From positions 248,334-312,333 of the forward strand of contig NZ_WWNE01000005.1 of assembly GCF_009909615.1 (NCBI RefSeq): DNA of 64,000 bases, given 5' to 3'. Numbering within the stretch: the stretch's first letter is position 1; every line of letters begins with the position of its first letter. This DNA is from Acidiluteibacter ferrifornacis. GTDB taxonomy: Bacteria > Bacteroidota > Bacteroidia > Flavobacteriales_E > Vicingaceae. This document shows, piece by piece, positions 1 to 64,000 of this stretch. Position numbers and translations under genes: made by a program. Under the pieces are notes generated by a model, which saw only the letters and a program-made list of their open reading frames with translations, was not told the origin of the DNA and ran no database searches.

Positions 1-471
1 TCCTTCGAAAATGCAATGCGCGCAACACTGTTGGAACTAAAATCTGAAGGGGTAGAAGGAGTTGCATTTGGAGATATTTTTCTAGAAAATTTAAAAGAAT
101 ATCGGACGAATAAACTCAATGAAGTTGGAATGGATGCAATCTTTCCTTTGTGGAGTAAGGATCCTCATGAGTTGATTGATTTGTTTCTGAAATTTGAGTT
201 TAAAACATTGACTTGCTGTGTCAATGAAGACCTTTTGGGAGAACGGTTTATTAATCGATTACTTAACGAAGAATTTTTTGAAGAACTTCCTGATCATGTT
301 GATGTTTGTGGTGAAAATGGGGAGTATCACTCTTTTTGTTTTGACGGTCCAATCTTTAAAAATCCTGTACACTTTGAAATGGCTGAAAGTTGGACAAAAG
401 ATTATGAATTTGAATTGGACGATGGTTCCCTAATGCAATCAACTTACCGATATAGTAGTTTAATTTCTTAA
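1..471 (+). CDS. PP-loop ATPase of the diphthine-ammonia ligase family (3' part)
   Basis: The reading frame is open from base 1, so the N-terminus with its ATP-binding SGGKDS-type loop lies outside the window. The visible 157 residues match the C-terminal half of the Diphthami_syn_2 / adenine nucleotide alpha-hydrolase family. The signature is CGENGEYHSFCFDGPIF, close to the family's GENGEYHT...DGPLF block, preceded by an EVGMDAIFPLW segment typical of these proteins. Archaeal and eukaryotic members amidate diphthine on EF2. Bacteria lack diphthamide, so the substrate here is unknown. The ORF ends about 110 bp before the next gene. Family assignment is fairly sure, function is not. Confidence 0.8.
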   Translation, partial: SFENAMRATLLELKSEGVEGVAFGDIFLENLKEYRTNKLNEVGMDAIFPLWSKDPHELIDLFLKFEFKTLTCCVNEDLLGERFINRLLNEEFFEELPDHVDVCGENGEYHSFCFDGPIFKNPVHFEMAESWTKDYEFELDDGSLMQSTYRYSSLIS

Positions 472-583
472 TATCAATGGGTTAAAAAACCTTATCAAAA
501 GTGATAAATCATAGGGATAATCAATTTTGAATTACGATATTTGTTATTACACAATAATTTGATTGAAAGCGCATTTTAAGGAT

Positions 584-3500
584 ATGAACAAAGCTTTAAA
601 ACTCACTATATTTTCCCTATTTCTTTTTATTTCAAGTCAAACACTTTATGCCCAAGATTGGAAAATGGTGTTAGAGGCCGTTGTAACAGAAGACGGCAGG
701 AAACTTCCTAATGCATCTGTAACGGTGTATAAGAATGGGACAAAGGTGGAAACTGTAAATACTGATGCCAAAGGAAAAGCTACTTTAACCCTGGATGCAG
801 GGGCCAATTACATGGTAACATTTTCTTCCATGGGGATGATTACTAAGAAATTAAATTTAGATACTAGAAATGTTCCACCAGAAGATGGAGGTCAGGATTT
901 TTTCTTTCCAGCCGAAGTCGATATTTTTCAAAAAATTCCGGATTTAGATATTAAAATATTAGATCAACCGATTGGAATTATTCGATACAATCCGAGCATT
1001 TCCAATTTTGATGTGGATTTAGATCACACTCGAAAAGTAAAAGCAGAGTTAGACAAACTTCAAAAAGAATATGAAGCTAAGAAAGCTGCTGAGGCTGCCA
1101 ATGCCGCCAATGCTCAAAAAACGTATGATGCTGCTGTAAAAAAGGCAGATAAATTTTTTGCAGCAGAACAATGGAAGGAGGCAAAAGCAGAGTATTTAAT
1201 AGCTCAAAAAGCAAAACCCGACGAATTACACCCATCCTTTCAGTTGGGTGAAATTCAGTCCAAACTAATTAAAGAAGAACAGTCTGATGCCAAATATAAC
1301 GCAGCTATGGAAGCTGCGAATAAGGCATACACAGCAAAGGATTATCAGCGAGCAATAGGGGAATATCAAACTGCGAAAAGTTTAAAGCCTTCTGAATCAG
1401 AACCAGAAGCTAAAATAAAAGAGATCCAAGGATTATTAGCGAATCAAGCTAAAACAGAGCAAGAATATTTAGCTGCTATTAATGAGGGTGATAAGGCGTT
1501 AATCGTAAATAATTTAGAGCAAGCTAAAACTGCATTTCAAAAAGCTGCGGAGTTAAAGCCATCGGAGTCCTATCCCAAAAACAAAATAGCCGAAATTAAT
1601 GATGTATTGGAAAAGGCTGCTGCTAAGGATAAAGAATATGCTGCTGCTGTGGAGACAGGAAATAAAGCCATAGCCAGCAAGGATTTAACTGCTGCAAAGG
1701 CTGCTTTTCAAAAGGCACAGAGTATAAAACCTAAAGAACAACTGCCGCAAGACAAGTTGAAAGAAATAGAAGGCTTAATGGCTGCGCAAGCGAAATTAGA
1801 ACAAAGTTATCTAGCAGCTATCCAAAAAGCGGATGATGCTTTAAAGGCGAATCAGTATGAATTAGCTAAAGCTGCTTATTCTGAGGCTTCTGGAATAAAG
1901 CCGACTGAAGAATACCCAAAGAACAAAATCAAAGAAATAGAGGATTATTTGTCGAAGCAACAAGCAAAAGAAAAGGAGTATACGGATGCAATAGCTGTTG
2001 CAGATAAGGCATTTAAGGACTTAGATTATGCGACAGCAAAAACCAATTATGAAAAGGCAATAGGAATAAAACCACAAGAAGCCTACCCTAAAGGTAAAAT
2101 AACTGAAATTGAAGGTATTTTAGCCGAAAATGCTAAAAAGGAGCAAGAGTATACTACTGCTATTCAAGAAGGAGATAAAGCCCTTAGTGCTAAAAATTAC
2201 GATGGTGCAAAGCTAGCTTATGAAAAGGCTAAAGGACTAAAGCCAAATGAAAAGTACCCACAAGATAAAATTGCAGTAATTGACGGTATACTCGCCGAAC
2301 TCAACAAGAAAAATGAAGAATATCAAAAAATAATTGCAGAAGGGGATGAAGCCCTGTCAGCTTCAAATTATACCGCAGCAAAAACGGCATTTGAGAAAGC
2401 GGGTAGTTTGAAACCTGAAGAAGCTTATCCAAAGAATAAGTTGAAAGAGATTGAAGGCATTTTAGCAAAAGAGGCCGCTAATGAAAAAGCTTATGCAGAT
2501 GCAATTACATCTGGAGATAACGCTTTGAAGGAGAAAAAATATGATGTAGCTAAGAAAAGTTATGAAGCTGCTATTGCTCTAAAATCTGCTGAGCAATATC
2601 CAAAGGATAAAATTAAAGAAGTAGAGTCTATTTTGGCAGAACAAGCTAAAAAGGAGCAGGAATATACGGCAACAATAGCTGCTGCTGATCAAGCATTGAC
2701 AGCAAAAGATTATTCCACAGCAAAGTCTGAATTTGAGAAGGCCAGCGGTTTAAAGCCAAATGAAGCTTACCCTAAGGATAAAATTAAGGAAATTGCAGCG
2801 TTACTAGCTGAGGCCGAGAAAAATGAAGCTGCTTACGCAGAAGCTATTAAAAAGGCGGATGCTGCTTTTGAAAAAGAAACCTTTGAAGAAGCAAAAGCAT
2901 CCTATAGTGAGGCGCTTAAGTTAAAGCCAACTGAGACTTATCCAAAAGATAAGATTGCAGAAGCTGACGCTAAAATAGCTGCAAAACAAAAGGAATTGGA
3001 AGAGATTCGTATTGCTAAGGAGAAAGAAGCAGAGCAGGAAAAGCTATATCAAGACGCTATTGCAAAAGGCGATGCCGCATTGAAAGCTAAAGATTACGCT
3101 GCAGCTGTTACTGCTTATCAAGGAGCATTAGCGATTAAAGCCGAAGAATCATATCCTGCGGATAAGATCAAAGAAGCTCAAACAGCCATCGCTGCACTAG
3201 AAAAAGTAGAACAGGATTATACTTCCGCTTTAAAGGAAGGAGATGATGCGCTAGCTGTTAGTGATTTTGTAACAGCCAAGGCTGCATACAACAAAGCCTT
3301 AGGCATTAAACCAGATGAAAAATATCCAAAGGATAAAATAGCTGAAGCAGATAAATTAGCAGCGAATGCTGAAGCTGCAGCATTGGCAAAAGCTGAAGCT
3401 GAGAAAAAGGAGAAAGAATATCAAGAGAAAGTGGCCGCAGCAGATGCAGACTTAAACGCAAAAAACTATGAGGAAGCTAAAGTAAAATACAATGCTGCAT

Positions 3501-6181
3501 TAGCGATTAAACCCAATGAGCAATATCCAAAGGATAAAATTAAAGAAGCAGATGGTCTTATTGCAGCTGCTTTAAGCGAAAAGGAAGCTGCTGCAAGTGC
3601 GGCTAAGAAAGAAGCCGAATACGCAGCCTTAATAAAAGAAGCCGATGCCGCTCTTTCTTCAAAAAAATATGAAGAGGCTAAAGTTAAATATAATGCAGCC
3701 CTTCAGTTAAAGGACGAACAATATCCTAAAGATAAAATAAAAGAAGCTGATGATCTTATTGCTGCTGCAATGAATGAGAAAGAGGCTGCTAAAAAGGAAG
3801 CAGAATACCTAGCGGTTGTTGCAGAAGCTGATGGCGCAATACAAGCAAAGAAATATGATGCCGCAATTGATTTATACAACAAAGCATTAACTATAAAGCC
3901 TTCAGAGGCATACCCTAAGACTAAAATTGATGAGATCAATGCTCTAATAGGAGAAAAAGCCGCCGCAGAAGCAGCCAAAAAGAAGGCAGAAGAAGAACTA
4001 GCAAATTACAACAAGCAAATTGCTATCGCTGATGAATTGTTAGCCAAGAATAGTTTAGAAGAGGCGAAAGTGGCCTACGGTAAAGCCCTAGAAATAAAGT
4101 CTGAAGATTATCCCAAAAAACAAATAGATGAAATTAATAATCGTCTTGCCAAATTGGCTGCAGATAAAGAAGCTATAGCAATAAGTAAAGAAAAGGAAGC
4201 TAAACTTGATGCTGAATACAATAAAGTGCTAGAAGGAGCTAATTCTAAATTTGTCAGTGCAGACTATCCAGGAGCTATAGAGGGATACAATGCCGCATTA
4301 AAATTAAAGCCGAATGAATCCTATCCGGTTGAGCAAATTAAAATAGCAAAACAAAAACAAGAAGAGTATTTAGCTGCTGAAGCAAAGCGAAAGGCAGAAG
4401 AGGAAGCGAGCTATGAAACTAAGGCTACCTACTTAAATATTATTGCAAAAGCAGATCAATCTTTTGCTGAAGAAGATTATCCTGCTGCAATAGCGAAATA
4501 TGAAGAAGCTTTAACTGTAATGGATGAGCAGTATCCTAAGGATCAATTGAAAGTCATTGCAGATAAAAAGGCAAAGGAGAAAGAGAAGGAAGCGGCCGAG
4601 GCCTTGGCGAAAGCAAATGCTGCTAAGGAAAAAGCTAAACTTGATAAGGATTACCAAATTGCATTGGATAAAGCGAATGCAGCTTATGATGCCAAGAATA
4701 TGGAATCAGCTCTTGCAGCTTATCAATTTGCATCAAATTTAAAACCCAATGAACAATTTCCTCAAGATAGGATTAAGGAAATTCAAGAGCAACAAGCCTT
4801 AGCCGATGCGAAAGCCGAGGAAGCTCGATTGGCAAAGGAAAGACAAATGGCTGCTAAGGAGAAAGCTGCTCAAGATGAAGCTGCTTTTAATGAGTACATT
4901 AAAAAAGCAGATGTAGCATTTAAAGCCAAAGACTTGCAAAATGCGAAAAGCGATTATCAAGCAGCATTGAGATTGAAACCCGGAGAGTCTTACCCTGAAA
5001 CTCAACTTAAATTAATTGCAGATCAGTTAGATGCTGAAAGAAGACAAAGAGAAGAAGAAGCACTTCGATTGGCTCAGGAGAAAAGACGACAACAACAAGA
5101 AGCGAATAAAATTAACGTAAGTGGAAAAACGGAGGCAGAAATTGAAGCGATGTATCGCGAAATGTGGGCCAAAAAGAACAGTCAAAAGGCAGAATTAAAG
5201 GAGGATGAAGCTGCTATTTTGGCTCAAAAGAAAAAAGAACAACAAGAGGCAGATGAAGCTCAACGACAAGAAGAGTTAAGACGATTACAAGATATTTCTG
5301 TTAGTCTGAATGAAAATAAGCCAGCTAATAGTGAGCGTTACCTCCAAAATTTAGATCAAGTGAATTCCTTGGCTGAAGGTTTAAAAGACGGTGAAGAGAG
5401 TAGAACGATGGCAGCAAAACGTTCTAGGGAGGATAAACAAATGGAGTTGGACGATTTACAAGAAGGAATGTCTGCAGGCAATGAAGAAAAGACCATTAAT
5501 AACGTAAATGATAATTACGAAATAGTAAAAGCGAAAGCGGCTGCTAACGAAGAGCTATTAGCTAAGAAACGAGCAGAACAAGAAAAAAGAATCAGTGAAA
5601 CTCGTGATGTTTTAGTTGATTTGGATCAGCAAATTCAAGCATACCGAGCTGAAAATGCTAAACAGCGCTTAGCTGCTACTGCAGGTTTGCCTACTGCTCA
5701 AGCTGAATATATGGAGAGCTTTAATACTTCAAATGTCAAAGAAGCGAATCAAATTATTGAAAGCAATCAGCAGAAGATAGATGCATTATTGAAAGCTAAA
5801 GAAGAGGCACAAGCTCAATACAATCAAGCTATGGAGCGAAAGTCTGGAGCGTTTAGAGATAATCATGTAGCTAGAGAAAAGGCGTTCGAAGAAAATTCAG
5901 AAAGACAAAAACAACGAATCAATGATGTGGACTTAGAGTCATATTATAGAGGGGAAAAGCGACCAAGAAATGATGCTGAATTAGCCAATAAATATGCACA
6001 AGGAGTTACGGAAGAAATAATTGATGGAGACATCAACAGCACTACTATCAGAAGAATTGTAGTGTCGGGAACACAAGTCGACATTTATGAGAAAACGTTT
6101 TATTCGTGGGGAGCTATTTATTACACTAAAAATGGCTCTAATATAGAAGAAGAAATGTGGACTAGAGAAACTAAGAAGTAG
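584..6181 (+). CDS. Giant secreted protein with 21 TPR-like 57-residue repeats
   Basis: A protein of about 1865 residues. I chose ATG 584 over an upstream TTG at 563 because it has AAGGAT just ahead and starts a clean signal peptide ending near LYAQ. A carboxypeptidase-regulatory-like beta domain follows (about residues 26-95). Then come 21 degenerate repeats, a charged Ala/Glu/Lys coiled-coil stretch, and a short globular C-terminus ending in EEEMWTRETKK. Each repeat has the pattern (E)Y..AI..AD.AL..K.Y..AK..Y..A..(I/L)KP.E.YPKDKI.EI, a helix pair like a TPR plus a linker helix. It is probably periplasmic or outer-membrane associated and may act as a scaffold. The stop is 1 nt before the ABC importer genes, which suggests co-transcription. 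I do not recognise a named protein. Confidence 0.85.
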   Translation: MNKALKLTIFSLFLFISSQTLYAQDWKMVLEAVVTEDGRKLPNASVTVYKNGTKVETVNTDAKGKATLTLDAGANYMVTFSSMGMITKKLNLDTRNVPPEDGGQDFFFPAEVDIFQKIPDLDIKILDQPIGIIRYNPSISNFDVDLDHTRKVKAELDKLQKEYEAKKAAEAANAANAQKTYDAAVKKADKFFAAEQWKEAKAEYLIAQKAKPDELHPSFQLGEIQSKLIKEEQSDAKYNAAMEAANKAYTAKDYQRAIGEYQTAKSLKPSESEPEAKIKEIQGLLANQAKTEQEYLAAINEGDKALIVNNLEQAKTAFQKAAELKPSESYPKNKIAEINDVLEKAAAKDKEYAAAVETGNKAIASKDLTAAKAAFQKAQSIKPKEQLPQDKLKEIEGLMAAQAKLEQSYLAAIQKADDALKANQYELAKAAYSEASGIKPTEEYPKNKIKEIEDYLSKQQAKEKEYTDAIAVADKAFKDLDYATAKTNYEKAIGIKPQEAYPKGKITEIEGILAENAKKEQEYTTAIQEGDKALSAKNYDGAKLAYEKAKGLKPNEKYPQDKIAVIDGILAELNKKNEEYQKIIAEGDEALSASNYTAAKTAFEKAGSLKPEEAYPKNKLKEIEGILAKEAANEKAYADAITSGDNALKEKKYDVAKKSYEAAIALKSAEQYPKDKIKEVESILAEQAKKEQEYTATIAAADQALTAKDYSTAKSEFEKASGLKPNEAYPKDKIKEIAALLAEAEKNEAAYAEAIKKADAAFEKETFEEAKASYSEALKLKPTETYPKDKIAEADAKIAAKQKELEEIRIAKEKEAEQEKLYQDAIAKGDAALKAKDYAAAVTAYQGALAIKAEESYPADKIKEAQTAIAALEKVEQDYTSALKEGDDALAVSDFVTAKAAYNKALGIKPDEKYPKDKIAEADKLAANAEAAALAKAEAEKKEKEYQEKVAAADADLNAKNYEEAKVKYNAALAIKPNEQYPKDKIKEADGLIAAALSEKEAAASAAKKEAEYAALIKEADAALSSKKYEEAKVKYNAALQLKDEQYPKDKIKEADDLIAAAMNEKEAAKKEAEYLAVVAEADGAIQAKKYDAAIDLYNKALTIKPSEAYPKTKIDEINALIGEKAAAEAAKKKAEEELANYNKQIAIADELLAKNSLEEAKVAYGKALEIKSEDYPKKQIDEINNRLAKLAADKEAIAISKEKEAKLDAEYNKVLEGANSKFVSADYPGAIEGYNAALKLKPNESYPVEQIKIAKQKQEEYLAAEAKRKAEEEASYETKATYLNIIAKADQSFAEEDYPAAIAKYEEALTVMDEQYPKDQLKVIADKKAKEKEKEAAEALAKANAAKEKAKLDKDYQIALDKANAAYDAKNMESALAAYQFASNLKPNEQFPQDRIKEIQEQQALADAKAEEARLAKERQMAAKEKAAQDEAAFNEYIKKADVAFKAKDLQNAKSDYQAALRLKPGESYPETQLKLIADQLDAERRQREEEALRLAQEKRRQQQEANKINVSGKTEAEIEAMYREMWAKKNSQKAELKEDEAAILAQKKKEQQEADEAQRQEELRRLQDISVSLNENKPANSERYLQNLDQVNSLAEGLKDGEESRTMAAKRSREDKQMELDDLQEGMSAGNEEKTINNVNDNYEIVKAKAAANEELLAKKRAEQEKRISETRDVLVDLDQQIQAYRAENAKQRLAATAGLPTAQAEYMESFNTSNVKEANQIIESNQQKIDALLKAKEEAQAQYNQAMERKSGAFRDNHVAREKAFEENSERQKQRINDVDLESYYRGEKRPRNDAELANKYAQGVTEEIIDGDINSTTIRRIVVSGTQVDIYEKTFYSWGAIYYTKNGSNIEEEMWTRETKK
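1118..5035 (+). repeat. 21 coding tandem repeats, about 171 bp unit
   Basis: Protein-level tandem repeats inside the giant gene. Units 3-10 are exactly 57 residues. Units 11 and 13-21 carry extra Ala/Glu/Lys-rich linkers of variable length. Units 14 (from 3416) and 15 (from 3617) are the closest pair, sharing EEAKVKYNAAL and QYPKDKIKEAD, which suggests the most recent duplication. The DNA is much more diverged than the protein pattern, so most of the array is old. Confidence 0.85.
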
Positions 6182-6182
6182 A

Positions 6183-7313
6183 ATGAATCGTTTCTTATGG
6201 TTTTTAGCAGTATTGGTGGTTGGTTGTAATTCACCTGAAAGGGATTCCTTTTCTAGTATGGAAGAAGAACCTGGAACTGAATTATTTATTGAATACGCAA
6301 AGGGGTTTAAAATAATTCAATACGAAGGATATACGAAATTAATTGTGTTGAATACTTTTAAAGGCAATAATCAGAATTTAGAATATATTTTGGGTGCAGA
6401 TTCAATTGATTCAATCAATAAAAATGGATTGTTTATACCCATTCCTATTAAAAGAATTGCTGCACTTTCATCTACTTATATCCCATTTATAAAATTACTT
6501 GAGGAAAGAAATTCTATTGTTGCAATCAGTGGAAAGAATACTATTTACGATAGTTTGATTTATGATTGGGCTAATACCGGGAGAATTAAAGATTTGGGTG
6601 AGCCGACTTTAAATGTAGAACAAACGGTACTTCTAGACCCAGATTTAATTATGGGATTTGCAATTGATGCCCAATCTATGAAACAACTTTCTGAATTAGA
6701 AAGATTCAACCAAAAGGTTTTATTGAATTCCGAATATATGGAGGAAACCCCGCTTGCAAAAGCAGAGTGGATCAAAGTATTTGGATTATTATATGATAAA
6801 GAAAAGGAAGCAGACAGTATTTTTAAGGTAATTAAAAAGCGGTATCTGAAGCTGTCGAATATGGTTAAAGATATTCATAGTCGCCCTTCCGTTTTCTCGT
6901 CCGCACCATGGAAAGGAACGTGGTTCGTTCCTGGAGGGAAGTCATTTCAAGCTACTTTGTTTGATGATGCCGGGGCCAATTACATATGGAGAGATAATAC
7001 AGAGAATGTAAGTTTATCATTGGATTTTGAAGTGGTTCTGTCAAAGGCTATAGATGCTGATTTTTGGCTGAATACCTCGACCTTCCAAACTCTTCAAGAA
7101 ATTTCAGACGAGGACGAACGCTTTGAATTGTTTAAAGCTTATAAGACTCAGAAGGTATACAACAATACCAAAACCTTAACGACTTATATGGGAAATGATT
7201 ATTGGGAAACCGGTGCCGCTCGTCCAGATTTAATATTGGAAGATTTAGTTCACATTTTTCATCCTGACGTTAATCCCAATCATGTTTTTAATTTTTATCA
7301 AAAATTAAAATAG
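6183..7313 (+). CDS. Lipoprotein substrate-binding protein of a BtuF/FecB-type ABC importer
   Basis: 376 residues. The N-terminus is a lipoprotein signal (LAVLVVGCNS), so the protein should be tethered in the periplasm. The rest fits the helical-backbone metal-receptor (periplasmic binding protein) fold: IKRIAALSSTYIPFIKLL near the first lobe, a LNVEQTVLLDPDLIMGF segment, and a second lobe with a WFVPGGKSF stretch. It starts 1 nt after the giant repeat gene and 1 nt before the permease, so it belongs to a four-gene operon. Family members bind cobalamin, haem or ferric siderophores. The substrate cannot be read from sequence, and no cobalamin riboswitch was seen upstream. Confidence 0.85.
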   Translation: MNRFLWFLAVLVVGCNSPERDSFSSMEEEPGTELFIEYAKGFKIIQYEGYTKLIVLNTFKGNNQNLEYILGADSIDSINKNGLFIPIPIKRIAALSSTYIPFIKLLEERNSIVAISGKNTIYDSLIYDWANTGRIKDLGEPTLNVEQTVLLDPDLIMGFAIDAQSMKQLSELERFNQKVLLNSEYMEETPLAKAEWIKVFGLLYDKEKEADSIFKVIKKRYLKLSNMVKDIHSRPSVFSSAPWKGTWFVPGGKSFQATLFDDAGANYIWRDNTENVSLSLDFEVVLSKAIDADFWLNTSTFQTLQEISDEDERFELFKAYKTQKVYNNTKTLTTYMGNDYWETGAARPDLILEDLVHIFHPDVNPNHVFNFYQKLK

Positions 7314-7314
7314 T

Positions 7315-8337
7315 TTGAACTCTAATGCATTAAAGTGGGGACTGCTAATTGGTACATTACCAATATTCATTGCGTTAAACGTTATGTTTGGTTCTATTAC
7401 TATTCCATTTGCTGACATTTTATCCATTCTTTTGGGGCAAGATTCAACTTCTTTGGCTTTTGAAACAATCATCTGGAATAGTAGAATACCTAGAATACTA
7501 ACCGCCATTTTATGTGGAGCTGCCATTTCTATTAGCGGACTACAAATGCAAGTTCTTTTTAGAAACCCATTAGCCGGGCCTTATATTTTAGGCATCAGTT
7601 CAGGTGCTAGCCTTGGAATTTCGTTGTTAATAATGGGAGCAAGCTTTTTTTCTATCACATCATTTGTTTACACTAGTTGGACTTTGGCCATTGCATCAAC
7701 ATTGGGAGCTTTATTAGTACTTTTTATTGTTTTTGTTATTTCACTAAAAGTTAAAGATATAATGACTGTTTTGATTGTCGGAATAATGCTTGGCTCTTTC
7801 ACTACAGCGCTTATTGGTGTGATGCAATATTTCAGTTCTGCCGATCAATTGAAAACATTTATTATCTGGACAATGGGGAGTTTGGATGCAGTAAATTATG
7901 AAGAAATTTCGGTAATTACTCTGGTCGTTACAATTGGAATTCTAATTGGTGTATTTAATATCAAAGCCTTAAACCTTTTATTATTGGGGGAAGGATATGC
8001 CAAAAGTATGGGACTTAATTTATCCAAGAGTCGTTTGTGGATCATTTTAAGCACAGGGATGTTAGCTGGAGGAATTACCGCTTTTTGCGGACCTATAGGA
8101 TTTATTGGCATCGTAGTTCCCCATCTTTGTCGTATTTGGTTTAAAACTGCTAACTCGAAAGTACTTTTTCCAGCTTCAATTTTGATGGGTATTAATTTTA
8201 TGTTGTTGAGCGATTTTATTGCGCATGTTCCTAACTCTGATATTGTTTTGCCTATCAATTCAGTTACCGCCATTCTTGGTGTACCGATTATATTTTGGAT
8301 GGTTTTAGGACAGAAAAAAATATCAAATAGCATATGA
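7315..8337 (+). CDS. FecCD/BtuC-family ABC transporter permease
   Basis: 340 hydrophobic residues with about ten membrane segments. Family blocks are clear: SRIPRILTAILCGAAISISG, then MQVLFRNPLAGPYILGISSG, and near the C-terminus GPIGFIGIVVPHLCR. It forms the inner-membrane channel for the substrate delivered by the upstream binding lipoprotein. The start is a TTG 1 nt after the previous stop. The next in-frame ATG (7384) would cut into the first helix, so TTG is preferred and translation is probably coupled. The end overlaps the ATPase gene by 4 nt (ATGA). Confidence 0.9.
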   Translation: MNSNALKWGLLIGTLPIFIALNVMFGSITIPFADILSILLGQDSTSLAFETIIWNSRIPRILTAILCGAAISISGLQMQVLFRNPLAGPYILGISSGASLGISLLIMGASFFSITSFVYTSWTLAIASTLGALLVLFIVFVISLKVKDIMTVLIVGIMLGSFTTALIGVMQYFSSADQLKTFIIWTMGSLDAVNYEEISVITLVVTIGILIGVFNIKALNLLLLGEGYAKSMGLNLSKSRLWIILSTGMLAGGITAFCGPIGFIGIVVPHLCRIWFKTANSKVLFPASILMGINFMLLSDFIAHVPNSDIVLPINSVTAILGVPIIFWMVLGQKKISNSI

Positions 8338-9122
8338 AAGCGCCAGTAATACAATTAAAATCCGCATTAGTAGGGTATGGGCATAGGGAAGGAGTCTGCC
8401 CAATTATGCTACCTATTAATGTTTCCGTTAAAGAAGGTGAATTTATATGTTTAATCGGTGAAAATGGAAAGGGAAAATCAACCGTACTAAAATCCATCTC
8501 TGGAGAAATACCTTATCTATCAGGAGAAGTATTAATTAATGGAAAATTACTTCCTTCTATTTCTGCTAGTGAACTAGCAGAACAAATGAGTTTAGTGCTC
8601 ACTGATAGAATTCAGATAGGTATGATTACTGTTGGTGAATTGGTTGCTTTCGGAAGGTATCCATTTACCAATTGGTTGGCTAAAATGACACCGCTTGATT
8701 TACAAATCGTTCATGATGCCATGGACAGTTGTGGAGTTCTGAATTTGAAAGATCGCTATTACAGTAATTTGAGTGATGGAGAAAAACAAAAGGTTGCCAT
8801 TGCGCGAGCACTAGCTCAACAAACGCCCTTAATACTGTTAGATGAGCCGTTAAACCATTTAGATCTTATAAATAAAGCAGAAATATTTAGTTTGTTGAAG
8901 CGGCTTTGTGTGGATTTCAAAAAGACGATAGTAATCTCTACTCACCAAGTAGAGTTAGCTTTACAAGCTGCAGATAAAATTTGGTTAATCAATGGGAAAC
9001 ATCAATTAATTGAAACTACACCTGAAGCCGCAATTGAGAATCATTTGTTTGAAGAGGCATTTATTAGTGATAAAGTGAAATTTGATCCACTTACTAAAAC
9101 TTTTCAGCTAAAGGCTATTTAG
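8334..9122 (+). CDS. ABC transporter ATP-binding protein (BtuD/FecE type)
   Basis: 262 residues. It has Walker A GENGKGKST, signature motif LSDGEKQKVAIARAL (LSDGE instead of the usual LSGGE), Walker B LILLDEPLNHLD, and the H-loop ISTHQVELAL. It powers the importer formed with the preceding binding protein and permease. The start overlaps the permease stop by 4 nt. The last 8 nt overlap the convergent small lipoprotein gene. The family of importers (cobalamin, haem, siderophore) is clear, the ligand is not. Confidence 0.93.
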   Translation: MKAPVIQLKSALVGYGHREGVCPIMLPINVSVKEGEFICLIGENGKGKSTVLKSISGEIPYLSGEVLINGKLLPSISASELAEQMSLVLTDRIQIGMITVGELVAFGRYPFTNWLAKMTPLDLQIVHDAMDSCGVLNLKDRYYSNLSDGEKQKVAIARALAQQTPLILLDEPLNHLDLINKAEIFSLLKRLCVDFKKTIVISTHQVELALQAADKIWLINGKHQLIETTPEAAIENHLFEEAFISDKVKFDPLTKTFQLKAI

Positions 9123-9336
9123 TGGGAGCGCCATAAATTCGCCTTCTTCTTTTCATTTCCCGTTTCATTTTTCGATTACCTTTTTTCTGATCTTTTTCAT
9201 AACCATTAACAACCTCTACACTTGGAGGTTTTCGGCCCATACCTTTTTTGTCAACCCCTTTGAAACCTTTGTATGGATTGCATCCGAGTAGTGTTATGAA
9301 ACCCATAATAAGGAATCCTATGGCTTTACTTTTCAT
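9115..9336 (-). CDS. Small basic lipoprotein
   Basis: 73 residues. The N-terminus MKSKAIGFLIMGFITLLGC is a lipoprotein signal with Cys at 19. The mature part ends in a strongly basic stretch (KMKREMKRRRRIYG). No known domain is recognised. It overlaps the upstream SCO gene by 11 nt and is last in the TlpA-SCO-lipoprotein operon, so it may be an accessory of that redox or copper-handling group. That role is inferred from position only. Confidence 0.6.
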   Translation of the reverse strand: MKSKAIGFLIMGFITLLGCNPYKGFKGVDKKGMGRKPPSVEVVNGYEKDQKKGNRKMKREMKRRRRIYGAPTK

Positions 9337-9979
9337 TCTTTAGCTTTTTGATGTCTGCAATCAATCGGTTTACATCAGTTTCGGAAGTACCGTCATAAAA
9401 TCCCCGAATTCGTTTTTTCTGGTCAACTAAAATAAAGTTTTCAGTATGTATAAAATCATTCATTCCACCAGTACCTTCCGTTGTTACTGCAAAATAAGAT
9501 TTTCGAGCTAAGCTATAAATTTCTGCTTTATCTCCGGTTAAGAATGTCCATTGTTGGGGATCTGCTTGATGCAAGGTCGCATACTCCTTAAGGATAGCAG
9601 CTGAATCATATTCAGGCTGTACCGTATGTGATACAATTTTAAAAGTAGTATCCCCTGAAAAAGCTTCTTGAACCCTTTCTAATTGGTTACTCATTACAGG
9701 GCATATCGTTGGACAAGTGGTGAAAAAAAAATCTGCTACATAAATCTTATTTTCCAAGAAACTATTGGAAACCGTATCACCATCTTGATTCACCAACTTA
9801 AAATTTCTAATCCTATGGTTTTTATAGATTTCCCTTTGATTCTCATCAACCAGTTTTGGATTTAAATCCTTAGGACTGTATATTTTTAATGGTTGTTCTT
9901 TATCCAACATAAAATAAGCGATGACCATACCTGTGAGCATTATAGCACCGCTGATGATAACCCCAACTTTACTTCCCAT
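9326..9979 (-). CDS. SCO1/SenC-family copper/thiol protein
   Basis: 217 residues with one N-terminal membrane anchor and a thioredoxin-fold domain. The copper/redox motif CPTIC (within FTTCPTICPVM) and the downstream His in HTENFILVD are the classic SCO ligands. SCO proteins help assemble the CuA centre of cytochrome c oxidase or act as periplasmic thiol reductants, facing the periplasm. The gene overlaps both its upstream TlpA-like neighbour and its downstream lipoprotein neighbour by 11 nt, indicating an operon and coupled translation. Confidence 0.93.
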   Translation of the reverse strand: MGSKVGVIISGAIMLTGMVIAYFMLDKEQPLKIYSPKDLNPKLVDENQREIYKNHRIRNFKLVNQDGDTVSNSFLENKIYVADFFFTTCPTICPVMSNQLERVQEAFSGDTTFKIVSHTVQPEYDSAAILKEYATLHQADPQQWTFLTGDKAEIYSLARKSYFAVTTEGTGGMNDFIHTENFILVDQKKRIRGFYDGTSETDVNRLIADIKKLKNEK

Positions 9980-11387
9980 TTGCTTTTTTATCTTGCTCGA
10001 TTAATATACCGATGTAATCATCTAACGCTTCTACTTCAATTTTCTTAATTAGTATCTTTTTCTCTTCATCTAATAGGTAAGTTTGAGGAGTGCTGTATAC
10101 ATCATATAAATGTCTAAAATTGCTAGTAAAATCGCCACCATCTGATCCATTAATCCAGTCTAAGTTATTGTCCTCAATGTATTTCAACCATGTTTCATTT
10201 TCAAAATCATTTCCTACTGCAAATACTTCGAGACCTTGGGTTTTGTATTTATCGTATATCTTCTTTAGTACCGGAGTGGACTTTTTACAATGTCCACAAT
10301 CAGGAGACCAAATGTAGACTATAGTGTATTTAGCGTTAACATCATACAATTGAAGATATTTTTGTTGTGACGGATCTTTAACGATGATGTTAGGTGCTTT
10401 TTTACCAATAAGTAATGGTTCTAAGGCATCAGCTCTCTCCTTAATTTTTTTGATTTGCTTGTCTGTGACCCAATCTGCTTTACCTGCTAGATAATATTTT
10501 CTCGCCATATGCACAAAAATGGCATCCATCCCAATGTATTCAGATTTTTCATAAGTGGAAGTAATGTAACTCAAAGTGTATCTAAATATTTCAGGATTTG
10601 TAGCTCTGCTCAATAAATAGTCTCCAGCTACAATAATACTGTCCGGAATTTGAGGAGTTAATTTTGTGATGTAATATTCCATTTTATCATTGTAAGCAGG
10701 ACTATTTAGGAATCGTTCATCATTAAAATCGATGTGGTCGAATAGATGAGCTTTAGTGTAGTAATAAGCAAAAGAGCTATCAATCTCACCTTTTTTGTTT
10801 TTCGGAGCTTCAGGAACATCCGGGTACTCCATAGCTTGTAAAAATTTGGCAGTAAACGATTCTTTGTTTTTTTCAAAAAAGTTTTTTCGATAATCATTTA
10901 CCTCTTTATTCAATTCAGTCATTTGTTTTTCAAGCTTCTCTTTTTCCTTTTTAGAGCTATTGGTATCCTTTTCTGCAGCTCTGTAACTTGCCATCAGTTT
11001 TTGTTGACCAGTCAAGTAGTTCATATACTCATAAAAAAGCGTGTTCTCAGGACTACCAATTATTTTCATATTCTTTATCATGTCGGCAGTATCTGTCGTC
11101 ATGCTAAAGTTTTGTCGGTCAACAAAAAAGTCAAAAAATCTACTATTATTGGCAACTATGGAATACATTCCTTCTTTTAAAGGTTTTTTTCCGGTGAAAG
11201 TAAATTCACCATTATTTACAACTGCTGTATCTTTATAATATTGGCCGCCACCATAATAATTTGAGAGGTAAATTATAGAGTCTTGTATTCCTTTTATTTT
11301 AAATGTTAATCGATAAGCATCTTGAGCAAAAAGTTGAACGGAAAGTGCTACAAGAATGAATGTTAGTAAGCTTTTTGAGTTCATCAT
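9969..11387 (-). CDS. TlpA/ResA-like thiol-disulfide protein with DUF4369-type N-terminus
   Basis: About 472 residues from the ATG pair at 11387/11384. A TTG at 11408 would add seven residues ahead of the signal peptide ending LFAQ. The N-terminal third resembles DUF4369 (beta-rich, with YYKDTAVVNNGEFTFTG). A helical middle follows, then a C-terminal thioredoxin-like domain with WSPDCGHCKKSTP, so the CxxC is CGHC. It is a secreted or periplasmic oxidoreductase. It heads the operon with SCO, overlapping it by 11 nt. The partner protein is unknown. Confidence 0.85.
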   Translation of the reverse strand: MMNSKSLLTFILVALSVQLFAQDAYRLTFKIKGIQDSIIYLSNYYGGGQYYKDTAVVNNGEFTFTGKKPLKEGMYSIVANNSRFFDFFVDRQNFSMTTDTADMIKNMKIIGSPENTLFYEYMNYLTGQQKLMASYRAAEKDTNSSKKEKEKLEKQMTELNKEVNDYRKNFFEKNKESFTAKFLQAMEYPDVPEAPKNKKGEIDSSFAYYYTKAHLFDHIDFNDERFLNSPAYNDKMEYYITKLTPQIPDSIIVAGDYLLSRATNPEIFRYTLSYITSTYEKSEYIGMDAIFVHMARKYYLAGKADWVTDKQIKKIKERADALEPLLIGKKAPNIIVKDPSQQKYLQLYDVNAKYTIVYIWSPDCGHCKKSTPVLKKIYDKYKTQGLEVFAVGNDFENETWLKYIEDNNLDWINGSDGGDFTSNFRHLYDVYSTPQTYLLDEEKKILIKKIEVEALDDYIGILIEQDKKANGK

Positions 11388-11571
11388 AGAAAATTCATTT
11401 ACTATCAAATTTACGATTTATAGATTCTATTTTAAGAAATTAACGAACGTTAACAGCAAATACCAAAGAAGAGAAGGCGACATTGAGGTATGGCATAAAA
11501 GGTGTAATTAAAAAATGGTTTATCAATCTTTTTTGACTTCTGTTTTCACTTTTAATCTGTATTATTGAATC

Positions 11572-12375
11572 ATGGCAACGCCCCTTTGGATCACACTTAT
11601 TATTGGCTGTATCATCGCAATTATTTTTGGGATCATATTTGGTTTTTATTTGCTTCAGGAGGCATTGATATTCAATCCTGTAAAATTGAATAAAGACTTT
11701 AAATTTCACTTTGATAAAACATTTAAAGAGCGCTGGTTTAATGTAAGTGAAAAGATAGCATTAAATGCTATTCATTTCCTGGTAGAGGATTCTAAAGGCT
11801 TGATATTTTATTTGCACGGAAATGCAGAGAATGTAAAATATTATGGGGAAGAAATTCAACATTTAACGGATTTCGGATACGACATACTACTTTTTGATTA
11901 CAGAGGTTTTGGAAAAAGTGGAGGCAAGCTCAAACGGGAAAGGGATTTACAACGAGATGCAAAAATTATTTATCAGGAAATGCTGAAAGAGTATGATGAA
12001 TCTAAAATCATAATTTATGGCTATTCTTTAGGTACGGGTATCGCTGCTCGATTGGCTAATCGGAATCACCCGAAAGCTTTAATCTTGGAAACTCCGTATT
12101 ACAATTTCATAGACCTGATTAGGTGTCATAAAGCCTATTTGCCGGCAGACCTAATTACGAAATATAAATTCAGAACCGACAGATATTTAGATCAAGTGAC
12201 TTGTCCTATTTATTTATTTCACGGCACAGAAGACAAACAAATTCCTTATAATTCGGCACTTCGACTAAGCAATTTACACCCTAAAGCAAAGTTTATCAGT
12301 ATAGAAGGAGGTACTCACAACGATTTGATGAGTTTCCCCGAATTTAAAAAAGAAATAGCTTCAATTTTAGGTTAA
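11572..12375 (+). CDS. Alpha/beta hydrolase of the BEM46/ABHD13-like type
   Basis: 267 residues. One N-terminal membrane helix ([19 protein letters not shown]) is followed by an alpha/beta-hydrolase fold. Visible elements are the oxyanion region [25 protein letters not shown], nucleophile elbow GYSLGTG, acid HGTEDKQIP and catalytic His in GGTHNDL, so the Ser-Asp-His triad is complete. Relatives are membrane-anchored serine hydrolases (lipase or thioesterase like) with unknown bacterial substrates. It converges on prfC with a 4-nt overlap of the ends. Confidence 0.85.
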
Positions 12376-13970
12376 GCATACATCGCAGCTTTGTTCATTT
12401 CTGAAGTAAAGTGAAATTTTATATCTGGGTAATTGTCCATAGTGATTTGCAATACCCCTCTAGTTTGCGCCAAGAATACCAAATTTTCATCCTTATCATT
12501 TACGATATAATTCGACTTCAATCGAACAAATTCATCTAAAATATCTTTTTTGTCTGAAGTAATCCAACAGGCTTTATAAAAATTCAATGGATGAAAATTA
12601 CAAGTCGCGTTGTATTCGTGTTTTAAGCGGTATTGAATTACTTCAAATTGAAGTTCTCCAACTGTTCCTATGTACTTTTTATTCCCCATTCGTTGTGTAA
12701 ACAGCTGAGCAACACCTTCGTCAGTTAATTGAGCAATTCCCTTTTCTAATTGCTTAGTTTTCATAGGATCTCCGTTAACAACTTCTTTAAAAATTTCAGG
12801 AGAGAAAGATGGAATTCCTTGAAACATAAAATTCTCACCTTCTGTTAGAGTGTCTCCAATTTTAAAGTTGCCAGTATCGTATAAACCTATTACATCGCCA
12901 GGGAAAGCTTTTTCGATTAGGTTCTTCTCTTGTGCCATAAAGCTTGTCGGGTTGTTGAACCTCATTTTTTTGTCCAATCTTACATGATGGAAAAACTTGT
13001 TACGCTCAAAGGTCCCGGAACAAACTCGTAAAAAGGCGATACGGTCACGGTGATTAGGATCTAAATTCGCATGGATTTTAAACACAAATCCACTGAAATT
13101 TTCGTCAGTTGGCATGACTTCTTTTCCTTCAGCTTCTCTAGCTTTAGGATTGGGTGCGATTTCAATGAACGTATCTAACATTTCTCTAATACCAAAATTG
13201 TTTACTGCACTTCCGAAAAATACTGGAGCAATACGACCTTCTAGGTATTCTTTTTTCTCGAATGGTTCGTACACGCCTTCAATTAATTCCACATCTTCTC
13301 GCAGTTGATCTGCATATTTACCAACTAATTCATCCAGTTTAGGGTCAGACAAATCACTAATGGTCACAACATCTCTTTCTATTTTTGTTTTATTAGAACT
13401 AAAAAGGTTTACATTTTTATCTACTAAATTGTAAACTCCCTTGAAAGTAGGACCTATGCTAATTGGCCAACTTAGAGGACGAACATTTATGTCTAATTTT
13501 TCTTCTAGCTCATCTAATAAATCAAATGGATCTTGACCATCTAAATCCATTTTATTGATGTAAACGATTACTGGAGTGTTTCGCATTCGACAAACCTCCA
13601 TTAATTTTTCCGTTTGGGTTTCCACACCTTTTACACAATCAATAACTAAGATAACACTGTCTACTGCTGTCAAAGTTCGATAAGTATCTTCCGCAAAGTC
13701 TTTGTGACCAGGAGTATCCAACAGGTTAATTAATTTGCCTTTATATTCAAATCCCATTACAGAAGTAGCAACAGATATACCCCTTTGCTTCTCAATTTCC
13801 ATAAAGTCAGAAGTTGCCGATTTGGTGATTTTATTATTCTTAACGGCTCCTGCAGTTTGAATGGCTCCTCCAAAAAGTAGTAACTTCTCAGTCAAAGTTG
13901 TTTTACCAGCATCCGGGTGGCTAATGATGCCAAAGGTTTTTCTTTTGTTGATTTCTTCTTGTAATTTCAT
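12372..13970 (-). CDS. prfC: Peptide chain release factor 3
   Basis: 532 residues, the usual RF3 length. I start at ATG 13970 ([15 protein letters not shown]), as in family members, not seven codons upstream. G motifs are SHPDAGKTT (G1), DTPGHKDF (G3) and NKMD (G4), followed by EF-Tu-like domain 2 and the RF3 C-terminal domain with [16 protein letters not shown]. This GTPase recycles RF1/RF2 from the ribosome after peptide release. It is a single gene and appears intact. Confidence 0.97.
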
Positions 13971-14112
13971 GAAATGGATTTGAGACCGCAAAATTACGAA
14001 ATTTGAAAAGGAGTTCGTAAACAGAATGAACGAAATCCGTCTTATTTAAATGGTGGAGATCGGTAGTTGAAGTGAAGTAAATTTTATTATTTTCGAAAAA
14101 AAATAAAATACT

Positions 14113-14484
14113 ATGAATTACTTGAAAAAGGGTGCTGTTTTATCATCCATTTTAGTACTTGCAGCTTGTAGCAGTAAAATTAAAAATGAGACCGTTTCAG
14201 AAGTTGCTGAAGTTAATGAAGAAGAGCAACTAACATTTGAGATGCCCAGAATGAGTGGACAAGAGTATAAAGCAATTGATGAAGATTTATCTTCAAAGGG
14301 AATTGCGGTAATGAATAATGAAACTGGTGAGGCTAACTTCGTAGTTTATTGTTTTGGAGAACTCAATGATGTGGAAGACTGTATGCGTCATTTTTCAGAT
14401 ATGAAAAAAGGTCAAAAATTGAGTGTTGGATCAATAACGTTGGATGGAGTAGAGAAGCATTATGCCTATTTATTGAAGAATTAA
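14113..14484 (+). CDS. Small putative lipoprotein
   Basis: 123 residues with a lipoprotein signal (VLSSILVLAACSS, Cys 20). The mature domain has two further cysteines (VVYCFGELNDVEDCMRHF) that might form a disulfide. No family is recognised. It stands alone, divergent from prfC, and is followed by a strong hairpin terminator. Confidence 0.7.
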   Translation: MNYLKKGAVLSSILVLAACSSKIKNETVSEVAEVNEEEQLTFEMPRMSGQEYKAIDEDLSSKGIAVMNNETGEANFVVYCFGELNDVEDCMRHFSDMKKGQKLSVGSITLDGVEKHYAYLLKN

Positions 14485-14502
14485 TTAGAGTGATTCACCA
14501 AG

Positions 14503-14530
14503 GCAGCTCGTGCATTAGCGAGCTGCTTTT
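14503..14530 (+). terminator. Rho-independent terminator
   Basis: An 8-bp GC-rich stem (GCAGCTCG / CGAGCTGC) with an 8-nt loop followed by TTTT, 18 nt after the stop of the small lipoprotein gene. It probably ends that transcript. A T-run is lacking on the other strand, so it is read as one-directional. Confidence 0.8.
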
Positions 14531-14547
14531 AGTGGATCAAAATCATT

Positions 14548-15087
14548 TTAGCTAAACAGGGAGAGTTGTTCTGTGTTTCCTGCTTTGTTTTCTAGAGAAA
14601 GTAACTTTTGTTTAGCACGCAAACCGCCTGCATAGCCAACTAATTTTCCATCAGTTCCTATAATTCGATGACAAGGCACTATTATAGAAAGTGCATTTGC
14701 ACCATTTGCTGATGCTACGGCTCTTATAGCTTTAGGATTATTTAAATTCTCAGAAAGTTGGAGGTAACTCGTTGTTTTACCATATGGTATTAAGAGTAAT
14801 GCTTGCCAAACCGATTTTTGAAATTCGGTTCCACAAAATCGAATGGGGATATTAAATGCAATACGTGATCCTTTGAAATATTCTTCTAGTTGTTCTATAG
14901 TTGAATGTATTAAGCTTGAGTTAGAGAATTGATAAGTAGCGCCTAATTCGGTTTGAATTCTTCGATCAATGGCTAATCTCATTTTTCTATGTTTCCAGTC
15001 GCAAATGACTAGCTTTTCTTGAAAAGACCCTAATATCAATTGGCCATAGGGAGAGTTGTAATCTTGAATTTGAATTAATTTATCCAT
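14548..15087 (-). CDS. ogt: Methylated-DNA--protein-cysteine methyltransferase
   Basis: 179 residues. The active-site motif is PCHRIIG in SIIVPCHRIIGTDGKLVGYAGG, with a helix-turn-helix DNA-binding segment just ahead (IPYGKTTSYLQLSE.L..PKAIRAVASANG). The protein removes alkyl groups from O6-alkylguanine by irreversible transfer to the active-site Cys. It is cytoplasmic, of typical Ogt length, with no Ada regulatory domain. A second possible alkylation-repair gene (AlkB-like) lies at 37.2 kb but is not linked to it. Confidence 0.95.
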   Translation of the reverse strand: MDKLIQIQDYNSPYGQLILGSFQEKLVICDWKHRKMRLAIDRRIQTELGATYQFSNSSLIHSTIEQLEEYFKGSRIAFNIPIRFCGTEFQKSVWQALLLIPYGKTTSYLQLSENLNNPKAIRAVASANGANALSIIVPCHRIIGTDGKLVGYAGGLRAKQKLLSLENKAGNTEQLSLFS

Positions 15088-15267
15088 GATTTAGTAAAAT
15101 TTCAGTCTTGGTAACATAATTCAAATCTAAATTGTGTAGACGAGTTCTGTCTAATTTTTTCTACAATTAAGAATGACTTTTGTTATTTATTTTATTAATT
15201 ATAAATGCTTTACAAATTGGATTGTATTTTGCCTTTTAAAGTTTAGTAAAAACTTAAACGAACAATA

Positions 15268-15522
15268 ATGGACAAGGATACAAAGAAAATACTAGTAAAC
15301 GGAATTGCTATTTTAAGTGCATTTGCATTGAAAAAGGTTGCAGAAAAGCTCATAGAAAAATCAACAGAAGATGGTATCCCTGACGAGCCTGAAAATCCTT
15401 CAAATAATCAAACTTGGCCTCAAGCCATTGCTTATGCGGCTATCTCAGGTGCTGCAATTGGTGTTTTTAGGCTTATTGCAGAGCGCACAGCCAATCAACA
15501 ATTAGAAAAAATTTATGACTAA
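15268..15522 (+). CDS. DUF4235-like small membrane protein
   Basis: 84 residues. A hydrophobic N-terminal helix, an acidic Pro-rich linker (DEPENPSNNQTWPQAI) and a second helix AIAYAAISGAAIGVFRLIAER give the layout of DUF4235 proteins, whose pattern is PEDP..s..eAl.wAa.sGa..G..R. The function of this family is unknown. It is a single gene between convergent and divergent neighbours. Confidence 0.7.
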   Translation: MDKDTKKILVNGIAILSAFALKKVAEKLIEKSTEDGIPDEPENPSNNQTWPQAIAYAAISGAAIGVFRLIAERTANQQLEKIYD

Positions 15523-15540
15523 AGTTGTATAAATAGATTT

Positions 15541-16140
15541 CTATTTTTTATCTACATACTTTACTCCGGCATTGATGGGTATATGAATGTCATTTTCTCT
15601 AGGAGGTATAGGACATGAATAGTTAGCATTGTAAGCACAATATGGATTATACGCTCTATTAAAATCAATGACTAAAATGTCGGATTCTGTAATTTCTAGG
15701 TCAATATATCTACCTCCTCCATAAGTTTCAGTTCCATTGGTAGCATCGGTGAATGGAAGAAATAAGTAATTTTCATATCCTTCTTTATTTTTTAAGTCTT
15801 CTGATTGATAAATAGTAAGCTCAATTGGGAAAGAATCAATTTGAAACGCAGCTTTATAAAAAGGGGAGTACAACGGAAGTCGATTGGTGGTGGTTTCCAT
15901 TTCAAAGATTTCGACTTCTTCAATGCGTTCAATTTTAGCAACTACCACAAAATTTGTATCTATCGGATAAAATGGTAATTCTTTGAATGAAATTCGATCT
16001 TCAGTTTTTAATGGAGATTTCAAAGAATCAGCAAATTCCCTGTTTAACTGGTCTTGAAAGGCTTTAGCAGCCTCATATCTAGTTTGACCAAAAGACAACA
16101 GTGTTGAGCAAACAATAGCAATAAGAAATAATAGTCTCAT
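15541..16140 (-). CDS. DUF1684 domain secreted protein
   Basis: 199 residues with a signal peptide ending near LLSFGQ. The DUF1684 hallmarks are a YGGGRYIDL strand, DFNRAYNPYCAYN and CPIPPRENDIHIPINAG. The family is widespread in Bacteroidota and actinobacteria and its function is unknown. The start codon overlaps the stop of the upstream secreted protein gene by 4 nt, so the two are translated from one mRNA. Confidence 0.88.
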   Translation of the reverse strand: MRLLFLIAIVCSTLLSFGQTRYEAAKAFQDQLNREFADSLKSPLKTEDRISFKELPFYPIDTNFVVVAKIERIEEVEIFEMETTTNRLPLYSPFYKAAFQIDSFPIELTIYQSEDLKNKEGYENYLFLPFTDATNGTETYGGGRYIDLEITESDILVIDFNRAYNPYCAYNANYSCPIPPRENDIHIPINAGVKYVDKK

Positions 16141-16904
16141 AATTTTTGAATCTGAACTTGAGTATATACATTTTCACTCCATGAGCTTCCTTTACCAAAC
16201 CCATTGTTGTTAGCACTAGTAATGGTGCACCTATGCTGCACTATGAATAATTCTTCACTAGTTCCAATCTCGACTATTATCGACATTTGACTAGAAGTGG
16301 AGGCAAACTTATTGGAATAACTCATTGTACCCGCGCCTGTAACTGCGTTTTTGGTAACGTTAAACAGTCTTACTTGATGTTCATCTACCTCAAAAGCAGG
16401 AGCAGAGATTGTAATCAAATAAACACCCGAGTCAATACTAATAGTGTCATTCAAGAGATTGACATTCGATAAATCACCACTAATGGTATTTAAATCTCTT
16501 TTTTGCCAAGACCCACTAAAGAACTTACCCCCATTGGTATTAACCGGCTTCTGATCACTGATTAGAGTAATTCCAGAGGTAGAAGAGTTTATAACATTGC
16601 TAATATAGGTGATGTTAGAAGTGCCACCTAAAGTATCCCAAGAAGCACCATTAAAGAAGTAAAAACCTTTAGTTCCATTGGTTTGAAAGACCATTAACCC
16701 CGTGGCAGGAGATGGAATGGAAAGGCGTTCTGAATCCAACATTCTTGGAGCTAAAAAGCCTTTGTCAGTAGAACGTAATTCCATAATGGAGGATTCATGT
16801 GGATTTCCACCGTCTTTATCAATTAAAACAGACTGACCAAACCCAGATTGGAGTGTGAAGACTAAAAGAATAATAAATGCTATTTCTTTAAAGGCAAGAT
16901 TCAA
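16137..16904 (-). CDS. Secreted protein with tail-fibre-like N-terminus and C1q/TNF-like C-terminus
   Basis: About 255 residues. I start at TTG 16904 because the longer frame (TTG 16952) runs across a promoter-like TATATTTG, and because TTG 16904 gives a normal signal peptide ending SGFGQ. After it comes ESSIMELRSTDKGFLAPRM, a block common in Bacteroidota surface proteins that resemble phage tail fibres. The second half, from about DSGVYLITISAPAFEV, has a jelly-roll (C1q/TNF-like) look. It may be a surface adhesin. It overlaps the DUF1684 gene by 4 nt. Confidence 0.65.
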   Translation of the reverse strand: MNLAFKEIAFIILLVFTLQSGFGQSVLIDKDGGNPHESSIMELRSTDKGFLAPRMLDSERLSIPSPATGLMVFQTNGTKGFYFFNGASWDTLGGTSNITYISNVINSSTSGITLISDQKPVNTNGGKFFSGSWQKRDLNTISGDLSNVNLLNDTISIDSGVYLITISAPAFEVDEHQVRLFNVTKNAVTGAGTMSYSNKFASTSSQMSIIVEIGTSEELFIVQHRCTITSANNNGFGKGSSWSENVYTQVQIQKL

Positions 16905-16934
16905 GTGAAGAGTTTTGAATGAGTGTTGTCGAAA

Positions 16935-16942
16935 CAAATATA
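16935..16942 (-). promoter_or_regulatory. Bacteroidota -7 box TATATTTG
   Basis: A perfect match to the TAnnTTTG -7 consensus on the minus strand, 30 nt upstream of the TTG start chosen at 16904. No convincing -33 TTTG was found at normal spacing. Its position inside the longest frame supports the shorter start. Confidence 0.45.
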
Positions 16943-17020
16943 CATCAACCAAGGGTGATTTTCCTTATGTATTGGTAATAAACTTTGTCACTTGAGGTAT
17001 AGTTATTATTACTTTTCAAT

Positions 17021-18250
17021 CTAGAATATACGTCCGGGAAAGATCACAAAATCTATAAAATTGAATTCCAATTGATCCATTGAAATAGATTTCCCATTTG
17101 GCATATTTACATTCAAATTAGGAAAATACCTTAAATGAGTTCTTAAATAAAACATCTGTAGTCGATTGGGTCGAATATCCCAACCTACGGTTATACCCGG
17201 TTTAATACCACTATAATCATTTGTTGTGCGAATACCTGTTTGATTTTGTTGCACTTCTAGATATTCATAACTAAGAGCAGGGCCAATAAATGGAGCGAAC
17301 CCGTGATAATCACCAAAATACTTATAAGCCTCAAGCGTTAATGCTTTTCGATTAGCTGATTGCTTAAAATCATACGCTTTTATTTCACTATTGTTTTGAC
17401 GGTATGCCATTTGTATTTGAAGGTCAGGTTTATGCCAATAATATCCTAATCCAAATTCAATAAATACGGTTGCTTTATGATGATCAGCATACGGTGCTAC
17501 CGATTCATTATGATTAGACTCTTTTGTGTAAAAAGCTGAAGATGGACCGACTCCCAAAGTCAAACCATTTAATTTCTTGCGTTTAGCCAATGTGTCGGTA
17601 ACTGCTTGTGTGCGTCCGCTTTTCCAGTCTTTCTCAGCACTTAGGGTAGTTTCGATCATCCATTTGTAACCAATGGATAGCCAAAGAGGAGAAGTGTTGA
17701 TGTTGATAGACTGAGAGGGAGAGATGAAATACTTATCACCTGATTGAAAATTATACCCTGCTCCAAGTTCAATTAAGTGATTTCCTTTATTGAAGATTAA
17801 TCCTGCGGTTAATGGATATTTGAATCTTGTTAAAGTAGCTCCGTTTCCTTGTTTATAGTTGTGGCTCAAAAAAGCTGTTCCTATGAACGGCCTTATGGTA
17901 TTGTGTTTGATTTGCCAAGGAAGGTATCTAAAACCGGTTTCCACACCTGCATCAAAACCACTATTGTTCCAGTTAACGATAGGTATTGCAATATAAAAAT
18001 CTGCATGACCCCAAAAGTGAGTTCCCCCAATGATAAGTCGGGAACTATACTGATCTTCTATTCGAAATTTTTCCAATTCATTGGAAGTATTTAATCTAAA
18101 AGAAGAGGAACCTTCTCCTAGATTTACTTTTGAATCAAATCCAATGGTCATTTGTGCAAATCGATGTCTAGTTTTACCGCCATCGATATACGTTTGAGCT
18201 TGTATTGAAGTAACAAACAGACTGAGTAAAATTATTTGTAAAAGTTTCAT
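17021..18250 (-). CDS. Outer-membrane beta-barrel protein
   Basis: 409 residues with a signal peptide ending SIQAQ, then alternating amphipathic beta strands rich in aromatic residues. It ends in ...FVIFPGRIF, a terminal Phe typical of barrel proteins recognised by BamA. Two halves separated by a charged linker (near TDTLAKRKKLNG) might be two repeats of an 8-strand fold. It follows the DUF2306-like gene by 22 nt and is probably co-transcribed with it. The specific family is not recognised. Confidence 0.7.
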   Translation of the reverse strand: MKLLQIILLSLFVTSIQAQTYIDGGKTRHRFAQMTIGFDSKVNLGEGSSSFRLNTSNELEKFRIEDQYSSRLIIGGTHFWGHADFYIAIPIVNWNNSGFDAGVETGFRYLPWQIKHNTIRPFIGTAFLSHNYKQGNGATLTRFKYPLTAGLIFNKGNHLIELGAGYNFQSGDKYFISPSQSININTSPLWLSIGYKWMIETTLSAEKDWKSGRTQAVTDTLAKRKKLNGLTLGVGPSSAFYTKESNHNESVAPYADHHKATVFIEFGLGYYWHKPDLQIQMAYRQNNSEIKAYDFKQSANRKALTLEAYKYFGDYHGFAPFIGPALSYEYLEVQQNQTGIRTTNDYSGIKPGITVGWDIRPNRLQMFYLRTHLRYFPNLNVNMPNGKSISMDQLEFNFIDFVIFPGRIF

Positions 18251-18272
18251 GACTTTAAGTTGAATTGTTAGA

Positions 18273-18908
18273 TTATTTTTTACTTGCGTACTTTTTTGTG
18301 TAATACATAATCATGGGAGTTAAAACTAGTGAAGGTAAAATCCATGGCAACCATTGCGGTTGAATAGAACTATACCATTCTGTTCTAGGCCCAGCTGTAA
18401 CAATAAAAGCAGTTACTGTAGCTATATAGGTACCCATCATCATTCCAATATGTCTTCTAAGCCATGCCATTCTTGGAATAGGAAGACCTCGTGTAGTTTT
18501 TATAAAAATTCGAATATCACCTATCACTAAACTGATGCTAATTCCTCCAAATATCATCAGAACAATGTTTAGTGAATATATCATTCCAATCATGTTCAAA
18601 GCTCCAATTCCTAAAACAATCCAGTCCAAACTATTTGGTTTTAGCGTTTTATTTTGAATGCTTCTATAACCACTATAATTCATGTACAGTGAAAAAATTG
18701 CTATCATGAACAAGAAAAGGTTTTGTTTCAAAACTGATATAAGAAGCGCAGAAACTATTACCATAAGCATCGCATAAAAAAATACTCGACCAATTTTTTT
18801 ATGTTGTTTGTTTCCTTTCTTTAGAATAAAAACAATTAGTCCACTAGTTAATGCGGTAAATCCTGAAATGATGTGGATGATCAATGAGAAATTTAATATT
18901 GTTTCCAT
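18273..18908 (-). CDS. DUF2306-like integral membrane protein
   Basis: 211 residues with about six or seven membrane helices. The opening IIHIISGFTALTSGLIVF with a following KKGNKQHKKIGRVFFYAM resembles the DUF2306 family, in which conserved His residues sit in HxxxG/KxHrxxGr contexts. Function unknown. It is first of a two-gene operon with the barrel protein. Confidence 0.65.
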   Translation of the reverse strand: METILNFSLIIHIISGFTALTSGLIVFILKKGNKQHKKIGRVFFYAMLMVIVSALLISVLKQNLFLFMIAIFSLYMNYSGYRSIQNKTLKPNSLDWIVLGIGALNMIGMIYSLNIVLMIFGGISISLVIGDIRIFIKTTRGLPIPRMAWLRRHIGMMMGTYIATVTAFIVTAGPRTEWYSSIQPQWLPWILPSLVLTPMIMYYTKKYASKK

Positions 18909-19019
18909 AGTTATTTGTTTTTAGCAAATATGTGATGGAATTCATCGCATTTCAAGTAAAAAGGGATGTCTAGCAACTTTAGGGAGGAAAAGCAAAAGAA
19001 AATGGACCAAATACAAGTC

Positions 19020-19889
19020 TTAGGGGCGAATGGTAAGGAGCTCTTTAATGGTTGTATTGTGGGAACGACTAACAGGAACTCTCTCATCAGTATTCTCTAG
19101 GTGTAGTTTAAACCCTTGAGCATTTCCTGAAATATGTATTACCTTATTTAGATTAACAAGGTAGCTTTTATGACATCTAAAAAATTGAGAAAAGGAAGAA
19201 AGTTGACCATCTATCGATTTTAAGGTATTTCGCAATAGGATGGAAGTAAACTTATTTTGTTTTAAATAGAAAACTGTAATATAATTATCCGCAGATTGAA
19301 TGTAAATTAATTCAACTGGCATCAAAATTAATGAGTCTGTATTGTTTTCCGATTCTAGAATAATTTGTTGGGGTAACTGCTCAGATTCTTCTGTTTGGGA
19401 CGTTCTTAATTTATTATTTATTGTAGTTGCAGCTTTTTCAAACCGATTTCTTAATAATTTTTGATTGGTAAAAATAAAAAGAAGCAAAGGAAAAAAAGCA
19501 AGAGCTACCGTATACCCTTCGAAAATCAATAAGTTGCCAAAAGATAGGTTGGCGACTTCCATAAGGTTAGAATAAAGTAGATTAGCTAATCCAATGCAGG
19601 CAACATTTACGATTGACCAAAATACCTGTTTACCTACGTTCCAGTTTTTTTCAAGAAAATAATTTTGAAAAATTGACGGTATTAGGATATTTAAAAAAGA
19701 CATGGTAATCAGACAGGCGAATCCGTATCCTGAAGTAAGTTTCAAAATACCGAAAGGGTAATTATTCAATCCAAACGGTTGAAAAAAGTAAAGAAAAAGG
19801 AAAACGAAACTACTCATCAGAAAAGACTTCTTCCAGTTGGAGGCATTGGAGTTTTCTGTAGGGTAGGGTGCTTTCAGTATTTTAATCAT
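19020..19889 (-). CDS. Membrane-bound LytTR-domain transcriptional regulator
   Basis: 289 residues. I start at ATG 19889 (MIKILKAPYP), which overlaps the last 8 nt of the upstream channel gene. The longest frame would overlap that gene by about 110 nt. Four membrane helices (about residues 20-160) are followed by a linker and a C-terminal LytTR DNA-binding domain: LIYIQSADNYITVFYL, RNTLKSIDGQL and FFRCHKSYLVNLNKV. There is no receiver domain, so it resembles the one-component TM-LytTR regulators of Bacteroidota. Its partner signal is unknown, but the overlap with a potassium channel gene suggests a link to membrane potential or osmotic state. Confidence 0.85.
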   Translation of the reverse strand: MIKILKAPYPTENSNASNWKKSFLMSSFVFLFLYFFQPFGLNNYPFGILKLTSGYGFACLITMSFLNILIPSIFQNYFLEKNWNVGKQVFWSIVNVACIGLANLLYSNLMEVANLSFGNLLIFEGYTVALAFFPLLLFIFTNQKLLRNRFEKAATTINNKLRTSQTEESEQLPQQIILESENNTDSLILMPVELIYIQSADNYITVFYLKQNKFTSILLRNTLKSIDGQLSSFSQFFRCHKSYLVNLNKVIHISGNAQGFKLHLENTDERVPVSRSHNTTIKELLTIRP

Positions 19890-20289
19890 GTTCAATTTTC
19901 GTATCCGTATGGGTATAGTCAGTGTCTTTATATTTTTCACTTGATGATGACCTTCGCCTTTTGTATCGCTTTCTTTTCCGGTCTTTATCATCTGTTTTTA
20001 CATTGTTATAATGATTATAAACTGTATTGATGAAACTCAAAATAATACCAATTCCAATAACGATATAAAAAATTGTAAAAACTTTACCTGGAGCTGTTTG
20101 TGGAGAGTAGTCTCCATAACCAACTGTAGTTAGGGTTATTACGGAAAAGTAGATGCTATCTATCCAATCCCAACCTTCAAGGAAATGATAAACAACCGAT
20201 CCTATTGCTAAAGTAATAAAAGTGGTAATCAGTAAGTCTCTATAATCTTCATTTTTAAGGAAAGAGACTAACGTTCTAAAAAATATCAT
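19882..20289 (-). CDS. Two-helix potassium channel
   Basis: 135 residues from ATG 20289 (an upstream TTG at 20313 is less likely). Two membrane helices flank a pore loop with the selectivity filter TTVGYGD. The C-terminus is short and highly basic, then Ser/Lys/Asp-rich (KRKRYKRRRSSSSEKYKDTD), without an RCK/TrkA domain. It fits an Ion_trans_2 (KcsA-like) channel in the inner membrane. The stop overlaps the LytTR regulator start by 8 nt. Confidence 0.88.
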   Translation of the reverse strand: MIFFRTLVSFLKNEDYRDLLITTFITLAIGSVVYHFLEGWDWIDSIYFSVITLTTVGYGDYSPQTAPGKVFTIFYIVIGIGIILSFINTVYNHYNNVKTDDKDRKRKRYKRRRSSSSEKYKDTDYTHTDTKIEHD

Positions 20290-20468
20290 GTGTGTTCTAA
20301 TAGTGTTGTTCAAATATAGTTCAGAGAAATCATTGAAACAAAATTCAAAAGGATACTTTATTAACTATCAAATTTTAATTTGTTTTAAACATTTCATTTT
20401 ATCGACCAACTAAGGCTGCTTATAGAAACTACTTTGTTGAAATGCAACATTTCTTTTATCTTTCACCC

Positions 20469-21209
20469 ATGAAAAAAAGGATCGTTTTATTAAGTACTTT
20501 ATCTATATTATTATTTAGTTGTGATACTATGCAACCATTAGTAGGGGAGTTAGGTAGAGCTATTCTGGAAGAGCCGACAACTGCAGTTCCTACAGAATTT
20601 GAAATGGGTAGTGGATTAAAAGAGGCGCTAATTAAAGGTACTAAAAAAGGTGTGGCCAACTTGTCTGTAGAAGGTGGTTTTTTGGATAATCCAATGGTAA
20701 AAATACCTTTTCCCGAAGAGTACGATAAGGTAGCGAATACATTAAGGGATATTGGTTTAGGGAATCAAATTGATCAAGTTGAATTATCTTTAAATAGGGC
20801 AGCCGAAGATGCAGTTATTGAAGCTTCTCCATTGTTCGTAAATGCAATCACTTCAATGACAATTCAGGATGCACAAGAGATTCTTTTTGGGGGAAAAAAT
20901 GCAGCGACTAACTTTTTAAGAGCCAAGACTACAGATGATTTAATTGTAGCATTTTCGCCTAAAATTAGTCAATCATTGGATCAAGTAAATGCCACAAAGT
21001 ATTGGTCTGATGTTACCAATGTGTATAATAAAATTCCATTTGTAACCAAAGTAGATGGCGATTTGACCAATTATGTCACCACAAAAACAATTGATGGGTT
21101 ATTCTTGAAAATTGCTCAAGAAGAAGAAGAGATCAGAGAGAATCCGATTGAACGAACCTCTTCAATTTTGAAGAAGGTGTTTGATTATGCAGCCACTAAA
21201 ACAAAGTAA
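20469..21209 (+). CDS. DUF4197 lipoprotein
   Basis: 246 residues from ATG 20469 (the frame is open nine codons further up to another ATG, but MKKRIVLLSTLSILLFSC is a normal lipoprotein signal). The body matches DUF4197: SGLKEALIKGTKKGV, FLDNPMVKIPFP, then AEDAVIEASPLFVNAI and SMTIQDAQEILFGGKNAAT. It is an envelope protein of unknown function found in many Bacteroidota and proteobacteria. A strong terminator follows. Confidence 0.88.
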   Translation: MKKRIVLLSTLSILLFSCDTMQPLVGELGRAILEEPTTAVPTEFEMGSGLKEALIKGTKKGVANLSVEGGFLDNPMVKIPFPEEYDKVANTLRDIGLGNQIDQVELSLNRAAEDAVIEASPLFVNAITSMTIQDAQEILFGGKNAATNFLRAKTTDDLIVAFSPKISQSLDQVNATKYWSDVTNVYNKIPFVTKVDGDLTNYVTTKTIDGLFLKIAQEEEEIRENPIERTSSILKKVFDYAATKTK

Positions 21210-21230
21210 ATAAAAGAAAAAAGAACAGCA

Positions 21231-21260
21231 AAAAGGAGCTCAGGGTTGAGCTCCTTTTTT
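21231..21260 (+). terminator. Rho-independent terminator, possibly bidirectional
   Basis: An 11-bp stem (AAAAGGAGCTC / GAGCTCCTTTT), loop AGGGTT, then a T-run. It sits between the convergent DUF4197 and SbtA-like genes. The A-run on the 5' side makes a T-run on the other strand, so it may serve both. Confidence 0.88.
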
Positions 21261-21261
21261 A

Positions 21262-22239
21262 TTAAATGAAATTACAACAATTGATTACCCAAAGATATAT
21301 TGGCATTCCAAAGGTTACATTAAATGGAAATGTAATGGCTAATGCCATCGGAATAAAAATTCCGGGATTTGCTTTAGGAACAGCAATTTTAATTGCAGCA
21401 GGGACAGCGATATAAGAGGCGCTGGCGGCTAGAATACAAAACATTAATCGGTTGCCTACAGATAGTGTAAACCAACCACTAGCAAGAGCTACTACAATAC
21501 CATTAATCAATGGGATGATGATTGCAAAAGCAGTGGTAAACCAACCACTTTTCAAAAAGTCAAAGAGTTTTCTTCCTGAAACTATTCCCATGTCCAATAG
21601 AAAAATAGCGAGAAAGCCTTTAAATAAATCGGTAGTAAAAGGTTCAATACCAACAGACTGCTTGTCGCTAGCTAAAACTCCGATTACTAAACTTCCTAGG
21701 ATTAAAATTACTGAACCATTAGTTAGGGAGTGCTTGACCACCGATCCGATACTTATATTAGGTGAGGCAAGGTTTGGTTTACTGTAAAGTCTAATTAAAA
21801 TCACACCGACGATAATGGCTGGTGCCTCCATTAAAGCCATAACTGCGACCATATAGCCGCTATATTCTATTTGTAAAGCTTCCAAAAACATAACTGCTGT
21901 TACAAAAGTTACCGCACTTATTGAACCATATGAAGCTGCTATAGCACCTGAATTTTCTATACTTAATCTTCTTTTTAATATGTAAAAAGTATAAATAGGA
22001 ATAATAGAAGCCGCAATTATTCCAAACAACATTGCCCAAACAATTTCAGCATTCATCTCGCTATGAGCTAATTCTCTACCACCATTAAACCCAATAGAAA
22101 ATAATAAGTACAAGGAAATAAACTTGGATGAGTTTGGAGGAATTTCCAAGTCACTTTTTAATCTTACAGCTATGATTCCGAGGACGAAAAACAAAAGTGC
22201 AGGATTGGTTAAATTATCGAATAGTAAATCTAAATTCAT
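21262..22239 (-). CDS. SbtA-family sodium-dependent bicarbonate transporter-like permease
   Basis: 325 residues, about ten membrane helices, fitting the Sbt_1 family: LLFSIGFNGGRELAH, AIAASYGSISAVTFVTAV, and near the end IAVPAAIKIAVPKANPG. Cyanobacterial SbtA imports bicarbonate with Na+. Heterotrophic members are assumed to do the same but are mostly untested. It starts 29 nt after sua5, so it may share its transcript. No SbtB (PII-like) gene is next to it. A SulP transporter and a LysR regulator of possible CbbR type lie 3-5 kb away. Confidence 0.85.
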   Translation of the reverse strand: MNLDLLFDNLTNPALLFFVLGIIAVRLKSDLEIPPNSSKFISLYLLFSIGFNGGRELAHSEMNAEIVWAMLFGIIAASIIPIYTFYILKRRLSIENSGAIAASYGSISAVTFVTAVMFLEALQIEYSGYMVAVMALMEAPAIIVGVILIRLYSKPNLASPNISIGSVVKHSLTNGSVILILGSLVIGVLASDKQSVGIEPFTTDLFKGFLAIFLLDMGIVSGRKLFDFLKSGWFTTAFAIIIPLINGIVVALASGWFTLSVGNRLMFCILAASASYIAVPAAIKIAVPKANPGIFIPMALAITFPFNVTFGMPIYLWVINCCNFI

Positions 22240-22268
22240 GGGTTTTGCTAAATGAATAAATAAAATAA

Positions 22269-23225
22269 TTACAGATGTGCTGCTCTTTTTAATCGGTCAT
22301 TGATAGTTTTACCTAATCCAATATCTGGAAGAGGTTCAACGACGGTATAGTCTAATTTTAATTGATCGAGATGATACAGTTGATGATACAAATTGCTTAC
22401 TGCCTCCTCCATACATTGTTTTTTAGAAAGCGAAACGGCGACTATTCCTTTTGGAGCAACGAACTCATTAAAGTGAAGGACTCCAATTTTTTGTTCTTTA
22501 AATTCCTCAATAACAATTTCAAAGTCTTTAGAAACAATCGTTTTAGTAATAGGAGCATAATGCTTTTTAGACATACCCGGAGTTACAGTTTTTGAGGAGT
22601 TGTCATTATTAATGTAAACCTTGCCAATTGTATTCTCTAATTCTTCAATTGTTACAACTCCTAATCGATAAACGATGACTTTGTTTTTATTAAACCCCAC
22701 AATTGTTGATTCTAATCCCTTCTTACATTTTCCCCCATCTAAAATCATAGGAAGCTCATTCGGAAAATAGGAGGCTACTTGCCTGGCTGAAGTTGGACTT
22801 ATACGTTCGAAAGGATTTGCACTTGGAGCAGCTACAGGTCCAACTAATTGAATTAGTTTTAAAGTTGTTTTGTGATCTGGCATCCTTAATGCCACTGTTT
22901 CTTTTCCTGCAGAAATAACGGAACTAATGGACTTATTCTTTGGAAGAATTAAGGTCAGCCCTCCGGGCCAAAAGGCCCTAGTTAACGCTTCCGCCTTTTC
23001 AGGAAATTCTTTCACAACACTTTGTAATTGCTCGTAGTTAGCGATATGAACAATTAAGGGATTTGTTGATGGTCGTTCTTTCAATTGATATATTTGCTTT
23101 AATGCGTTTACGTTAAAAATGGAGGCACCTAATCCATATACGGTTTCCGTTGGAATTCCTACGATGCCCCCACTATTTAAAATTTTTGCAGCTTTTTCAA
23201 TTGATTTTGAGATTAAAGCTGCCAT
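22269..23225 (-). CDS. sua5: Threonylcarbamoyl-AMP synthase, Sua5 type
   Basis: 318 residues from ATG 23225, which shares its A with the upstream TAA stop (TAATG). The longer frame starts inside the preceding gene. The N-terminal YrdC/TsaC domain shows GIVGIPTETVYGLGA, KERPSTNPLIVHI, FWPGGLTLIL and APSANPF. The C-terminal Sua5 domain includes SPGMSKKHYAP-like (here TPGMSKKHYAPITK). The enzyme makes threonylcarbamoyl-AMP from Thr, bicarbonate and ATP for tRNA t6A37. Bicarbonate as a substrate makes its place beside an SbtA-like gene noteworthy. Confidence 0.95.
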   Translation of the reverse strand: MAALISKSIEKAAKILNSGGIVGIPTETVYGLGASIFNVNALKQIYQLKERPSTNPLIVHIANYEQLQSVVKEFPEKAEALTRAFWPGGLTLILPKNKSISSVISAGKETVALRMPDHKTTLKLIQLVGPVAAPSANPFERISPTSARQVASYFPNELPMILDGGKCKKGLESTIVGFNKNKVIVYRLGVVTIEELENTIGKVYINNDNSSKTVTPGMSKKHYAPITKTIVSKDFEIVIEEFKEQKIGVLHFNEFVAPKGIVAVSLSKKQCMEEAVSNLYHQLYHLDQLKLDYTVVEPLPDIGLGKTINDRLKRAAHL

Positions 23226-23521
23226 TATTGAGCCAACTGTTTTGCAGGTACTAATTCTATATTGATGTCGCATCTAATTTTAAAATCTAACCCATTTTCA
23301 GCTGCATCAAGCACTAATTGCTTAATTTGCTCTTTCATGGCAGTAAGCTCTTTCACTCTTTTTTCTGAATGACTCACATTTCCATTAGATCGCTCTTGAA
23401 TTCTAAAAGCTTCTACATCATGATACTTTATTTTATTACTAATAAGTGCCACTAAAATTCTTCCCGCGTCATCGGTGTCGTATTGACCTTCAATTAGTTT
23501 AAATGATTTTTTGTTTTCCAT
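23225..23521 (-). CDS. Small conserved-looking protein of unknown function
   Basis: 98 residues, no signal peptide or membrane segment, mixed alpha/beta with a long central helix (SEKRVKELTAMKEQIKQLVLDAA). Not recognised. Its stop overlaps the sua5 start by 1 nt, so translation is probably coupled. Confidence 0.6.
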   Translation of the reverse strand: MENKKSFKLIEGQYDTDDAGRILVALISNKIKYHDVEAFRIQERSNGNVSHSEKRVKELTAMKEQIKQLVLDAAENGLDFKIRCDINIELVPAKQLAQ

Positions 23522-23528
23522 GATTATT

Positions 23529-23705
23529 TTATTTTGAAGTTGTTTTAAATTGTAATCGTTTCCACATCATTGCGATAAATAGTACTCCTATTCCTAGTAG
23601 GGCTTGAAAGGTTAAGTTTTGTGGTTCATAGAAGGTGAGAGAGAGACTAATAATCACCCACAAAACAGCGATTTTCATTTTTTTTCTTTCTTTTCTAAAT
23701 GGCAT
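23529..23705 (-). CDS. Small two-helix membrane protein (58 residues)
   Basis: A short frame from ATG 23705 to TAA at 23529, with a second in-frame ATG at 23678. It encodes a basic N-terminus (MPFRKERKKMK), a hydrophobic helix IAVLWVIISLSLTFY, a turn with EPQNLTF, a second helix ALLGIGVLFIAMMW and a basic tail. It fills the gap between icd and the 98-residue gene in the same direction, 7 nt from the latter. No family recognised. Reality rests on fit and spacing. Confidence 0.55.
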   Translation of the reverse strand: MPFRKERKKMKIAVLWVIISLSLTFYEPQNLTFQALLGIGVLFIAMMWKRLQFKTTSK

Positions 23706-23724
23706 ATTGCTATTTTTTTGTGAA

Positions 23725-25161
23725 TTATTGTCCTTGACCTAATGAGAATGCAGGTTTTCCTTCAAAGGCATATAAATTTTCAGTTTTGACAATATCTATT
23801 TGATTTTCCATAGCACTTCGTAGAAGTTTCAAGATTTCTTCTTTAGGGACATCGGTTTGATTTTCAGATTGAAATCTACATCTCCAATGGTCTGTACAAA
23901 ATGTTTCTTTAAATCCTTCGGGCCACACCTTAATTCCTCTGTTGGTTATCATTTTTAGTTGCAATAAACCACCATCCAATTTTTGAAGTCTTTCTGCAAT
24001 TTCATTTGGGTCTATTCCATTCCAATGGACAAAAGCATCTATTCCAAGTAGAGTTTTTGTTTTTGAAGGCTTTTTGATATAAGATGGAAGGACCAACGCT
24101 GCACCATTTTTAAAGTCTACCGGTGTTAAGGTCGAAGGCAATTTTCCTAAATTTTGGATTACTGCCTCTGCAAATTCGATTGTTCCAACTTTTTTCTTGC
24201 TTATGTTTTCCTTATAAATGTCAGCAGTATGTATTCCTTGTTCTATTGTTGTTAAAAGTGCATTTTTTATCTTTTGAGCCACAGAAGATTGACCGATGTG
24301 ATTTAGCATTAATATAGCGCCCTCCAATAAACCTGTAGGGTTTGCTATTCCTTGACCTGCAATCATCGGGGCAGATCCATGAATCGCTTCGAACATGGCA
24401 CATTCTTCTCCGATATTTGATGAACCTGCAAGCCCAACTGAACCTGTAATTTGTGCAGCAATATCAGAAATCATGTCTCCATAAAGGTTAAGAGTAACAA
24501 TGACTTCAAAGTCTTCAGGAGTGTCGGCTAGTTTAGCTGAGCCTATATCCACAATCCAATGCTCATTTTCTATTTCTGGATAATCCTTCGCAACATCATT
24601 AAATACCTCTCTAAACAATCCATCTGTTTGTTTCATGATATTGTCTTTTGTCATACAAGTCACTTTTTTTCTTCCGTATTGTTTAGCGTATTCAAAAGCA
24701 TATCGTACTATCTTTTCACAACCAGGTCGACTGATTAATTTCAAACATTGAACAACTTCATCCGTTTGCTGATGTTCTATTCCTGCATACAAATCCTCTT
24801 CATTTTCTCTAACAATCACTACATCCATTTTTGGATGTTTGGTGGATACGAAAGGATGAAGACTCATGCATGGTCTTACGTTCGCGTACAATCCCAGAAA
24901 CTTCCGAGTAGTAACGTTTAAGCTTTTATAGCCTCCACCTTGGGGCGTAGTAATTGGTGCTTTTAGGAATACTTTGTTGTTACGAATGATATCCCAAGAT
25001 TCATTTCTAATTCCCGAAGTAATACCCGATAAATAAACTTTTTCGCCCACTTCAATCTCATCAATTTCAATTTGAGCGCCTGCTGCTTTCAAAATTTTTA
25101 GAGTAGCATCCATTATTTCCGGACCTATTCCATCTCCTTTTGCAATGGTGATTCTTGTCAT
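23725..25161 (-). CDS. icd: Isocitrate dehydrogenase (NADP type)
   Basis: 478 residues from ATG 25161 (MTRITIAKGDGIGPEI). Isocitrate/isopropylmalate dehydrogenase signatures are visible: RENEEDLYAGIEH, MTKDNIMKQTDGLF, the Asp-rich metal site LNLYGDMISDIAAQI, and the nucleotide loop EAIHGSAPMIAG. A C-terminal extension of about 140 residues is typical of the longer (about 480-residue) enzymes of this group, close to Thermus/Rickettsia IDHs. It makes 2-oxoglutarate and CO2 in the TCA cycle. It is divergent from the LysR gene. Confidence 0.92.
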   Translation of the reverse strand: MTRITIAKGDGIGPEIMDATLKILKAAGAQIEIDEIEVGEKVYLSGITSGIRNESWDIIRNNKVFLKAPITTPQGGGYKSLNVTTRKFLGLYANVRPCMSLHPFVSTKHPKMDVVIVRENEEDLYAGIEHQQTDEVVQCLKLISRPGCEKIVRYAFEYAKQYGRKKVTCMTKDNIMKQTDGLFREVFNDVAKDYPEIENEHWIVDIGSAKLADTPEDFEVIVTLNLYGDMISDIAAQITGSVGLAGSSNIGEECAMFEAIHGSAPMIAGQGIANPTGLLEGAILMLNHIGQSSVAQKIKNALLTTIEQGIHTADIYKENISKKKVGTIEFAEAVIQNLGKLPSTLTPVDFKNGAALVLPSYIKKPSKTKTLLGIDAFVHWNGIDPNEIAERLQKLDGGLLQLKMITNRGIKVWPEGFKETFCTDHWRCRFQSENQTDVPKEEILKLLRSAMENQIDIVKTENLYAFEGKPAFSLGQGQ

Positions 25162-25225
25162 TGTGTTTGTTTTTAGATTAAATTGATGGTACAAATATTG
25201 GATAAACTAATCATATAATTTTATT

Positions 25226-25233
25226 TATATTTG
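25226..25233 (+). promoter_or_regulatory. -7 box TATATTTG of the LysR gene
   Basis: A perfect TAnnTTTG, 24 nt before the LysR start codon, in the 96-bp divergent region shared with icd. A TTG about 24 nt upstream is a weak -33 candidate. LysR proteins usually bind such divergent regions. Confidence 0.45.
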
Positions 25234-25257
25234 TAATGAGAACCATTAAAATAGTTT

Positions 25258-26181
25258 ATGAATTATACTTTACATCAATTACAAGTGTTCTTAAAAGTGA
25301 CTCAATGTGAAAGTGTTACGAAGGCTGCTGAGGAGTTGCATTTGACACAACCTGCAGTCTCAATTCAATTAAAAAATTTTCAAGATCAATTTGATATTCC
25401 CTTAACAGAGATAGTTGGGAGGAAGCTCTTCGTTACAGAGTTCGGTAAAGAGATTGGAGTTGCAGCACAAAATATTATCAATGAGGTGAATGCCATCAAT
25501 TACAAAACAATGGCACATAAGGGACAGCTAACTGGTCGGTTAATTTTATCTATTGTTTCAACTGGTAAATATGTAATGCCATTTTTTCTAACTCAGTTTT
25601 TAAAAGATAATCCGGGAATAGAGTTATCGTTGGATGTTACAAACAAAACTAAAGTAATACAAAGCTTGGAGCAAAACTTAGTAGATTTTTCATTGGTTTC
25701 TGTACTACCAGAAACTATAAAAATAGAGTCTGTCGAGTTGATGCAGAATAAATTGTACTTAATTGGAAATACAGAGAAATCATTCCGAAAAAAGCCATAT
25801 TCTTATGATATTCTGAATGAACTTCCTTTAATTTATAGGGAAGAAGGGTCAGGAACAAGAAGTGTGATGGAAAAGTTTATCAAACAGAATAATTTACCCG
25901 TGCGTAAAACAATGGAATTGACCTCTAACGAGGCAGTAAAGCAGGCAGTTATTGCTGGATTAGGATATTCAATTATGCCTTTAATTGGGATAAAGAATGA
26001 GCTTAAAAATGAGACACTTCAGATTATTCCTGTCAAACATTTTCCAATCATTTCCAACTGGAACTTAATTTGGCTGAAAGGCAAGAGTTTCTCGCCTTCA
26101 GCTCAAGCATTTGTGGATTATATCCAACTTCATAAGAGTGATATAATCACCAAGTATTTTGATTGGTATGAGCGATATTAA
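25258..26181 (+). CDS. LysR-family transcriptional regulator
   Basis: 307 residues. The N-terminal winged helix-turn-helix is clear (LHQLQVFLKVTQCESVTKAA, then LTQPAVSIQLKNFQ), followed by a periplasmic-binding-like effector domain with GRLILSIVSTGKYVMPFFL and EEGSGTRSVMEKF. Overall it resembles CbbR/CysB-like members. It is divergent from icd and convergent (4-nt overlap) with the SulP transporter gene, so either or both may be targets. The effector is unknown. Confidence 0.88.
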   Translation: MNYTLHQLQVFLKVTQCESVTKAAEELHLTQPAVSIQLKNFQDQFDIPLTEIVGRKLFVTEFGKEIGVAAQNIINEVNAINYKTMAHKGQLTGRLILSIVSTGKYVMPFFLTQFLKDNPGIELSLDVTNKTKVIQSLEQNLVDFSLVSVLPETIKIESVELMQNKLYLIGNTEKSFRKKPYSYDILNELPLIYREEGSGTRSVMEKFIKQNNLPVRKTMELTSNEAVKQAVIAGLGYSIMPLIGIKNELKNETLQIIPVKHFPIISNWNLIWLKGKSFSPSAQAFVDYIQLHKSDIITKYFDWYERY

Positions 26182-27752
26182 CTCTCAATTAATGTGACAT
26201 GCGAAGTATTTTCAATACTATAATCCTTTTTAAGGCCTTTCAATTCTACAGTTACTTCTTTATCCTTGCTGCCAAATTCTAAGAAATCATCTATCAAATT
26301 TAGTACATCATGATCTATATAAACAGTATCTGCTGCATCAATGATTACTTTAGAACCTTTTGGAACATCATATAAAGTTTGTTTAATGGCTGCTTTATTC
26401 AAAAATGATACTTCTTGTGCTAGTTTTATATGAATTGTTTCTCCTTCGTGATGGTTCTCCTTGTTGAAGAAATAAGCCAGTTTGAGGTTGTCTCTTAAAA
26501 TGAAGAAAACACTTACCACTAGTCCGATTCCAATACCTCTTAACAAATCAGTAGCAATGATGGCTACCACAGTCACTGCGAAAGGGATAAACTGATATTT
26601 ACCATTTTTCCACATTTTTTTGAAAATGGTAGGGTTTGCTAGTTTGTATCCAATCATAATTAAAACCCCTGCTAAACTTGCCAATGGAATTTTATTAAGA
26701 ATGAAAGGGATAGCAACAACAGAACTAAAAAGGAAAATACCATGTGCAATAGCAGAAACTTTAGTTCTACCACCTGAATTAACATTTGCAGAAGTTCTAA
26801 CAATAACTGAAGTCATAGGAATTCCTCCAATTAGACCACTTAGAATATTCCCGATTCCTTGAGCTTTAAGTTCGGTGTTGGAGTTAGTGAATCTTTTTAA
26901 AGGATCCATTTTAACAGAAGCTTCTATGCATAACAAGGTTTCTATACTCGCGACAATAGCTATAGTGATTGCTACAATCCAAACGTCTATATTAGTGATG
27001 GCTGAAAAATCTGGTGTCTGAAACTGGCCAATAAATGCACCAAATGATTCAGGAACTGGAAGGTTAACTAAATGTTCTTGACTGATGGCAAAAGAAGGAG
27101 ATAAAGCGATAAAAGCCTCATTTATCAATGTTCCTGCTATTACAACCACTAGTGCACCCGGTAGAAGTTTCAAACGTTTTAAAGCTTCTATATTAGCGAA
27201 TGCAATTAAGATTAAAACAGAAATAATACTAACCGCCATCGCCCCAGGATGAGAATAGTTGACCGCATCAATAATATCAGAAAAAATATTATGGCTCATT
27301 GATTTGTCAATGAAGAAGAAGTCACCCTCATGCTCAATGTCATAACCTACAGCGTGTGGTAATTGGGTTAAAATAATAATGATACCAATCGCTGCAAGCA
27401 TACCTTCAATTACATTAGAAGGGAAGTAGTTGGAAATAGAACCAGCCTTTAGAAAACCTAACAATAATTGAAAAACACCAGCCAATACTACCGCCAACAA
27501 AAATGCTTCAAATCCGCCTAAAGTAGTGATTGCAGTAATTACTATCGCAGTTAATCCAGCAGCAGGGCCAGAAACACTAATTTGTGAATTACTAAACAAT
27601 CCGACAACAATCCCACCGATTACACCGGCGATAATTCCTGAAAATAACGGCGCACCAGAAGCTAATGCTATACCTAGGCAGAGTGGGAGTGCAACAAGAA
27701 AGACCACAAGGCCTGAAAGTATATCAGTTTTAAAGTACTTAGTATTTATCAT
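26178..27752 (-). CDS. SulP-family inorganic anion transporter with STAS domain
   Basis: 524 residues. About 12-14 membrane helices include the SulP/SLC26 blocks LSGLVVFLVALPLCLGIALA, SNSQISVSGPAAGL and NSGGRTKVSAIAHG, with a C-terminal STAS domain (KVIIDAADTVYIDHDVLNLI). SulP proteins carry sulfate, bicarbonate, chloride or other anions. The substrate here is undetermined. Proximity to an SbtA-like gene and a LysR gene makes bicarbonate or sulfate plausible. Confidence 0.9.
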   Translation of the reverse strand: MINTKYFKTDILSGLVVFLVALPLCLGIALASGAPLFSGIIAGVIGGIVVGLFSNSQISVSGPAAGLTAIVITAITTLGGFEAFLLAVVLAGVFQLLLGFLKAGSISNYFPSNVIEGMLAAIGIIIILTQLPHAVGYDIEHEGDFFFIDKSMSHNIFSDIIDAVNYSHPGAMAVSIISVLILIAFANIEALKRLKLLPGALVVVIAGTLINEAFIALSPSFAISQEHLVNLPVPESFGAFIGQFQTPDFSAITNIDVWIVAITIAIVASIETLLCIEASVKMDPLKRFTNSNTELKAQGIGNILSGLIGGIPMTSVIVRTSANVNSGGRTKVSAIAHGIFLFSSVVAIPFILNKIPLASLAGVLIMIGYKLANPTIFKKMWKNGKYQFIPFAVTVVAIIATDLLRGIGIGLVVSVFFILRDNLKLAYFFNKENHHEGETIHIKLAQEVSFLNKAAIKQTLYDVPKGSKVIIDAADTVYIDHDVLNLIDDFLEFGSKDKEVTVELKGLKKDYSIENTSHVTLIES

Positions 27753-27827
27753 AATGTGGTTAATTTAAGGTTGCACAAATATCACGTAAACCTATTTAGA
27801 AATAAAGTTAAAAAAAGTGAAGCAAAG

Positions 27828-28295
27828 TTATAATTTATCATCAATCAATACCTTTCGTTCAGATGCTGATTTTAATCGGGTTTCTCTGTTTATGATATCG
27901 GAGAGTGTGGCTCCTTTTAATCGGTTGACCGTTTCGTTTCTTATTTCTAAAAATACTTCTCTTATACCACAAGTTTCTTCATCTACACACTCATCACATC
28001 GTTCATAAAAACGATAGGTCACACAGGGAAGCAGTGCTACTGCACCATCAAAAAGCCTGGTGATCTCCGCCATGTCTATTTCTTCAGGTGCTCTATTTAA
28101 TAAATAACCACCTGACTTCCCTTTCTTACTGTTTAATATTCTCGCATTTTTTAATGCTAGTAATATAGATTCTAAAAATTTATGTGGAATGTTTTGATCC
28201 GTACTTATTTGTCCAATTGGAATTGGCGCTCCAGAATCGTTTTTGGCGAGATAGACTAATGCATTTATGGCGTATTTTGTTTTCTTGGAAAGCAT
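27828..28295 (-). CDS. Rrf2-family transcriptional regulator
   Basis: 155 residues from ATG 28295 (MLSKKTKYAINALVYLA, the usual Rrf2 opening). A winged-helix domain with GKSGGYLLNRAPEEI is followed by CVTYRFYERCDECVDEETCG, four cysteines that could hold an Fe-S cluster as in IscR/NsrR, though the spacing differs. It may sense redox, sulfur or NO. It lies upstream of the SulP gene in the same direction with a gap of 75 nt, so it could control that transporter. Confidence 0.88.
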   Translation of the reverse strand: MLSKKTKYAINALVYLAKNDSGAPIPIGQISTDQNIPHKFLESILLALKNARILNSKKGKSGGYLLNRAPEEIDMAEITRLFDGAVALLPCVTYRFYERCDECVDEETCGIREVFLEIRNETVNRLKGATLSDIINRETRLKSASERKVLIDDKL

Positions 28296-28347
28296 ATTTG
28301 TAAAAATAAGCATTTAATAAAAACAGCGTTTCACCTCTCGGTAGAAT

Positions 28348-28379
28348 CAAAAAAAAAGACTCGACGAATCGAGTCTTAA
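28348..28379 (-). terminator. Rho-independent terminator of the pirin gene
   Basis: On the minus strand a 9-bp stem (AAGACTCGA / TCGAGTCTT) with a short loop is followed by a run of T. It lies just downstream of the pirin stop and upstream of the Rrf2 gene, separating the two transcripts. Confidence 0.88.
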
Positions 28380-28396
28380 GTTTGTAAATCAATACA

Positions 28397-29275
28397 CTAA
28401 TCTTCTAAGTAACCAAACTTTCCGGTATTAAAATCTTCAAAAGCTTGAATCAACTCTTCTTTTGAATTCATCACAAATGGTCCGTGAGCAGCGATAGGCT
28501 CATTAATCGGCTCTCCACTTAGAAGCAGTACAATTGCATTTGTTGTTGCTTTTATTTCAAAATGTTCTCCCTTGTTGTCCATTAAAACAAAATGATCTGT
28601 TTTTACAATTTCTCCGTCATTTACGCTGACTTCACCCTCCACTACTAACATAGCTGTGTTGTAATGAGCAGGAAAGTTAAAAGCGGCTTTTCCTCCTTTG
28701 TTTAATTTTACATTATGCAAATGAATAGGAGTAAAAGTTTGTGCCGTCCCTTTGTTTCCATCGTATTCTCCTGAAATAATTTCAATTGATCCATTATTGT
28801 CAGGTAATTCTACCTTCTTGATGGTGTTATTGGTTACTTCCTGATACTTTGGTGCTGACATTTTGTATGCTGCCGGAAGATTTACCCATAATTGGACCAT
28901 CTGAAACTCTCCGCCATTTTTACTGAATTCGCGTTCGTGGTATTCCTTATGAAGAATACCTGATGCGGCTGTCATCCATTGTACGTCGCCTTCCCCAATA
29001 ACGCCATTATTTCCAGCGCTGTCGTGATGAGCAATTTTACCTTTGTAGGCTATAGTGACCGTTTCAAAGCCTCTATGTGGATGCACTCCAACTCCTCTAG
29101 GTGAATCAGTAGCAGAAAAATAATGCTTGCTATTGTAATCCAACATGATAAAAGGATCCATTCTTTGCATATCTAACTGATAGGCACTAGGTATGAAATT
29201 ATGAACTCTAAACCCATCTCCAACAAAATGAGGTGTTATAGGGGCGTATACTCGTTCAACTGTTTTTGTTTTCAT
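28397..29275 (-). CDS. Pirin-family protein
   Basis: 292 residues from ATG 29275 (the longest frame begins with a less likely TTG at 29290). The N-terminal cupin has the metal ligands in GVGVHPHRGFETVTI, a further His in KGKIAHHDSAG, and HKEYHE. A C-terminal pirin cupin follows. Bacterial pirins are iron enzymes, some with quercetinase activity or a redox-sensing role. It lies 61 nt downstream of the Crp/Fnr-fold gene, a common pairing in Bacteroidota, so that regulator may control it. Confidence 0.92.
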   Translation of the reverse strand: MKTKTVERVYAPITPHFVGDGFRVHNFIPSAYQLDMQRMDPFIMLDYNSKHYFSATDSPRGVGVHPHRGFETVTIAYKGKIAHHDSAGNNGVIGEGDVQWMTAASGILHKEYHEREFSKNGGEFQMVQLWVNLPAAYKMSAPKYQEVTNNTIKKVELPDNNGSIEIISGEYDGNKGTAQTFTPIHLHNVKLNKGGKAAFNFPAHYNTAMLVVEGEVSVNDGEIVKTDHFVLMDNKGEHFEIKATTNAIVLLLSGEPINEPIAAHGPFVMNSKEELIQAFEDFNTGKFGYLED

Positions 29276-29335
29276 GATTTTTTTATTCAAAGTTAGCTAC
29301 CAGAATCTGAGTGCACATTGACCTATGATAAGAAC

Positions 29336-29932
29336 TCAATTTCGCGGAGAAAAGTGTCGCTTTGCTAATTCTTTTCGCACTCTGCTCAAGCTTTCAGGGG
29401 TAATCCCTAAATAGGAGGCTATCATCCATTGGGGCACTCTCAATAGTAAATCAGGGTATATAGAAATAAAATCGAGGTATCGTTCTTCGGCAGTTGCTTC
29501 TAATAAGAATTGAATTCGATGTTGGAGCTGTCGAATGTGATTTTGCAATAATCGTTCGTTATAATTTCTGAAAGCAGCACTGATCTCAGATGCTTTTCTA
29601 ATAAAATCATTGCTAAAATAAATGACAGTAGAAGGCTCTATAGCTTCTATGTAGTAATCGGAGGGTTCATTAAAAAATACACTGCTTCTGTCTGTAATTA
29701 TCCATCCTTCGGGAGCAAACTGAATGACATGTTCCTTTCCGGATTGATCTATGCTGTAGGAGCGAAGTAGACCACTTTCCACAAAAAAGGAATGGGTGCA
29801 AACGGCTCTTTTTTGAAGTAGAATAGTTCCTTTAGGGATTTCTTTTTCTTTTAAATAGGGGTGTAGACTCTGAAATTCTAGATCAGAGATGCCTGAACGT
29901 TCTACTAAATAAGTCTTAAAGGATAAAAACAT
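29336..29932 (-). CDS. Crp/Fnr-family regulator
   Basis: 198 residues with an N-terminal cyclic-nucleotide-binding-like beta roll (KEKEIPKGTILLQK, FFVESGLLRSYSID) and a C-terminal helix-turn-helix (VPQWMIASYLGITPESLSRVRKEL). No Fnr-type cysteine cluster is present at the N-terminus. It is upstream of pirin on the same strand and probably regulates it. The ligand is unknown. Confidence 0.88.
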   Translation of the reverse strand: MFLSFKTYLVERSGISDLEFQSLHPYLKEKEIPKGTILLQKRAVCTHSFFVESGLLRSYSIDQSGKEHVIQFAPEGWIITDRSSVFFNEPSDYYIEAIEPSTVIYFSNDFIRKASEISAAFRNYNERLLQNHIRQLQHRIQFLLEATAEERYLDFISIYPDLLLRVPQWMIASYLGITPESLSRVRKELAKRHFSPRN

Positions 29933-29983
29933 TGCTGCAATTTCCTAAATATTTTGTTCAGTTTGGAAATTGTTTGAAACGAT

Positions 29984-30286
29984 CTACTTTGAATATTGTT
30001 GAATCAATTGTGCCAATTGATCTGCAGGAACAACTCCCGATTGCCTCCATTTAATCTCTCCCTCTTGAAAAATGATCAAAGTTGGGACGCCTTGTATTTG
30101 AAACTTTGCAGCCACCTGAGGATTCTTATCGACATCTATTTTAAGGATTTTAGCTTTATCGCCAACTCTCGTTTTTAAATCCTCCAATATAGGTTTCATC
30201 ATCTTACACGGACCACACCATTCTGCATAGAAATCCACCAATACTGGCTGGTCACTGTTTATTAATTCAGAAAATTTATTTGCCAT
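29984..30286 (-). CDS. trxA: Thioredoxin
   Basis: 100 residues, full-length thioredoxin. The active site is WCGPC in [18 protein letters not shown], and the cis-proline loop is QGVPTLIIF. There is no signal peptide, so it is a cytoplasmic disulfide reductase. It is between a T9SS cargo gene and the Crp/Fnr gene on the same strand. Confidence 0.95.
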
Positions 30287-30323
30287 TTTTGTTTATTTTA
30301 TTTCTTCTAAAGGATGTATAGTG

Positions 30324-33233
30324 TTATTCTGTTAAAACCAACTTTCTTGTTTGATTACCAATCCTTAAGATATAGATTCCTTTATCAAATCCGGTTAAAC
30401 TAAATTCTAGATTATTTTTAGTCAATTGCTCATCTATAATTAATTGACCCTTTGTATTGTAAATCCTTAAGTATTGGTTTTTGATTTTCAGTCCAGCAAG
30501 TTGGATTGTAAAATTGCCTGAACTTGGATTCGGATAGACAATAAACTTATTTTCAGTTCTATTTTCTTTGATTGAAGTTAAAGTTATATTATGGCAACCA
30601 GAGGTGTCTGTACATCCATTTTTTGAGACAATTACTGCAAAATTTCCATTTATTGAAGGAGCAAATAGCTGATTTGTATCTCCATGAATTGGAGTATAAT
30701 TGCTATCGCAATTCACCCATTGATAAGATGCCCCATAAGTTTTAGAGACTAAGAAAGTCGGAAAAGTACTAACTGAAGTATCAATTGAAGTCACCTTTAT
30801 AGAAAATGAATCTAAAGAGATACAATTGTTTGCATCTGTTATAGTGATGTAATAACTACCATTAGTTAAACTGTTAATAGAGTTAGTAGTATCTCCAGTA
30901 CTCCAATTGTATTTGTAGGGTGATTTATCTCGACCCATTACTCGGGTAGATAAACCTAAATTTCTTTTACCTTTAGTATCAGCTGCTAAAACCCAATCAG
31001 CTGCAGAATTATTATCAATTCTTCCTATTCTTGTGAAATTTAATGAAGTGCTTGAACTAACAATTCCATTTCCTTTCCACTCATTATTGATTCTAATAGT
31101 ATCTCCCTTAATTATAGGTGACATGGATTGTATTTGGGTGGAGTCCCAAAACCAAGCAACAAAATCTTGAACGTTTGCGTTGCTATCTATTAATGCGACC
31201 CAGCCCATTCCAGGACACTGCCAATACATATTACTTCCCCAATATTTAGGGTTTTGGTAATTACTATCATTTTTGAAATCTATCCAACCTTCTGGCAAAA
31301 TACCTGACAGGTCCCAAGTATTAGGATTCTCAATGTTAATATTCGAGTATTGGTCGCCAATAGCAATATACCAACCCGTAGCATCAAAAGGAGCACCTGA
31401 CACATTTGAAATTTCTACAAAATCTGGATCACAAATGCGGACTTCTGTAATTAATAACTTTTTTACTTTTCCAACATTGCCTCCTGTAGAATTTAAAGTT
31501 ATAGATCCTACTGAATCATTATAGCAAGGAACATTTTGAATCACTTCATTCTTAATAATTGGGTAGGATTTAACAGTAAATGTATCAATGAATGCACAGT
31601 TATCCGCATCTGATATTGTTAAAGTATAGTTTCCAGCTTGTAACCCTGTAATAGAGGCTGAGGAGTCTAAGTTAGACCACGACAACTTATATTTATTTGA
31701 TGGAATTCTACAGGTTTCAAAAATGGTATTGGGTCGTTTATTGCTTATCCCATCAAAAGCAGAACTAGTACAAGAATTAGAACTGTTTTTTCTAAACATT
31801 ACAGTTGTGTCTGCAGTTATTGATTGTTTAACTTTATGATTATTAGAAAAACCTGGATTTACAAAACAAACTTCAATCACAAGGTTTGATACTCCGTCCC
31901 ACAGATAAGGAGTATCAAATTGATGTTTATTCCAGCCTGTTGTCAGTGCAACGGTGCTAGAATTTAGAACTGATGATAAACCGTTAATCCAACTGCCTGA
32001 AAGTTTTGTATTATTGGTGCATCCTGCTTTTATAATAAAATTATAGCTATTGTTTGGATTTGAGCCAGAATTTACTTCAACATCGAAAGAAATAGCAGAG
32101 ATTAAACTTGCTCCTGATATGCCTTGAGCATTTAATTCAGCTGCTGTGTATAAGATTTGGTGTTTAGAGGATCTTGAAAAATTTCCATAGACTGACGGAA
32201 ATTCATAATTTATATTTAATAAAGAATCAAACCCTAAAGTATCGCTTTTAGAAATTCCTGTGCATAACGTTGTATTTATATTTGCACATAAATTATACGG
32301 TTTTCCTCCCTTAATACTGTCTAGTTGAATAATCCCATCATTTGAAGTTGGACAGTTCACATCATATATTGAGGCATCTATTTTGTAGATTGGCTTTTGA
32401 GAGTCATTTATTATTACAGAACCTAGAGTCACTTTATTTAAGTTATCATAAACAGAAACATCATATTTTCCTGCCGCTAAGTTTTTTATGGTATCTGTAG
32501 TTGCACCATTAGACCATTGGTAAGTAAATGGAGGAGTCCCAAACTCAAATCTGGATACACAGGCACTTCCTGTTTTAGAGCCAAAACATAGATTGTCATT
32601 AATTTTTTTTGTTTCTATTTTAAAGGTGCTATTGCTGAAAACCGTAATGTCATCAAGTGCAATATTTATATAACGTGAAGTTGCACGAATACGAAAAACA
32701 ATGCTATCCATTCCTCCAAAAGGGGTTAAATCAATGATTTCTTCTTTCCAAGCATTAAGATTTCTTGTCCACGGCGGAACAAAGTCATTATTAAAAGAGA
32801 CCCCATTATTGGTACTTACATCAAAATGTAACTTAGTGTCGCTACGAGGGTACGGAGAATTCAAGTGACTCCAAAATGAAATGCCTGGATTAGAGACTGC
32901 AGTAAAATCATAAATCGGACTTATAAGATTTGCAGAACTACCATAACAATTTAATACTCGCATATAAAGATATACTCCACTTGGAGTGCCAGTAGTGTGA
33001 TCTGAGCTTGGACCGGTATTGATTGTTTGTCCAACTCCATTGGTGTCTGTTAACCAATCTCTTTGGTCTGTATTTACATTTTTCCATTTTGAAGTTAACA
33101 AACAAGTGTCCAAACAACCTTGATTACAGTAGGATTGATTGTCAAAATTTTCAATATCTGGAAATGTATTTGTTTGTCCAAAGACTAACAAACTCAATAG
33201 AAATAATAGTAGTGGGGAAATTACTTTCTTCAA
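30324..33233 (-). CDS. Large T9SS-secreted surface protein (MAM-like, SprB repeat, lamin-tail domains)
   Basis: About 969 residues. The longest frame starts at TTG 33293, but TTG 33233 gives a normal signal peptide (MKKVISPLLLFLLSLLVFGQ). Domains in order: a MAM/choice-of-anchor-J-like domain (about 25-190), an SprB-like repeat (about 217-260, PFTYQWSNGATTDTIKNL), a beta region, another YTLTISDADNC repeat, a lamin-tail domain (about 590-705, LLITEVRICDPDFVEIS), another YKYNWSTGDTTNSINSL repeat, and a type A C-terminal sorting domain (YPNPSSGNFTIQL ... GIYILRIG). It is probably exported by the type IX system and surface attached. Confidence 0.85.
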   Translation of the reverse strand: MKKVISPLLLFLLSLLVFGQTNTFPDIENFDNQSYCNQGCLDTCLLTSKWKNVNTDQRDWLTDTNGVGQTINTGPSSDHTTGTPSGVYLYMRVLNCYGSSANLISPIYDFTAVSNPGISFWSHLNSPYPRSDTKLHFDVSTNNGVSFNNDFVPPWTRNLNAWKEEIIDLTPFGGMDSIVFRIRATSRYINIALDDITVFSNSTFKIETKKINDNLCFGSKTGSACVSRFEFGTPPFTYQWSNGATTDTIKNLAAGKYDVSVYDNLNKVTLGSVIINDSQKPIYKIDASIYDVNCPTSNDGIIQLDSIKGGKPYNLCANINTTLCTGISKSDTLGFDSLLNINYEFPSVYGNFSRSSKHQILYTAAELNAQGISGASLISAISFDVEVNSGSNPNNSYNFIIKAGCTNNTKLSGSWINGLSSVLNSSTVALTTGWNKHQFDTPYLWDGVSNLVIEVCFVNPGFSNNHKVKQSITADTTVMFRKNSSNSCTSSAFDGISNKRPNTIFETCRIPSNKYKLSWSNLDSSASITGLQAGNYTLTISDADNCAFIDTFTVKSYPIIKNEVIQNVPCYNDSVGSITLNSTGGNVGKVKKLLITEVRICDPDFVEISNVSGAPFDATGWYIAIGDQYSNINIENPNTWDLSGILPEGWIDFKNDSNYQNPKYWGSNMYWQCPGMGWVALIDSNANVQDFVAWFWDSTQIQSMSPIIKGDTIRINNEWKGNGIVSSSTSLNFTRIGRIDNNSAADWVLAADTKGKRNLGLSTRVMGRDKSPYKYNWSTGDTTNSINSLTNGSYYITITDANNCISLDSFSIKVTSIDTSVSTFPTFLVSKTYGASYQWVNCDSNYTPIHGDTNQLFAPSINGNFAVIVSKNGCTDTSGCHNITLTSIKENRTENKFIVYPNPSSGNFTIQLAGLKIKNQYLRIYNTKGQLIIDEQLTKNNLEFSLTGFDKGIYILRIGNQTRKLVLTE

Positions 33234-33357
33234 AATCAGTACTAGTTTCAAGAATAATACTTTAAAATTAAAACAATCAAATAGATATTGCAACTTTAAT
33301 CTATGAAAAGGTGATCAATTATTGTCAAAACTATTAAGATAAACTCAATAAATTATA

Positions 33358-33618
33358 TTAATCAGTAAGTACAAAGAGTGATTTTATTTCTTCATATTTA
33401 ACCGAATCCAACGATTGATTGTCAGATTCATTACTTGCTGCGCAGCTGCTATTTACACCACATGTTCCACCAAATAGGGTCTGAACCAATAGTACGCTAC
33501 CGATAATATAAAACACTACTTCACCAGATCGATAGGCTTCAACTCCGACAATGATAGTTAGTGCTAAACGTACCAATCGAATCCAGTTCCAATGCTTTAA
33601 ATTAATGAGGTTTTTCAT
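33358..33618 (-). CDS. YgaP-like transmembrane (DUF2892-type) small protein
   Basis: 86 residues with two membrane helices and a cysteine motif GGTCGVNSSCAA just after the second. This resembles the YgaP C-terminal membrane domain that is often fused to or beside rhodaneses. Its start overlaps the upstream rhodanese stop by 4 nt. It closes the rhodanese operon and may be a membrane partner for sulfur transfer. Confidence 0.75.
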   Translation of the reverse strand: MKNLINLKHWNWIRLVRLALTIIVGVEAYRSGEVVFYIIGSVLLVQTLFGGTCGVNSSCAASNESDNQSLDSVKYEEIKSLFVLTD

Positions 33619-33932
33619 TTTATTTTATTGTTCAAACTCATCCATCCTCCACCATTGTGCACTACTTGAAATCCATTAGATTTCAAAATTCCCTTAGCCG
33701 AAGCACTTCTCATACCCGAAGCACAACAAGTAATAATGGGCTTGTTTTTATCTTTTAATGTTTTCAACTTACTCGATATTTGATCTAAAGGAATGTTTAC
33801 CGATCCCTTAATATGACCTTGTGAATATTCACCTTTAGTTCTTACATCTATTATTGTAGCTCCTTCACTAACTAATTGTTTATAATCAGTTTTAGGGCCC
33901 AATCCGAATAATTTTCTTAAACTATCTATCAT
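33615..33932 (-). CDS. Rhodanese-like single-domain protein (second copy)
   Basis: 105 residues, cytoplasmic. The active-site loop is CCASGMRS, with Cys as the persulfide carrier, and TIIDVRTKGEYSQGHIKGSVNIPL is the CDC25/rhodanese block. It transfers or carries sulfane sulfur. It is a paralogue of the gene just upstream (active loop CCASGGRS). It overlaps both neighbours by 4 nt. Confidence 0.92.
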   Translation of the reverse strand: MIDSLRKLFGLGPKTDYKQLVSEGATIIDVRTKGEYSQGHIKGSVNIPLDQISSKLKTLKDKNKPIITCCASGMRSASAKGILKSNGFQVVHNGGGWMSLNNKIK

Positions 33933-34210
33933 TGTTGAGCTTGTATATAATTAACATCCAACCAAGATCCTGCATTACAGCAATCTAAACCTGTATGTGA
34001 AAGATAGTGAGCAGCTTGACCACTTCTTCCACCAGAAGCACAGCATAAAACAACTGGAGTTTTTAATGCTTTAATTTCATCCATTCTCGAAGTGATTTCT
34101 TGTAACGGAATATTAATCGAACCTGCTACATGACCTCCTGCAAACTCAGCAGTGGTTCTTACATCAACGATAGTTCCTTGCCCTGATTTAATAATTTCTT
34201 CTATATTCAT
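33929..34210 (-). CDS. Rhodanese-like single-domain protein (first copy)
   Basis: 93 residues. Blocks are TIVDVRTTAEFAGGHVAGSINIPL and VVLCCASGGRSGQAA, with the catalytic Cys in CCASGGRS. A probable cytoplasmic sulfurtransferase. It begins 5 nt after the DUF6132 gene and overlaps the second rhodanese by 4 nt, so all four genes share one transcript. Confidence 0.92.
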   Translation of the reverse strand: MNIEEIIKSGQGTIVDVRTTAEFAGGHVAGSINIPLQEITSRMDEIKALKTPVVLCCASGGRSGQAAHYLSHTGLDCCNAGSWLDVNYIQAQQ

Positions 34211-34215
34211 TTTAT

Positions 34216-34416
34216 TTATTTTTCTTTAGTTTTAGTTTGAAACAGACTAAATATCAATGCTCCCATGATTGAGCCGTATACTGTACTATTAATAGGATTG
34301 GAAGTAATGTTGCAGCTACCACTGTTACAACCGATTTTAAGGTAATAGAAATAGCCAACGATTCCTCCAAACACGAGGCCTACAATAATTAGAATATGTT
34401 TCTTTATAAAATTCAT
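34216..34416 (-). CDS. DUF6132-family small membrane protein
   Basis: 66 residues with two membrane helices flanking YLKIGCNSGSCNITSNP, the cysteine-containing loop typical of DUF6132. Function unknown, but the two cysteines and rhodanese neighbours suggest a redox or sulfur role. First gene of the four-gene operon. Confidence 0.82.
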   Translation of the reverse strand: MNFIKKHILIIVGLVFGGIVGYFYYLKIGCNSGSCNITSNPINSTVYGSIMGALIFSLFQTKTKEK

Positions 34417-34588
34417 TTAAAAGCAAAGTTAAGGGCTTTTAAAACGAACTTCTGTTACCTATGTTACACTATTAAATGATGAGAGAAAATTATTCATCTG
34501 ATTAAATTGTAAGAAAAATTAGGTAAAACTCTGATAACAATAATAGTATATAACATTAAGTTTGGAACAGGTCCTTAAATTTTATCTT

Positions 34589-35701
34589 ATGAAAAAATTT
34601 GTTCTTCCTTTCTCGATTTTTATTCTTTTAGGTCCCTCACTCATTTCAGCAGATTTACTTTCAACAAGTGAACATATACCAAGTTCTATTAGCGCTGATG
34701 CTACCATAGGGGTTCTTGATTGGGCTAATCCTGTTAATGCTTGTTTATCCGATAATACTTATGCTTCTGCTACGACTCTTGTGCTCGGGGCAAAAACTAA
34801 ATACATGAAAGCAACAGGCTTCGGGTTTAGTATCCCTCTAACTGCTACAATTACGGGTATAGAGGTGGTTATAGAAAAGGGAGCTTCTGGAGTCCTTCAA
34901 AAAGTAAGAGATGAGTCTATTCGAATTGTTAAAGAAGGAAATATTGTAGGTAATGATTTAGCAAAAAGTGACATATGGAGATTTTCCGATAGTAAGCATA
35001 CGCATGGTTCATCTTCAGAAAAATGGGGAACTGATTGGACTGCTGAAGATATTAATCACCCCAATTTTGGTATTGCTATTTCAGTTAATTTGTCAGGTAT
35101 AAGCGTGCTTCCCTCTGCAAGAATAGACTATGTTTCGATAAAAGTTTACTACAATAATCCTTTACCTATAAAAATGGTTGCATTTGAGTTAAACAAACAT
35201 TTTGATCAGGCAGTTCAACTAAGATGGACTACATCAGCCGAGATAAATAATGACTTTTTTGAGGTGCAACGCTCTAAAGATGGGGTGAATTGGATGAAAA
35301 GAGAAGAACTTAAAGGAGCAGGAAATAGCAGTCAATTAGTACAGTACTCATTTCATGATAAAGTAGACTTTAGCGGGTGGGTATATTATCGTATTAAACA
35401 AGTGGATTTTGATGGGGCTTTTGAATATTCTGATACTAAAGCAATTGAAATCAATACTAATACTTATCTCAACACCATTTATCCTAACCCAAGCATTGGT
35501 CGAATCAATATACCTATTGATGAAAAAGTCGGCATCATAAAAATTTACAATAGTTCAGGTCGTCTTATCCTGAAAGAAATAGTGAGTCAGAGTAGTTTAG
35601 TTTCAATTGATATTGGTGACTCCAGTAAAGGGTTACACATTGCTCAATTAGAATCATCAAATGGAGAGCTACTTTTCAAAGAGAAATTCGTAATCCAATA
35701 G
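34589..35701 (+). CDS. T9SS type A cargo protein, tandem copy 1
   Basis: 370 residues from ATG 34589 (MKKFVLPFSIF), not the upstream TTG. A signal peptide is followed by a beta domain (about 30-200) with YMKATGFGFSIPLTATITGI and IDYVSIKVYY. The linker LPIKMVAFEL with LRWTTSAEINNDFFEVQRS is a common pre-CTD domain, and the protein ends in a type A sorting domain (IYPNPSIGRINIP ... KEKFVIQ). It is probably exported to the cell surface. It is a clear paralogue of the next gene. Confidence 0.85.
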   Translation: MKKFVLPFSIFILLGPSLISADLLSTSEHIPSSISADATIGVLDWANPVNACLSDNTYASATTLVLGAKTKYMKATGFGFSIPLTATITGIEVVIEKGASGVLQKVRDESIRIVKEGNIVGNDLAKSDIWRFSDSKHTHGSSSEKWGTDWTAEDINHPNFGIAISVNLSGISVLPSARIDYVSIKVYYNNPLPIKMVAFELNKHFDQAVQLRWTTSAEINNDFFEVQRSKDGVNWMKREELKGAGNSSQLVQYSFHDKVDFSGWVYYRIKQVDFDGAFEYSDTKAIEINTNTYLNTIYPNPSIGRINIPIDEKVGIIKIYNSSGRLILKEIVSQSSLVSIDIGDSSKGLHIAQLESSNGELLFKEKFVIQ

Positions 35702-35757
35702 CGATTTTTGATTCTCAATGATTTAATTCTTCCCGATATTAGTTTTTATATTTAAGG

Positions 35758-35784
35758 GAAATGCCTAAAGGATTTAGGCATTTC
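35758..35784 (+). terminator. Hairpin between the two paralogues
   Basis: A perfect 12-bp inverted repeat (GAAATGCCTAAA / TTTAGGCATTTC) with a 3-nt loop, 57 nt after the copy 1 stop. The T content is inside the stem, not a separate run, so termination efficiency is uncertain. Confidence 0.6.
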
Positions 35785-35842
35785 TATGAATACTTGATTT
35801 AATGTACAGTGTAGGTTTGTATTAACCATAAAAACCACACTC

Positions 35843-36955
35843 ATGAAGTATTTTAGTTTGCTTTTGTTTTCCACTTTCTATTTCGGTACAAATTCTATAA
35901 ATGCTCAAATTATAGAATCTATCATTCACTCTTCAAATAATATTACTACCATCGAAAATGGAGGAAGTGGAGACTGGAATAAACCCACTAATATTATGCT
36001 TTCTGATAACAGTTTTGCCTCTACCACCAGTAATCAGAATGGGACCGTTTCAGAATATATCGTTGCTTCACAATTTAACTTTAATATTCCGACATCTGCC
36101 ACAATTACAGGAGTGAAAGTGATGATAGAGAAGGAAGCTATAGGAGAACAACAAGAAGTAAAAGACGAGGTAATTAAACTAGTGAAAAATGGGATGATAA
36201 TAGGAGAGAATTATGCCTTTCCTGCGATTTGGGAAAATGAAGAATTCTTCCAATCTTATGGTGGAAGTGATAGTAAATGGGGCACCTCTTTGAATGTAGA
36301 GGATGTGAATAATGGAGAGTTTGGTATTGCCCTATCTGTTAGACTAAATGGAGTGGGAGAAGTACCTAGTGCTAAGATTGATTACATAGGGATGGTTGTA
36401 TATTATATTGATCCTTTGCCTATAAAATTGACTTCGTTTCAAATTAAAAAGTCGTTTCAAAACATGGTTTTACTGGAATGGACTACTTCATCTGAAATTA
36501 ACAATGATTATTTTGAAATTGAGAGATCGATAGATGGTAAAAAATGGGAGAAAAGAGGACAAGTAGATGGAGTAGGGAATAGCAATCAGTTGAATCACTA
36601 TGCCTTCAATGACCATTTGTCCAGCGAAAAATGGTTTTATTATCGATTGAAACAAATTGATTTTAATGGACAATACGAATACTCCCCAATAGAGGCAGTG
36701 GAAAACAATAAGGTTACTGATAACAACTACTTTTACCCTAATCCAAGTTCAGGAGTTATTCATTATGAGGTAGATGATACTATTGGAAAAGTTAAGATTT
36801 TTGATACCTTAGGCAAACTGTTGTTGCAACATAGCAATCATGAAATCGGAGTATTATCGATTGATTTAAGTACTATAGGAAAAGGTGTTTTTTTAGCACA
36901 AATTGAATCAAAAGAAGGAGAAACGGTTTCTGTACAAAGAATTGTAAATAAATAG
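35843..36955 (+). CDS. T9SS type A cargo protein, tandem copy 2
   Basis: 370 residues with a signal peptide ending NSINAQ. The same layout as the preceding gene: a beta domain with FNFNIPTSATITGVKVMIEK and IDYIGMVVYY, then LPIKLTSFQIK, LEWTTSSEINNDYFEIERS, and a sorting domain starting YPNPSSG. The paralogues align along their full length but are well diverged, so the duplication is not recent. A hairpin overlaps the stop codon. Confidence 0.85.
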   Translation: MKYFSLLLFSTFYFGTNSINAQIIESIIHSSNNITTIENGGSGDWNKPTNIMLSDNSFASTTSNQNGTVSEYIVASQFNFNIPTSATITGVKVMIEKEAIGEQQEVKDEVIKLVKNGMIIGENYAFPAIWENEEFFQSYGGSDSKWGTSLNVEDVNNGEFGIALSVRLNGVGEVPSAKIDYIGMVVYYIDPLPIKLTSFQIKKSFQNMVLLEWTTSSEINNDYFEIERSIDGKKWEKRGQVDGVGNSNQLNHYAFNDHLSSEKWFYYRLKQIDFNGQYEYSPIEAVENNKVTDNNYFYPNPSSGVIHYEVDDTIGKVKIFDTLGKLLLQHSNHEIGVLSIDLSTIGKGVFLAQIESKEGETVSVQRIVNK

Positions 36956-36980
36956 CCTTATCAAAAAATGATAAGGCTAT
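36952..36980 (+). terminator. Hairpin terminator overlapping the stop codon
   Basis: A 12-bp inverted repeat ATAGCCTTATCA / TGATAAGGCTAT with a 5-nt A loop. The first arm contains the TAG stop of copy 2. No T-run follows directly. Confidence 0.55.
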
Positions 36981-37217
36981 CCATTCAAAGCTTCTAGACT
37001 TTGAATGCAGTTGTAGTCTTTTTTGGAATGGAAAAAACAAAAATTTCTATCGAACTCATCATTGATTACCATTCTAAAACCACAAGACGAATAAAATAAC
37101 AAAAGCGTCTACTCTAATTGCTAATTTAACAGTGATTTAACATTCGGTTTTATTTAAACTCTTCTGAAATAGAATTTATTTTGATGTAAGTTGCTGTTGT
37201 GAAGAGTTTTAAATCTT
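36981..37217. other. Intergenic region, no gene seen
   Basis: It holds a second short inverted repeat (CATTCAAAG / CTTTGAATG, about 36983-37008) right after the terminator hairpin, then AT-rich sequence up to the AlkB-like stop. No ORF of interest, no recognised RNA. Confidence 0.5.
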
Positions 37218-37823
37218 CTAATGTTTGAATCTTCTAAATGTTAAATTAATTCGTGGTTTAGTGATTTTTTTTGATTTTGGTAAAGCGTGTTTCCAAAAAT
37301 GCTGTACTTCACCTTTCATGTCCAATAGGCTACCACCTTCTAAAAACAGTTCGACTTTTTTTCCAGATTCCTTATGCTTAAAGGCAAATTTTCTGGTTGA
37401 ACCTAGACTTAGTGAAGCTATGGAACTATTGTTAACTAATTCAGGCTCATTATCACTATGCCAACCCATTCCTTCTTCTCCGCTGTGGTATAAATTTAAA
37501 AGACAACTGTTGTATTTTGATTCTGTGGCTGCTTCTACTATTTTTTTGAGTTCTAAGAGGGTTGCAGTCCATTTCAAAGCGATTTTTATCGAATTAGAGT
37601 AGGAGTAAGCGAAATTTTCATCAGCATACCAAGCCACTTTTCTCGAGGTAATCACCCGTTTGCCAAATAGCAAAAGTTCATCATGTTTCCAATCAATCTC
37701 TTGCAAAAGTCGTTGAAAATAATTTTCTTGAAGCTGGTGCTCTATTACTTGTTCGTAATAATAGACTTCTCCATCATAGGGCAGAAGATTGATGTTGGCA
37801 TCGAATGGAAATAAAGAATTCAC
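37218..37823 (-). CDS. AlkB-like 2-oxoglutarate/Fe(II) dioxygenase
   Basis: 201 residues. The jelly-roll enzyme's iron ligands are in GMGWHSDNEP (HxD) and WKHALP (distal His), and the 2-oxoglutarate-binding Arg pair is RINLTFR. LNLYHSGEEGMGWHSD is typical of the ABH2/ABH3-like AlkB group that removes methyl groups from 1-methyladenine and 3-methylcytosine. The start is a GTG preceded by AAAGG, 2 nt after the MscS stop. It is the last gene of an ion channel-MscS-AlkB operon. Confidence 0.9.
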   Translation of the reverse strand: MNSLFPFDANINLLPYDGEVYYYEQVIEHQLQENYFQRLLQEIDWKHDELLLFGKRVITSRKVAWYADENFAYSYSNSIKIALKWTATLLELKKIVEAATESKYNSCLLNLYHSGEEGMGWHSDNEPELVNNSSIASLSLGSTRKFAFKHKESGKKVELFLEGGSLLDMKGEVQHFWKHALPKSKKITKPRINLTFRRFKH

Positions 37824-37825
37824 CT

Positions 37826-38737
37826 TTATTTTTTGGTTAATGTTTCTACTTCCAATTTCGGAGATTCTTTAATATAAATATTATTGTTCGAGAAGTTAAT
37901 TTCTCCGTTGGTAGCACTTATTTCTTTTAGAATTTCTTTAAATAGTTTCGATTTCATTCCTCTTCTTCGGTTGTAGGTAACCACATATCTTAATGTATAT
38001 TCTACCCAACTATCTTTAGCAGAAACTGATATCATTGGTTCCGTTTGAGCTTCTTCTAATCGATACTTGTTTCTCAGTGTATCCCACTGTTGATGAGATT
38101 GATTGCTCAAGTCTTCTGCGAATCGCTTACCAATTGCCAGTATGATCTCTTCTGCTTTATCATAATTACTACCATAATCAATGGGTATAATTATTTCATC
38201 CCATAGAAATGGAAAATCTCCCGAGTAGTTGAATACTGGCTCTTTAAGCACATAGCTATTGGCAATAAAAACGATTCTCCCATTGTACAAATCGCCGTTC
38301 ACCCATTCACCAGTTTCCATAATGGTAGTGCGCAGAACACCAATATCCATTACATCTCCTTTAATACCGCCTAGTTGCACTCGGTCGCCTGTTTTGTAAA
38401 ATCCACCAAACATGATGGCAATCCATCCTGCAAATGATGCGATAACTTCCTGCAATGCGAAGGCAACGCCAGCTCCCGCAACACCTAATGCTACCGTTAA
38501 TCCGCCTAGCTTATCACTGAAAACCACAGTTAGTAAAACAATGGTAAGAATATAGCCCAAGAATGAGCTGAATTTTTTGGCCTTATATCTATTTTCATTG
38601 TCTTCAATCTTTGAAAATAATCGGCGTTGAATCCATTTGATAATAATCCAGATTATTGCCACACCAACAGCAATAGTAATTACTTTGCTGACTGTAGGGT
38701 CGTACAATACATTTTTGATATATTCTTGAATTTCCAT
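37826..38737 (-). CDS. MscS-family mechanosensitive channel
   Basis: 303 residues. Two or three membrane helices precede the pore-lining helix GGLTVALGVAGAGVAFALQEVIASFAG, followed by the MscS beta domain (FKTGDRVQLGG-like, here YKTGDRVQLGGIKGDVMDIG) and a mixed alpha/beta vestibule domain. It releases solutes on hypo-osmotic shock. It is placed between a voltage-gated-type channel gene (4-nt gap) and the AlkB gene (2-nt gap). Confidence 0.93.
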   Translation of the reverse strand: MEIQEYIKNVLYDPTVSKVITIAVGVAIIWIIIKWIQRRLFSKIEDNENRYKAKKFSSFLGYILTIVLLTVVFSDKLGGLTVALGVAGAGVAFALQEVIASFAGWIAIMFGGFYKTGDRVQLGGIKGDVMDIGVLRTTIMETGEWVNGDLYNGRIVFIANSYVLKEPVFNYSGDFPFLWDEIIIPIDYGSNYDKAEEIILAIGKRFAEDLSNQSHQQWDTLRNKYRLEEAQTEPMISVSAKDSWVEYTLRYVVTYNRRRGMKSKLFKEILKEISATNGEINFSNNNIYIKESPKLEVETLTKK

Positions 38738-38741
38738 TTAA

Positions 38742-39545
38742 CTATTTCTCATTTTTTGGTTCAAATACCTGCCCACAATTATCACAGAATGCTGCTGCTA
38801 TTCTGTTCTTAGCACCACAATTTTTACAATCTTTCCCTACCTCTTTGGCGTTGGACATTGCGACTGTCACAATTCCGGTAGGCACAGCAATAATGGCATA
38901 ACCAATTATCATAGCTGCTGATGAAATGAATTTACCCAAAACAGTATGCGGAACCAAATCACCATAACCAACTGTGGTAATGGTTACAATTGCCCAGTAG
39001 ATACTTTGAGGTATACTCGTAAAACCTTCTTCACCACCTTCTACTACATAAATCACAGTTCCCATTAGAGTTACTATGGCAATTAGAGCCATGAAAAAAA
39101 TGCTAATCTTGTATAAACTCGACTTGAGCGCTTCAATCAACCCTTGTGCTTCTGTGCTAAATCGAACCAATTTCAATACTCTAAAAACCCTCAATAGTCG
39201 GAAGATTCTTACCACTAATAAATAATGATAACCCACCAAAAAGAAGCTTAGATAAGTAGGAAGTATTGATAATAAATCGACAATTCCCCAAAAGCTAAAA
39301 ATGTATTTGATGGGCTTTGGACTAATCCAGATCCGTATTAAATATTCTAGTGTGAAAATAACTGTTAGGATCCACTCAATGATATAGAATTCAGCTTTGA
39401 AATTAGCCCCCAATTCTGGAACACTTTCTAACATGACTACCATTACCGAAAGCAGAATAATCCACAATAGTATAATATCAAAGTTTCTTCCTGCGCGGGT
39501 ATCCGTACCAAATACAATTCGGTTGAGTTGTTGTCTTAATGTCAT
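38742..39545 (-). CDS. Six-helix potassium channel with C-terminal zinc ribbon
   Basis: 267 residues. The Ion_trans fold has an arginine-rich voltage-sensor helix (VVRIFRLLRVFRVLKLVRF) and the pore filter TTVGYGD. The C-terminus is unusual in carrying a short zinc-ribbon, DCKNCGAKNRIAAAFCDNCGQVF (four cysteines, CxxC...CxxC). It is an inner-membrane, K+-selective, probably voltage-gated channel. First gene of the channel-MscS-AlkB operon. Confidence 0.92.
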   Translation of the reverse strand: MTLRQQLNRIVFGTDTRAGRNFDIILLWIILLSVMVVMLESVPELGANFKAEFYIIEWILTVIFTLEYLIRIWISPKPIKYIFSFWGIVDLLSILPTYLSFFLVGYHYLLVVRIFRLLRVFRVLKLVRFSTEAQGLIEALKSSLYKISIFFMALIAIVTLMGTVIYVVEGGEEGFTSIPQSIYWAIVTITTVGYGDLVPHTVLGKFISSAAMIIGYAIIAVPTGIVTVAMSNAKEVGKDCKNCGAKNRIAAAFCDNCGQVFEPKNEK

Positions 39546-39661
39546 TTAATTAGTTCCATTTTTTGATTTTAAGGAATTGGTTGTTATGCAATTTTACATC
39601 AATCAAACACCAATATCAATAGGTAGGTTCATTTTTAATCAACAAGTAACTATTAGAATAA

Positions 39662-39690
39662 AAAAAGGAGATAAATTACTTTATCTCCTA
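39662..39690 (-). terminator. Rho-independent terminator of the barrel gene
   Basis: On the minus strand, GGAGATAAA / TTTATCTCC with a 4-nt loop and a run of seven T. It lies 20-45 nt downstream of the OmpW-like stop. Confidence 0.88.
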
Positions 39691-39708
39691 ATCTTTAAGT
39701 TTTTGATT

Positions 39709-40224
39709 CTATTGAAAGAAATATTTTAAACCTACTGTAATTGCACCTTGATCGTATTTATCTATTATCAAGTATTTGACTTCTGCGAAAGGCCTTAAGT
39801 TTTCGGTAGCTTTAATGTCTAATCCACCGCCGAAATTGACACCAAGTTCAGTGTCTCCTTCTCGGTCATCATCAAAGGCAGGATGATCATCGTATTTAAC
39901 GCCAACACTTGTAATATTTAGCCCTACTAATCCGTATGGTTGCACGATTTCTTCCGAAGAAAGGAAATAGTAATTTAAATTTACATTGAAGTCATTCCAA
40001 AACCTTCTTTTTTCAAATGGGCCATTTTCGTCAACATTAAAGAAGGAGAAATCTGCGGCCAATGTTGCTTTTTCAGTAATGGCAAATCCTGCTCTTAAAT
40101 CCAATCCTACTTCTTCCACTTCAGATCCGTAATCTAAGCCTACACCTGCACTAAATTGAGCCCTAGCGGTGGTTGTAATCACTAATAATAATCCTGTTAA
40201 TCCTAATAATCTCAGCTTTTTCAT
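39709..40224 (-). CDS. Small outer-membrane beta-barrel (OmpW/porin-like)
   Basis: 171 residues. Signal peptide ending TARAQ, then about eight amphipathic strands with GLDYGSEVEEVGLDLRAG and a final VGLKYFFQ. It is a typical 8-stranded barrel of the outer-membrane beta-barrel protein group. It is 17 nt downstream of a TPR gene and probably co-transcribed. No ligand is indicated. Confidence 0.8.
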   Translation of the reverse strand: MKKLRLLGLTGLLLVITTTARAQFSAGVGLDYGSEVEEVGLDLRAGFAITEKATLAADFSFFNVDENGPFEKRRFWNDFNVNLNYYFLSSEEIVQPYGLVGLNITSVGVKYDDHPAFDDDREGDTELGVNFGGGLDIKATENLRPFAEVKYLIIDKYDQGAITVGLKYFFQ

Positions 40225-40241
40225 TGTGTTAGTTTTGGTTT

Positions 40242-40859
40242 CTACTCTTTTAGTTTAAAACCAGAACGTACAAAGTTGATAAACGAGTCTCTTTCTTCTT
40301 TAGAGGTAAATACACTGAAAATTTGTTGAACAAGTCCTTTTTTGTTTCTTTTTTCTAAGTCTATTTCCCGTTGAATATTTCGAGGCTCTATTTTTTCCCC
40401 TTGTATTTCGTGGTCATGTCTTCCACCTACAAGTTCTTTGCCTTCTTTCAAAGCACTCAATTCGTCCGCTTTCGCAAATTTCTCTTTTGCACTTTCAATA
40501 TAGCCCAACTTTTCTTCTAATAGACCTAAATTGTTGTAAGATACATCATCTAGAGGATCAATTTCAATAGCCATTTTATAATCGATGATTGCTGCTTCTG
40601 TATCTCCAAAACTATCTTTGACAAACGCTCTACTAGAATATCTGTACCCATTTTGGGGTTGTAATTCCACAGCTTTGTCCATATCTCTTAAAGCTTCCTT
40701 TTTCTTTCTTAAGTGCAGGAACGCAACACCTCTTTCGCTGATTAATTCTGCTGCGTCTGGAAAAGAGCTGATTGCCTTATTTAGAAGTTCAATGGCAGCT
40801 TCGTACTTTTGATCTTTTAATAATTCAATTGCCTTGGTGTGATATTTTCTAATCTCCAT
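40242..40859 (-). CDS. TPR-repeat protein
   Basis: 205 residues without a signal peptide. Three or four TPR units (KAIELLKDQKYEAAIELLNKA, LQPQNGYRYSSRAFVKDS, IDPLDDVSYNNLGLLEEK) are followed by a charged tail. A cytoplasmic or peripheral protein-interaction module. First gene of a pair with the barrel gene. Specific partner unknown. Confidence 0.85.
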   Translation of the reverse strand: MEIRKYHTKAIELLKDQKYEAAIELLNKAISSFPDAAELISERGVAFLHLRKKKEALRDMDKAVELQPQNGYRYSSRAFVKDSFGDTEAAIIDYKMAIEIDPLDDVSYNNLGLLEEKLGYIESAKEKFAKADELSALKEGKELVGGRHDHEIQGEKIEPRNIQREIDLEKRNKKGLVQQIFSVFTSKEERDSFINFVRSGFKLKE

Positions 40860-40902
40860 AATTGTAATTTGAACACAAAATTAAGCACTAAAGACTTGTA
40901 AT

Positions 40903-41550
40903 ATGAAAAAAGCATTAATATTAGGATCTACTGGATTAATTGGATCATACGTAGTCGAACAACTCAAAAACGATAGTAGGTATTCAAAAGTAATTTTAGT
41001 AAACAGAAGGGCAACTCATCCAACGCATCCTAAAGTGGAAGAAATCGTTGTTGATTTTAATCATTTGCAGTCTGAGTTCAACCAGTTAGCTATCGATGAA
41101 GTCTTTTGCTGTATAGGCACCACTATAAAAAAGGCTGGGAGTCGTGAAAATTTTAAAGCCGTAGACTATGCTATTCCAGTTCAGTTTGGGAAAATAGCCC
41201 TCCGAAACAAATGGCCTAATTTTGCATTTGTCTCTTCTTTAGGAGCTGATGCGAAAAGTTCTACATTTTATACTAAAGTGAAGGGTGAAGTTGAAGAAAA
41301 ACTCATCGATTTTGGTTTCAAGAACCTTGTAATTGTTCGACCTTCTTTATTGCTAGGAGAGCGAGATGAATTCAGGTTCGGAGAGCGAATAGCACAATTG
41401 GCTTTTTCGGTTTTAGGATTCGTAATGGTTGGTCCACTTAAAAAGTATAAAGCCATTCAAGCTAAACAAGTAGCTAAGTCTATGATTTACTATATGAATC
41501 AGAAGAACTCCAAAATTATTCATGAAAATGATGAATTATTGGCAGTTTAA
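40903..41550 (+). CDS. NAD(P)-binding Rossmann-fold protein (TIP30/HTATIP2-like)
   Basis: 215 residues. The nucleotide-binding loop is LILGSTGLIGSYV. VFCCIGTTIKKAGS and FAFVSSLGADAKSSTFY..VKGEVEE match the short NAD-dependent epimerase/dehydratase-like group. The YxxxK pair is YTKVKGE. It is probably an oxidoreductase of unknown substrate. It lies 26 nt before the NDH-2 gene and is probably co-transcribed. Confidence 0.87.
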   Translation: MKKALILGSTGLIGSYVVEQLKNDSRYSKVILVNRRATHPTHPKVEEIVVDFNHLQSEFNQLAIDEVFCCIGTTIKKAGSRENFKAVDYAIPVQFGKIALRNKWPNFAFVSSLGADAKSSTFYTKVKGEVEEKLIDFGFKNLVIVRPSLLLGERDEFRFGERIAQLAFSVLGFVMVGPLKKYKAIQAKQVAKSMIYYMNQKNSKIIHENDELLAV

Positions 41551-41576
41551 AGGCTTACATTTACCGTCTCAAAGGC

Positions 41577-42854
41577 ATGAATATGAATATTCCAGACGTA
41601 GAAATTCCCAGAATTGTTATAATAGGTGGAGGGTTCGGTGGAGTGACTCTTGCCCAAGACCTAAAGAATAAGAATTTTCAAGTTGTTCTATTAGACAAAA
41701 ACAATTATCACACTTTTCAGCCCCTTTTATATCAAGTAGCAACTGCCGGTTTAGAACCTGACTCTATCGCTTATCCTTTGCGAAAATTATTTGAAGATCA
41801 ACCCAATTTATTTTTTAGATGGGCAGAAGCAAAGTACATTGATACGGCAACCAATATGGTAGAAACTAACATTGGACCCTTATCGTATGATTATTTGGTG
41901 ATAGCGAGTGGTTCTGACACTAATTTTTTTGGATTAAATCAATTGCAAAAAGTCTCGATGACGATGAAAAGTGTCACGGAGGCTTTAGATCTCAGAAGTT
42001 GTATCCTACAAAATTTTGAAAGCGCATTATTGACTTCTGATTTAGAAGAACAAAACAGTTATATGAACTTTGTAATTGTAGGTGCGGGACCTACAGGAGT
42101 AGAGTTAGCTGGAGCTTTAGCTGAATTGAAAAATCAGATATTACCAGGAGATTATCCTGATTTAGATTTAAGGAAAATGAAAATCAATCTGGTAGAGGCT
42201 GCTGATAAAGTTCTGCCTCCGATGTCTAAGCAAGCTTCTGAAAAGGCTGAAATCTATTTGAAAAAACTGGGTGTGAATGTTTGGTTGAACACTGCAGTTG
42301 AAGATTACGATGGAGAGGTTGTAAAAATTAAGAACGGTAAAAGCTTTAAAAGTAAAACGCTGATATGGTCAGCAGGGGTAAAAGGTGCAATTATAGAAGG
42401 TTTAGCTGATGATATTGTAGAAAGAGGACGGTTACAGGTCAATGAATTTAACTTAGTAAAAAATCAAACCAATATTTTTGCTGTAGGCGATGTAGCCTTT
42501 ATGAAAACAGAGGCTTACCCCAAAGGACATCCTATGGTGGCACCTGTGGCCAATCAGCAAGCGGCACATTTAGCCAAAAACCTCGTTGCAATCGCCCAAG
42601 GTAAAAAAACTGTTCCTTTTAAGTATTTCGATAAAGGTTCTATGGCGACCATTGGAAGAAATAGGGCAGTGGTAGATTTACCCCGATTTAGATTTCAGGG
42701 AACTTTCGCTTGGTTTGTTTGGATGTTTATTCATTTAATTTCTTTAGTTGGATTCAGAAATAAAATCGTCACCTTTTTCAATTGGGTATACAATTACTTT
42801 GTCTTCGAGAAGGGTGTTCGCTTAATTATTAGACCCTATTCTCGTAAAAAATAA
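41577..42854 (+). CDS. ndh: Type II NADH dehydrogenase
   Basis: 425 residues. The FAD-binding loop is IIGGGFGGVTLAQ and the NAD(P)H loop is IVGAGPTGVELAG. FQPLLYQVATAGLEPDSIA is characteristic of the NDH-2 family. A C-terminal amphipathic/hydrophobic segment (TFAWFVWMFIHLISLVGF) anchors it to the inner membrane. It passes electrons from NADH to the quinone pool without proton pumping. It follows a Rossmann-fold protein gene. Confidence 0.94.
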   Translation: MNMNIPDVEIPRIVIIGGGFGGVTLAQDLKNKNFQVVLLDKNNYHTFQPLLYQVATAGLEPDSIAYPLRKLFEDQPNLFFRWAEAKYIDTATNMVETNIGPLSYDYLVIASGSDTNFFGLNQLQKVSMTMKSVTEALDLRSCILQNFESALLTSDLEEQNSYMNFVIVGAGPTGVELAGALAELKNQILPGDYPDLDLRKMKINLVEAADKVLPPMSKQASEKAEIYLKKLGVNVWLNTAVEDYDGEVVKIKNGKSFKSKTLIWSAGVKGAIIEGLADDIVERGRLQVNEFNLVKNQTNIFAVGDVAFMKTEAYPKGHPMVAPVANQQAAHLAKNLVAIAQGKKTVPFKYFDKGSMATIGRNRAVVDLPRFRFQGTFAWFVWMFIHLISLVGFRNKIVTFFNWVYNYFVFEKGVRLIIRPYSRKK

Positions 42855-43150
42855 GCTTTTGTTTTCGCTTAAGCGTTTTGATCAAATTGTGCATTTAAAT
42901 AATAGGTCTAACCAGTTTTAAAAGCTTTGGAGGTCTGATAGGCTTATTTAGCTATCACGAATTACGCTGTGCATATTATTGTTCTAATTTCACCTTGAAG
43001 CACTTCATAAATATAAGGGATTTTCTTGTTCTTTTGGCTTGAACCAAAATGAACCAAAAGTTCAAGGCTTTGAGTAATTTAATCGTTAGTGTGTTTGAAA
43101 TTATACAATTAAGTCTTCGATTAAATGCAGCACTTAAATAGGTAATAGAT
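42855..43150. other. 296-bp intergenic region with nested inverted repeats
   Basis: No gene is seen. From 43031 to 43072 lies a compact structured element. CTTTTGG/CCAAAAG (43031-43037, 43054-43060) and CTTGAAC/GTTCAAG (43038-43044, 43060-43066) are inverted repeats, and a GAACCAAAA 9-mer is repeated in tandem (43041-43059). It looks like a member of an interspersed repeat family and could be a transcript end for ndh or the EEP gene. Confidence 0.55.
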
Positions 43151-44269
43151 TTACTCTTTGTCTGATGATCTAGCCTTATCCCAATTAATATATGCTACAA
43201 TAGGGTGGTGGTCACTTAGTTTTTCAGGCAATGTGAAGAATTGTTCAGCAACTAGACCTTCAGAGTGCAGAATATAATCTATTCGAAATGAAGGAAATTT
43301 CCCGATATAGGTTTGTCCAAAACCTCTTCCTGCTTCTAGAAAGGAGTCTTCCAAATCCTTAGCAAGTGCTTGATAAGCATAGGAGGTAGGAGTATCGTTT
43401 AGGTCGCCGCAAACGATTACCTTGTAGGGAGATTTTGCAATACTCTCTTTAATGAGATTTACTTGAGTTTCTCTACGTTGAAATGCCTCTTTCAATTTAT
43501 TCAGCAGCATTTTTTCATTTCCAAAGTAGGTAGAGAAACTATTCGCATAAACATCGTTGATGGTTTTATAATCTACTCGTTCTAGTTTTATAGAAGCTAA
43601 ATGCATATTGTATACCCGAATTATTTCTTTCTCCGTTTTTATATCTGTATAAATGCAAATGTTATGCTCTCCATCATCAAACTTTACACGGCCTCTGTTG
43701 AGAATGGGATACTTGCTAAAAGTAGCAATACCCCATTTGTTGGGTCCTTTTACATAGGAATATTCATCGTGTTTGTAGGTAATGTTGGGGAAGGTCATTA
43801 AGCTATCTAGCGTTTTGAACTCGTAGGTTTTATCTTGGCTAAAATAAAATTCTTGCAAACACAAAATGTCAGCTTTTTCGGTACGAATCAGTCGGAAGAT
43901 ATCGTTTCGAGTATGTTTGTCTTCCTGCCACATGTATAAATCAAACAGGCGAACATTATGGCTCATAATTTTTAAGGCATCAGGAGATGCTTCTTTCATT
44001 TTATTGAGCTGAATCATTTTAGGAATACTTTGATAACCTAAAATCAATACAATCAAAGATAGTACAAATCGAATTCTGCCGACAACCATCCAGCCAATAA
44101 GAAACAGTATGTTTAACAGAATTAATGCAGGAAGCGCTAAACCAAAAAATGCAGGAAACAATACGAAGGAAGGAGAAATATGACTTGCAGCATATCCAAT
44201 CAGCAACGATACCGCTGCCAATATATTCAACAAATAGAATATTGCTCCAAGAAATTTAAACTTCTTCAA
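43151..44269 (-). CDS. Endonuclease/exonuclease/phosphatase-family membrane protein
   Basis: 372 residues. Three N-terminal membrane helices (to about residue 95) are followed by an EEP domain with KIMSHNVRLFD, catalytic Glu in ILCLQEFYF, VCGDLNDTPTSYAYQ and SDHHPIVAY. Members hydrolyse phosphodiesters or phosphoesters of DNA, lipids or others. The membrane anchor suggests an extracytoplasmic active site and perhaps lipid or extracellular DNA substrates. The start is TTG (MKKFKFLG), 19 nt after ribBA, with no nearby in-frame ATG. Confidence 0.87.
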   Translation of the reverse strand: MKKFKFLGAIFYLLNILAAVSLLIGYAASHISPSFVLFPAFFGLALPALILLNILFLIGWMVVGRIRFVLSLIVLILGYQSIPKMIQLNKMKEASPDALKIMSHNVRLFDLYMWQEDKHTRNDIFRLIRTEKADILCLQEFYFSQDKTYEFKTLDSLMTFPNITYKHDEYSYVKGPNKWGIATFSKYPILNRGRVKFDDGEHNICIYTDIKTEKEIIRVYNMHLASIKLERVDYKTINDVYANSFSTYFGNEKMLLNKLKEAFQRRETQVNLIKESIAKSPYKVIVCGDLNDTPTSYAYQALAKDLEDSFLEAGRGFGQTYIGKFPSFRIDYILHSEGLVAEQFFTLPEKLSDHHPIVAYINWDKARSSDKE

Positions 44270-44288
44270 AATAATTAATGAATCGGGT

Positions 44289-45500
44289 TTATTTCTTGTT
44301 TAAACTCAATTTGTGTCCCATTTTTTCCTTTTTGGTTTTAAGATAAAGCTCGTTGTGTTTATTTGAATCTATCTCAAGGCTAATGTTTTCAACGATTTCT
44401 AATTGATATCCAATCAATCCAGTTCTTTTTTGAGGATTATTGGTCATCAACTTCATTTTGGCTACTCCTAGGTCTCTAAGGATTTGGGCACCAATTCCAT
44501 AATCTCTTTCGTCCATTTTAAAGCCTAATTTTAAATTCGCTTCAACAGTGTCGAAACCTTCTTCTTGTAATTTATAGGCTTTTAGTTTATTCAATAGGCC
44601 AATTCCACGACCTTCTTGATTCATGTACACGATTACACCCTTACCTTCCTTTTCAATCATCTCCATTGATTTTTGAAGTTGTGGCCCACAATCACAACGG
44701 CAGGAGCCAAAGATATCTCCTGTGATACAGGAAGAATGCACTCGAACCAATACTGGTTCGTCTTTTTCCCACGTACCTTTGATTAATGCCAAATGTTCTT
44801 GACCATTGGTCAATTGCTTATAGTGGATCAAGTCAAAATTTCCGTGTTCGGTGGGCATTTTTACTTGTACTTGTCTTTCAATTAGCGTTTCGTGTTGAAT
44901 TCTATAAGCAATTAAGTCTTTGATAGAAATCAATTTTAAATCAAATTTTTTGGCAATTTCTTTTAGTTGTGGCAATCGTGCCATGCTTCCATCTTCATTC
45001 AAAATTTCAACTAAAATACCAGCTGGAGAAAACCCTGCCATTCTTGCTAAATCGATAGATGCTTCGGTATGACCTGCTCTTCTTAAAACTCCACCTGGCT
45101 TTGCTCTTAATGGAAAGATATGCCCAGGTCGACCTAGATCTTCAGGTTTAGTGGCTGGATCCGTTAATGCATTTATGGTTTTAGCTCGATCATGCACAGA
45201 AATACCAGTGGTACACCCATGTCCAATTAAATCAACGGAGACAGTAAACTGGGTGTGGTGTAAAACCGTATTATTGGTAACCATCAAGTCTAGTCCCAAT
45301 TCGTCGCATCGGCTTTCTACTAATGGTGCACAAATTAAACCTCTACCATGAGTCGCCATAAAATTGATCATTTCTGGAGTAACGGCTTCAGCAGCAGCAA
45401 TAAAATCTCCTTCATTCTCTCTATCTTCATCATCAACAACGATAATAACTTTACCTTTTTTGATGTCTTCTATTGCTTCTTCAATTGCATTTAATTTCAT
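44289..45500 (-). CDS. ribBA: Bifunctional DHBP synthase / GTP cyclohydrolase II
   Basis: 403 residues, normal length. The N-terminal RibB domain has [12 protein letters not shown] and [12 protein letters not shown]. The C-terminal RibA domain has the zinc-binding [16 protein letters not shown] and [10 protein letters not shown]. The two domains make the two riboflavin precursors from ribulose-5-phosphate and GTP. No FMN riboswitch was recognised upstream. It precedes the EEP gene by 19 nt. Confidence 0.97.
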
Positions 45501-45576
45501 GGAAATCGCTTCTTAAATTATGGGTACAAACTTACTTAAAAAATCAGGTTGAGATAGAGAAGAAACAGATAAAGAC

Positions 45577-45584
45577 TACCTTTG
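45577..45584 (+). promoter_or_regulatory. -7 box TACCTTTG of ruvX
   Basis: A perfect TAnnTTTG match, 33 nt before the TTG start assigned to ruvX and overlapping the start of the longest frame (45582). That placement argues against the longer frame being translated. Confidence 0.5.
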
Positions 45585-45617
45585 TTGTCAAAATTTACGA
45601 TCTTCAAAACTATAGCA

Positions 45618-46034
45618 TTGGGAAGAATTATCGCGATTGATTACGGAGCCAAACGAGTAGGTATTGCTGTTACAGATACCTTAAAGATGATAGCAAGTGC
45701 ATTAACAACGGTTGATAATGCTGACTTATGGGACTTTATAGTGAAATATTTGGCGAAAGAAGAGGTGGACATAGTAGTGCTTGGATTACCATTGCGTCTA
45801 AATAACGAATTGTCTGAAATAGAACCTCGCATTCAGAAGTTGATTCGAAAATTAAAGCATGAATACCCACATTTAAAAATAGAACGTCAGGATGAACGGT
45901 TTACTTCTAAACTGGCGGTGAAAGCAATGATAGAAGGGGGGATGAAGAAAAAGCAACGTCAAATTAAAGGGAATATTGATAAGTTAAGTGCGACTTTAAT
46001 TCTTCAAGATTTCTTAGAGCGATGTCATTATTAA
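45618..46034 (+). CDS. ruvX: RuvX/YqgF putative Holliday junction resolvase
   Basis: 138 residues from TTG 45618 (MGRIIAIDYGAKRVGIAVTD), which is the family's normal N-terminus and length. The longer frame starts inside a promoter-like box. Blocks: IDYGAKRVGIAVTD, VVLGLPLR and the RQDERFTSKLA motif, all in an RNase H fold. YqgF proteins act in 16S rRNA processing and are called resolvases by homology. It converges on the DUF3298 gene with a 4-nt overlap. Confidence 0.92.
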   Translation: MGRIIAIDYGAKRVGIAVTDTLKMIASALTTVDNADLWDFIVKYLAKEEVDIVVLGLPLRLNNELSEIEPRIQKLIRKLKHEYPHLKIERQDERFTSKLAVKAMIEGGMKKKQRQIKGNIDKLSATLILQDFLERCHY

Positions 46035-46828
46035 TGATTGAACTGCACAGCGCTTTTAGGTAGTTTTAAATCAAAAATTCCAAAAGAGTAAGGAGCGAGT
46101 TCGTAGCTATTGTAGGCAAAAGATACTGAGTCCTCTTCGATTAAAATATTGGAGGTCAATAAAAATTCACGGTCTGATATAAAGAATCCATAGTCTTCTA
46201 AATCCATGGTTTCGTCCATGTTGACCTGCTTTTTCAGCACTTTCAATAGTTGCTCTTTAACGGCATTGGTATCTTTCATCCAACTGTAGGGATGCAATGT
46301 CTTGCCAGTCTTCAAATCAAGGGTAAAGTATAAAATTTCAGTATCAGGATGAGCTCCACCTGCGTAAGTCATTTGTTTTTGTTGGATGCTTGCGAATACG
46401 TCAGAAATAAAAGGAGCAGTGACGTCATTTATTAGTTGGTAGCCTATTCTTTCTTTGTTCTTTTTTTGGTCAATGGTATGCTTTTTAAAAAAAGCAGCTT
46501 TTAATTGGGGGATAGTGGCATTTTTTTTAATACTTTCTTCGGGAATAAAATCAATAAACGGTTGGACAAAAAGGGCATAAATGCTATCGTTTAATGACTT
46601 CAATAGCGATTGGTTTGGTTTTTCTCCACCTAGGGCAATAGTGGGGTAACTAGCCTCCAACTGCGCACATCCTCTTTGGTTGGGGAGATTACATTCTTCT
46701 GATTGTTCATTAATCCGATGAATTGTACTTGTTAAATCTTTGCTATCAAGTGTAAATTCCTCTTGGTTTGAATGAGTACAACTATATAGAGCGAAGCTGA
46801 TTAGACTGAATAAGTAGTATTTTTTCAT
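46031..46828 (-). CDS. DUF3298/DUF4163 lipoprotein
   Basis: 265 residues from ATG 46828 (MKKYYLFSLISFALYSC lipobox). The mature protein carries the DUF4163-like first part and a C-terminal DUF3298 with TYAGGAHPDTEILYFTLDLKTGK and SYELAPYSFG. This RsiV-like fold occurs in anti-sigma factors and in lysozyme-binding proteins, but many Bacteroidota lipoproteins with it are uncharacterised. It follows the TonB receptor by 24-30 nt and is probably in its operon. Confidence 0.85.
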   Translation of the reverse strand: MKKYYLFSLISFALYSCTHSNQEEFTLDSKDLTSTIHRINEQSEECNLPNQRGCAQLEASYPTIALGGEKPNQSLLKSLNDSIYALFVQPFIDFIPEESIKKNATIPQLKAAFFKKHTIDQKKNKERIGYQLINDVTAPFISDVFASIQQKQMTYAGGAHPDTEILYFTLDLKTGKTLHPYSWMKDTNAVKEQLLKVLKKQVNMDETMDLEDYGFFISDREFLLTSNILIEEDSVSFAYNSYELAPYSFGIFDLKLPKSAVQFNH

Positions 46829-46858
46829 GACCATTAAATTTTATAGAATCAGTATCCA

Positions 46859-49291
46859 TTAAAAACCTCCTTCATCACCACCGCCATCGTAATTGGATGG
46901 TTTTTGCCGCTGTTTAGCTTGGTTAAATCGATAACTAAATGTAGCAATAAATTGTCTTGGGCGCCATTGAAATTCAGATTCTGAAGTGAAGTTCTCTGTC
47001 TCTGTATAGGATCTCCATTTTCTAGTATTTAATACGTCTTGAACACTAAAAGTGATTGTGCCCTTATTTTTTAACACATCTCTACTTACTGCTAAATTGA
47101 TTACTGTCATAGATTTAACTCTACCTTGAGCACTTTTATTTGGAGCTCTATACATTCCATTCAATTGGATGTCTGTCTGTTTGTCCAAACTATACTTCGC
47201 ACTCATTCGAGCATTCCAATTGAAAGCATATACGCCGTAATCGGTCCCACTGTAGAAACCTTTTTGATCAGATAGAAATACATTTACAGAACCATTTACT
47301 TTTAATTTAGAAGTAAGATCTTTGGAAAAATTTGTTTCAACACCATAATCATCTCTAGTAGATAGGTTTACAGGTAGAGTGAAGGTTACTCCAGTATCAT
47401 TTGCGAAACTAATTCTGTCGGTGACATCTGTAGAATGTTTATAATACGTACCGACATAGAATGAAGCTTTTTTCCAGTATTTTAGATAGCCCACTTCGAA
47501 ACTATTGGTGTATTCAGGATTTAAGTCAGGATTCCCAGTACGAATGTTTCTAGCATCTGAAAAAGTAAAAAATGGGTTCAATGATCTAAATCTAGGTCGA
47601 CTTATTCTGCGGCTATAGCTCCATTGCAATGAATTTTCATTTTTGAGTTTATAGGTAAAGGCAGCAGATGGAAAAAGGTCAGTGTAGCTTTTATTATTGA
47701 TCTGGTTGGTAGTTTTGAGTTCAGTTCTAATTTCAGAATGCTCCATTCTAAGACCGACTTGGTAAGATAGTTTTTCATATTGCTTACTAAAAATACCGTA
47801 AGCTGCATAGACATCCTCTTGATAGTTAAATATGTTGGTAAACTCATCTAAGGTGTTTAAGCTGCCATTATTGTCGATTTCTTCTACCTTATAGTCGGTG
47901 TCAATGGTTCGTAAATTGGCTTTTGCTCCGGTTTCGATTTTCATTCCATTGTTTAATGGAAGCACATAATCCGTTTGAAACAAATAATTGATTTCGTTTT
48001 CTGAATTATCTGAGAATTGGCTTAGAGGAGGCTGTTCAATGTCTACTCCTTTTGTGGCATATTCTAAAATGTCTGACTGTTCTGTTTCACCGCCATCATT
48101 GTATTTAAAATCTGCCGTTAATTCTTTCCCTTTTTTATCAAAAGTCTTTTTGTAGGAAAGCGAAAACTCTTTGTTAACATCATCTTCACGCTCTTTACTT
48201 TTACGAATACTTTCATTAATCAGGTTTCCTTCTTGGTCGTAATCCATATAGGTAATTTCACCGATATTGTCTTCATCTGATATTCGATACAGTCCGGAGA
48301 GGGTAAGGGTGTTTTTGTCATTTAAGAATATGTCTGTCCCTAACATTATGTTATGAGAAATGCCTGAGTTTTCATAGTTTCTATCCAAATCAGTGCTATA
48401 ACTAGTATCTGCTAAATAAAAGTTTTGTTCTGATTTTCCCACTCGATTAAAATTGGAATACCCAGTCCCGTAATTGATAAAGGCGTTGTACTTTTTTCGA
48501 CGCATGTTTAAGTTTAAACTAACGCCATAGTTTTCCGGATAACCTGCTCTCAATTCCACAGAGCCATTGATTCCTGATTTTTTTTCTTCCTTTAGGATAA
48601 TATTTATAATTCCAGCTTCTCCTTCAGCATCATATTTTGATGAAGGGTTGGTAATGACTTCTATTCGTTCAATCATACTTCCTTGTAACTGACGCAGGGC
48701 AGCAGTGGTACTTGTTCCTACAAGACCAGAAGGTTTCCCATTGATTAAAATTCGAACATTTTGACTACCTCTTAAACTCACATTTCCTTCAACATCAACT
48801 TCTACGGATGGCACGTTGTCTAATAAGTCAGAGGCATTGGCACCTTTCATCGTTGGGTCTGAACCTACATTAAAAACTTTTTTATCCAGCTTAAACTCCA
48901 TTTGGCTTTTTTCAGCCACTACATTTACTTCGCTAAGCGTTTTGACATCTTGATCCAACGTAATGGACCCCAAATTAACATCTCCTTTAAGCAGATTTAC
49001 ATTGCTGATGCTTTTCGGTTTGTATGAAATAAAAGAAATATCTACACGGTAGACTCCTCTTTTTAAAGGTAGTTTAATGATTCCTGATTCGTTGGTGATT
49101 CCGCCATCCACCAAGGTAGAGTCTTTCATTCTAAACACAGAAATTGTAGCATAAGGAAGTGGAGTATTCGTTGCTCCATCTATTATTTTTGCGGTCAACT
49201 CAAACTGCTGTTCCGAATTTGGTCGGTCTTGAGCAATGGTACAAAAACTCAGTAGTATAAGTGCTTGTAGAAGCAGGGATTTATAATTCAT
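46859..49291 (-). CDS. TonB-dependent outer-membrane receptor
   Basis: 810 residues. A signal peptide is followed by a carboxypeptidase-regulatory-like domain (about 30-120, GATNTPLPYATISVFRM), a plug (about 140-240, ANASDLLDNVPSVEVDVEG and NVRILINGKPSGL), and a C-terminal barrel with typical alternating strands (NPDLNPEYTNSFEVGYLKYW) of the outer_membrane_beta-barrel_3 type. It would import a large ligand or act as a SusC-related transporter, but there is no SusD gene beside it. Ligand unknown. Confidence 0.9.
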   Translation of the reverse strand: MNYKSLLLQALILLSFCTIAQDRPNSEQQFELTAKIIDGATNTPLPYATISVFRMKDSTLVDGGITNESGIIKLPLKRGVYRVDISFISYKPKSISNVNLLKGDVNLGSITLDQDVKTLSEVNVVAEKSQMEFKLDKKVFNVGSDPTMKGANASDLLDNVPSVEVDVEGNVSLRGSQNVRILINGKPSGLVGTSTTAALRQLQGSMIERIEVITNPSSKYDAEGEAGIINIILKEEKKSGINGSVELRAGYPENYGVSLNLNMRRKKYNAFINYGTGYSNFNRVGKSEQNFYLADTSYSTDLDRNYENSGISHNIMLGTDIFLNDKNTLTLSGLYRISDEDNIGEITYMDYDQEGNLINESIRKSKEREDDVNKEFSLSYKKTFDKKGKELTADFKYNDGGETEQSDILEYATKGVDIEQPPLSQFSDNSENEINYLFQTDYVLPLNNGMKIETGAKANLRTIDTDYKVEEIDNNGSLNTLDEFTNIFNYQEDVYAAYGIFSKQYEKLSYQVGLRMEHSEIRTELKTTNQINNKSYTDLFPSAAFTYKLKNENSLQWSYSRRISRPRFRSLNPFFTFSDARNIRTGNPDLNPEYTNSFEVGYLKYWKKASFYVGTYYKHSTDVTDRISFANDTGVTFTLPVNLSTRDDYGVETNFSKDLTSKLKVNGSVNVFLSDQKGFYSGTDYGVYAFNWNARMSAKYSLDKQTDIQLNGMYRAPNKSAQGRVKSMTVINLAVSRDVLKNKGTITFSVQDVLNTRKWRSYTETENFTSESEFQWRPRQFIATFSYRFNQAKQRQKPSNYDGGGDEGGF

Positions 49292-49350
49292 GCTGCGAAA
49301 TTATTGATTTAATCATTGACGCATAGACTGTCATTTGTTTAAAAAGTTTA

Positions 49351-49376
49351 AAATCGAATATCATTTAGTTCGATTT
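49351..49376. promoter_or_regulatory. Perfect 8-bp palindrome in a divergent promoter region
   Basis: AAATCGAA (49351-49358) and TTCGATTT (49369-49376) with a 10-nt spacer, midway between the divergent TonB-receptor and MprF-like genes. It could be an operator read by a dimeric regulator. The palindrome is short and AT-rich, so chance is possible. Confidence 0.35.
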
Positions 49377-49393
49377 CACTTAATTTGCAACCG

Positions 49394-50350
49394 ATGAAAG
49401 GATGGAAAGTGGTTTTTCAGTTGGTGTTGGCTATTACGCTGTTGGGATTAGCAGTATATTTTGTTCAACAGCAACAATTTGAATTGGAAAGGATTGTTGA
49501 TCTTTTAGCACATGCAGATAAAGGAATGGTCTCCATTGGGTTGATTTTTACTGCAATTCTCATTGGGTCTCACGCTGCTTTATATTTTTTCAGTTTTAGG
49601 GCAATTGAAAAAGAAGTGACCTATTGGGAACTGATAGATTTATTTCTTAAGCGAAATGTAATCAGTGTACTATTGCCAGCAGGAGGGTTTACTTCTTTAA
49701 GTTTTTTCAATAAGGGGTTAAAAAATAAGGGATTAACTGCAGAGCAAATCTATTTGGCCTCCTACCTTTATGCCACTATTGGATTAATCTCGGTAGTTAT
49801 AGTGGGGATACCATTTATTGGAATCATGTATTTTGTTGGCCATTTGGATTATACCTTATTAATCGGAATGGTCGTCCTGATTTTATTTTTGATAGTTCTA
49901 ATTCTTTTATTTTATTCCGTTTGGAAACAAAAGTGGTTGTACAACTATTTGGTCAATAAGAGTCCCAAGCTGGAACAAAGTATCAATCGGATAGTGGAGG
50001 AGAAATTCATGCTAAAACCTTTACTGTGGGCCTTATTGGCGAGCATAATGATTGAAATAATTGGAGTGATACACATGTATATTTCTTTAGAAGCTATCGG
50101 TGTGCAACCGGATATTGTAGCCTGTATTTTGGCCTATATTGCTATGATAATATTGCTCTTAGCAAGTCCATTTTTGAGAGGAATGGGAGCGATAGAAGTG
50201 TCGATGACATTTATCTTAATGAAATATGGTTATACGGCTTCAGAGGCAGCAGCGTCCACTTTACTTTTCCGTTTTTTTGAGTTCTGGGTATTACTTGTTT
50301 TGGGAATGATTGCAATTGCTATCGACCGTGTACGTTTTTTTGTTGCCTAA
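49394..50350 (+). CDS. MprF N-terminal-like (UPF0104/AglD-type) membrane protein
   Basis: 318 residues from ATG 49394 (MKGWKVVFQL; the earlier TTG is less likely). About eight membrane helices fit the lysylphosphatidylglycerol synthase transmembrane-region family, with LLPAGGFTSLSFFNKGL and SPFLRGMGAIEVSMTFIL. There is no lysyl-transferase catalytic domain, so this is the flippase-like half only. Some members move lipids or polyprenyl intermediates. Its substrate here is unknown. Confidence 0.85.
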   Translation: MKGWKVVFQLVLAITLLGLAVYFVQQQQFELERIVDLLAHADKGMVSIGLIFTAILIGSHAALYFFSFRAIEKEVTYWELIDLFLKRNVISVLLPAGGFTSLSFFNKGLKNKGLTAEQIYLASYLYATIGLISVVIVGIPFIGIMYFVGHLDYTLLIGMVVLILFLIVLILLFYSVWKQKWLYNYLVNKSPKLEQSINRIVEEKFMLKPLLWALLASIMIEIIGVIHMYISLEAIGVQPDIVACILAYIAMIILLLASPFLRGMGAIEVSMTFILMKYGYTASEAAASTLLFRFFEFWVLLVLGMIAIAIDRVRFFVA

Positions 50351-50482
50351 GATTAATCTATAATTTTTGCTAGTTCGTCTATAGAAAAATAACTCACATA
50401 GGTTATTTTGTTTGAAAGTTGTTTTGAAAAATGGAGCGCTGATAGAATAATTTTATTACTTTAGTCTCTATAACCTTGATAA

Positions 50483-51634
50483 TTGAAGCCTTTAGACCTC
50501 CATAAAGTAGATTTTGCAAAAATTCATTTACTGAATTCACCAGATGTGGACATGGAATACATCTATCGTGGCTACTTTTCAGACGAAGTCATAGATCATA
50601 TTTTGGTTCTTGTAGAACGACAGCTAGAATTTAATGGAGAGTCGCATAAAATTCGAAAGAAGGCATACAACATCATGGTAGAAGGACTTCAAAATATTAC
50701 TCGTCATCAATCAAATGCTGAAAGTGATGTAGAAAAAATAGGAATCTTTTGTTTGAAAAAGATCAATAATCGATACTACATCACTACTGGTAATCAGGTT
50801 GGTAACAAGGATGTAATTAAGTTGGTCTCTATGCTAGACAAATTAAATGGCATGAACAAAGAAGAACTTCGCAATTACTATGTAGAATTATTAAATAACG
50901 GGAGTTTTTCTGAAAAAGGCGGGGCAGGAATTGGGTTGGTCGATATGGCACGCAAATCTGAAAGTAAGTTGTATTACAATTTCAAATCAGTAGACTCCGA
51001 AAATCAGTTTTTCTATTTGAAGATTTGCTTGGATAGTCAATTAAATGATGAACCTGAGGAAGATCATCAAAAAGCAGTGAGCCTACATTTTGATGGTTTA
51101 TCCGCATTGCATGATAAATTATTAAAGGAGCGTATTGTCTTAACATTAAGAGGGGTATTTACATTAGAAAATGTAGGAGATATAATCGAGTCCGTTAAAA
51201 AGTCGAGGGTAAGTACTTCTGATACTCGTAGTCAAACCATACTTTCTTTAATGTATGAAATGCTAATGAATATCATTCATTATGCTGCAGTAATTGAAAA
51301 AGTAGGGGGAGGACCTGGTGTTTTTATGATGAGTGAAAACCACGACAAAAGTGAATTGCTTTTTACCTCGGCTAACCTAATAAAAAACTGTGAGGAGAAA
51401 ACCTTACGCAATGAGTTGATAACCATTAATTCTCTAAATGATAGCGAACTAGATTTTTATTTTTTAAAAAATAATACTGATGCGACTGGAATGGTGAAAA
51501 CGGGTCAAGGGCTTATAAATTTTAGGAAAAGAACGAAAAGCAATCTGAATCACTATTTTGAGCGATTAGACGACAATTACACACTATTTACCTTACAGAT
51601 CAACCTTAAAACTCCTTGTGAACCATACTCCTAA
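50483..51634 (+). CDS. Tandem SiaB-like GHKL kinase-fold protein (DUF6272)
   Basis: 383 residues with two related halves. Half 1 has VEGLQNITRHQ (N-box like) and GGAGIGLVDMARKS (G-box), half 2 has LMYEMLMNIIHYA and TGQGLINFRKRT. This is the SiaB/DUF6272 pattern of GHKL-fold (histidine-kinase-like) proteins, which in Pseudomonas phosphorylate the SiaC protein. Two fused copies in one protein are noteworthy. A SiaC/DUF1987 partner is not seen in the window. The start is uncertain: TTG 50483 or a later ATG (50552). The MORN protein follows on the same strand after 119 nt. Confidence 0.8.
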   Translation: MKPLDLHKVDFAKIHLLNSPDVDMEYIYRGYFSDEVIDHILVLVERQLEFNGESHKIRKKAYNIMVEGLQNITRHQSNAESDVEKIGIFCLKKINNRYYITTGNQVGNKDVIKLVSMLDKLNGMNKEELRNYYVELLNNGSFSEKGGAGIGLVDMARKSESKLYYNFKSVDSENQFFYLKICLDSQLNDEPEEDHQKAVSLHFDGLSALHDKLLKERIVLTLRGVFTLENVGDIIESVKKSRVSTSDTRSQTILSLMYEMLMNIIHYAAVIEKVGGGPGVFMMSENHDKSELLFTSANLIKNCEEKTLRNELITINSLNDSELDFYFLKNNTDATGMVKTGQGLINFRKRTKSNLNHYFERLDDNYTLFTLQINLKTPCEPYS

Positions 51635-51753
51635 AGTTTTATTTTTTAGTTTTAACTTAGTTCTTCCTAACAATTATCCTTCTTTATAAATTCATTTTGT
51701 ATTTTTATAGAGTCTCTATATCACGGAGGTAACTTTCTAACTAACTACAAAAA

Positions 51754-54700
51754 ATGAATCTAAAAAACCTCTGCATCGTTTCCCTATTTCTGATTCCGGG
51801 TTTCAATTTTGCACAAGAAAAACTAAAATACACCCCCAGTGGCTCAGCCATACAAGTTGGTGTACTCTATCACAATATTGGCAGTTTTGGTGCTGCTATT
51901 GAACAGTATAAAACAGTATCTGAAGGTGATACGAATTATTTAATGGCGCAGTACGAACTATCTTTGAGCTATAATAGCGATGGTAAGTATACAGAGTCAT
52001 TAGATGTTATTGCTTCAGCTATGGATTTAGGGAAAACACCCTATGATCAACGCTTTATCAATAATAAAGGAGTTGCTCTTAGAGAAATGGGGCAATTGTC
52101 AGAGGCAGTAAATGTTTATACAGAAGGGCTTAAGCGATTTCCATATAGCACCATGCTCTTTTATGGAAGAGGATTAGTGTATGAAAAACAAAAGGCTTAT
52201 CAAGCTGCATTTGATGATTACAAACAAGCGGTTAAAATCAGTCCGTTTTATGCATTTGCACATTACAAAATGGGAACCTTATTGGAAAAAGCCGAACGGC
52301 CAATTGAAGGGTTGTTGTGTTTAACTCAAGCGGCAACTATCAATTCCTATACTCAGTTGAGTCAGTTATCCTTGGATTTAGCTGAAAATATTGCAATAGG
52401 TAAAAAGCCGGAGACTACCATTTCGTTGGAGACAGGAGCGCCTGAAGAAACCATACAGCTATTAGAAGCAAAACTAAAAGAAGAATTGTCTAGCGATAAA
52501 AAGAAATTAATCAATGAAAAGATTGACAATAAATTATTACAGAAAATCACCCAATTGCTTTCATCTGTCAAAGTAGACAAGGAGAATAAGAATTTCTGGT
52601 ATACCTATTATTTCAACTTTTTTGGCCGGATTATACCTGAAGGACATTTTGAAGCCTATTCCAACTACGTAATGGCCAATTACAGCGATCCTAAAATTAG
52701 CAATAAAGCAAATAAAGAGAATACAGAGTCCTTTAAAACTTGGGGTAAAAAAGAGTTGGATTTACTGTTGATTCAAGAAATGGAGTGGAATGGAAAAAAG
52801 CAAGCAGTTAGACATTGGTTGAACAATGAAAATGGGTTGTCTGCCATAGGTAATATTAATGATAAACAAGATAAAAGAATTGGTTATTGGGAGTTTTACT
52901 TCAATAATGGTCAGTTGAATGCTTATGGTTTGTATAATCAAAATGGAGAACGAGAAGGAGTCTGGGTTTGGAAAGATAATTTGGGCAATAAAATTGAAGA
53001 AGGAAACTATATTGATGGAAAGGCAGATGGTGAATATCTATTGTTTCACTCCAATGGAAATTTGAAACGAAAAATGAATTATCACCTAGATACTCTGGAC
53101 GGAGTTTATCAGGCTTACAGCCAATTTGGTACTTTAGTAGAAACAACTCATTTTAAGAAGGGAAAGAAAGAAGGTTTGACAAAACTCTATTTTGAGCACG
53201 GCCCTTTGCAATATGAAATTCCATACACGGATGATGAAATCAATGGGACTGTGAAAAAGTATTACATCTCTGGGGAAATCGATGAAACCATTGAAATGAA
53301 AGACGACCAAAGGAATGGAATCTTTCAATCTTTTTATTTGGACAGTACCTTGCATTCAGAAGGGGTGTATAAAGATGATCTTGAGAATGGAAAGTTTGTG
53401 TATTTCTTTAAAAACGGTCAAAAATCTGCAGAGCGAACCTACAAAGAAGGAAATCAAGTGGGAGTTTATCGGAACTATTACTCCGACGGTAAAATTGAAG
53501 AAGAAGGGACTTTAGATGAAAACGGTAAATTGAACGCTATTCTGACGAAATATGATAGGAATGGCAATAAACGATCTGAAAATGAATATAAAAACGGAGA
53601 TTTTATTGGTTACGTCAACTATCATAATAATGGAGAGGTAAAGTCAAAAGCCAGATCTAAAAAAGGAACTCTAAAAACAGTTAGCTACCATTTTAATGAA
53701 ACAAAAGCCTCTGAAGGAAATTTTAAATCTGGGAAAAGAGTAGGGAAATGGAAGTTCTATTACCCCAATGGTGAACTAGCTTCCGAAGAAGAATTTAAGA
53801 ATGATTTAATAGTAGAAGAGGATATCAACTATTATAAAAATGGAGAAGTTGAAAATAGAGGAAAATATAAAGAAGGTTTAAGAGAGGGCTACTTTTCTAC
53901 TTACTACATCGATGGGCAGCTGAAGGAACAAGGATTTTATCAGAATGATGTTATCGGCGGACCCAATGAGATGTACTATCCGAATGGCACTTTAAGTAGA
54001 AAAAGTTACTACAGCGGAGGACAGCTCAATGGATGTGATGTTTTCTACAACGAAAAAGGGAAGATTTCGGATAAATACTGTTATGACAATGGTGTATTAG
54101 AAGAGTATTTTAGCTATGATACGACTTCTAATATTTTGGATTACATTGTTTTGAAAAATGGAACTGCTGATTTTAAGTTGCGGCATTTGAACGGAAATCT
54201 AAGTGCTAAAGTAGCGTATCAGCACGGTGAGCTTCATGGAGATTTTGAATGGTATGATGGTCTCGATCATTTGGAAACTAAGGGCCATTATCAATATGGT
54301 AATAAAGTAGGAGAGTGGCAATATTTTTACGAAAGTGGCAACTTAATGTCAGGAGGTAAGTATGTTCTAAACGAGAGGGATGGAGAATGGAAATGGTTTT
54401 TCGAAAATGGCAATTTAGAAACAGTCGGTAAATTTCAGTCAGGAGTGAAGGTTGGCGCATGGGTGGATTATCATAAGAATTGTGAAAAAAATTACGAAGA
54501 GCACTATTTGGAGGGCAAACTTCACGGTTCTACTTTTTTATACGACAATGCTGGAGAACTACAACTTCAATTGAACTACTATGAAGGGACGTTAATTTCA
54601 TACAGTTACCTAGACTCAGAAGGACAATTGCTCCCCGCTATTCCTTTGAAAAATGAATCTGGCAAAATATTGGCTTTCTTTAAGAATGGGAAAAAATCCT

Positions 54701-55038
54701 TTGAATATGAATTGAAAAATGGATTAAGAGAAGGAGAAATGACTTCTTATCACTCCAATGGAAATAAAGAAAAAACCATTCATTTTAAAAGCGACTTAGT
54801 TGATGGTAAAGGCCTTTATTACGATATAGATGGAAACCTTATCAAAGAGGTGCTCTACGAAATGGGCAATAAAAATGGGCGAGTAACTACTTATTATTCA
54901 ACTGGAGAAAAGAAGAAAGAGCAGCAGTATTTGCTAGATGAGTTGTATGGAACTTCCACTTGGTATAAAAAGTCCGGTGAAAAAGAAAAAGAGCGTGTTT
55001 ACTATGATAATCGAATTTTGACAGAGACCGTTTATTGA
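51754..55038 (+). CDS. Secreted TPR/MORN-repeat protein (30 MORN-like repeats)
   Basis: 1094 residues. Signal peptide ending PGFNFAQ, then TPR units (about 25-200, with YEKQKAYQAAFDDYKQAVKISP), a linker, and from about residue 375 to the end some 30 tandem MORN_2/YwqK-like repeats of 22-24 residues, pattern G.W..YY.NG.L...G.Y..G. Examples are KVGEWQYFYESGNLMSGGKY and RDGEWKWFFENGNLETVGKF. Repeats 10-12, 18 and 25 are degenerate. YwqK-type proteins are annotated as antitoxins, but these long secreted forms are more likely envelope or surface proteins. Not recognised beyond the repeats. Confidence 0.85.
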   Translation: MNLKNLCIVSLFLIPGFNFAQEKLKYTPSGSAIQVGVLYHNIGSFGAAIEQYKTVSEGDTNYLMAQYELSLSYNSDGKYTESLDVIASAMDLGKTPYDQRFINNKGVALREMGQLSEAVNVYTEGLKRFPYSTMLFYGRGLVYEKQKAYQAAFDDYKQAVKISPFYAFAHYKMGTLLEKAERPIEGLLCLTQAATINSYTQLSQLSLDLAENIAIGKKPETTISLETGAPEETIQLLEAKLKEELSSDKKKLINEKIDNKLLQKITQLLSSVKVDKENKNFWYTYYFNFFGRIIPEGHFEAYSNYVMANYSDPKISNKANKENTESFKTWGKKELDLLLIQEMEWNGKKQAVRHWLNNENGLSAIGNINDKQDKRIGYWEFYFNNGQLNAYGLYNQNGEREGVWVWKDNLGNKIEEGNYIDGKADGEYLLFHSNGNLKRKMNYHLDTLDGVYQAYSQFGTLVETTHFKKGKKEGLTKLYFEHGPLQYEIPYTDDEINGTVKKYYISGEIDETIEMKDDQRNGIFQSFYLDSTLHSEGVYKDDLENGKFVYFFKNGQKSAERTYKEGNQVGVYRNYYSDGKIEEEGTLDENGKLNAILTKYDRNGNKRSENEYKNGDFIGYVNYHNNGEVKSKARSKKGTLKTVSYHFNETKASEGNFKSGKRVGKWKFYYPNGELASEEEFKNDLIVEEDINYYKNGEVENRGKYKEGLREGYFSTYYIDGQLKEQGFYQNDVIGGPNEMYYPNGTLSRKSYYSGGQLNGCDVFYNEKGKISDKYCYDNGVLEEYFSYDTTSNILDYIVLKNGTADFKLRHLNGNLSAKVAYQHGELHGDFEWYDGLDHLETKGHYQYGNKVGEWQYFYESGNLMSGGKYVLNERDGEWKWFFENGNLETVGKFQSGVKVGAWVDYHKNCEKNYEEHYLEGKLHGSTFLYDNAGELQLQLNYYEGTLISYSYLDSEGQLLPAIPLKNESGKILAFFKNGKKSFEYELKNGLREGEMTSYHSNGNKEKTIHFKSDLVDGKGLYYDIDGNLIKEVLYEMGNKNGRVTTYYSTGEKKKEQQYLLDELYGTSTWYKKSGEKEKERVYYDNRILTETVY
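52877..55030 (+). repeat. 30 coding MORN-like repeats, about 70 bp unit
   Basis: Protein-level tandem repeats of 22-24 residues in the C-terminal two-thirds of the secreted protein. The units are diverged at DNA level, so the array is not a recent slippage product. Confidence 0.8.
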
Positions 55039-55167
55039 TATTTTCACCATCTAACCATTCATACCAACCATAGCATCCTTTTAAAGATTTATTTGACCAT
55101 TACTGTATAGAGTTGCTCAAAGCACAATGAATTCATTAAATTCGCTTGAAATTCTAAAAGAGAAATA

Positions 55168-56496
55168 ATGAAGAAAGTTTTCATTGCAGCAATGGCCTTA
55201 GGACTGTCATATGGCGGTTTTGCAAAAGGTAAAGAAAGCAAAATTGAGTTTGTAGAATATGACTTGCCAAATGGTTTGCATGTTATTCTACAAGAAGATC
55301 ATTCAACACCAATCGTAGCGGTAACCGTTTTGTATCATGTGGGATCTAAAAATGAGGATCCACAACGTACTGGTTTTGCACACTTTTTTGAGCATTTGCT
55401 CTTCGAAGGTTCAGAGAACATTGAGAGAGGTGAATATTTTAAGTTAGTTCAAAATAATGGGGGCTCGTTGAATGCCAATACCTCATTCGATCGTACTTTT
55501 TACTACGAGATTTTACCATCTAATCAATTAGAGTTGGGACTATGGTTGGAATCTGAAAGAATGCTACACGCCAAAATTGATCAAGAAGGAGTAGAAACTC
55601 AAAGAGGGGTTGTAAAAGAAGAGTTGAAGCAGCGAAATGAGAATACTCCTTACGGTAGTATTTTGAATGAAGTTTATGCACATGCTTTCGTTGAGCATCC
55701 TTATAGATGGACGCCAGGTGGATCGCCAGAATATATCAATCAAGCGAAAATGGAAGAATTTTTAGACTTCTACGCCACTTTTTATGTGCCTAATAATGCC
55801 ACCCTTTCTATAGCAGGTGACATTAATGTGGAAGAAACGAAGAAGTTAATCGATAAGTATTTTTCTACCATCCCAAAAGGAACAAAAGAAATTCCAAGAC
55901 CTACGATCGTTGAGCCAATTAAAACGGCAGAGGTTAGAGATACCGTTTATGATAATATACAATTGCCTGCAGTAGTGCAAGGATACCATATTCCTGCACA
56001 AGGAACTCCAGATTATTACGCAGCAAGTATGTTGTCTACTTTATTGTCTCAAGGAGAGAGTAGTAGATTGCAGAAAAATGTAAAGGATGAGAAAGAAGAA
56101 GCAGTTTTTGTTGGTTCATTTATGATTCCTTCTGAAGATCCAGGTTTGGCTTTGATGTTCGGTATTGCCAACATGGGCGTAGCTCCTGAGCAATTGGAAA
56201 AATCGATTAATGCGGAAGTAGAGAAAGTAAGAAAAGAATTGATTACCGAAGAAGAGTTGACCAAATTGAAAAATCAAACGGCCTCTGACTTTGTATCTGC
56301 AAACGGTAGAGTAGCTGGATTAGCAGAAAACTTGGCCAATTACCATGTTTACTTTGGTGATGCTAACCTGGTAAATACTGAAATTGACCGTTATATGAAA
56401 GTTACGCGGGAAGATATTCAACGAGTGGCTAATAAGTATTTCACTCCTGAAAATAGAGTGGTATTGTACTATTTGCCTAAAGCACAACAAAAATAA
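55168..56496 (+). CDS. M16 zinc metallopeptidase, catalytic subunit-like
   Basis: 442 residues. Signal peptide ending GFAK, then the inverted zinc motif HxxEH in GFAHFFEHLLFEGSEN and the third ligand Glu in VVKEELKQRNEN, about 75 residues later. Two M16 halves are present. Periplasmic or surface insulinase-like endopeptidase. The next gene, 37 nt downstream, lacks the motif and is the expected non-catalytic partner. Confidence 0.93.
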   Translation: MKKVFIAAMALGLSYGGFAKGKESKIEFVEYDLPNGLHVILQEDHSTPIVAVTVLYHVGSKNEDPQRTGFAHFFEHLLFEGSENIERGEYFKLVQNNGGSLNANTSFDRTFYYEILPSNQLELGLWLESERMLHAKIDQEGVETQRGVVKEELKQRNENTPYGSILNEVYAHAFVEHPYRWTPGGSPEYINQAKMEEFLDFYATFYVPNNATLSIAGDINVEETKKLIDKYFSTIPKGTKEIPRPTIVEPIKTAEVRDTVYDNIQLPAVVQGYHIPAQGTPDYYAASMLSTLLSQGESSRLQKNVKDEKEEAVFVGSFMIPSEDPGLALMFGIANMGVAPEQLEKSINAEVEKVRKELITEEELTKLKNQTASDFVSANGRVAGLAENLANYHVYFGDANLVNTEIDRYMKVTREDIQRVANKYFTPENRVVLYYLPKAQQK

Positions 56497-56533
56497 AATT
56501 CGATAGTAATCAAAGAATTATAAAAAGATACAC

Positions 56534-58609
56534 ATGAAAAAATTTAGCATATTAACGCTGATCGCTTTGATGACTGTGCCTGTTTTTGCACAAGAGTTGG
56601 ATAGAAGTAAGCGTCCACAAGCTGGTCCTGCACCAGAAATTAAGATTGGAGAAACCCAATCGTTTACCTTAGACAACGGACTGAAAGTGTTTGTGGTGGA
56701 AAACCATAAATTACCAAGGGTTACTATTTCACTGAATTTCGATATTCAACCTTTTACAGAAGGCGATAAGAAAGGCTATACCGACATAGCTGGTGACTTA
56801 TTGTCTACTGGAACGAAGAGTATGACCAAAGAAGAATTTAATAAAGCAGTTGACTTTATTGGCGCCAACTTCAATACTTCTTCAAGCGCGTTATACGCCT
56901 CAGGATTGAGCAAGTATGAGCCAAAATTGATTGAAATGGTTGCCGATGTAGCTATGAATGCCAACTTTACGCAAGAAGAATTGGACAAATTGAAGAAGCA
57001 ATACATCTCAGGATTGGCTTCAGAAAAAGATGATCCGGATGCAATTGCAAGAAATGTAAGAAAAGTATTGATGTACGGTAGCGACCACCCTTATGGTGAG
57101 TTAAACACCGAATCGACCATTGAAAACATTGAATTGGCTGACGCTCAAAATTATTACAACACTTATTTTAAACCAAACATTGCTTACATGGCAATTGTTG
57201 GAGATGTCAACTTCAAGAAAACGAAGAAATTGATTACTGCAGCTTTTAAATCGTGGGAAAAAGGAGTGATACCTACTTTTACGTATCCTACGCCAACTGC
57301 TCCTGAAGCAACAGAAATCGTATTTGTAAACAAGCCTGGAGCTGTTCAATCGGTGATTAGTGTCAACTACCCTGTAGATTTAAAACCAGCCGATGCCGAT
57401 AAAATTCCTGCTTCTGTGATGAATACATTATTCGGTGGTGGATTTACTTCACGATTGAATTTGAACTTGAGAGAAGCCAATTCTTATACGTATGGCGCTA
57501 GAAGTGCATTGAGCGATGACGAGTACATCGGTTATTTTGATGCGACTGCAAAAGTGAGAAACGATGTAACGGATAGTGCATTGGTAGAAACGATGAAGGA
57601 AATGATGAAGATGCAAGAAGGCGTTACTGCTGAAGAGTTGCAAGGCATCAAAAACTACATCACTGGTAACTTTGCGATTGGATTGGAAAATCCACAAACC
57701 GTTGCTCGATTTGCAATCAACAAAGAATTGTACGACTTACCTGCTGATTACTACAGTAAATACTTGATGAACGTAGCGAAAGTATCTCAAGACGATATTA
57801 AAGCGATGGCAGCGAAGTATATCCGACCAATGAATGCATACATTTTGGTAGTGGGTAACAAAGATGAAGTAGCGGACAAAGTGAAAAAGTTGAGCCCAAC
57901 AGGTCAAATTAGATTTGTGGATACCTACGGAAATGAAGTAGTAGAAACATTGAAGCCTGCGCCTGCTGGAATGACTGCTCAGAAGGTTGTAGATAGCTAC
58001 ATTCGTGCGATTGGTGGCAAAGAAAACTTGTTGAAAGTGAAGACCATTAAATCGGTGATGAGTGCTGAAATGATGGGAAGAGCAATCCATGTAAATGTAA
58101 CGTCTGAAGCGCCAAACAAATTCTTGATGGAAATGAAGATGGGCGAAATGGTGGTTCAGAAGCAAGTATACGATGGTGTAAAAGGAAAAGAATCAGGTAT
58201 GCAAGGTGAAAGAGAAGTGACCGGAGACGATTTGGCAAGCCTAGCATTAGAAGCACAGTTGTTTCCTGAGTTGAACTACAATAAGGAAAACTATACTTTA
58301 GAATTAAAAGGAATCGACAATGTAAATGGAAAAGAAGTTTATGTAGTAGACATCACGAATCCATTGGGCGATAAGATGACTAATTTTTATAGCTTAGAAA
58401 GTGGATTGCTATTGCAAACAGAAACTACTGAAGAAACTCCTCAAGGGGCTTTTGTAGCTACTAAAGCTTTCTCTGACTACAAAGAGGTGAAAGGAGTGAA
58501 GTATCCTTATTTAATCAAGCAATCGTTCGGACCACAAGCATTTGATATGAAAATGGAATCGATGGAAGTGAATGCGAAATTGCCAAAAGGTACTTTTAGT
58601 GTGGAATAA
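56534..58609 (+). CDS. M16-family non-catalytic subunit with LolA-like C-terminal domain
   Basis: 691 residues. Signal peptide ending VPVFAQ. The M16 fold is clear (TLDNGLKVFVVENHKLPRV, FGGGFTSRLNLNLREANSYTYG), but the HxxEH site is replaced by DIAGDLLSTG, so it is inactive as a protease. After about residue 470 comes an added domain (RAIGGKENLLKVKTI ... YKEVKGVKYPYLIKQSFGP) resembling LolA-like outer-membrane lipoprotein-sorting proteins. It probably pairs with the preceding catalytic protein. Confidence 0.88.
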   Translation: MKKFSILTLIALMTVPVFAQELDRSKRPQAGPAPEIKIGETQSFTLDNGLKVFVVENHKLPRVTISLNFDIQPFTEGDKKGYTDIAGDLLSTGTKSMTKEEFNKAVDFIGANFNTSSSALYASGLSKYEPKLIEMVADVAMNANFTQEELDKLKKQYISGLASEKDDPDAIARNVRKVLMYGSDHPYGELNTESTIENIELADAQNYYNTYFKPNIAYMAIVGDVNFKKTKKLITAAFKSWEKGVIPTFTYPTPTAPEATEIVFVNKPGAVQSVISVNYPVDLKPADADKIPASVMNTLFGGGFTSRLNLNLREANSYTYGARSALSDDEYIGYFDATAKVRNDVTDSALVETMKEMMKMQEGVTAEELQGIKNYITGNFAIGLENPQTVARFAINKELYDLPADYYSKYLMNVAKVSQDDIKAMAAKYIRPMNAYILVVGNKDEVADKVKKLSPTGQIRFVDTYGNEVVETLKPAPAGMTAQKVVDSYIRAIGGKENLLKVKTIKSVMSAEMMGRAIHVNVTSEAPNKFLMEMKMGEMVVQKQVYDGVKGKESGMQGEREVTGDDLASLALEAQLFPELNYNKENYTLELKGIDNVNGKEVYVVDITNPLGDKMTNFYSLESGLLLQTETTEETPQGAFVATKAFSDYKEVKGVKYPYLIKQSFGPQAFDMKMESMEVNAKLPKGTFSVE

Positions 58610-58631
58610 GATTCCAACTAGAATAAAATGG

Positions 58632-58662
58632 AAAGGCGACTCGGTGGAGTCGCCTTTTTTTG
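58632..58662 (+). terminator. Rho-independent terminator of the M16 operon
   Basis: An 11-bp stem AAAGGCGACTC / GAGTCGCCTTT with loop GGTG and a T-run, 22 nt after the stop. Confidence 0.93.
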
Positions 58663-58754
58663 TTTTTTGGTGATTATACGACAACAAATTTCTATGGTTA
58701 ACACGATTGGGGCATTGAACTGTTTTAACTTTCTATTGGGCTTCTCAAATTAAT

Positions 58755-58910
58755 TTAGTCATCAGTTTTTCGAAAATTATGTCTTTTCAACTCAGTCAAG
58801 ATTTCCTTTTGATATTTTATGACTTCATCTATTCTTAGCATCCAAGCTCCAAATAGTCTGGTTATGAAAATTATTGCTACAATGATTATAAGTCCTATGA
58901 TTACTTCCAT
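58755..58910 (-). CDS. Small single-helix membrane protein (51 residues)
   Basis: A short frame from ATG 58910 to TAA at 58755. It encodes MEVIIGLIIIVAIIFITRLFG (one membrane helix) followed by a charged amphipathic segment (DEVIKYQKEILTELKRH). Its start is 11 nt from the left direct repeat. No family recognised. It could be a small toxin-like or regulatory membrane peptide, but only the hydrophobic profile supports coding. Confidence 0.45.
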   Translation of the reverse strand: MEVIIGLIIIVAIIFITRLFGAWMLRIDEVIKYQKEILTELKRHNFRKTDD

Positions 58911-58920
58911 AATTTTATAA

Positions 58921-59063
58921 TTTTAAATTAATTCTTCAATCTATTATTCAATCCAAAAAAAAGAAGATTCACCATATCCTTTTAATTGAATGAATTACAG
59001 AAACCCGAAGATAGTATAAAAAACAATACAAAAAGAGTGGGAGCGTATGAAAATTAGTGGGTT
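58921..59063 (+). repeat. Left copy of the 140-bp direct repeat
   Basis: Begins TTTTAAATTA and includes CTATTATTCAATCC, AAACCCGAAGATAG and GAGTGGGAGCGTATGAAAATTA. It matches 62921-63062 with about a dozen differences and a few 1-2 nt gaps. Both copies lie in the same orientation and start 4000 nt apart. It brackets the accessory island. Confidence 0.9.
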
Positions 59064-59105
59064 ATGTGGATGGATTGGAGAATTGTCTTAAATGAGGTTA
59101 TTCTT

Positions 59106-59426
59106 TTATTTTTCATCTGCTTTGCCCAAAGCTTGCAATTTTTGTTCTAGCTCTTTCTTTTTAATCTTTTTTTCTAGAATCGTATTCTCTTTTTCTAACT
59201 GAGAGTTTTCATCTATTTCTAAAGTTGATTTTTTTAATAAAGTCCAAATAGAAAAAATTAAAGCAGGGATTAATGTCAAAATCAAAAGCAATAATTCTTG
59301 TTCTTTAAATTTCCAATAAATGATACCATTCGCAGTATTAAAAGGGTAGAGCCTTAAAATTAGAATTATGTGAATTCCACTTTGAATTAATGTCAAAAAA
59401 GCGAATATCTTATAGGTTATTTTCAT
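59106..59426 (-). CDS. Small membrane coiled-coil protein
   Basis: 106 residues from ATG 59426 (MKITYKIFAFLTL). The longest frame starts with a TTG at 59585 and would read through a palindrome, so I reject that extension. Two hydrophobic segments (IFAFLTLIQSGIHIILIL, LLLLILTLIPALIFSIWTLL) are followed by a coiled coil rich in Glu/Lys (EKENTILEKKIKKKELEQKL). No family recognised. It resembles in layout the other small membrane protein at 59.7-60.2 kb. Confidence 0.6.
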   Translation of the reverse strand: MKITYKIFAFLTLIQSGIHIILILRLYPFNTANGIIYWKFKEQELLLLILTLIPALIFSIWTLLKKSTLEIDENSQLEKENTILEKKIKKKELEQKLQALGKADEK

Positions 59427-59488
59427 TTTTTTATAATGTTGATCAACAACTTTATTATTTTCATTTATATTTAGCGATCGGAATTCTT

Positions 59489-59681
59489 TACAACGCCCAT
59501 GTAAGATTTGTTGGGAGCTAAGTAAAAGTAATATTTTCAGTTTACCAAGTAGCAAAAACTGCTTTGCAGTTTTGTAATTTATCAATCATTACGAAATCTG
59601 CAAACTGATTTTGTGGAGTTTCAAAAGAAAACGAAACCTTCGTAACCTACTGATTCCTAATTGATTTTACACCATGTTATG
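59489..59681 (-). repeat. Imperfect palindrome 2 (attC-like?)
   Basis: Outer arms TACAACGCCCATGTAAGATT (59489-59508) and GATTTTACACCATGTTATG (59663-59681) pair imperfectly. Inner arms ATTACGAA and TTCGTAA (about 59588-59595 and 59639-59645) also pair. On the minus strand the palindrome begins just past the stop of the previous gene (59693) with GCATAAC. About 190 bp, longer than normal attC sites. Confidence 0.5.
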
Positions 59682-59692
59682 CAATGCCTTTT

Positions 59693-60196
59693 TTACTCTT
59701 CTCTTAGTTTTTTTACTTCTAATTCGAGTTTCTCACATTCGAGTTCTGAAATCTTGTCATCATTCTTTTTAGACTTTTTCCATTTGAAAAAACCAAAACA
59801 GGCAAGTATGAAACCAATTGGGAAAAATATCCAAAATATGGTTCTATAAAATTTTATATAAGATTTTCTGATTTCTATTTCATCAGACATTCTTTCAGAT
59901 TCTAATTGCTTAATATTATTTTCATTATTAATTGATATTATTTCTTTCAGAATTAAATTGGCTGCTTCTGACTTACCTTCTTTTAAAATCCGTTTTTCAA
60001 GCTCTTGTACACTCTTGTAGTTTTGATTGAAGACAAACTCCAACTTTTTCGCTTCACTCTCTAATTCAGTTGTCTTTAATTCTAAATCTTGAGTTTCCTT
60101 CAGTGGGTAATACACAGTTAAGACCATGAGAAGCAATCCCATAGTTACAAGATATTTATAAAGATTTTCTGAGCCTGCTAAGAAGCTATTTTCCAT
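59693..60196 (-). CDS. Two-helix membrane coiled-coil protein
   Basis: 167 residues. One membrane helix near the N-terminus (NLYKYLVTMGLLLMVLTVYY), a long charged coiled coil (about 35-110), a second membrane helix (FYRTIFWIFFPIGFILACFGFF), and a second coiled coil in the cytoplasmic tail (DKISELECEKLELEVKKL). The start overlaps the preceding PUA-like gene by 11 nt, so they form a translationally coupled pair. Not recognised. The layout could suit a membrane-acting effector, which is inference. Confidence 0.7.
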   Translation of the reverse strand: MENSFLAGSENLYKYLVTMGLLLMVLTVYYPLKETQDLELKTTELESEAKKLEFVFNQNYKSVQELEKRILKEGKSEAANLILKEIISINNENNIKQLESERMSDEIEIRKSYIKFYRTIFWIFFPIGFILACFGFFKWKKSKKNDDKISELECEKLELEVKKLREE

Positions 60197-61112
60197 CTTT
60201 AAAAGGTTTTGTTAGTGCTGTTGTATCCATCTTTAAACTCTCAATAATTTTAGAAGTATTATCGAGGACTGTTCTATTATCATTAATAAAACTTTTAACT
60301 TCTGCGTCTTTTTCATCATCTAATCCGCCACACGAAGTTAAGAATATTAGATAAGCTAAAACTGCAAGACTCTTACCTTCTTTAATTAATTCTAATGCCC
60401 CTTTTGATTGTAAATTTATTTTTACAAAAAATTTATCATTAGATGGATCGGTAAATTTAAAGTCAGTATTAATATTCTCAACTAAGACTTCTATATTATC
60501 CATTAATTGTCTTAGTTCATCAAAGCTGATATTTTCTTCTTTCTCAATGTTTAAAACATAATGCGTATTGTCTCCTTTTTTATAAAGGTTTCCAATCACT
60601 CTATCAATATGAGGTGCATAATGATTTATACTACTAATAGCATGACGGTTAGATTTAACCTGATAAAAAATAGGGTTCAAATCGTCCATATATTTTACTG
60701 ATTCCCAAACAACTTTTCTTCGTTTTTTGAATGTAGAAACCGAGTTCTCCTCATAAGCTTTATCATCTGCAACCCTTCCAAAAGCAATTCTGTCTGAATT
60801 TCTACTTGGTATGACAATTACATCATCTTTTTTTAGGTTAATAAAAGTTTGAACTTTGTTATAAGCTCCTGAGACTTTAATTTTTCCTGAAAAATCACTC
60901 AAATCAACTTTTTCAGATATTGCAATTCGTTTCTTAATTACTTCTTCACTAAGATTTTTGAATTCATAAAGAGTAAAATAGTCCCACGAAATTGCTATAT
61001 ATCCTCCATCTATAAAATTTTCAAAGTGTTTGCCGTAGTCAGTTCTTACAAACCAATAATCGGAATCAGTAGCAACTTTATTGACTTTATCTGTTATTTC
61101 TTGGACTTTCAT
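60186..61112 (-). CDS. PUA-like-domain protein with internal membrane/lipobox segment
   Basis: 308 residues. The N-terminal 110 residues (YWFVRTDYGKHFENFIDGGY, IAISWD and KKDDVIVIPSRNSDRIAFGRV) look like the EVE/PUA-like domain found at the N-terminus of some restriction and modified-DNA-binding proteins (pattern WFVR.G..g..i..f...g.vaiGW ... gD.vv ... iGri). A middle mixed domain follows. Near residue 245 is EGKSLAVLAYLIFLTSCGG, a hydrophobic helix ending in an LTSC lipobox-like motif although it is internal. After it is an acidic C-terminal segment. It overlaps the membrane coiled-coil gene by 11 nt. Function unknown, a nucleic-acid or nucleotide sensor role is inference. Confidence 0.65.
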   Translation of the reverse strand: MKVQEITDKVNKVATDSDYWFVRTDYGKHFENFIDGGYIAISWDYFTLYEFKNLSEEVIKKRIAISEKVDLSDFSGKIKVSGAYNKVQTFINLKKDDVIVIPSRNSDRIAFGRVADDKAYEENSVSTFKKRRKVVWESVKYMDDLNPIFYQVKSNRHAISSINHYAPHIDRVIGNLYKKGDNTHYVLNIEKEENISFDELRQLMDNIEVLVENINTDFKFTDPSNDKFFVKINLQSKGALELIKEGKSLAVLAYLIFLTSCGGLDDEKDAEVKSFINDNRTVLDNTSKIIESLKMDTTALTKPFKDGK

Positions 61113-61148
61113 CTATTATTTTTTATTTAAATTAGTAGTTGTGGTTTT

Positions 61149-61280
61149 GCATAACGGCTCGGCTAAGAAACGTAGGGCTTTCGAGGCGATTCACTGTCCA
61201 CCGAAACCGAAGTTTGCAAAGTGAACGAACCTATCTGAAAGCCTTATCTGCCCTATGTTTTCTTAGCCATTGTTATGGGC
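61149..61280 (-). repeat. Imperfect palindrome 1 (attC-like?)
   Basis: Outer arms CATAAC (61150-61155) and GTTATG (61272-61277), then GGCTAAGAAA (61161-61170) and TTTCTTAGCC (61258-61267), CGTAGGGC (61171-61178) and GCCCTATG (61250-61257), and GGCTTTC (61176-61182) and GAAAGCC (61237-61243). About 132 bp, starting 6 nt after the stop of the lipoprotein gene on the minus strand. Length and layout fit an integron attC recombination site, and the ends resemble but do not match the RYYYAAC...GTTRRRY core. No integron integrase is in the window. Confidence 0.6.
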
Positions 61281-61285
61281 TGTTT

Positions 61286-62149
61286 TTATTTATTTAATCT
61301 TTCTTTTGCTTCAATTTGTTCGTTGTACCAATATTTTTGAGTAACAAAATCAAGAGGCCAATCTCTCATAGCTTTCCTTTTGATTCCATCTTCCGGAATT
61401 GCTTTCATGTATTGGTATGCAGCTTTTTGTTCACTGAGCCAATATTCTTGAGTCGTGTAATCATTCGGCCAATCCTTTTCGGCTTTCTCTTTCAATTTTG
61501 CGAAAATTTGTTTTTCTTCTTCCTGAGCCTTTCTTAATGTCTCTTCTTCTTCTCTTAGCAGTTTCTCAGATATTTGGTTTTCCATTTTCATGTCTGAAAA
61601 GGCAACAATATATCGTCCTAAAGTGTCATAGTAATCAACTCGCTTATTCCCTTTAAGCCAAAAGTATTTTGAACCTTGACTTCCGTTATCGTATCTATTG
61701 TCACCATAACTTTTTTCAAGCATTGTTAAAAGTTCAGATTCAATAGTTATTTCATTTTCTGTCGTTTTTTTTGAGTTCTCTGGATAAATATGATTTACCA
61801 CCCTGAATAACTCTTTATTCTCAAATGAGTATATCGAATTCGTGTATAAATTATAATTTGAAGCTCCCATTAAACTTACTATAGAACTATCATCATTCAG
61901 ACTAATTTGATTGTCATCTAAAAGTTTGGATATATTTTTATTAAAGTCTTCTTTTGTCATCCCGAAGTAAAATCCAAGATTCAACGAGTCGCTCTTAACT
62001 CCTGATTTTAAACTTTCGCTTTCAAGTTGCTTTGCTGTTTTTGAACTATTCAGTTTAGTTTCTACTTGGCTATCTTCTTCCTGATTTTTGTTAGAGTTAG
62101 AACAGCCTATTAGCATTAATATTGAAATTGATAGTAATATTTTTCTCAT
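61286..62149 (-). CDS. Lipoprotein with duplicated WPxDxxTQxYWxxEQ motif
   Basis: 287 residues. Lipoprotein signal (ISILMLIGCSNS). A mostly charged mixed alpha/beta body follows, then two C-terminal copies of a motif: DWPNDYTTQEYWLSEQKAAY and DWPLDFVTQKYWYNEQIEA. I believe this motif occurs at the ends of other unrelated bacterial proteins, but I cannot name the family. The stop is 6 nt before palindrome 1 (minus strand). It follows the DUF2971-like gene by 6 nt. Confidence 0.65.
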   Translation of the reverse strand: MRKILLSISILMLIGCSNSNKNQEEDSQVETKLNSSKTAKQLESESLKSGVKSDSLNLGFYFGMTKEDFNKNISKLLDDNQISLNDDSSIVSLMGASNYNLYTNSIYSFENKELFRVVNHIYPENSKKTTENEITIESELLTMLEKSYGDNRYDNGSQGSKYFWLKGNKRVDYYDTLGRYIVAFSDMKMENQISEKLLREEEETLRKAQEEEKQIFAKLKEKAEKDWPNDYTTQEYWLSEQKAAYQYMKAIPEDGIKRKAMRDWPLDFVTQKYWYNEQIEAKERLNK

Positions 62150-62155
62150 GTCGTT

Positions 62156-62839
62156 TCAATTGTTTGTGGTTGTTATTGATTTTCGTTTTCCCTTAAACTC
62201 AGTCTGAAGCATTTCGTGAGTTCGTGAAAGAAAGCATATGTTTTTTATTGAACCGATTTCAATAAAAATTTCTTCTTGCTTACGCTCGGTCTTAATTAAA
62301 ATTCTATGTTCAAATTGATGTTGTAAATCTTGTGTCTTTGTAAATAAAGTTGCATCAACAGTACCTTCTTGCTTAAAATTTAAATACGATGTTAATTTAC
62401 CTTCAAATGGATAATTCAGCTCTGTTAGACTGCTTTTCACTCGGCCTAAGAATATATTAGGTTCTTTTATTACCAACGCATATTCTCCAAATTCCATCAT
62501 TCGATCATCTATTTTGTGGATGTCTGTCTTGTTGAAACAATCAGAAGTTAAAGCGTATGAAGAAAAGCAAAAGAATGGGTCGTCCGTGAAATTAATAATT
62601 GTTCCTTTTGTGTTAGGAACGGGTGTGAATGAGCCTTTACCCAAAACTGGATGGTTATATTCTATTTTAGAAAATTGTCCATTTACAATGTTAAATGCTC
62701 CTTCGAACTTATCACCACGTTCTTTTTGTATTGATTGAGCAAAGGAATCTAATGCACCAAATCTCATTTGTCCTTTGTGCATCAGACTTTCTAAATGTTC
62801 CTTTTCTCCAAACTTTATTAAAGCAAATATCTTAGTCAT
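62156..62839 (-). CDS. Cytoplasmic accessory protein, possibly DUF2971-like
   Basis: 227 residues, no signal peptide or membrane helix. The N-terminus (IFALIKFGEKEHLESLMHKG, then MRFGALDSFA and ERGDKFEGAF) is like the opening of DUF2971-related proteins, which have been found near defence and phage genes. The resemblance is loose. First gene of the island's minus-strand run. No catalytic motif is apparent. Confidence 0.6.
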   Translation of the reverse strand: MTKIFALIKFGEKEHLESLMHKGQMRFGALDSFAQSIQKERGDKFEGAFNIVNGQFSKIEYNHPVLGKGSFTPVPNTKGTIINFTDDPFFCFSSYALTSDCFNKTDIHKIDDRMMEFGEYALVIKEPNIFLGRVKSSLTELNYPFEGKLTSYLNFKQEGTVDATLFTKTQDLQHQFEHRILIKTERKQEEIFIEIGSIKNICFLSRTHEMLQTEFKGKRKSITTTNN

Positions 62840-62890
62840 TTATTTGAATATGGTTGTTTGCACGGTTTTTTAATAGCCCAAAACAAGTTG

Positions 62891-62915
62891 ATATGACGGA
62901 CAAAGTGCGTCATAT
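62891..62915. promoter_or_regulatory. Palindrome upstream of the island's first gene
   Basis: ATATGACG (62891-62898) and CGTCATAT (62908-62915), a perfect 8-bp inverted repeat with a 9-nt spacer, 52 nt upstream of the start of the DUF2971-like gene and just beside the right direct repeat. A possible operator. Confidence 0.4.
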
Positions 62916-62920
62916 TCCTA

Positions 62921-63062
62921 TTTTAAATTATTTCTTTAAATCTATTATTCAATCCAAAAAAAAGAAGATTCATCATCTCCTTTTAATTGAACGAATTACG
63001 AAACCCGAAGATAGTATAAAAAACAATACAAAAGAGTGGGAGCGTATGAAAATTAATGGGTT
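62921..63062 (+). repeat. Right copy of the 140-bp direct repeat
   Basis: Same orientation as the left copy (58921-59063), sharing the TTTTAAATTA start and the central AAACCCGAAGATAGTATAA block. Differences are scattered, so the copies are older than a very recent duplication or under weak constraint. Confidence 0.9.
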
Positions 63063-63103
63063 GGGAGAATACTGAGAAGTGTTAAAGGAAACACCCACAA
63101 GTA

Positions 63104-63304
63104 TTACCCTTTTTTTCGAATGATCATGACTAAACCAATCAAAAAGATGATTCCACTAACAATGAGTGGTGTCCAATCAGCTTTGCTCACTGCTATATCA
63201 ATGCCTAAGAAGCTAAAGCTTTCTGAATCTTGAATCGCTTGGAAGCCGAATAATAGGGTTCCAACTAGTCCAATAATTAATAAAATGGTTCCAACAGCTT
63301 TCAT
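63104..63304 (-). CDS. Small two-helix membrane protein
   Basis: 66 residues. MKAVGTILLIIGLVGTLLFG and PLIVSGIIFLIGLVMII are membrane helices separated by a short soluble loop, with a basic end (RKKG). Such small proteins, near DUF3185 in layout, are common in Bacteroidota. Function unknown. Confidence 0.7.
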   Translation of the reverse strand: MKAVGTILLIIGLVGTLLFGFQAIQDSESFSFLGIDIAVSKADWTPLIVSGIIFLIGLVMIIRKKG

Positions 63305-63438
63305 AATTTAAGTTTTAAGGTTTTGTAAACTACAAGATAATAAAAAATTAAAAGCGCTGATAAAGGGACTTATAAATCAAAGGGGCATTGTAATTTTTAG
63401 GCTACAACATGTTGAGTATTGATGTAAATGCTTCACTA

Positions 63439-64000
63439 TTACTGCAAGAAGTAAAAGGCAACTTTAACGGCGACTCTTTCAAATTGAGCATCTTCAAAAG
63501 ATGCGAATACTCCCGCGTCCATCAAATAAAAGATTTGGGTTAACGAAAGTCCTAACTCTGCATAATGAATGTTTCGATCGGAGTACAGGTAGCCAAACTC
63601 CAACTTTTCATCCATATTGGTTCTGTTCAAAAACGGTAGAAATTTCAACAATAAGTGGTCATTTTCAATCGAAAAATGACTTTCTAGGTAGTAATCTTTG
63701 GTATTAAATCCATAGTAATCCAACAATCGAAACCCATTGATTTTAGGATTGTCAATCACAAAAGTAGGGGCTGTATTGAAATTCTGATAATCGGCAAAAT
63801 AGATGGAATTGGTATTGAAAAAACGACCTGCTTCAAAATAGTAGTTCACCTTATCCAACAGTAGGAAAGGAAAGGTCTGCTGCACCGAAATTTTAATCAA
63901 ATCGTAGTCTGCTTGGCTATTGAATACGTTTTCAATCCCTTTTCGATAACCGATTCCAAAAGTAGGGTAGTTGGACTCTAAAAGCACCTTTTGATTGTCT
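63439..64000 (-). CDS. DUF5686-family outer-membrane protein (C-terminal part)
   Basis: The frame stays open past base 64000, and the GTG at 63987 is not a true start. The visible 187 residues are the C-terminal barrel portion of the DUF5686/carboxypeptidase-regulatory-like family: NYPTFGIGYRKGI, YYFEAGRFFNTNSIYFADYQNF, NGFRLLDYYGFNTKDYYLESH and the end VAVKVAFYFLQ. DUF5686 proteins are large outer-membrane proteins of unknown function in Bacteroidota. Confidence 0.85.
   Translation of the reverse strand, partial: DNQKVLLESNYPTFGIGYRKGIENVFNSQADYDLIKISVQQTFPFLLLDKVNYYFEAGRFFNTNSIYFADYQNFNTAPTFVIDNPKINGFRLLDYYGFNTKDYYLESHFSIENDHLLLKFLPFLNRTNMDEKLEFGYLYSDRNIHYAELGLSLTQIFYLMDAGVFASFEDAQFERVAVKVAFYFLQ

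Follow-up and report, generated by a model that had tools for sequence, protein, structure and literature searches.

The palindrome at positions 61149-61280 of a 64,000-nucleotide stretch of the Acidiluteibacter ferrifornacis genome (contig NZ_WWNE01000005.1, positions 248,334 to 312,333; hereafter the window) is very likely an attC-like recombination site that closes a gene cassette in an integron-like system. No experiment was done, and recombination itself is inferred. The system very likely works as integrons do, yet it fails one defining test: its integrases lack the insert carried by IntI, and for that reason it falls outside the integron family as now defined.

The earlier note on this stretch had described outer arms CATAAC (61150-61155) and GTTATG (61272-61277) with long inner arms, had placed the element a few nucleotides after a stop codon as in gene cassettes, and had remarked that the core ends fit RYYYAAC...GTTRRRY only in part. 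All three claims held, the element lying 5-6 nt beyond the stop codon (61288-61286) of a 287-aa gene on the minus strand. The note had read the plus strand; genes and cassette are encoded on the minus strand. Two points were corrected: no protein of this genome passes the family cut-off for IntI, and the core rule is GTTR instead of GTTRRRY. The attC-like reading is supported by tags, same-strand arrays, a shared cassette with sharp borders, attI-like sites and a tyrosine integrase. A lack of similar palindromes would have counted against it, but these do occur elsewhere. Folded as single-stranded DNA, the palindrome was equalled by 0 of 200 shuffles on the plus strand (z -3.0) and by 2 of 200 on the minus strand (z -2.7). 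Rfam at gathering thresholds gave no matches in the window.

The palindrome belongs to an array read along the minus strand, with the following features:

63013-63006, minus strand: promoter-like TATCTTCG, upstream of the leader ORF, judged by eye
62923..62976, minus strand: leader ORF of 17 codons, MMNLLFFGLNNRFKEII, its stop codon just ahead of the attI-like palindrome; expression only inferred
62884..62922, minus strand: attI-like site, 1 of 13 such sites in the genome
62875..62884, minus strand: opening core of cassette 1, GTTTTGGGCT, complementary at 9/10 bases to the left arm of attC-like site 1
62156..62839, minus strand: cassette 1 gene 1, 227 aa; no matches in NCBIfam, Pfam or PADLOC
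61286..62149, minus strand: cassette 1 gene 2, 287 aa; no matches in NCBIfam or Pfam, lipoprotein-like start by eye
61146..61281, minus strand: attC-like site 1, with left arm, conserved stem-loop and right core
60186..61112, minus strand: cassette 2 gene 1, 308 aa; PADLOC candidate defence family PDC-S02 (E 3.7e-16)
59693..60196, minus strand: cassette 2 gene 2, 167 aa; no matches in NCBIfam or Pfam
59485..59685, minus strand: possible attC-like site 2, 201 nt, left arm ATTGCATAAC, right core GTTGTAAAGA
59106..59585, minus strand: ORF beyond site 2, possibly part of a third cassette; closing site not seen

In the attI-like site, the palindrome ATATGACGCACTTTGTCCGTCATAT (62915-62891) is followed by CAACTT and then by the supposed crossover G|TT (62884/62883). 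Behind it lies cassette 1 (62883-61155), which holds two genes and ends in attC-like site 1, with left arm AGCCCATAAC (61281-61272) and right core GTTATGCAAA (61155-61146). The left arm AGCCCATAAC is complementary at 9/10 bases to GTTTTGGGCT, 1.6 kb upstream. The right core GTTATGCAAA doubles as the opening core of cassette 2, a two-gene cassette running from 61154 to about 59494, and is in turn complementary at 9/10 bases to ATTGCATAAC of possible site 2. The stem of this second site is weak and its end was called unclear by the program; we set its right end from a length of 200-201 nt and from the similar right half of other long sites. Both tag matches in the window are at 9/10, a level reached in 5-9% of control trials, and they therefore rest on the genome-wide pattern, the attI-like site and the conserved stem. 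An empty site was sought without success: in none of G001, G009 and G019 does the right flank of the array adjoin the same gene (no synteny). We also observed that the promoter-leader stretch (62919-63062) is repeated directly at 58918-59063, 4.0 kb off at the far end of the array and without the palindrome, possibly as a trace of the origin of the platform or of a deletion.

The genome-wide pattern starts from BLAST, which gave four matches to the palindrome in its own genome, itself counted, and a fifth of 26 bases that is part of a full element (L044). Matches were found in 16 of 60 genomes, own genome counted; several of these count on 24-40-base matches only (E 1e-5 to 1e-3), and some short matches (L023, L026) look like chance. 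A search of the own genome with the exact core pattern returned nothing, but with the gap limited to 70-100 bases it could not have picked up the element in the window either, making this result uninformative.

In gene orientation, each copy follows a stop codon with seven variable bases and AAC, then a conserved stem-loop; GTT and a further seven variable bases lead on to the next gene. Within one copy, the left arm and the right core agree at only 3 to 9 of 10 bases. The left arm fits better the GTT-plus-seven upstream of its own gene; where the match is exact, the two are separated by 0.4 to 1.8 kb. Within 3 kb upstream, an exact partner was found for 17 of 27 elements and a partner at ≥9/10 bases for 20 of 27, compared with 3 and 41 of 674 cross-locus controls, respectively; two of the three exact control pairs must be the homologous L040/L045, which have a common tag. 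The other 7 elements have no tag partner, one of them having just 98 bases upstream. These 27 elements were chosen by eye among pattern matches, nearly all with 0-1 mismatches, in a search that covered 20 stretches around selected BLAST matches rather than all matches, and decayed or odd copies (L052:4425 and 7447, L055:6729, L057:7117, L059:6292) were omitted. The match of an arm to the start of its own cassette suggests that the cassette was once circular, since the two halves of the site match and insertion would part them to the start and the end.

One homologous cassette of ~700 bases could be compared between the own genome (G000) and G007. Over seven consecutive 100-base blocks, counted from the opening GTT and finishing with the palindrome, the two copies agree at 85-94/100 bases, whereas the next block falls to 41/100 and only 28/120 bases agree upstream of the GTT. 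From this we infer that the cassette moves as a whole unit of gene plus palindrome, with the caveat that its borders were seen in a single pair. These data bear on a rival explanation, a MITE- or REP-type repeat that is moved by a transposase and lands after genes by chance. Such repeats are likewise palindromic, dispersed and moderately conserved. However, the homologous unit takes in the gene and starts at the upstream GTT (one pair, two genomes), the tags match across 0.4-1.8 kb, and arrays keep to the same strand; a MITE/REP origin is all but excluded.

Returning to the cassette reading, we delimited 24 attC-like sites solely through exact tags at either end, leaving the stem out of account. 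They were found in 13 of the 30 loci given to the search, which was limited to sites of up to about 190 nt and required an A after and a C before the tags; the site in the window, at 9/10, is not among them. The halves of these sites pair with a mean stem score of 12.3 (least 7.0), compared with 6.1 for swapped halves. An earlier RNAalifold run on an alignment of 22 elements had supported only 7 pairs, 1 of them with changes on both sides, and it was then that pairing was retested without alignment on the tag-delimited sites. The folds of the element in the window, L040 and L041 have a two-part stem with an unequal spacer. Site length is 131-141 nt in 21 of 24 and 58-66 nt in 3 of 24, longer sites being excluded by the search; another type in the own genome measures 200-201 nt. 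The core has R at position 4 in 24 of 24 sites but at position 5 in only 8 of 24, for which reason we write it as GTTR and not GTTRRRY (the GTT was part of the search). As a separate observation, the length of 131-141 nt is kept despite widely differing sequences (L155 and other arrays), as if length itself were constrained. We had considered the last sites of several arrays as half-sites with terminators; this was dropped when a right half turned up at 180-181 nt in four or five of them.

The attI-like sites were found by searching the own genome for the pattern TGACGCACnnnGTGCGTCA; tolerating up to 3 mismatches, this gave 14 occurrences, against 2 of a backwards control pattern. Thirteen of the 14 lie in like surroundings, and these are the 13 attI-like sites; in all of them CTTGTT comes next, followed by a differing tag. 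A cassette arm inside 3 kb matches the tag at ≥9/10 bases at 12 of 13 sites and exactly at 9 of 13, leaving one site without a partner. With swapped tags these levels were reached in 14/156 and 1/156 trials, and with shuffled tags in 5.3% and 0.15%; a control search for the tag in direct instead of complementary form gave 10/10 at 1 of the 13 sites. From these sites we followed 26 cassettes at ≥9/10, 9 of which lack a clear closing palindrome, and their ORFs of ≥70 aa run mostly along the cassette direction (29, with 5 opposite). Dispersed attI-like sites are established for the own genome only.

A tyrosine recombinase gene on C14 has one of the 13 attI-like sites at its stop codon, and another site (C15:49.7k) comes after a remnant of the integrase C-terminus. 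Eight of the 12 integrase-free sites (L060, L061, L063, L065-L068, L072) have ~200 bp of upstream sequence in common, which includes the promoter-like TATCTTCG and, at most of the eight, a leader ORF such as MKTTIYPFLNDNKRLINVFVLDFKTISSFIEIKN. By the ORF rule, six sites have a related ORF of this kind, 33-41 codons long and ending before the palindrome, and a seventh has a 15-codon form. That these leader and promoter stretches express cassettes is an inference, as we have no expression data.

The C14 integrase is a tyrosine recombinase of 382 aa, and beyond its attI-like site are two cassettes with tag matches of 9/10 and then exact. Relatives 52-59% identical occur in 13 of 60 near genomes; across the class, 16 of 395 genomes hold a match at E 1e-90 or better, and both counts include the own genome. 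Named relatives at 53-54% identity are five Aquimarina loci; ten weaker ones are mostly from other Bacteroidota, and 2 of the 15 are labelled as bacteria outside the phylum. Integrase frames are interrupted in G022 and G269.

A canonical integron, or a leftover attC cluster (CALIN), moved by a true IntI is another rival. It would have the same cassette layout, and the class does hold a canonical IntI (G177). The earlier note had proposed a search for IntI, and in the own genome nothing passes the TIGR02249 cut-off, while in the class 1 of 395 genomes has a protein that does. The C14 integrase scores 193 bits against TIGR02249 (cut-off 265), and its best NCBIfam match is NF040815 XerA at 210 bits (cut-off 220). 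In alignment to IntI4, 67 residues of IntI are omitted and 24 of the integrase. The catalytic K motif and HxLRH are 58-59 residues apart in 51 of 51 integrases and 100 apart in two IntI, and an IntI insert of about 41 residues is missing from the integrases compared; the catalytic R, K, H, R, H and Y are kept in all 51 (23 close and 28 more distant, after 3 fragments under 250 aa were dropped). An insert-free integrase adjoins attI-like sites and cassettes, and the cores are GTTR, not GTTRRRY, so that a true IntI is a very unlikely mover. The IntI of G177 (L145:3295-4542) has 415 aa and an N-terminal extension.

In a tree the 23 close integrases cluster with 100/100 support; one Xer and two IntI sit on long branches, the placement of IntI is unsettled, and L090 and L180 were left out. 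A structure predicted for an Aquimarina relative from 11 sequences (mean pLDDT 78.9, pTM 0.53) matches XerA 5hxy best (Z 22.4, rmsd 13.9, 257 aligned) and the archaeal Xer 4a8e next (Z 20.6, rmsd 10.3, 246 aligned), with XerH 5jk0 (Z 19.6, rmsd 3.5, 262 aligned) tied with IntI4 2a3v (Z 19.2, rmsd 3.9, 258 aligned). Foldseek placed XerA first and IntI4 second. The first 100 residues were barely tested. By sequence and model, the enzyme is an Xer-like tyrosine recombinase that carries additional sequence at its N-terminus and is missing the IntI insert in which the I2 helix lies.

The order of integrase, attI-like site and cassettes recurs in relatives. An inverted repeat scoring ≥7 lies beyond the stop codon in 14 of the 16 close rows (of 18) with enough sequence behind it, the other two scoring 4 and 6, and in 4 of 25 other rows; L096, listed at 50%, is a fragment and was excluded from the close rows. 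This repeat varies between genomes, and GTT comes next. Among 25 close integrase loci, 16 have a cassette at ≥9/10, three of them doubtful (L149, L083, L085). Nine have no partner, of which six have <700 bases behind the integrase and three have 2.5-8.3 kb. In the complete single-contig genome G383, seven cassettes follow one another, each with an exact match. At 29 loci with more distant integrases, we found 10 chains with an exact match (two doubtful, L171 and L089), 4 with 9/10 only and 15 with none; the Prolixibacteraceae record L094, also with a more distant integrase, holds a chain of ten cassettes, 6 of them exact. At four loci with more distant integrases (L162, L163, L168, L175), the attI-like stretch is of another kind and lies ~100 nt past the stop codon; in L162 and L163 it ends in TATAAACAA or TATAAACTA, with GTT next.

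It could also be argued that the cassettes are real but are moved by another enzyme, such as XerC/XerD, the recombinase at attI being a passenger. The genome has further tyrosine recombinases of Xer size, and the association is positional. Against this, in most of the close relatives open to examination the attI-like site comes immediately after the stop codon, and palindromes vary among genomes, yet the own palindrome recurs 13 times. We consider the passenger reading very unlikely.

Each cassette opens with (G)TT and seven variable bases and carries one or two genes; at its close stand those seven bases in reverse complement, then AAC, then a palindrome, long and imperfect, ending in G. The C14 recombinase is the presumed integrase. 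It may cut at G|TT where the palindrome folds as a single strand, and cassettes would be closed into circles in which the two halves of the tag pair. Circles would then be inserted at the integrase's own attI-like site and at the 12 others across the genome, all served from C14, with promoters upstream of these sites presumably driving cassette expression. The matching tags, sharp borders, same-strand arrays and the attI-like site directly behind the recombinase stop are shown by the sequence. Recombination, the choice of strand and the circles are inferred, and the integrase is linked to attI by position only. The single-strand step is the weakest, because the I2 helix, which is held to let IntI use folded attC (PMC7790495), is absent here.

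As in integrons, a tyrosine recombinase adjoins an attI-like site, the cassettes of an array share one strand, a single foldable site with a two-part stem and unequal spacer stands after the gene, the R''/R' tags match within the cassette, and some of the cargo is defence genes. Unlike in integrons, the IntI insert is missing from the integrase, which is longer at its N-terminus and reads the same way as the cassettes, with the attI-like site behind its stop (attI function being inferred); the core is GTTR with 10-nt tags, and 13 attI-like sites are dispersed in the own genome. The catalytic domain and spacing are those of XerA/XerC/XerD/XerH. These differ in that the present enzyme is linked by position to cassette arrays and has the extra N-terminal part, and that no dif-like site was recognised (without a dif model). 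With regard to the 28-bp dif-like sites that flank Xer/dif modules, what was seen here are borders that share GTT and variable tags. In Treponema denticola, for example, the integron is reverse-oriented, with integrase and cassettes read in one direction as here; such integrons possess a true IntI.

The phylum is among those listed with integrons (PMC2426708, PMC8618304, PMC9668308), and one complete integron is named in Bacteroidetes (PMC9024848). In the literature searched (including PMC8138268) we did not find the system described; preprints and most subscription journals were outside the scope, and novelty is unproven. A bolder reading, which we consider likely, is that this is an integron lineage of the Bacteroidota's own, in which Xer-like integrases that never had or have lost I2 recombine folded attC-like sites. 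One integrase would serve the 13 platforms of this genome; several of these have promoter-like sequence and a short leader ORF, and their cargo includes defence genes. Searches that demand the IntI insert would miss such integrases. If the system works as read here, gene capture by cassettes is commoner in the phylum than thought and has been masked by the definition of the integrase. It also bears on the origin of integrons: acquiring the I2 helix is regarded as what gave the enzyme access to folded single strands (PMC7790495), and a cassette system without the insert makes this step testable in nature.

The system bears on the spread of defence genes as well, because some of its cassettes hold CBASS, restriction-modification and other defence genes. 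We compared ten cassette proteins of the own genome with Pfam, and eight of these plus two proteins of the window with PADLOC; they were picked for their recognisable look and are no census of the cargo. Among the matches are two type II restriction enzymes, one of them accompanied by its methyltransferase, as well as a CBASS cyclase and NucC nuclease, a GmrSD-like protein (HEC-05) and a DndB/DpdB-like protein. The CBASS cyclase and the NucC effector lie in one cassette (L043:5754-7252, C15) as a two-gene unit.
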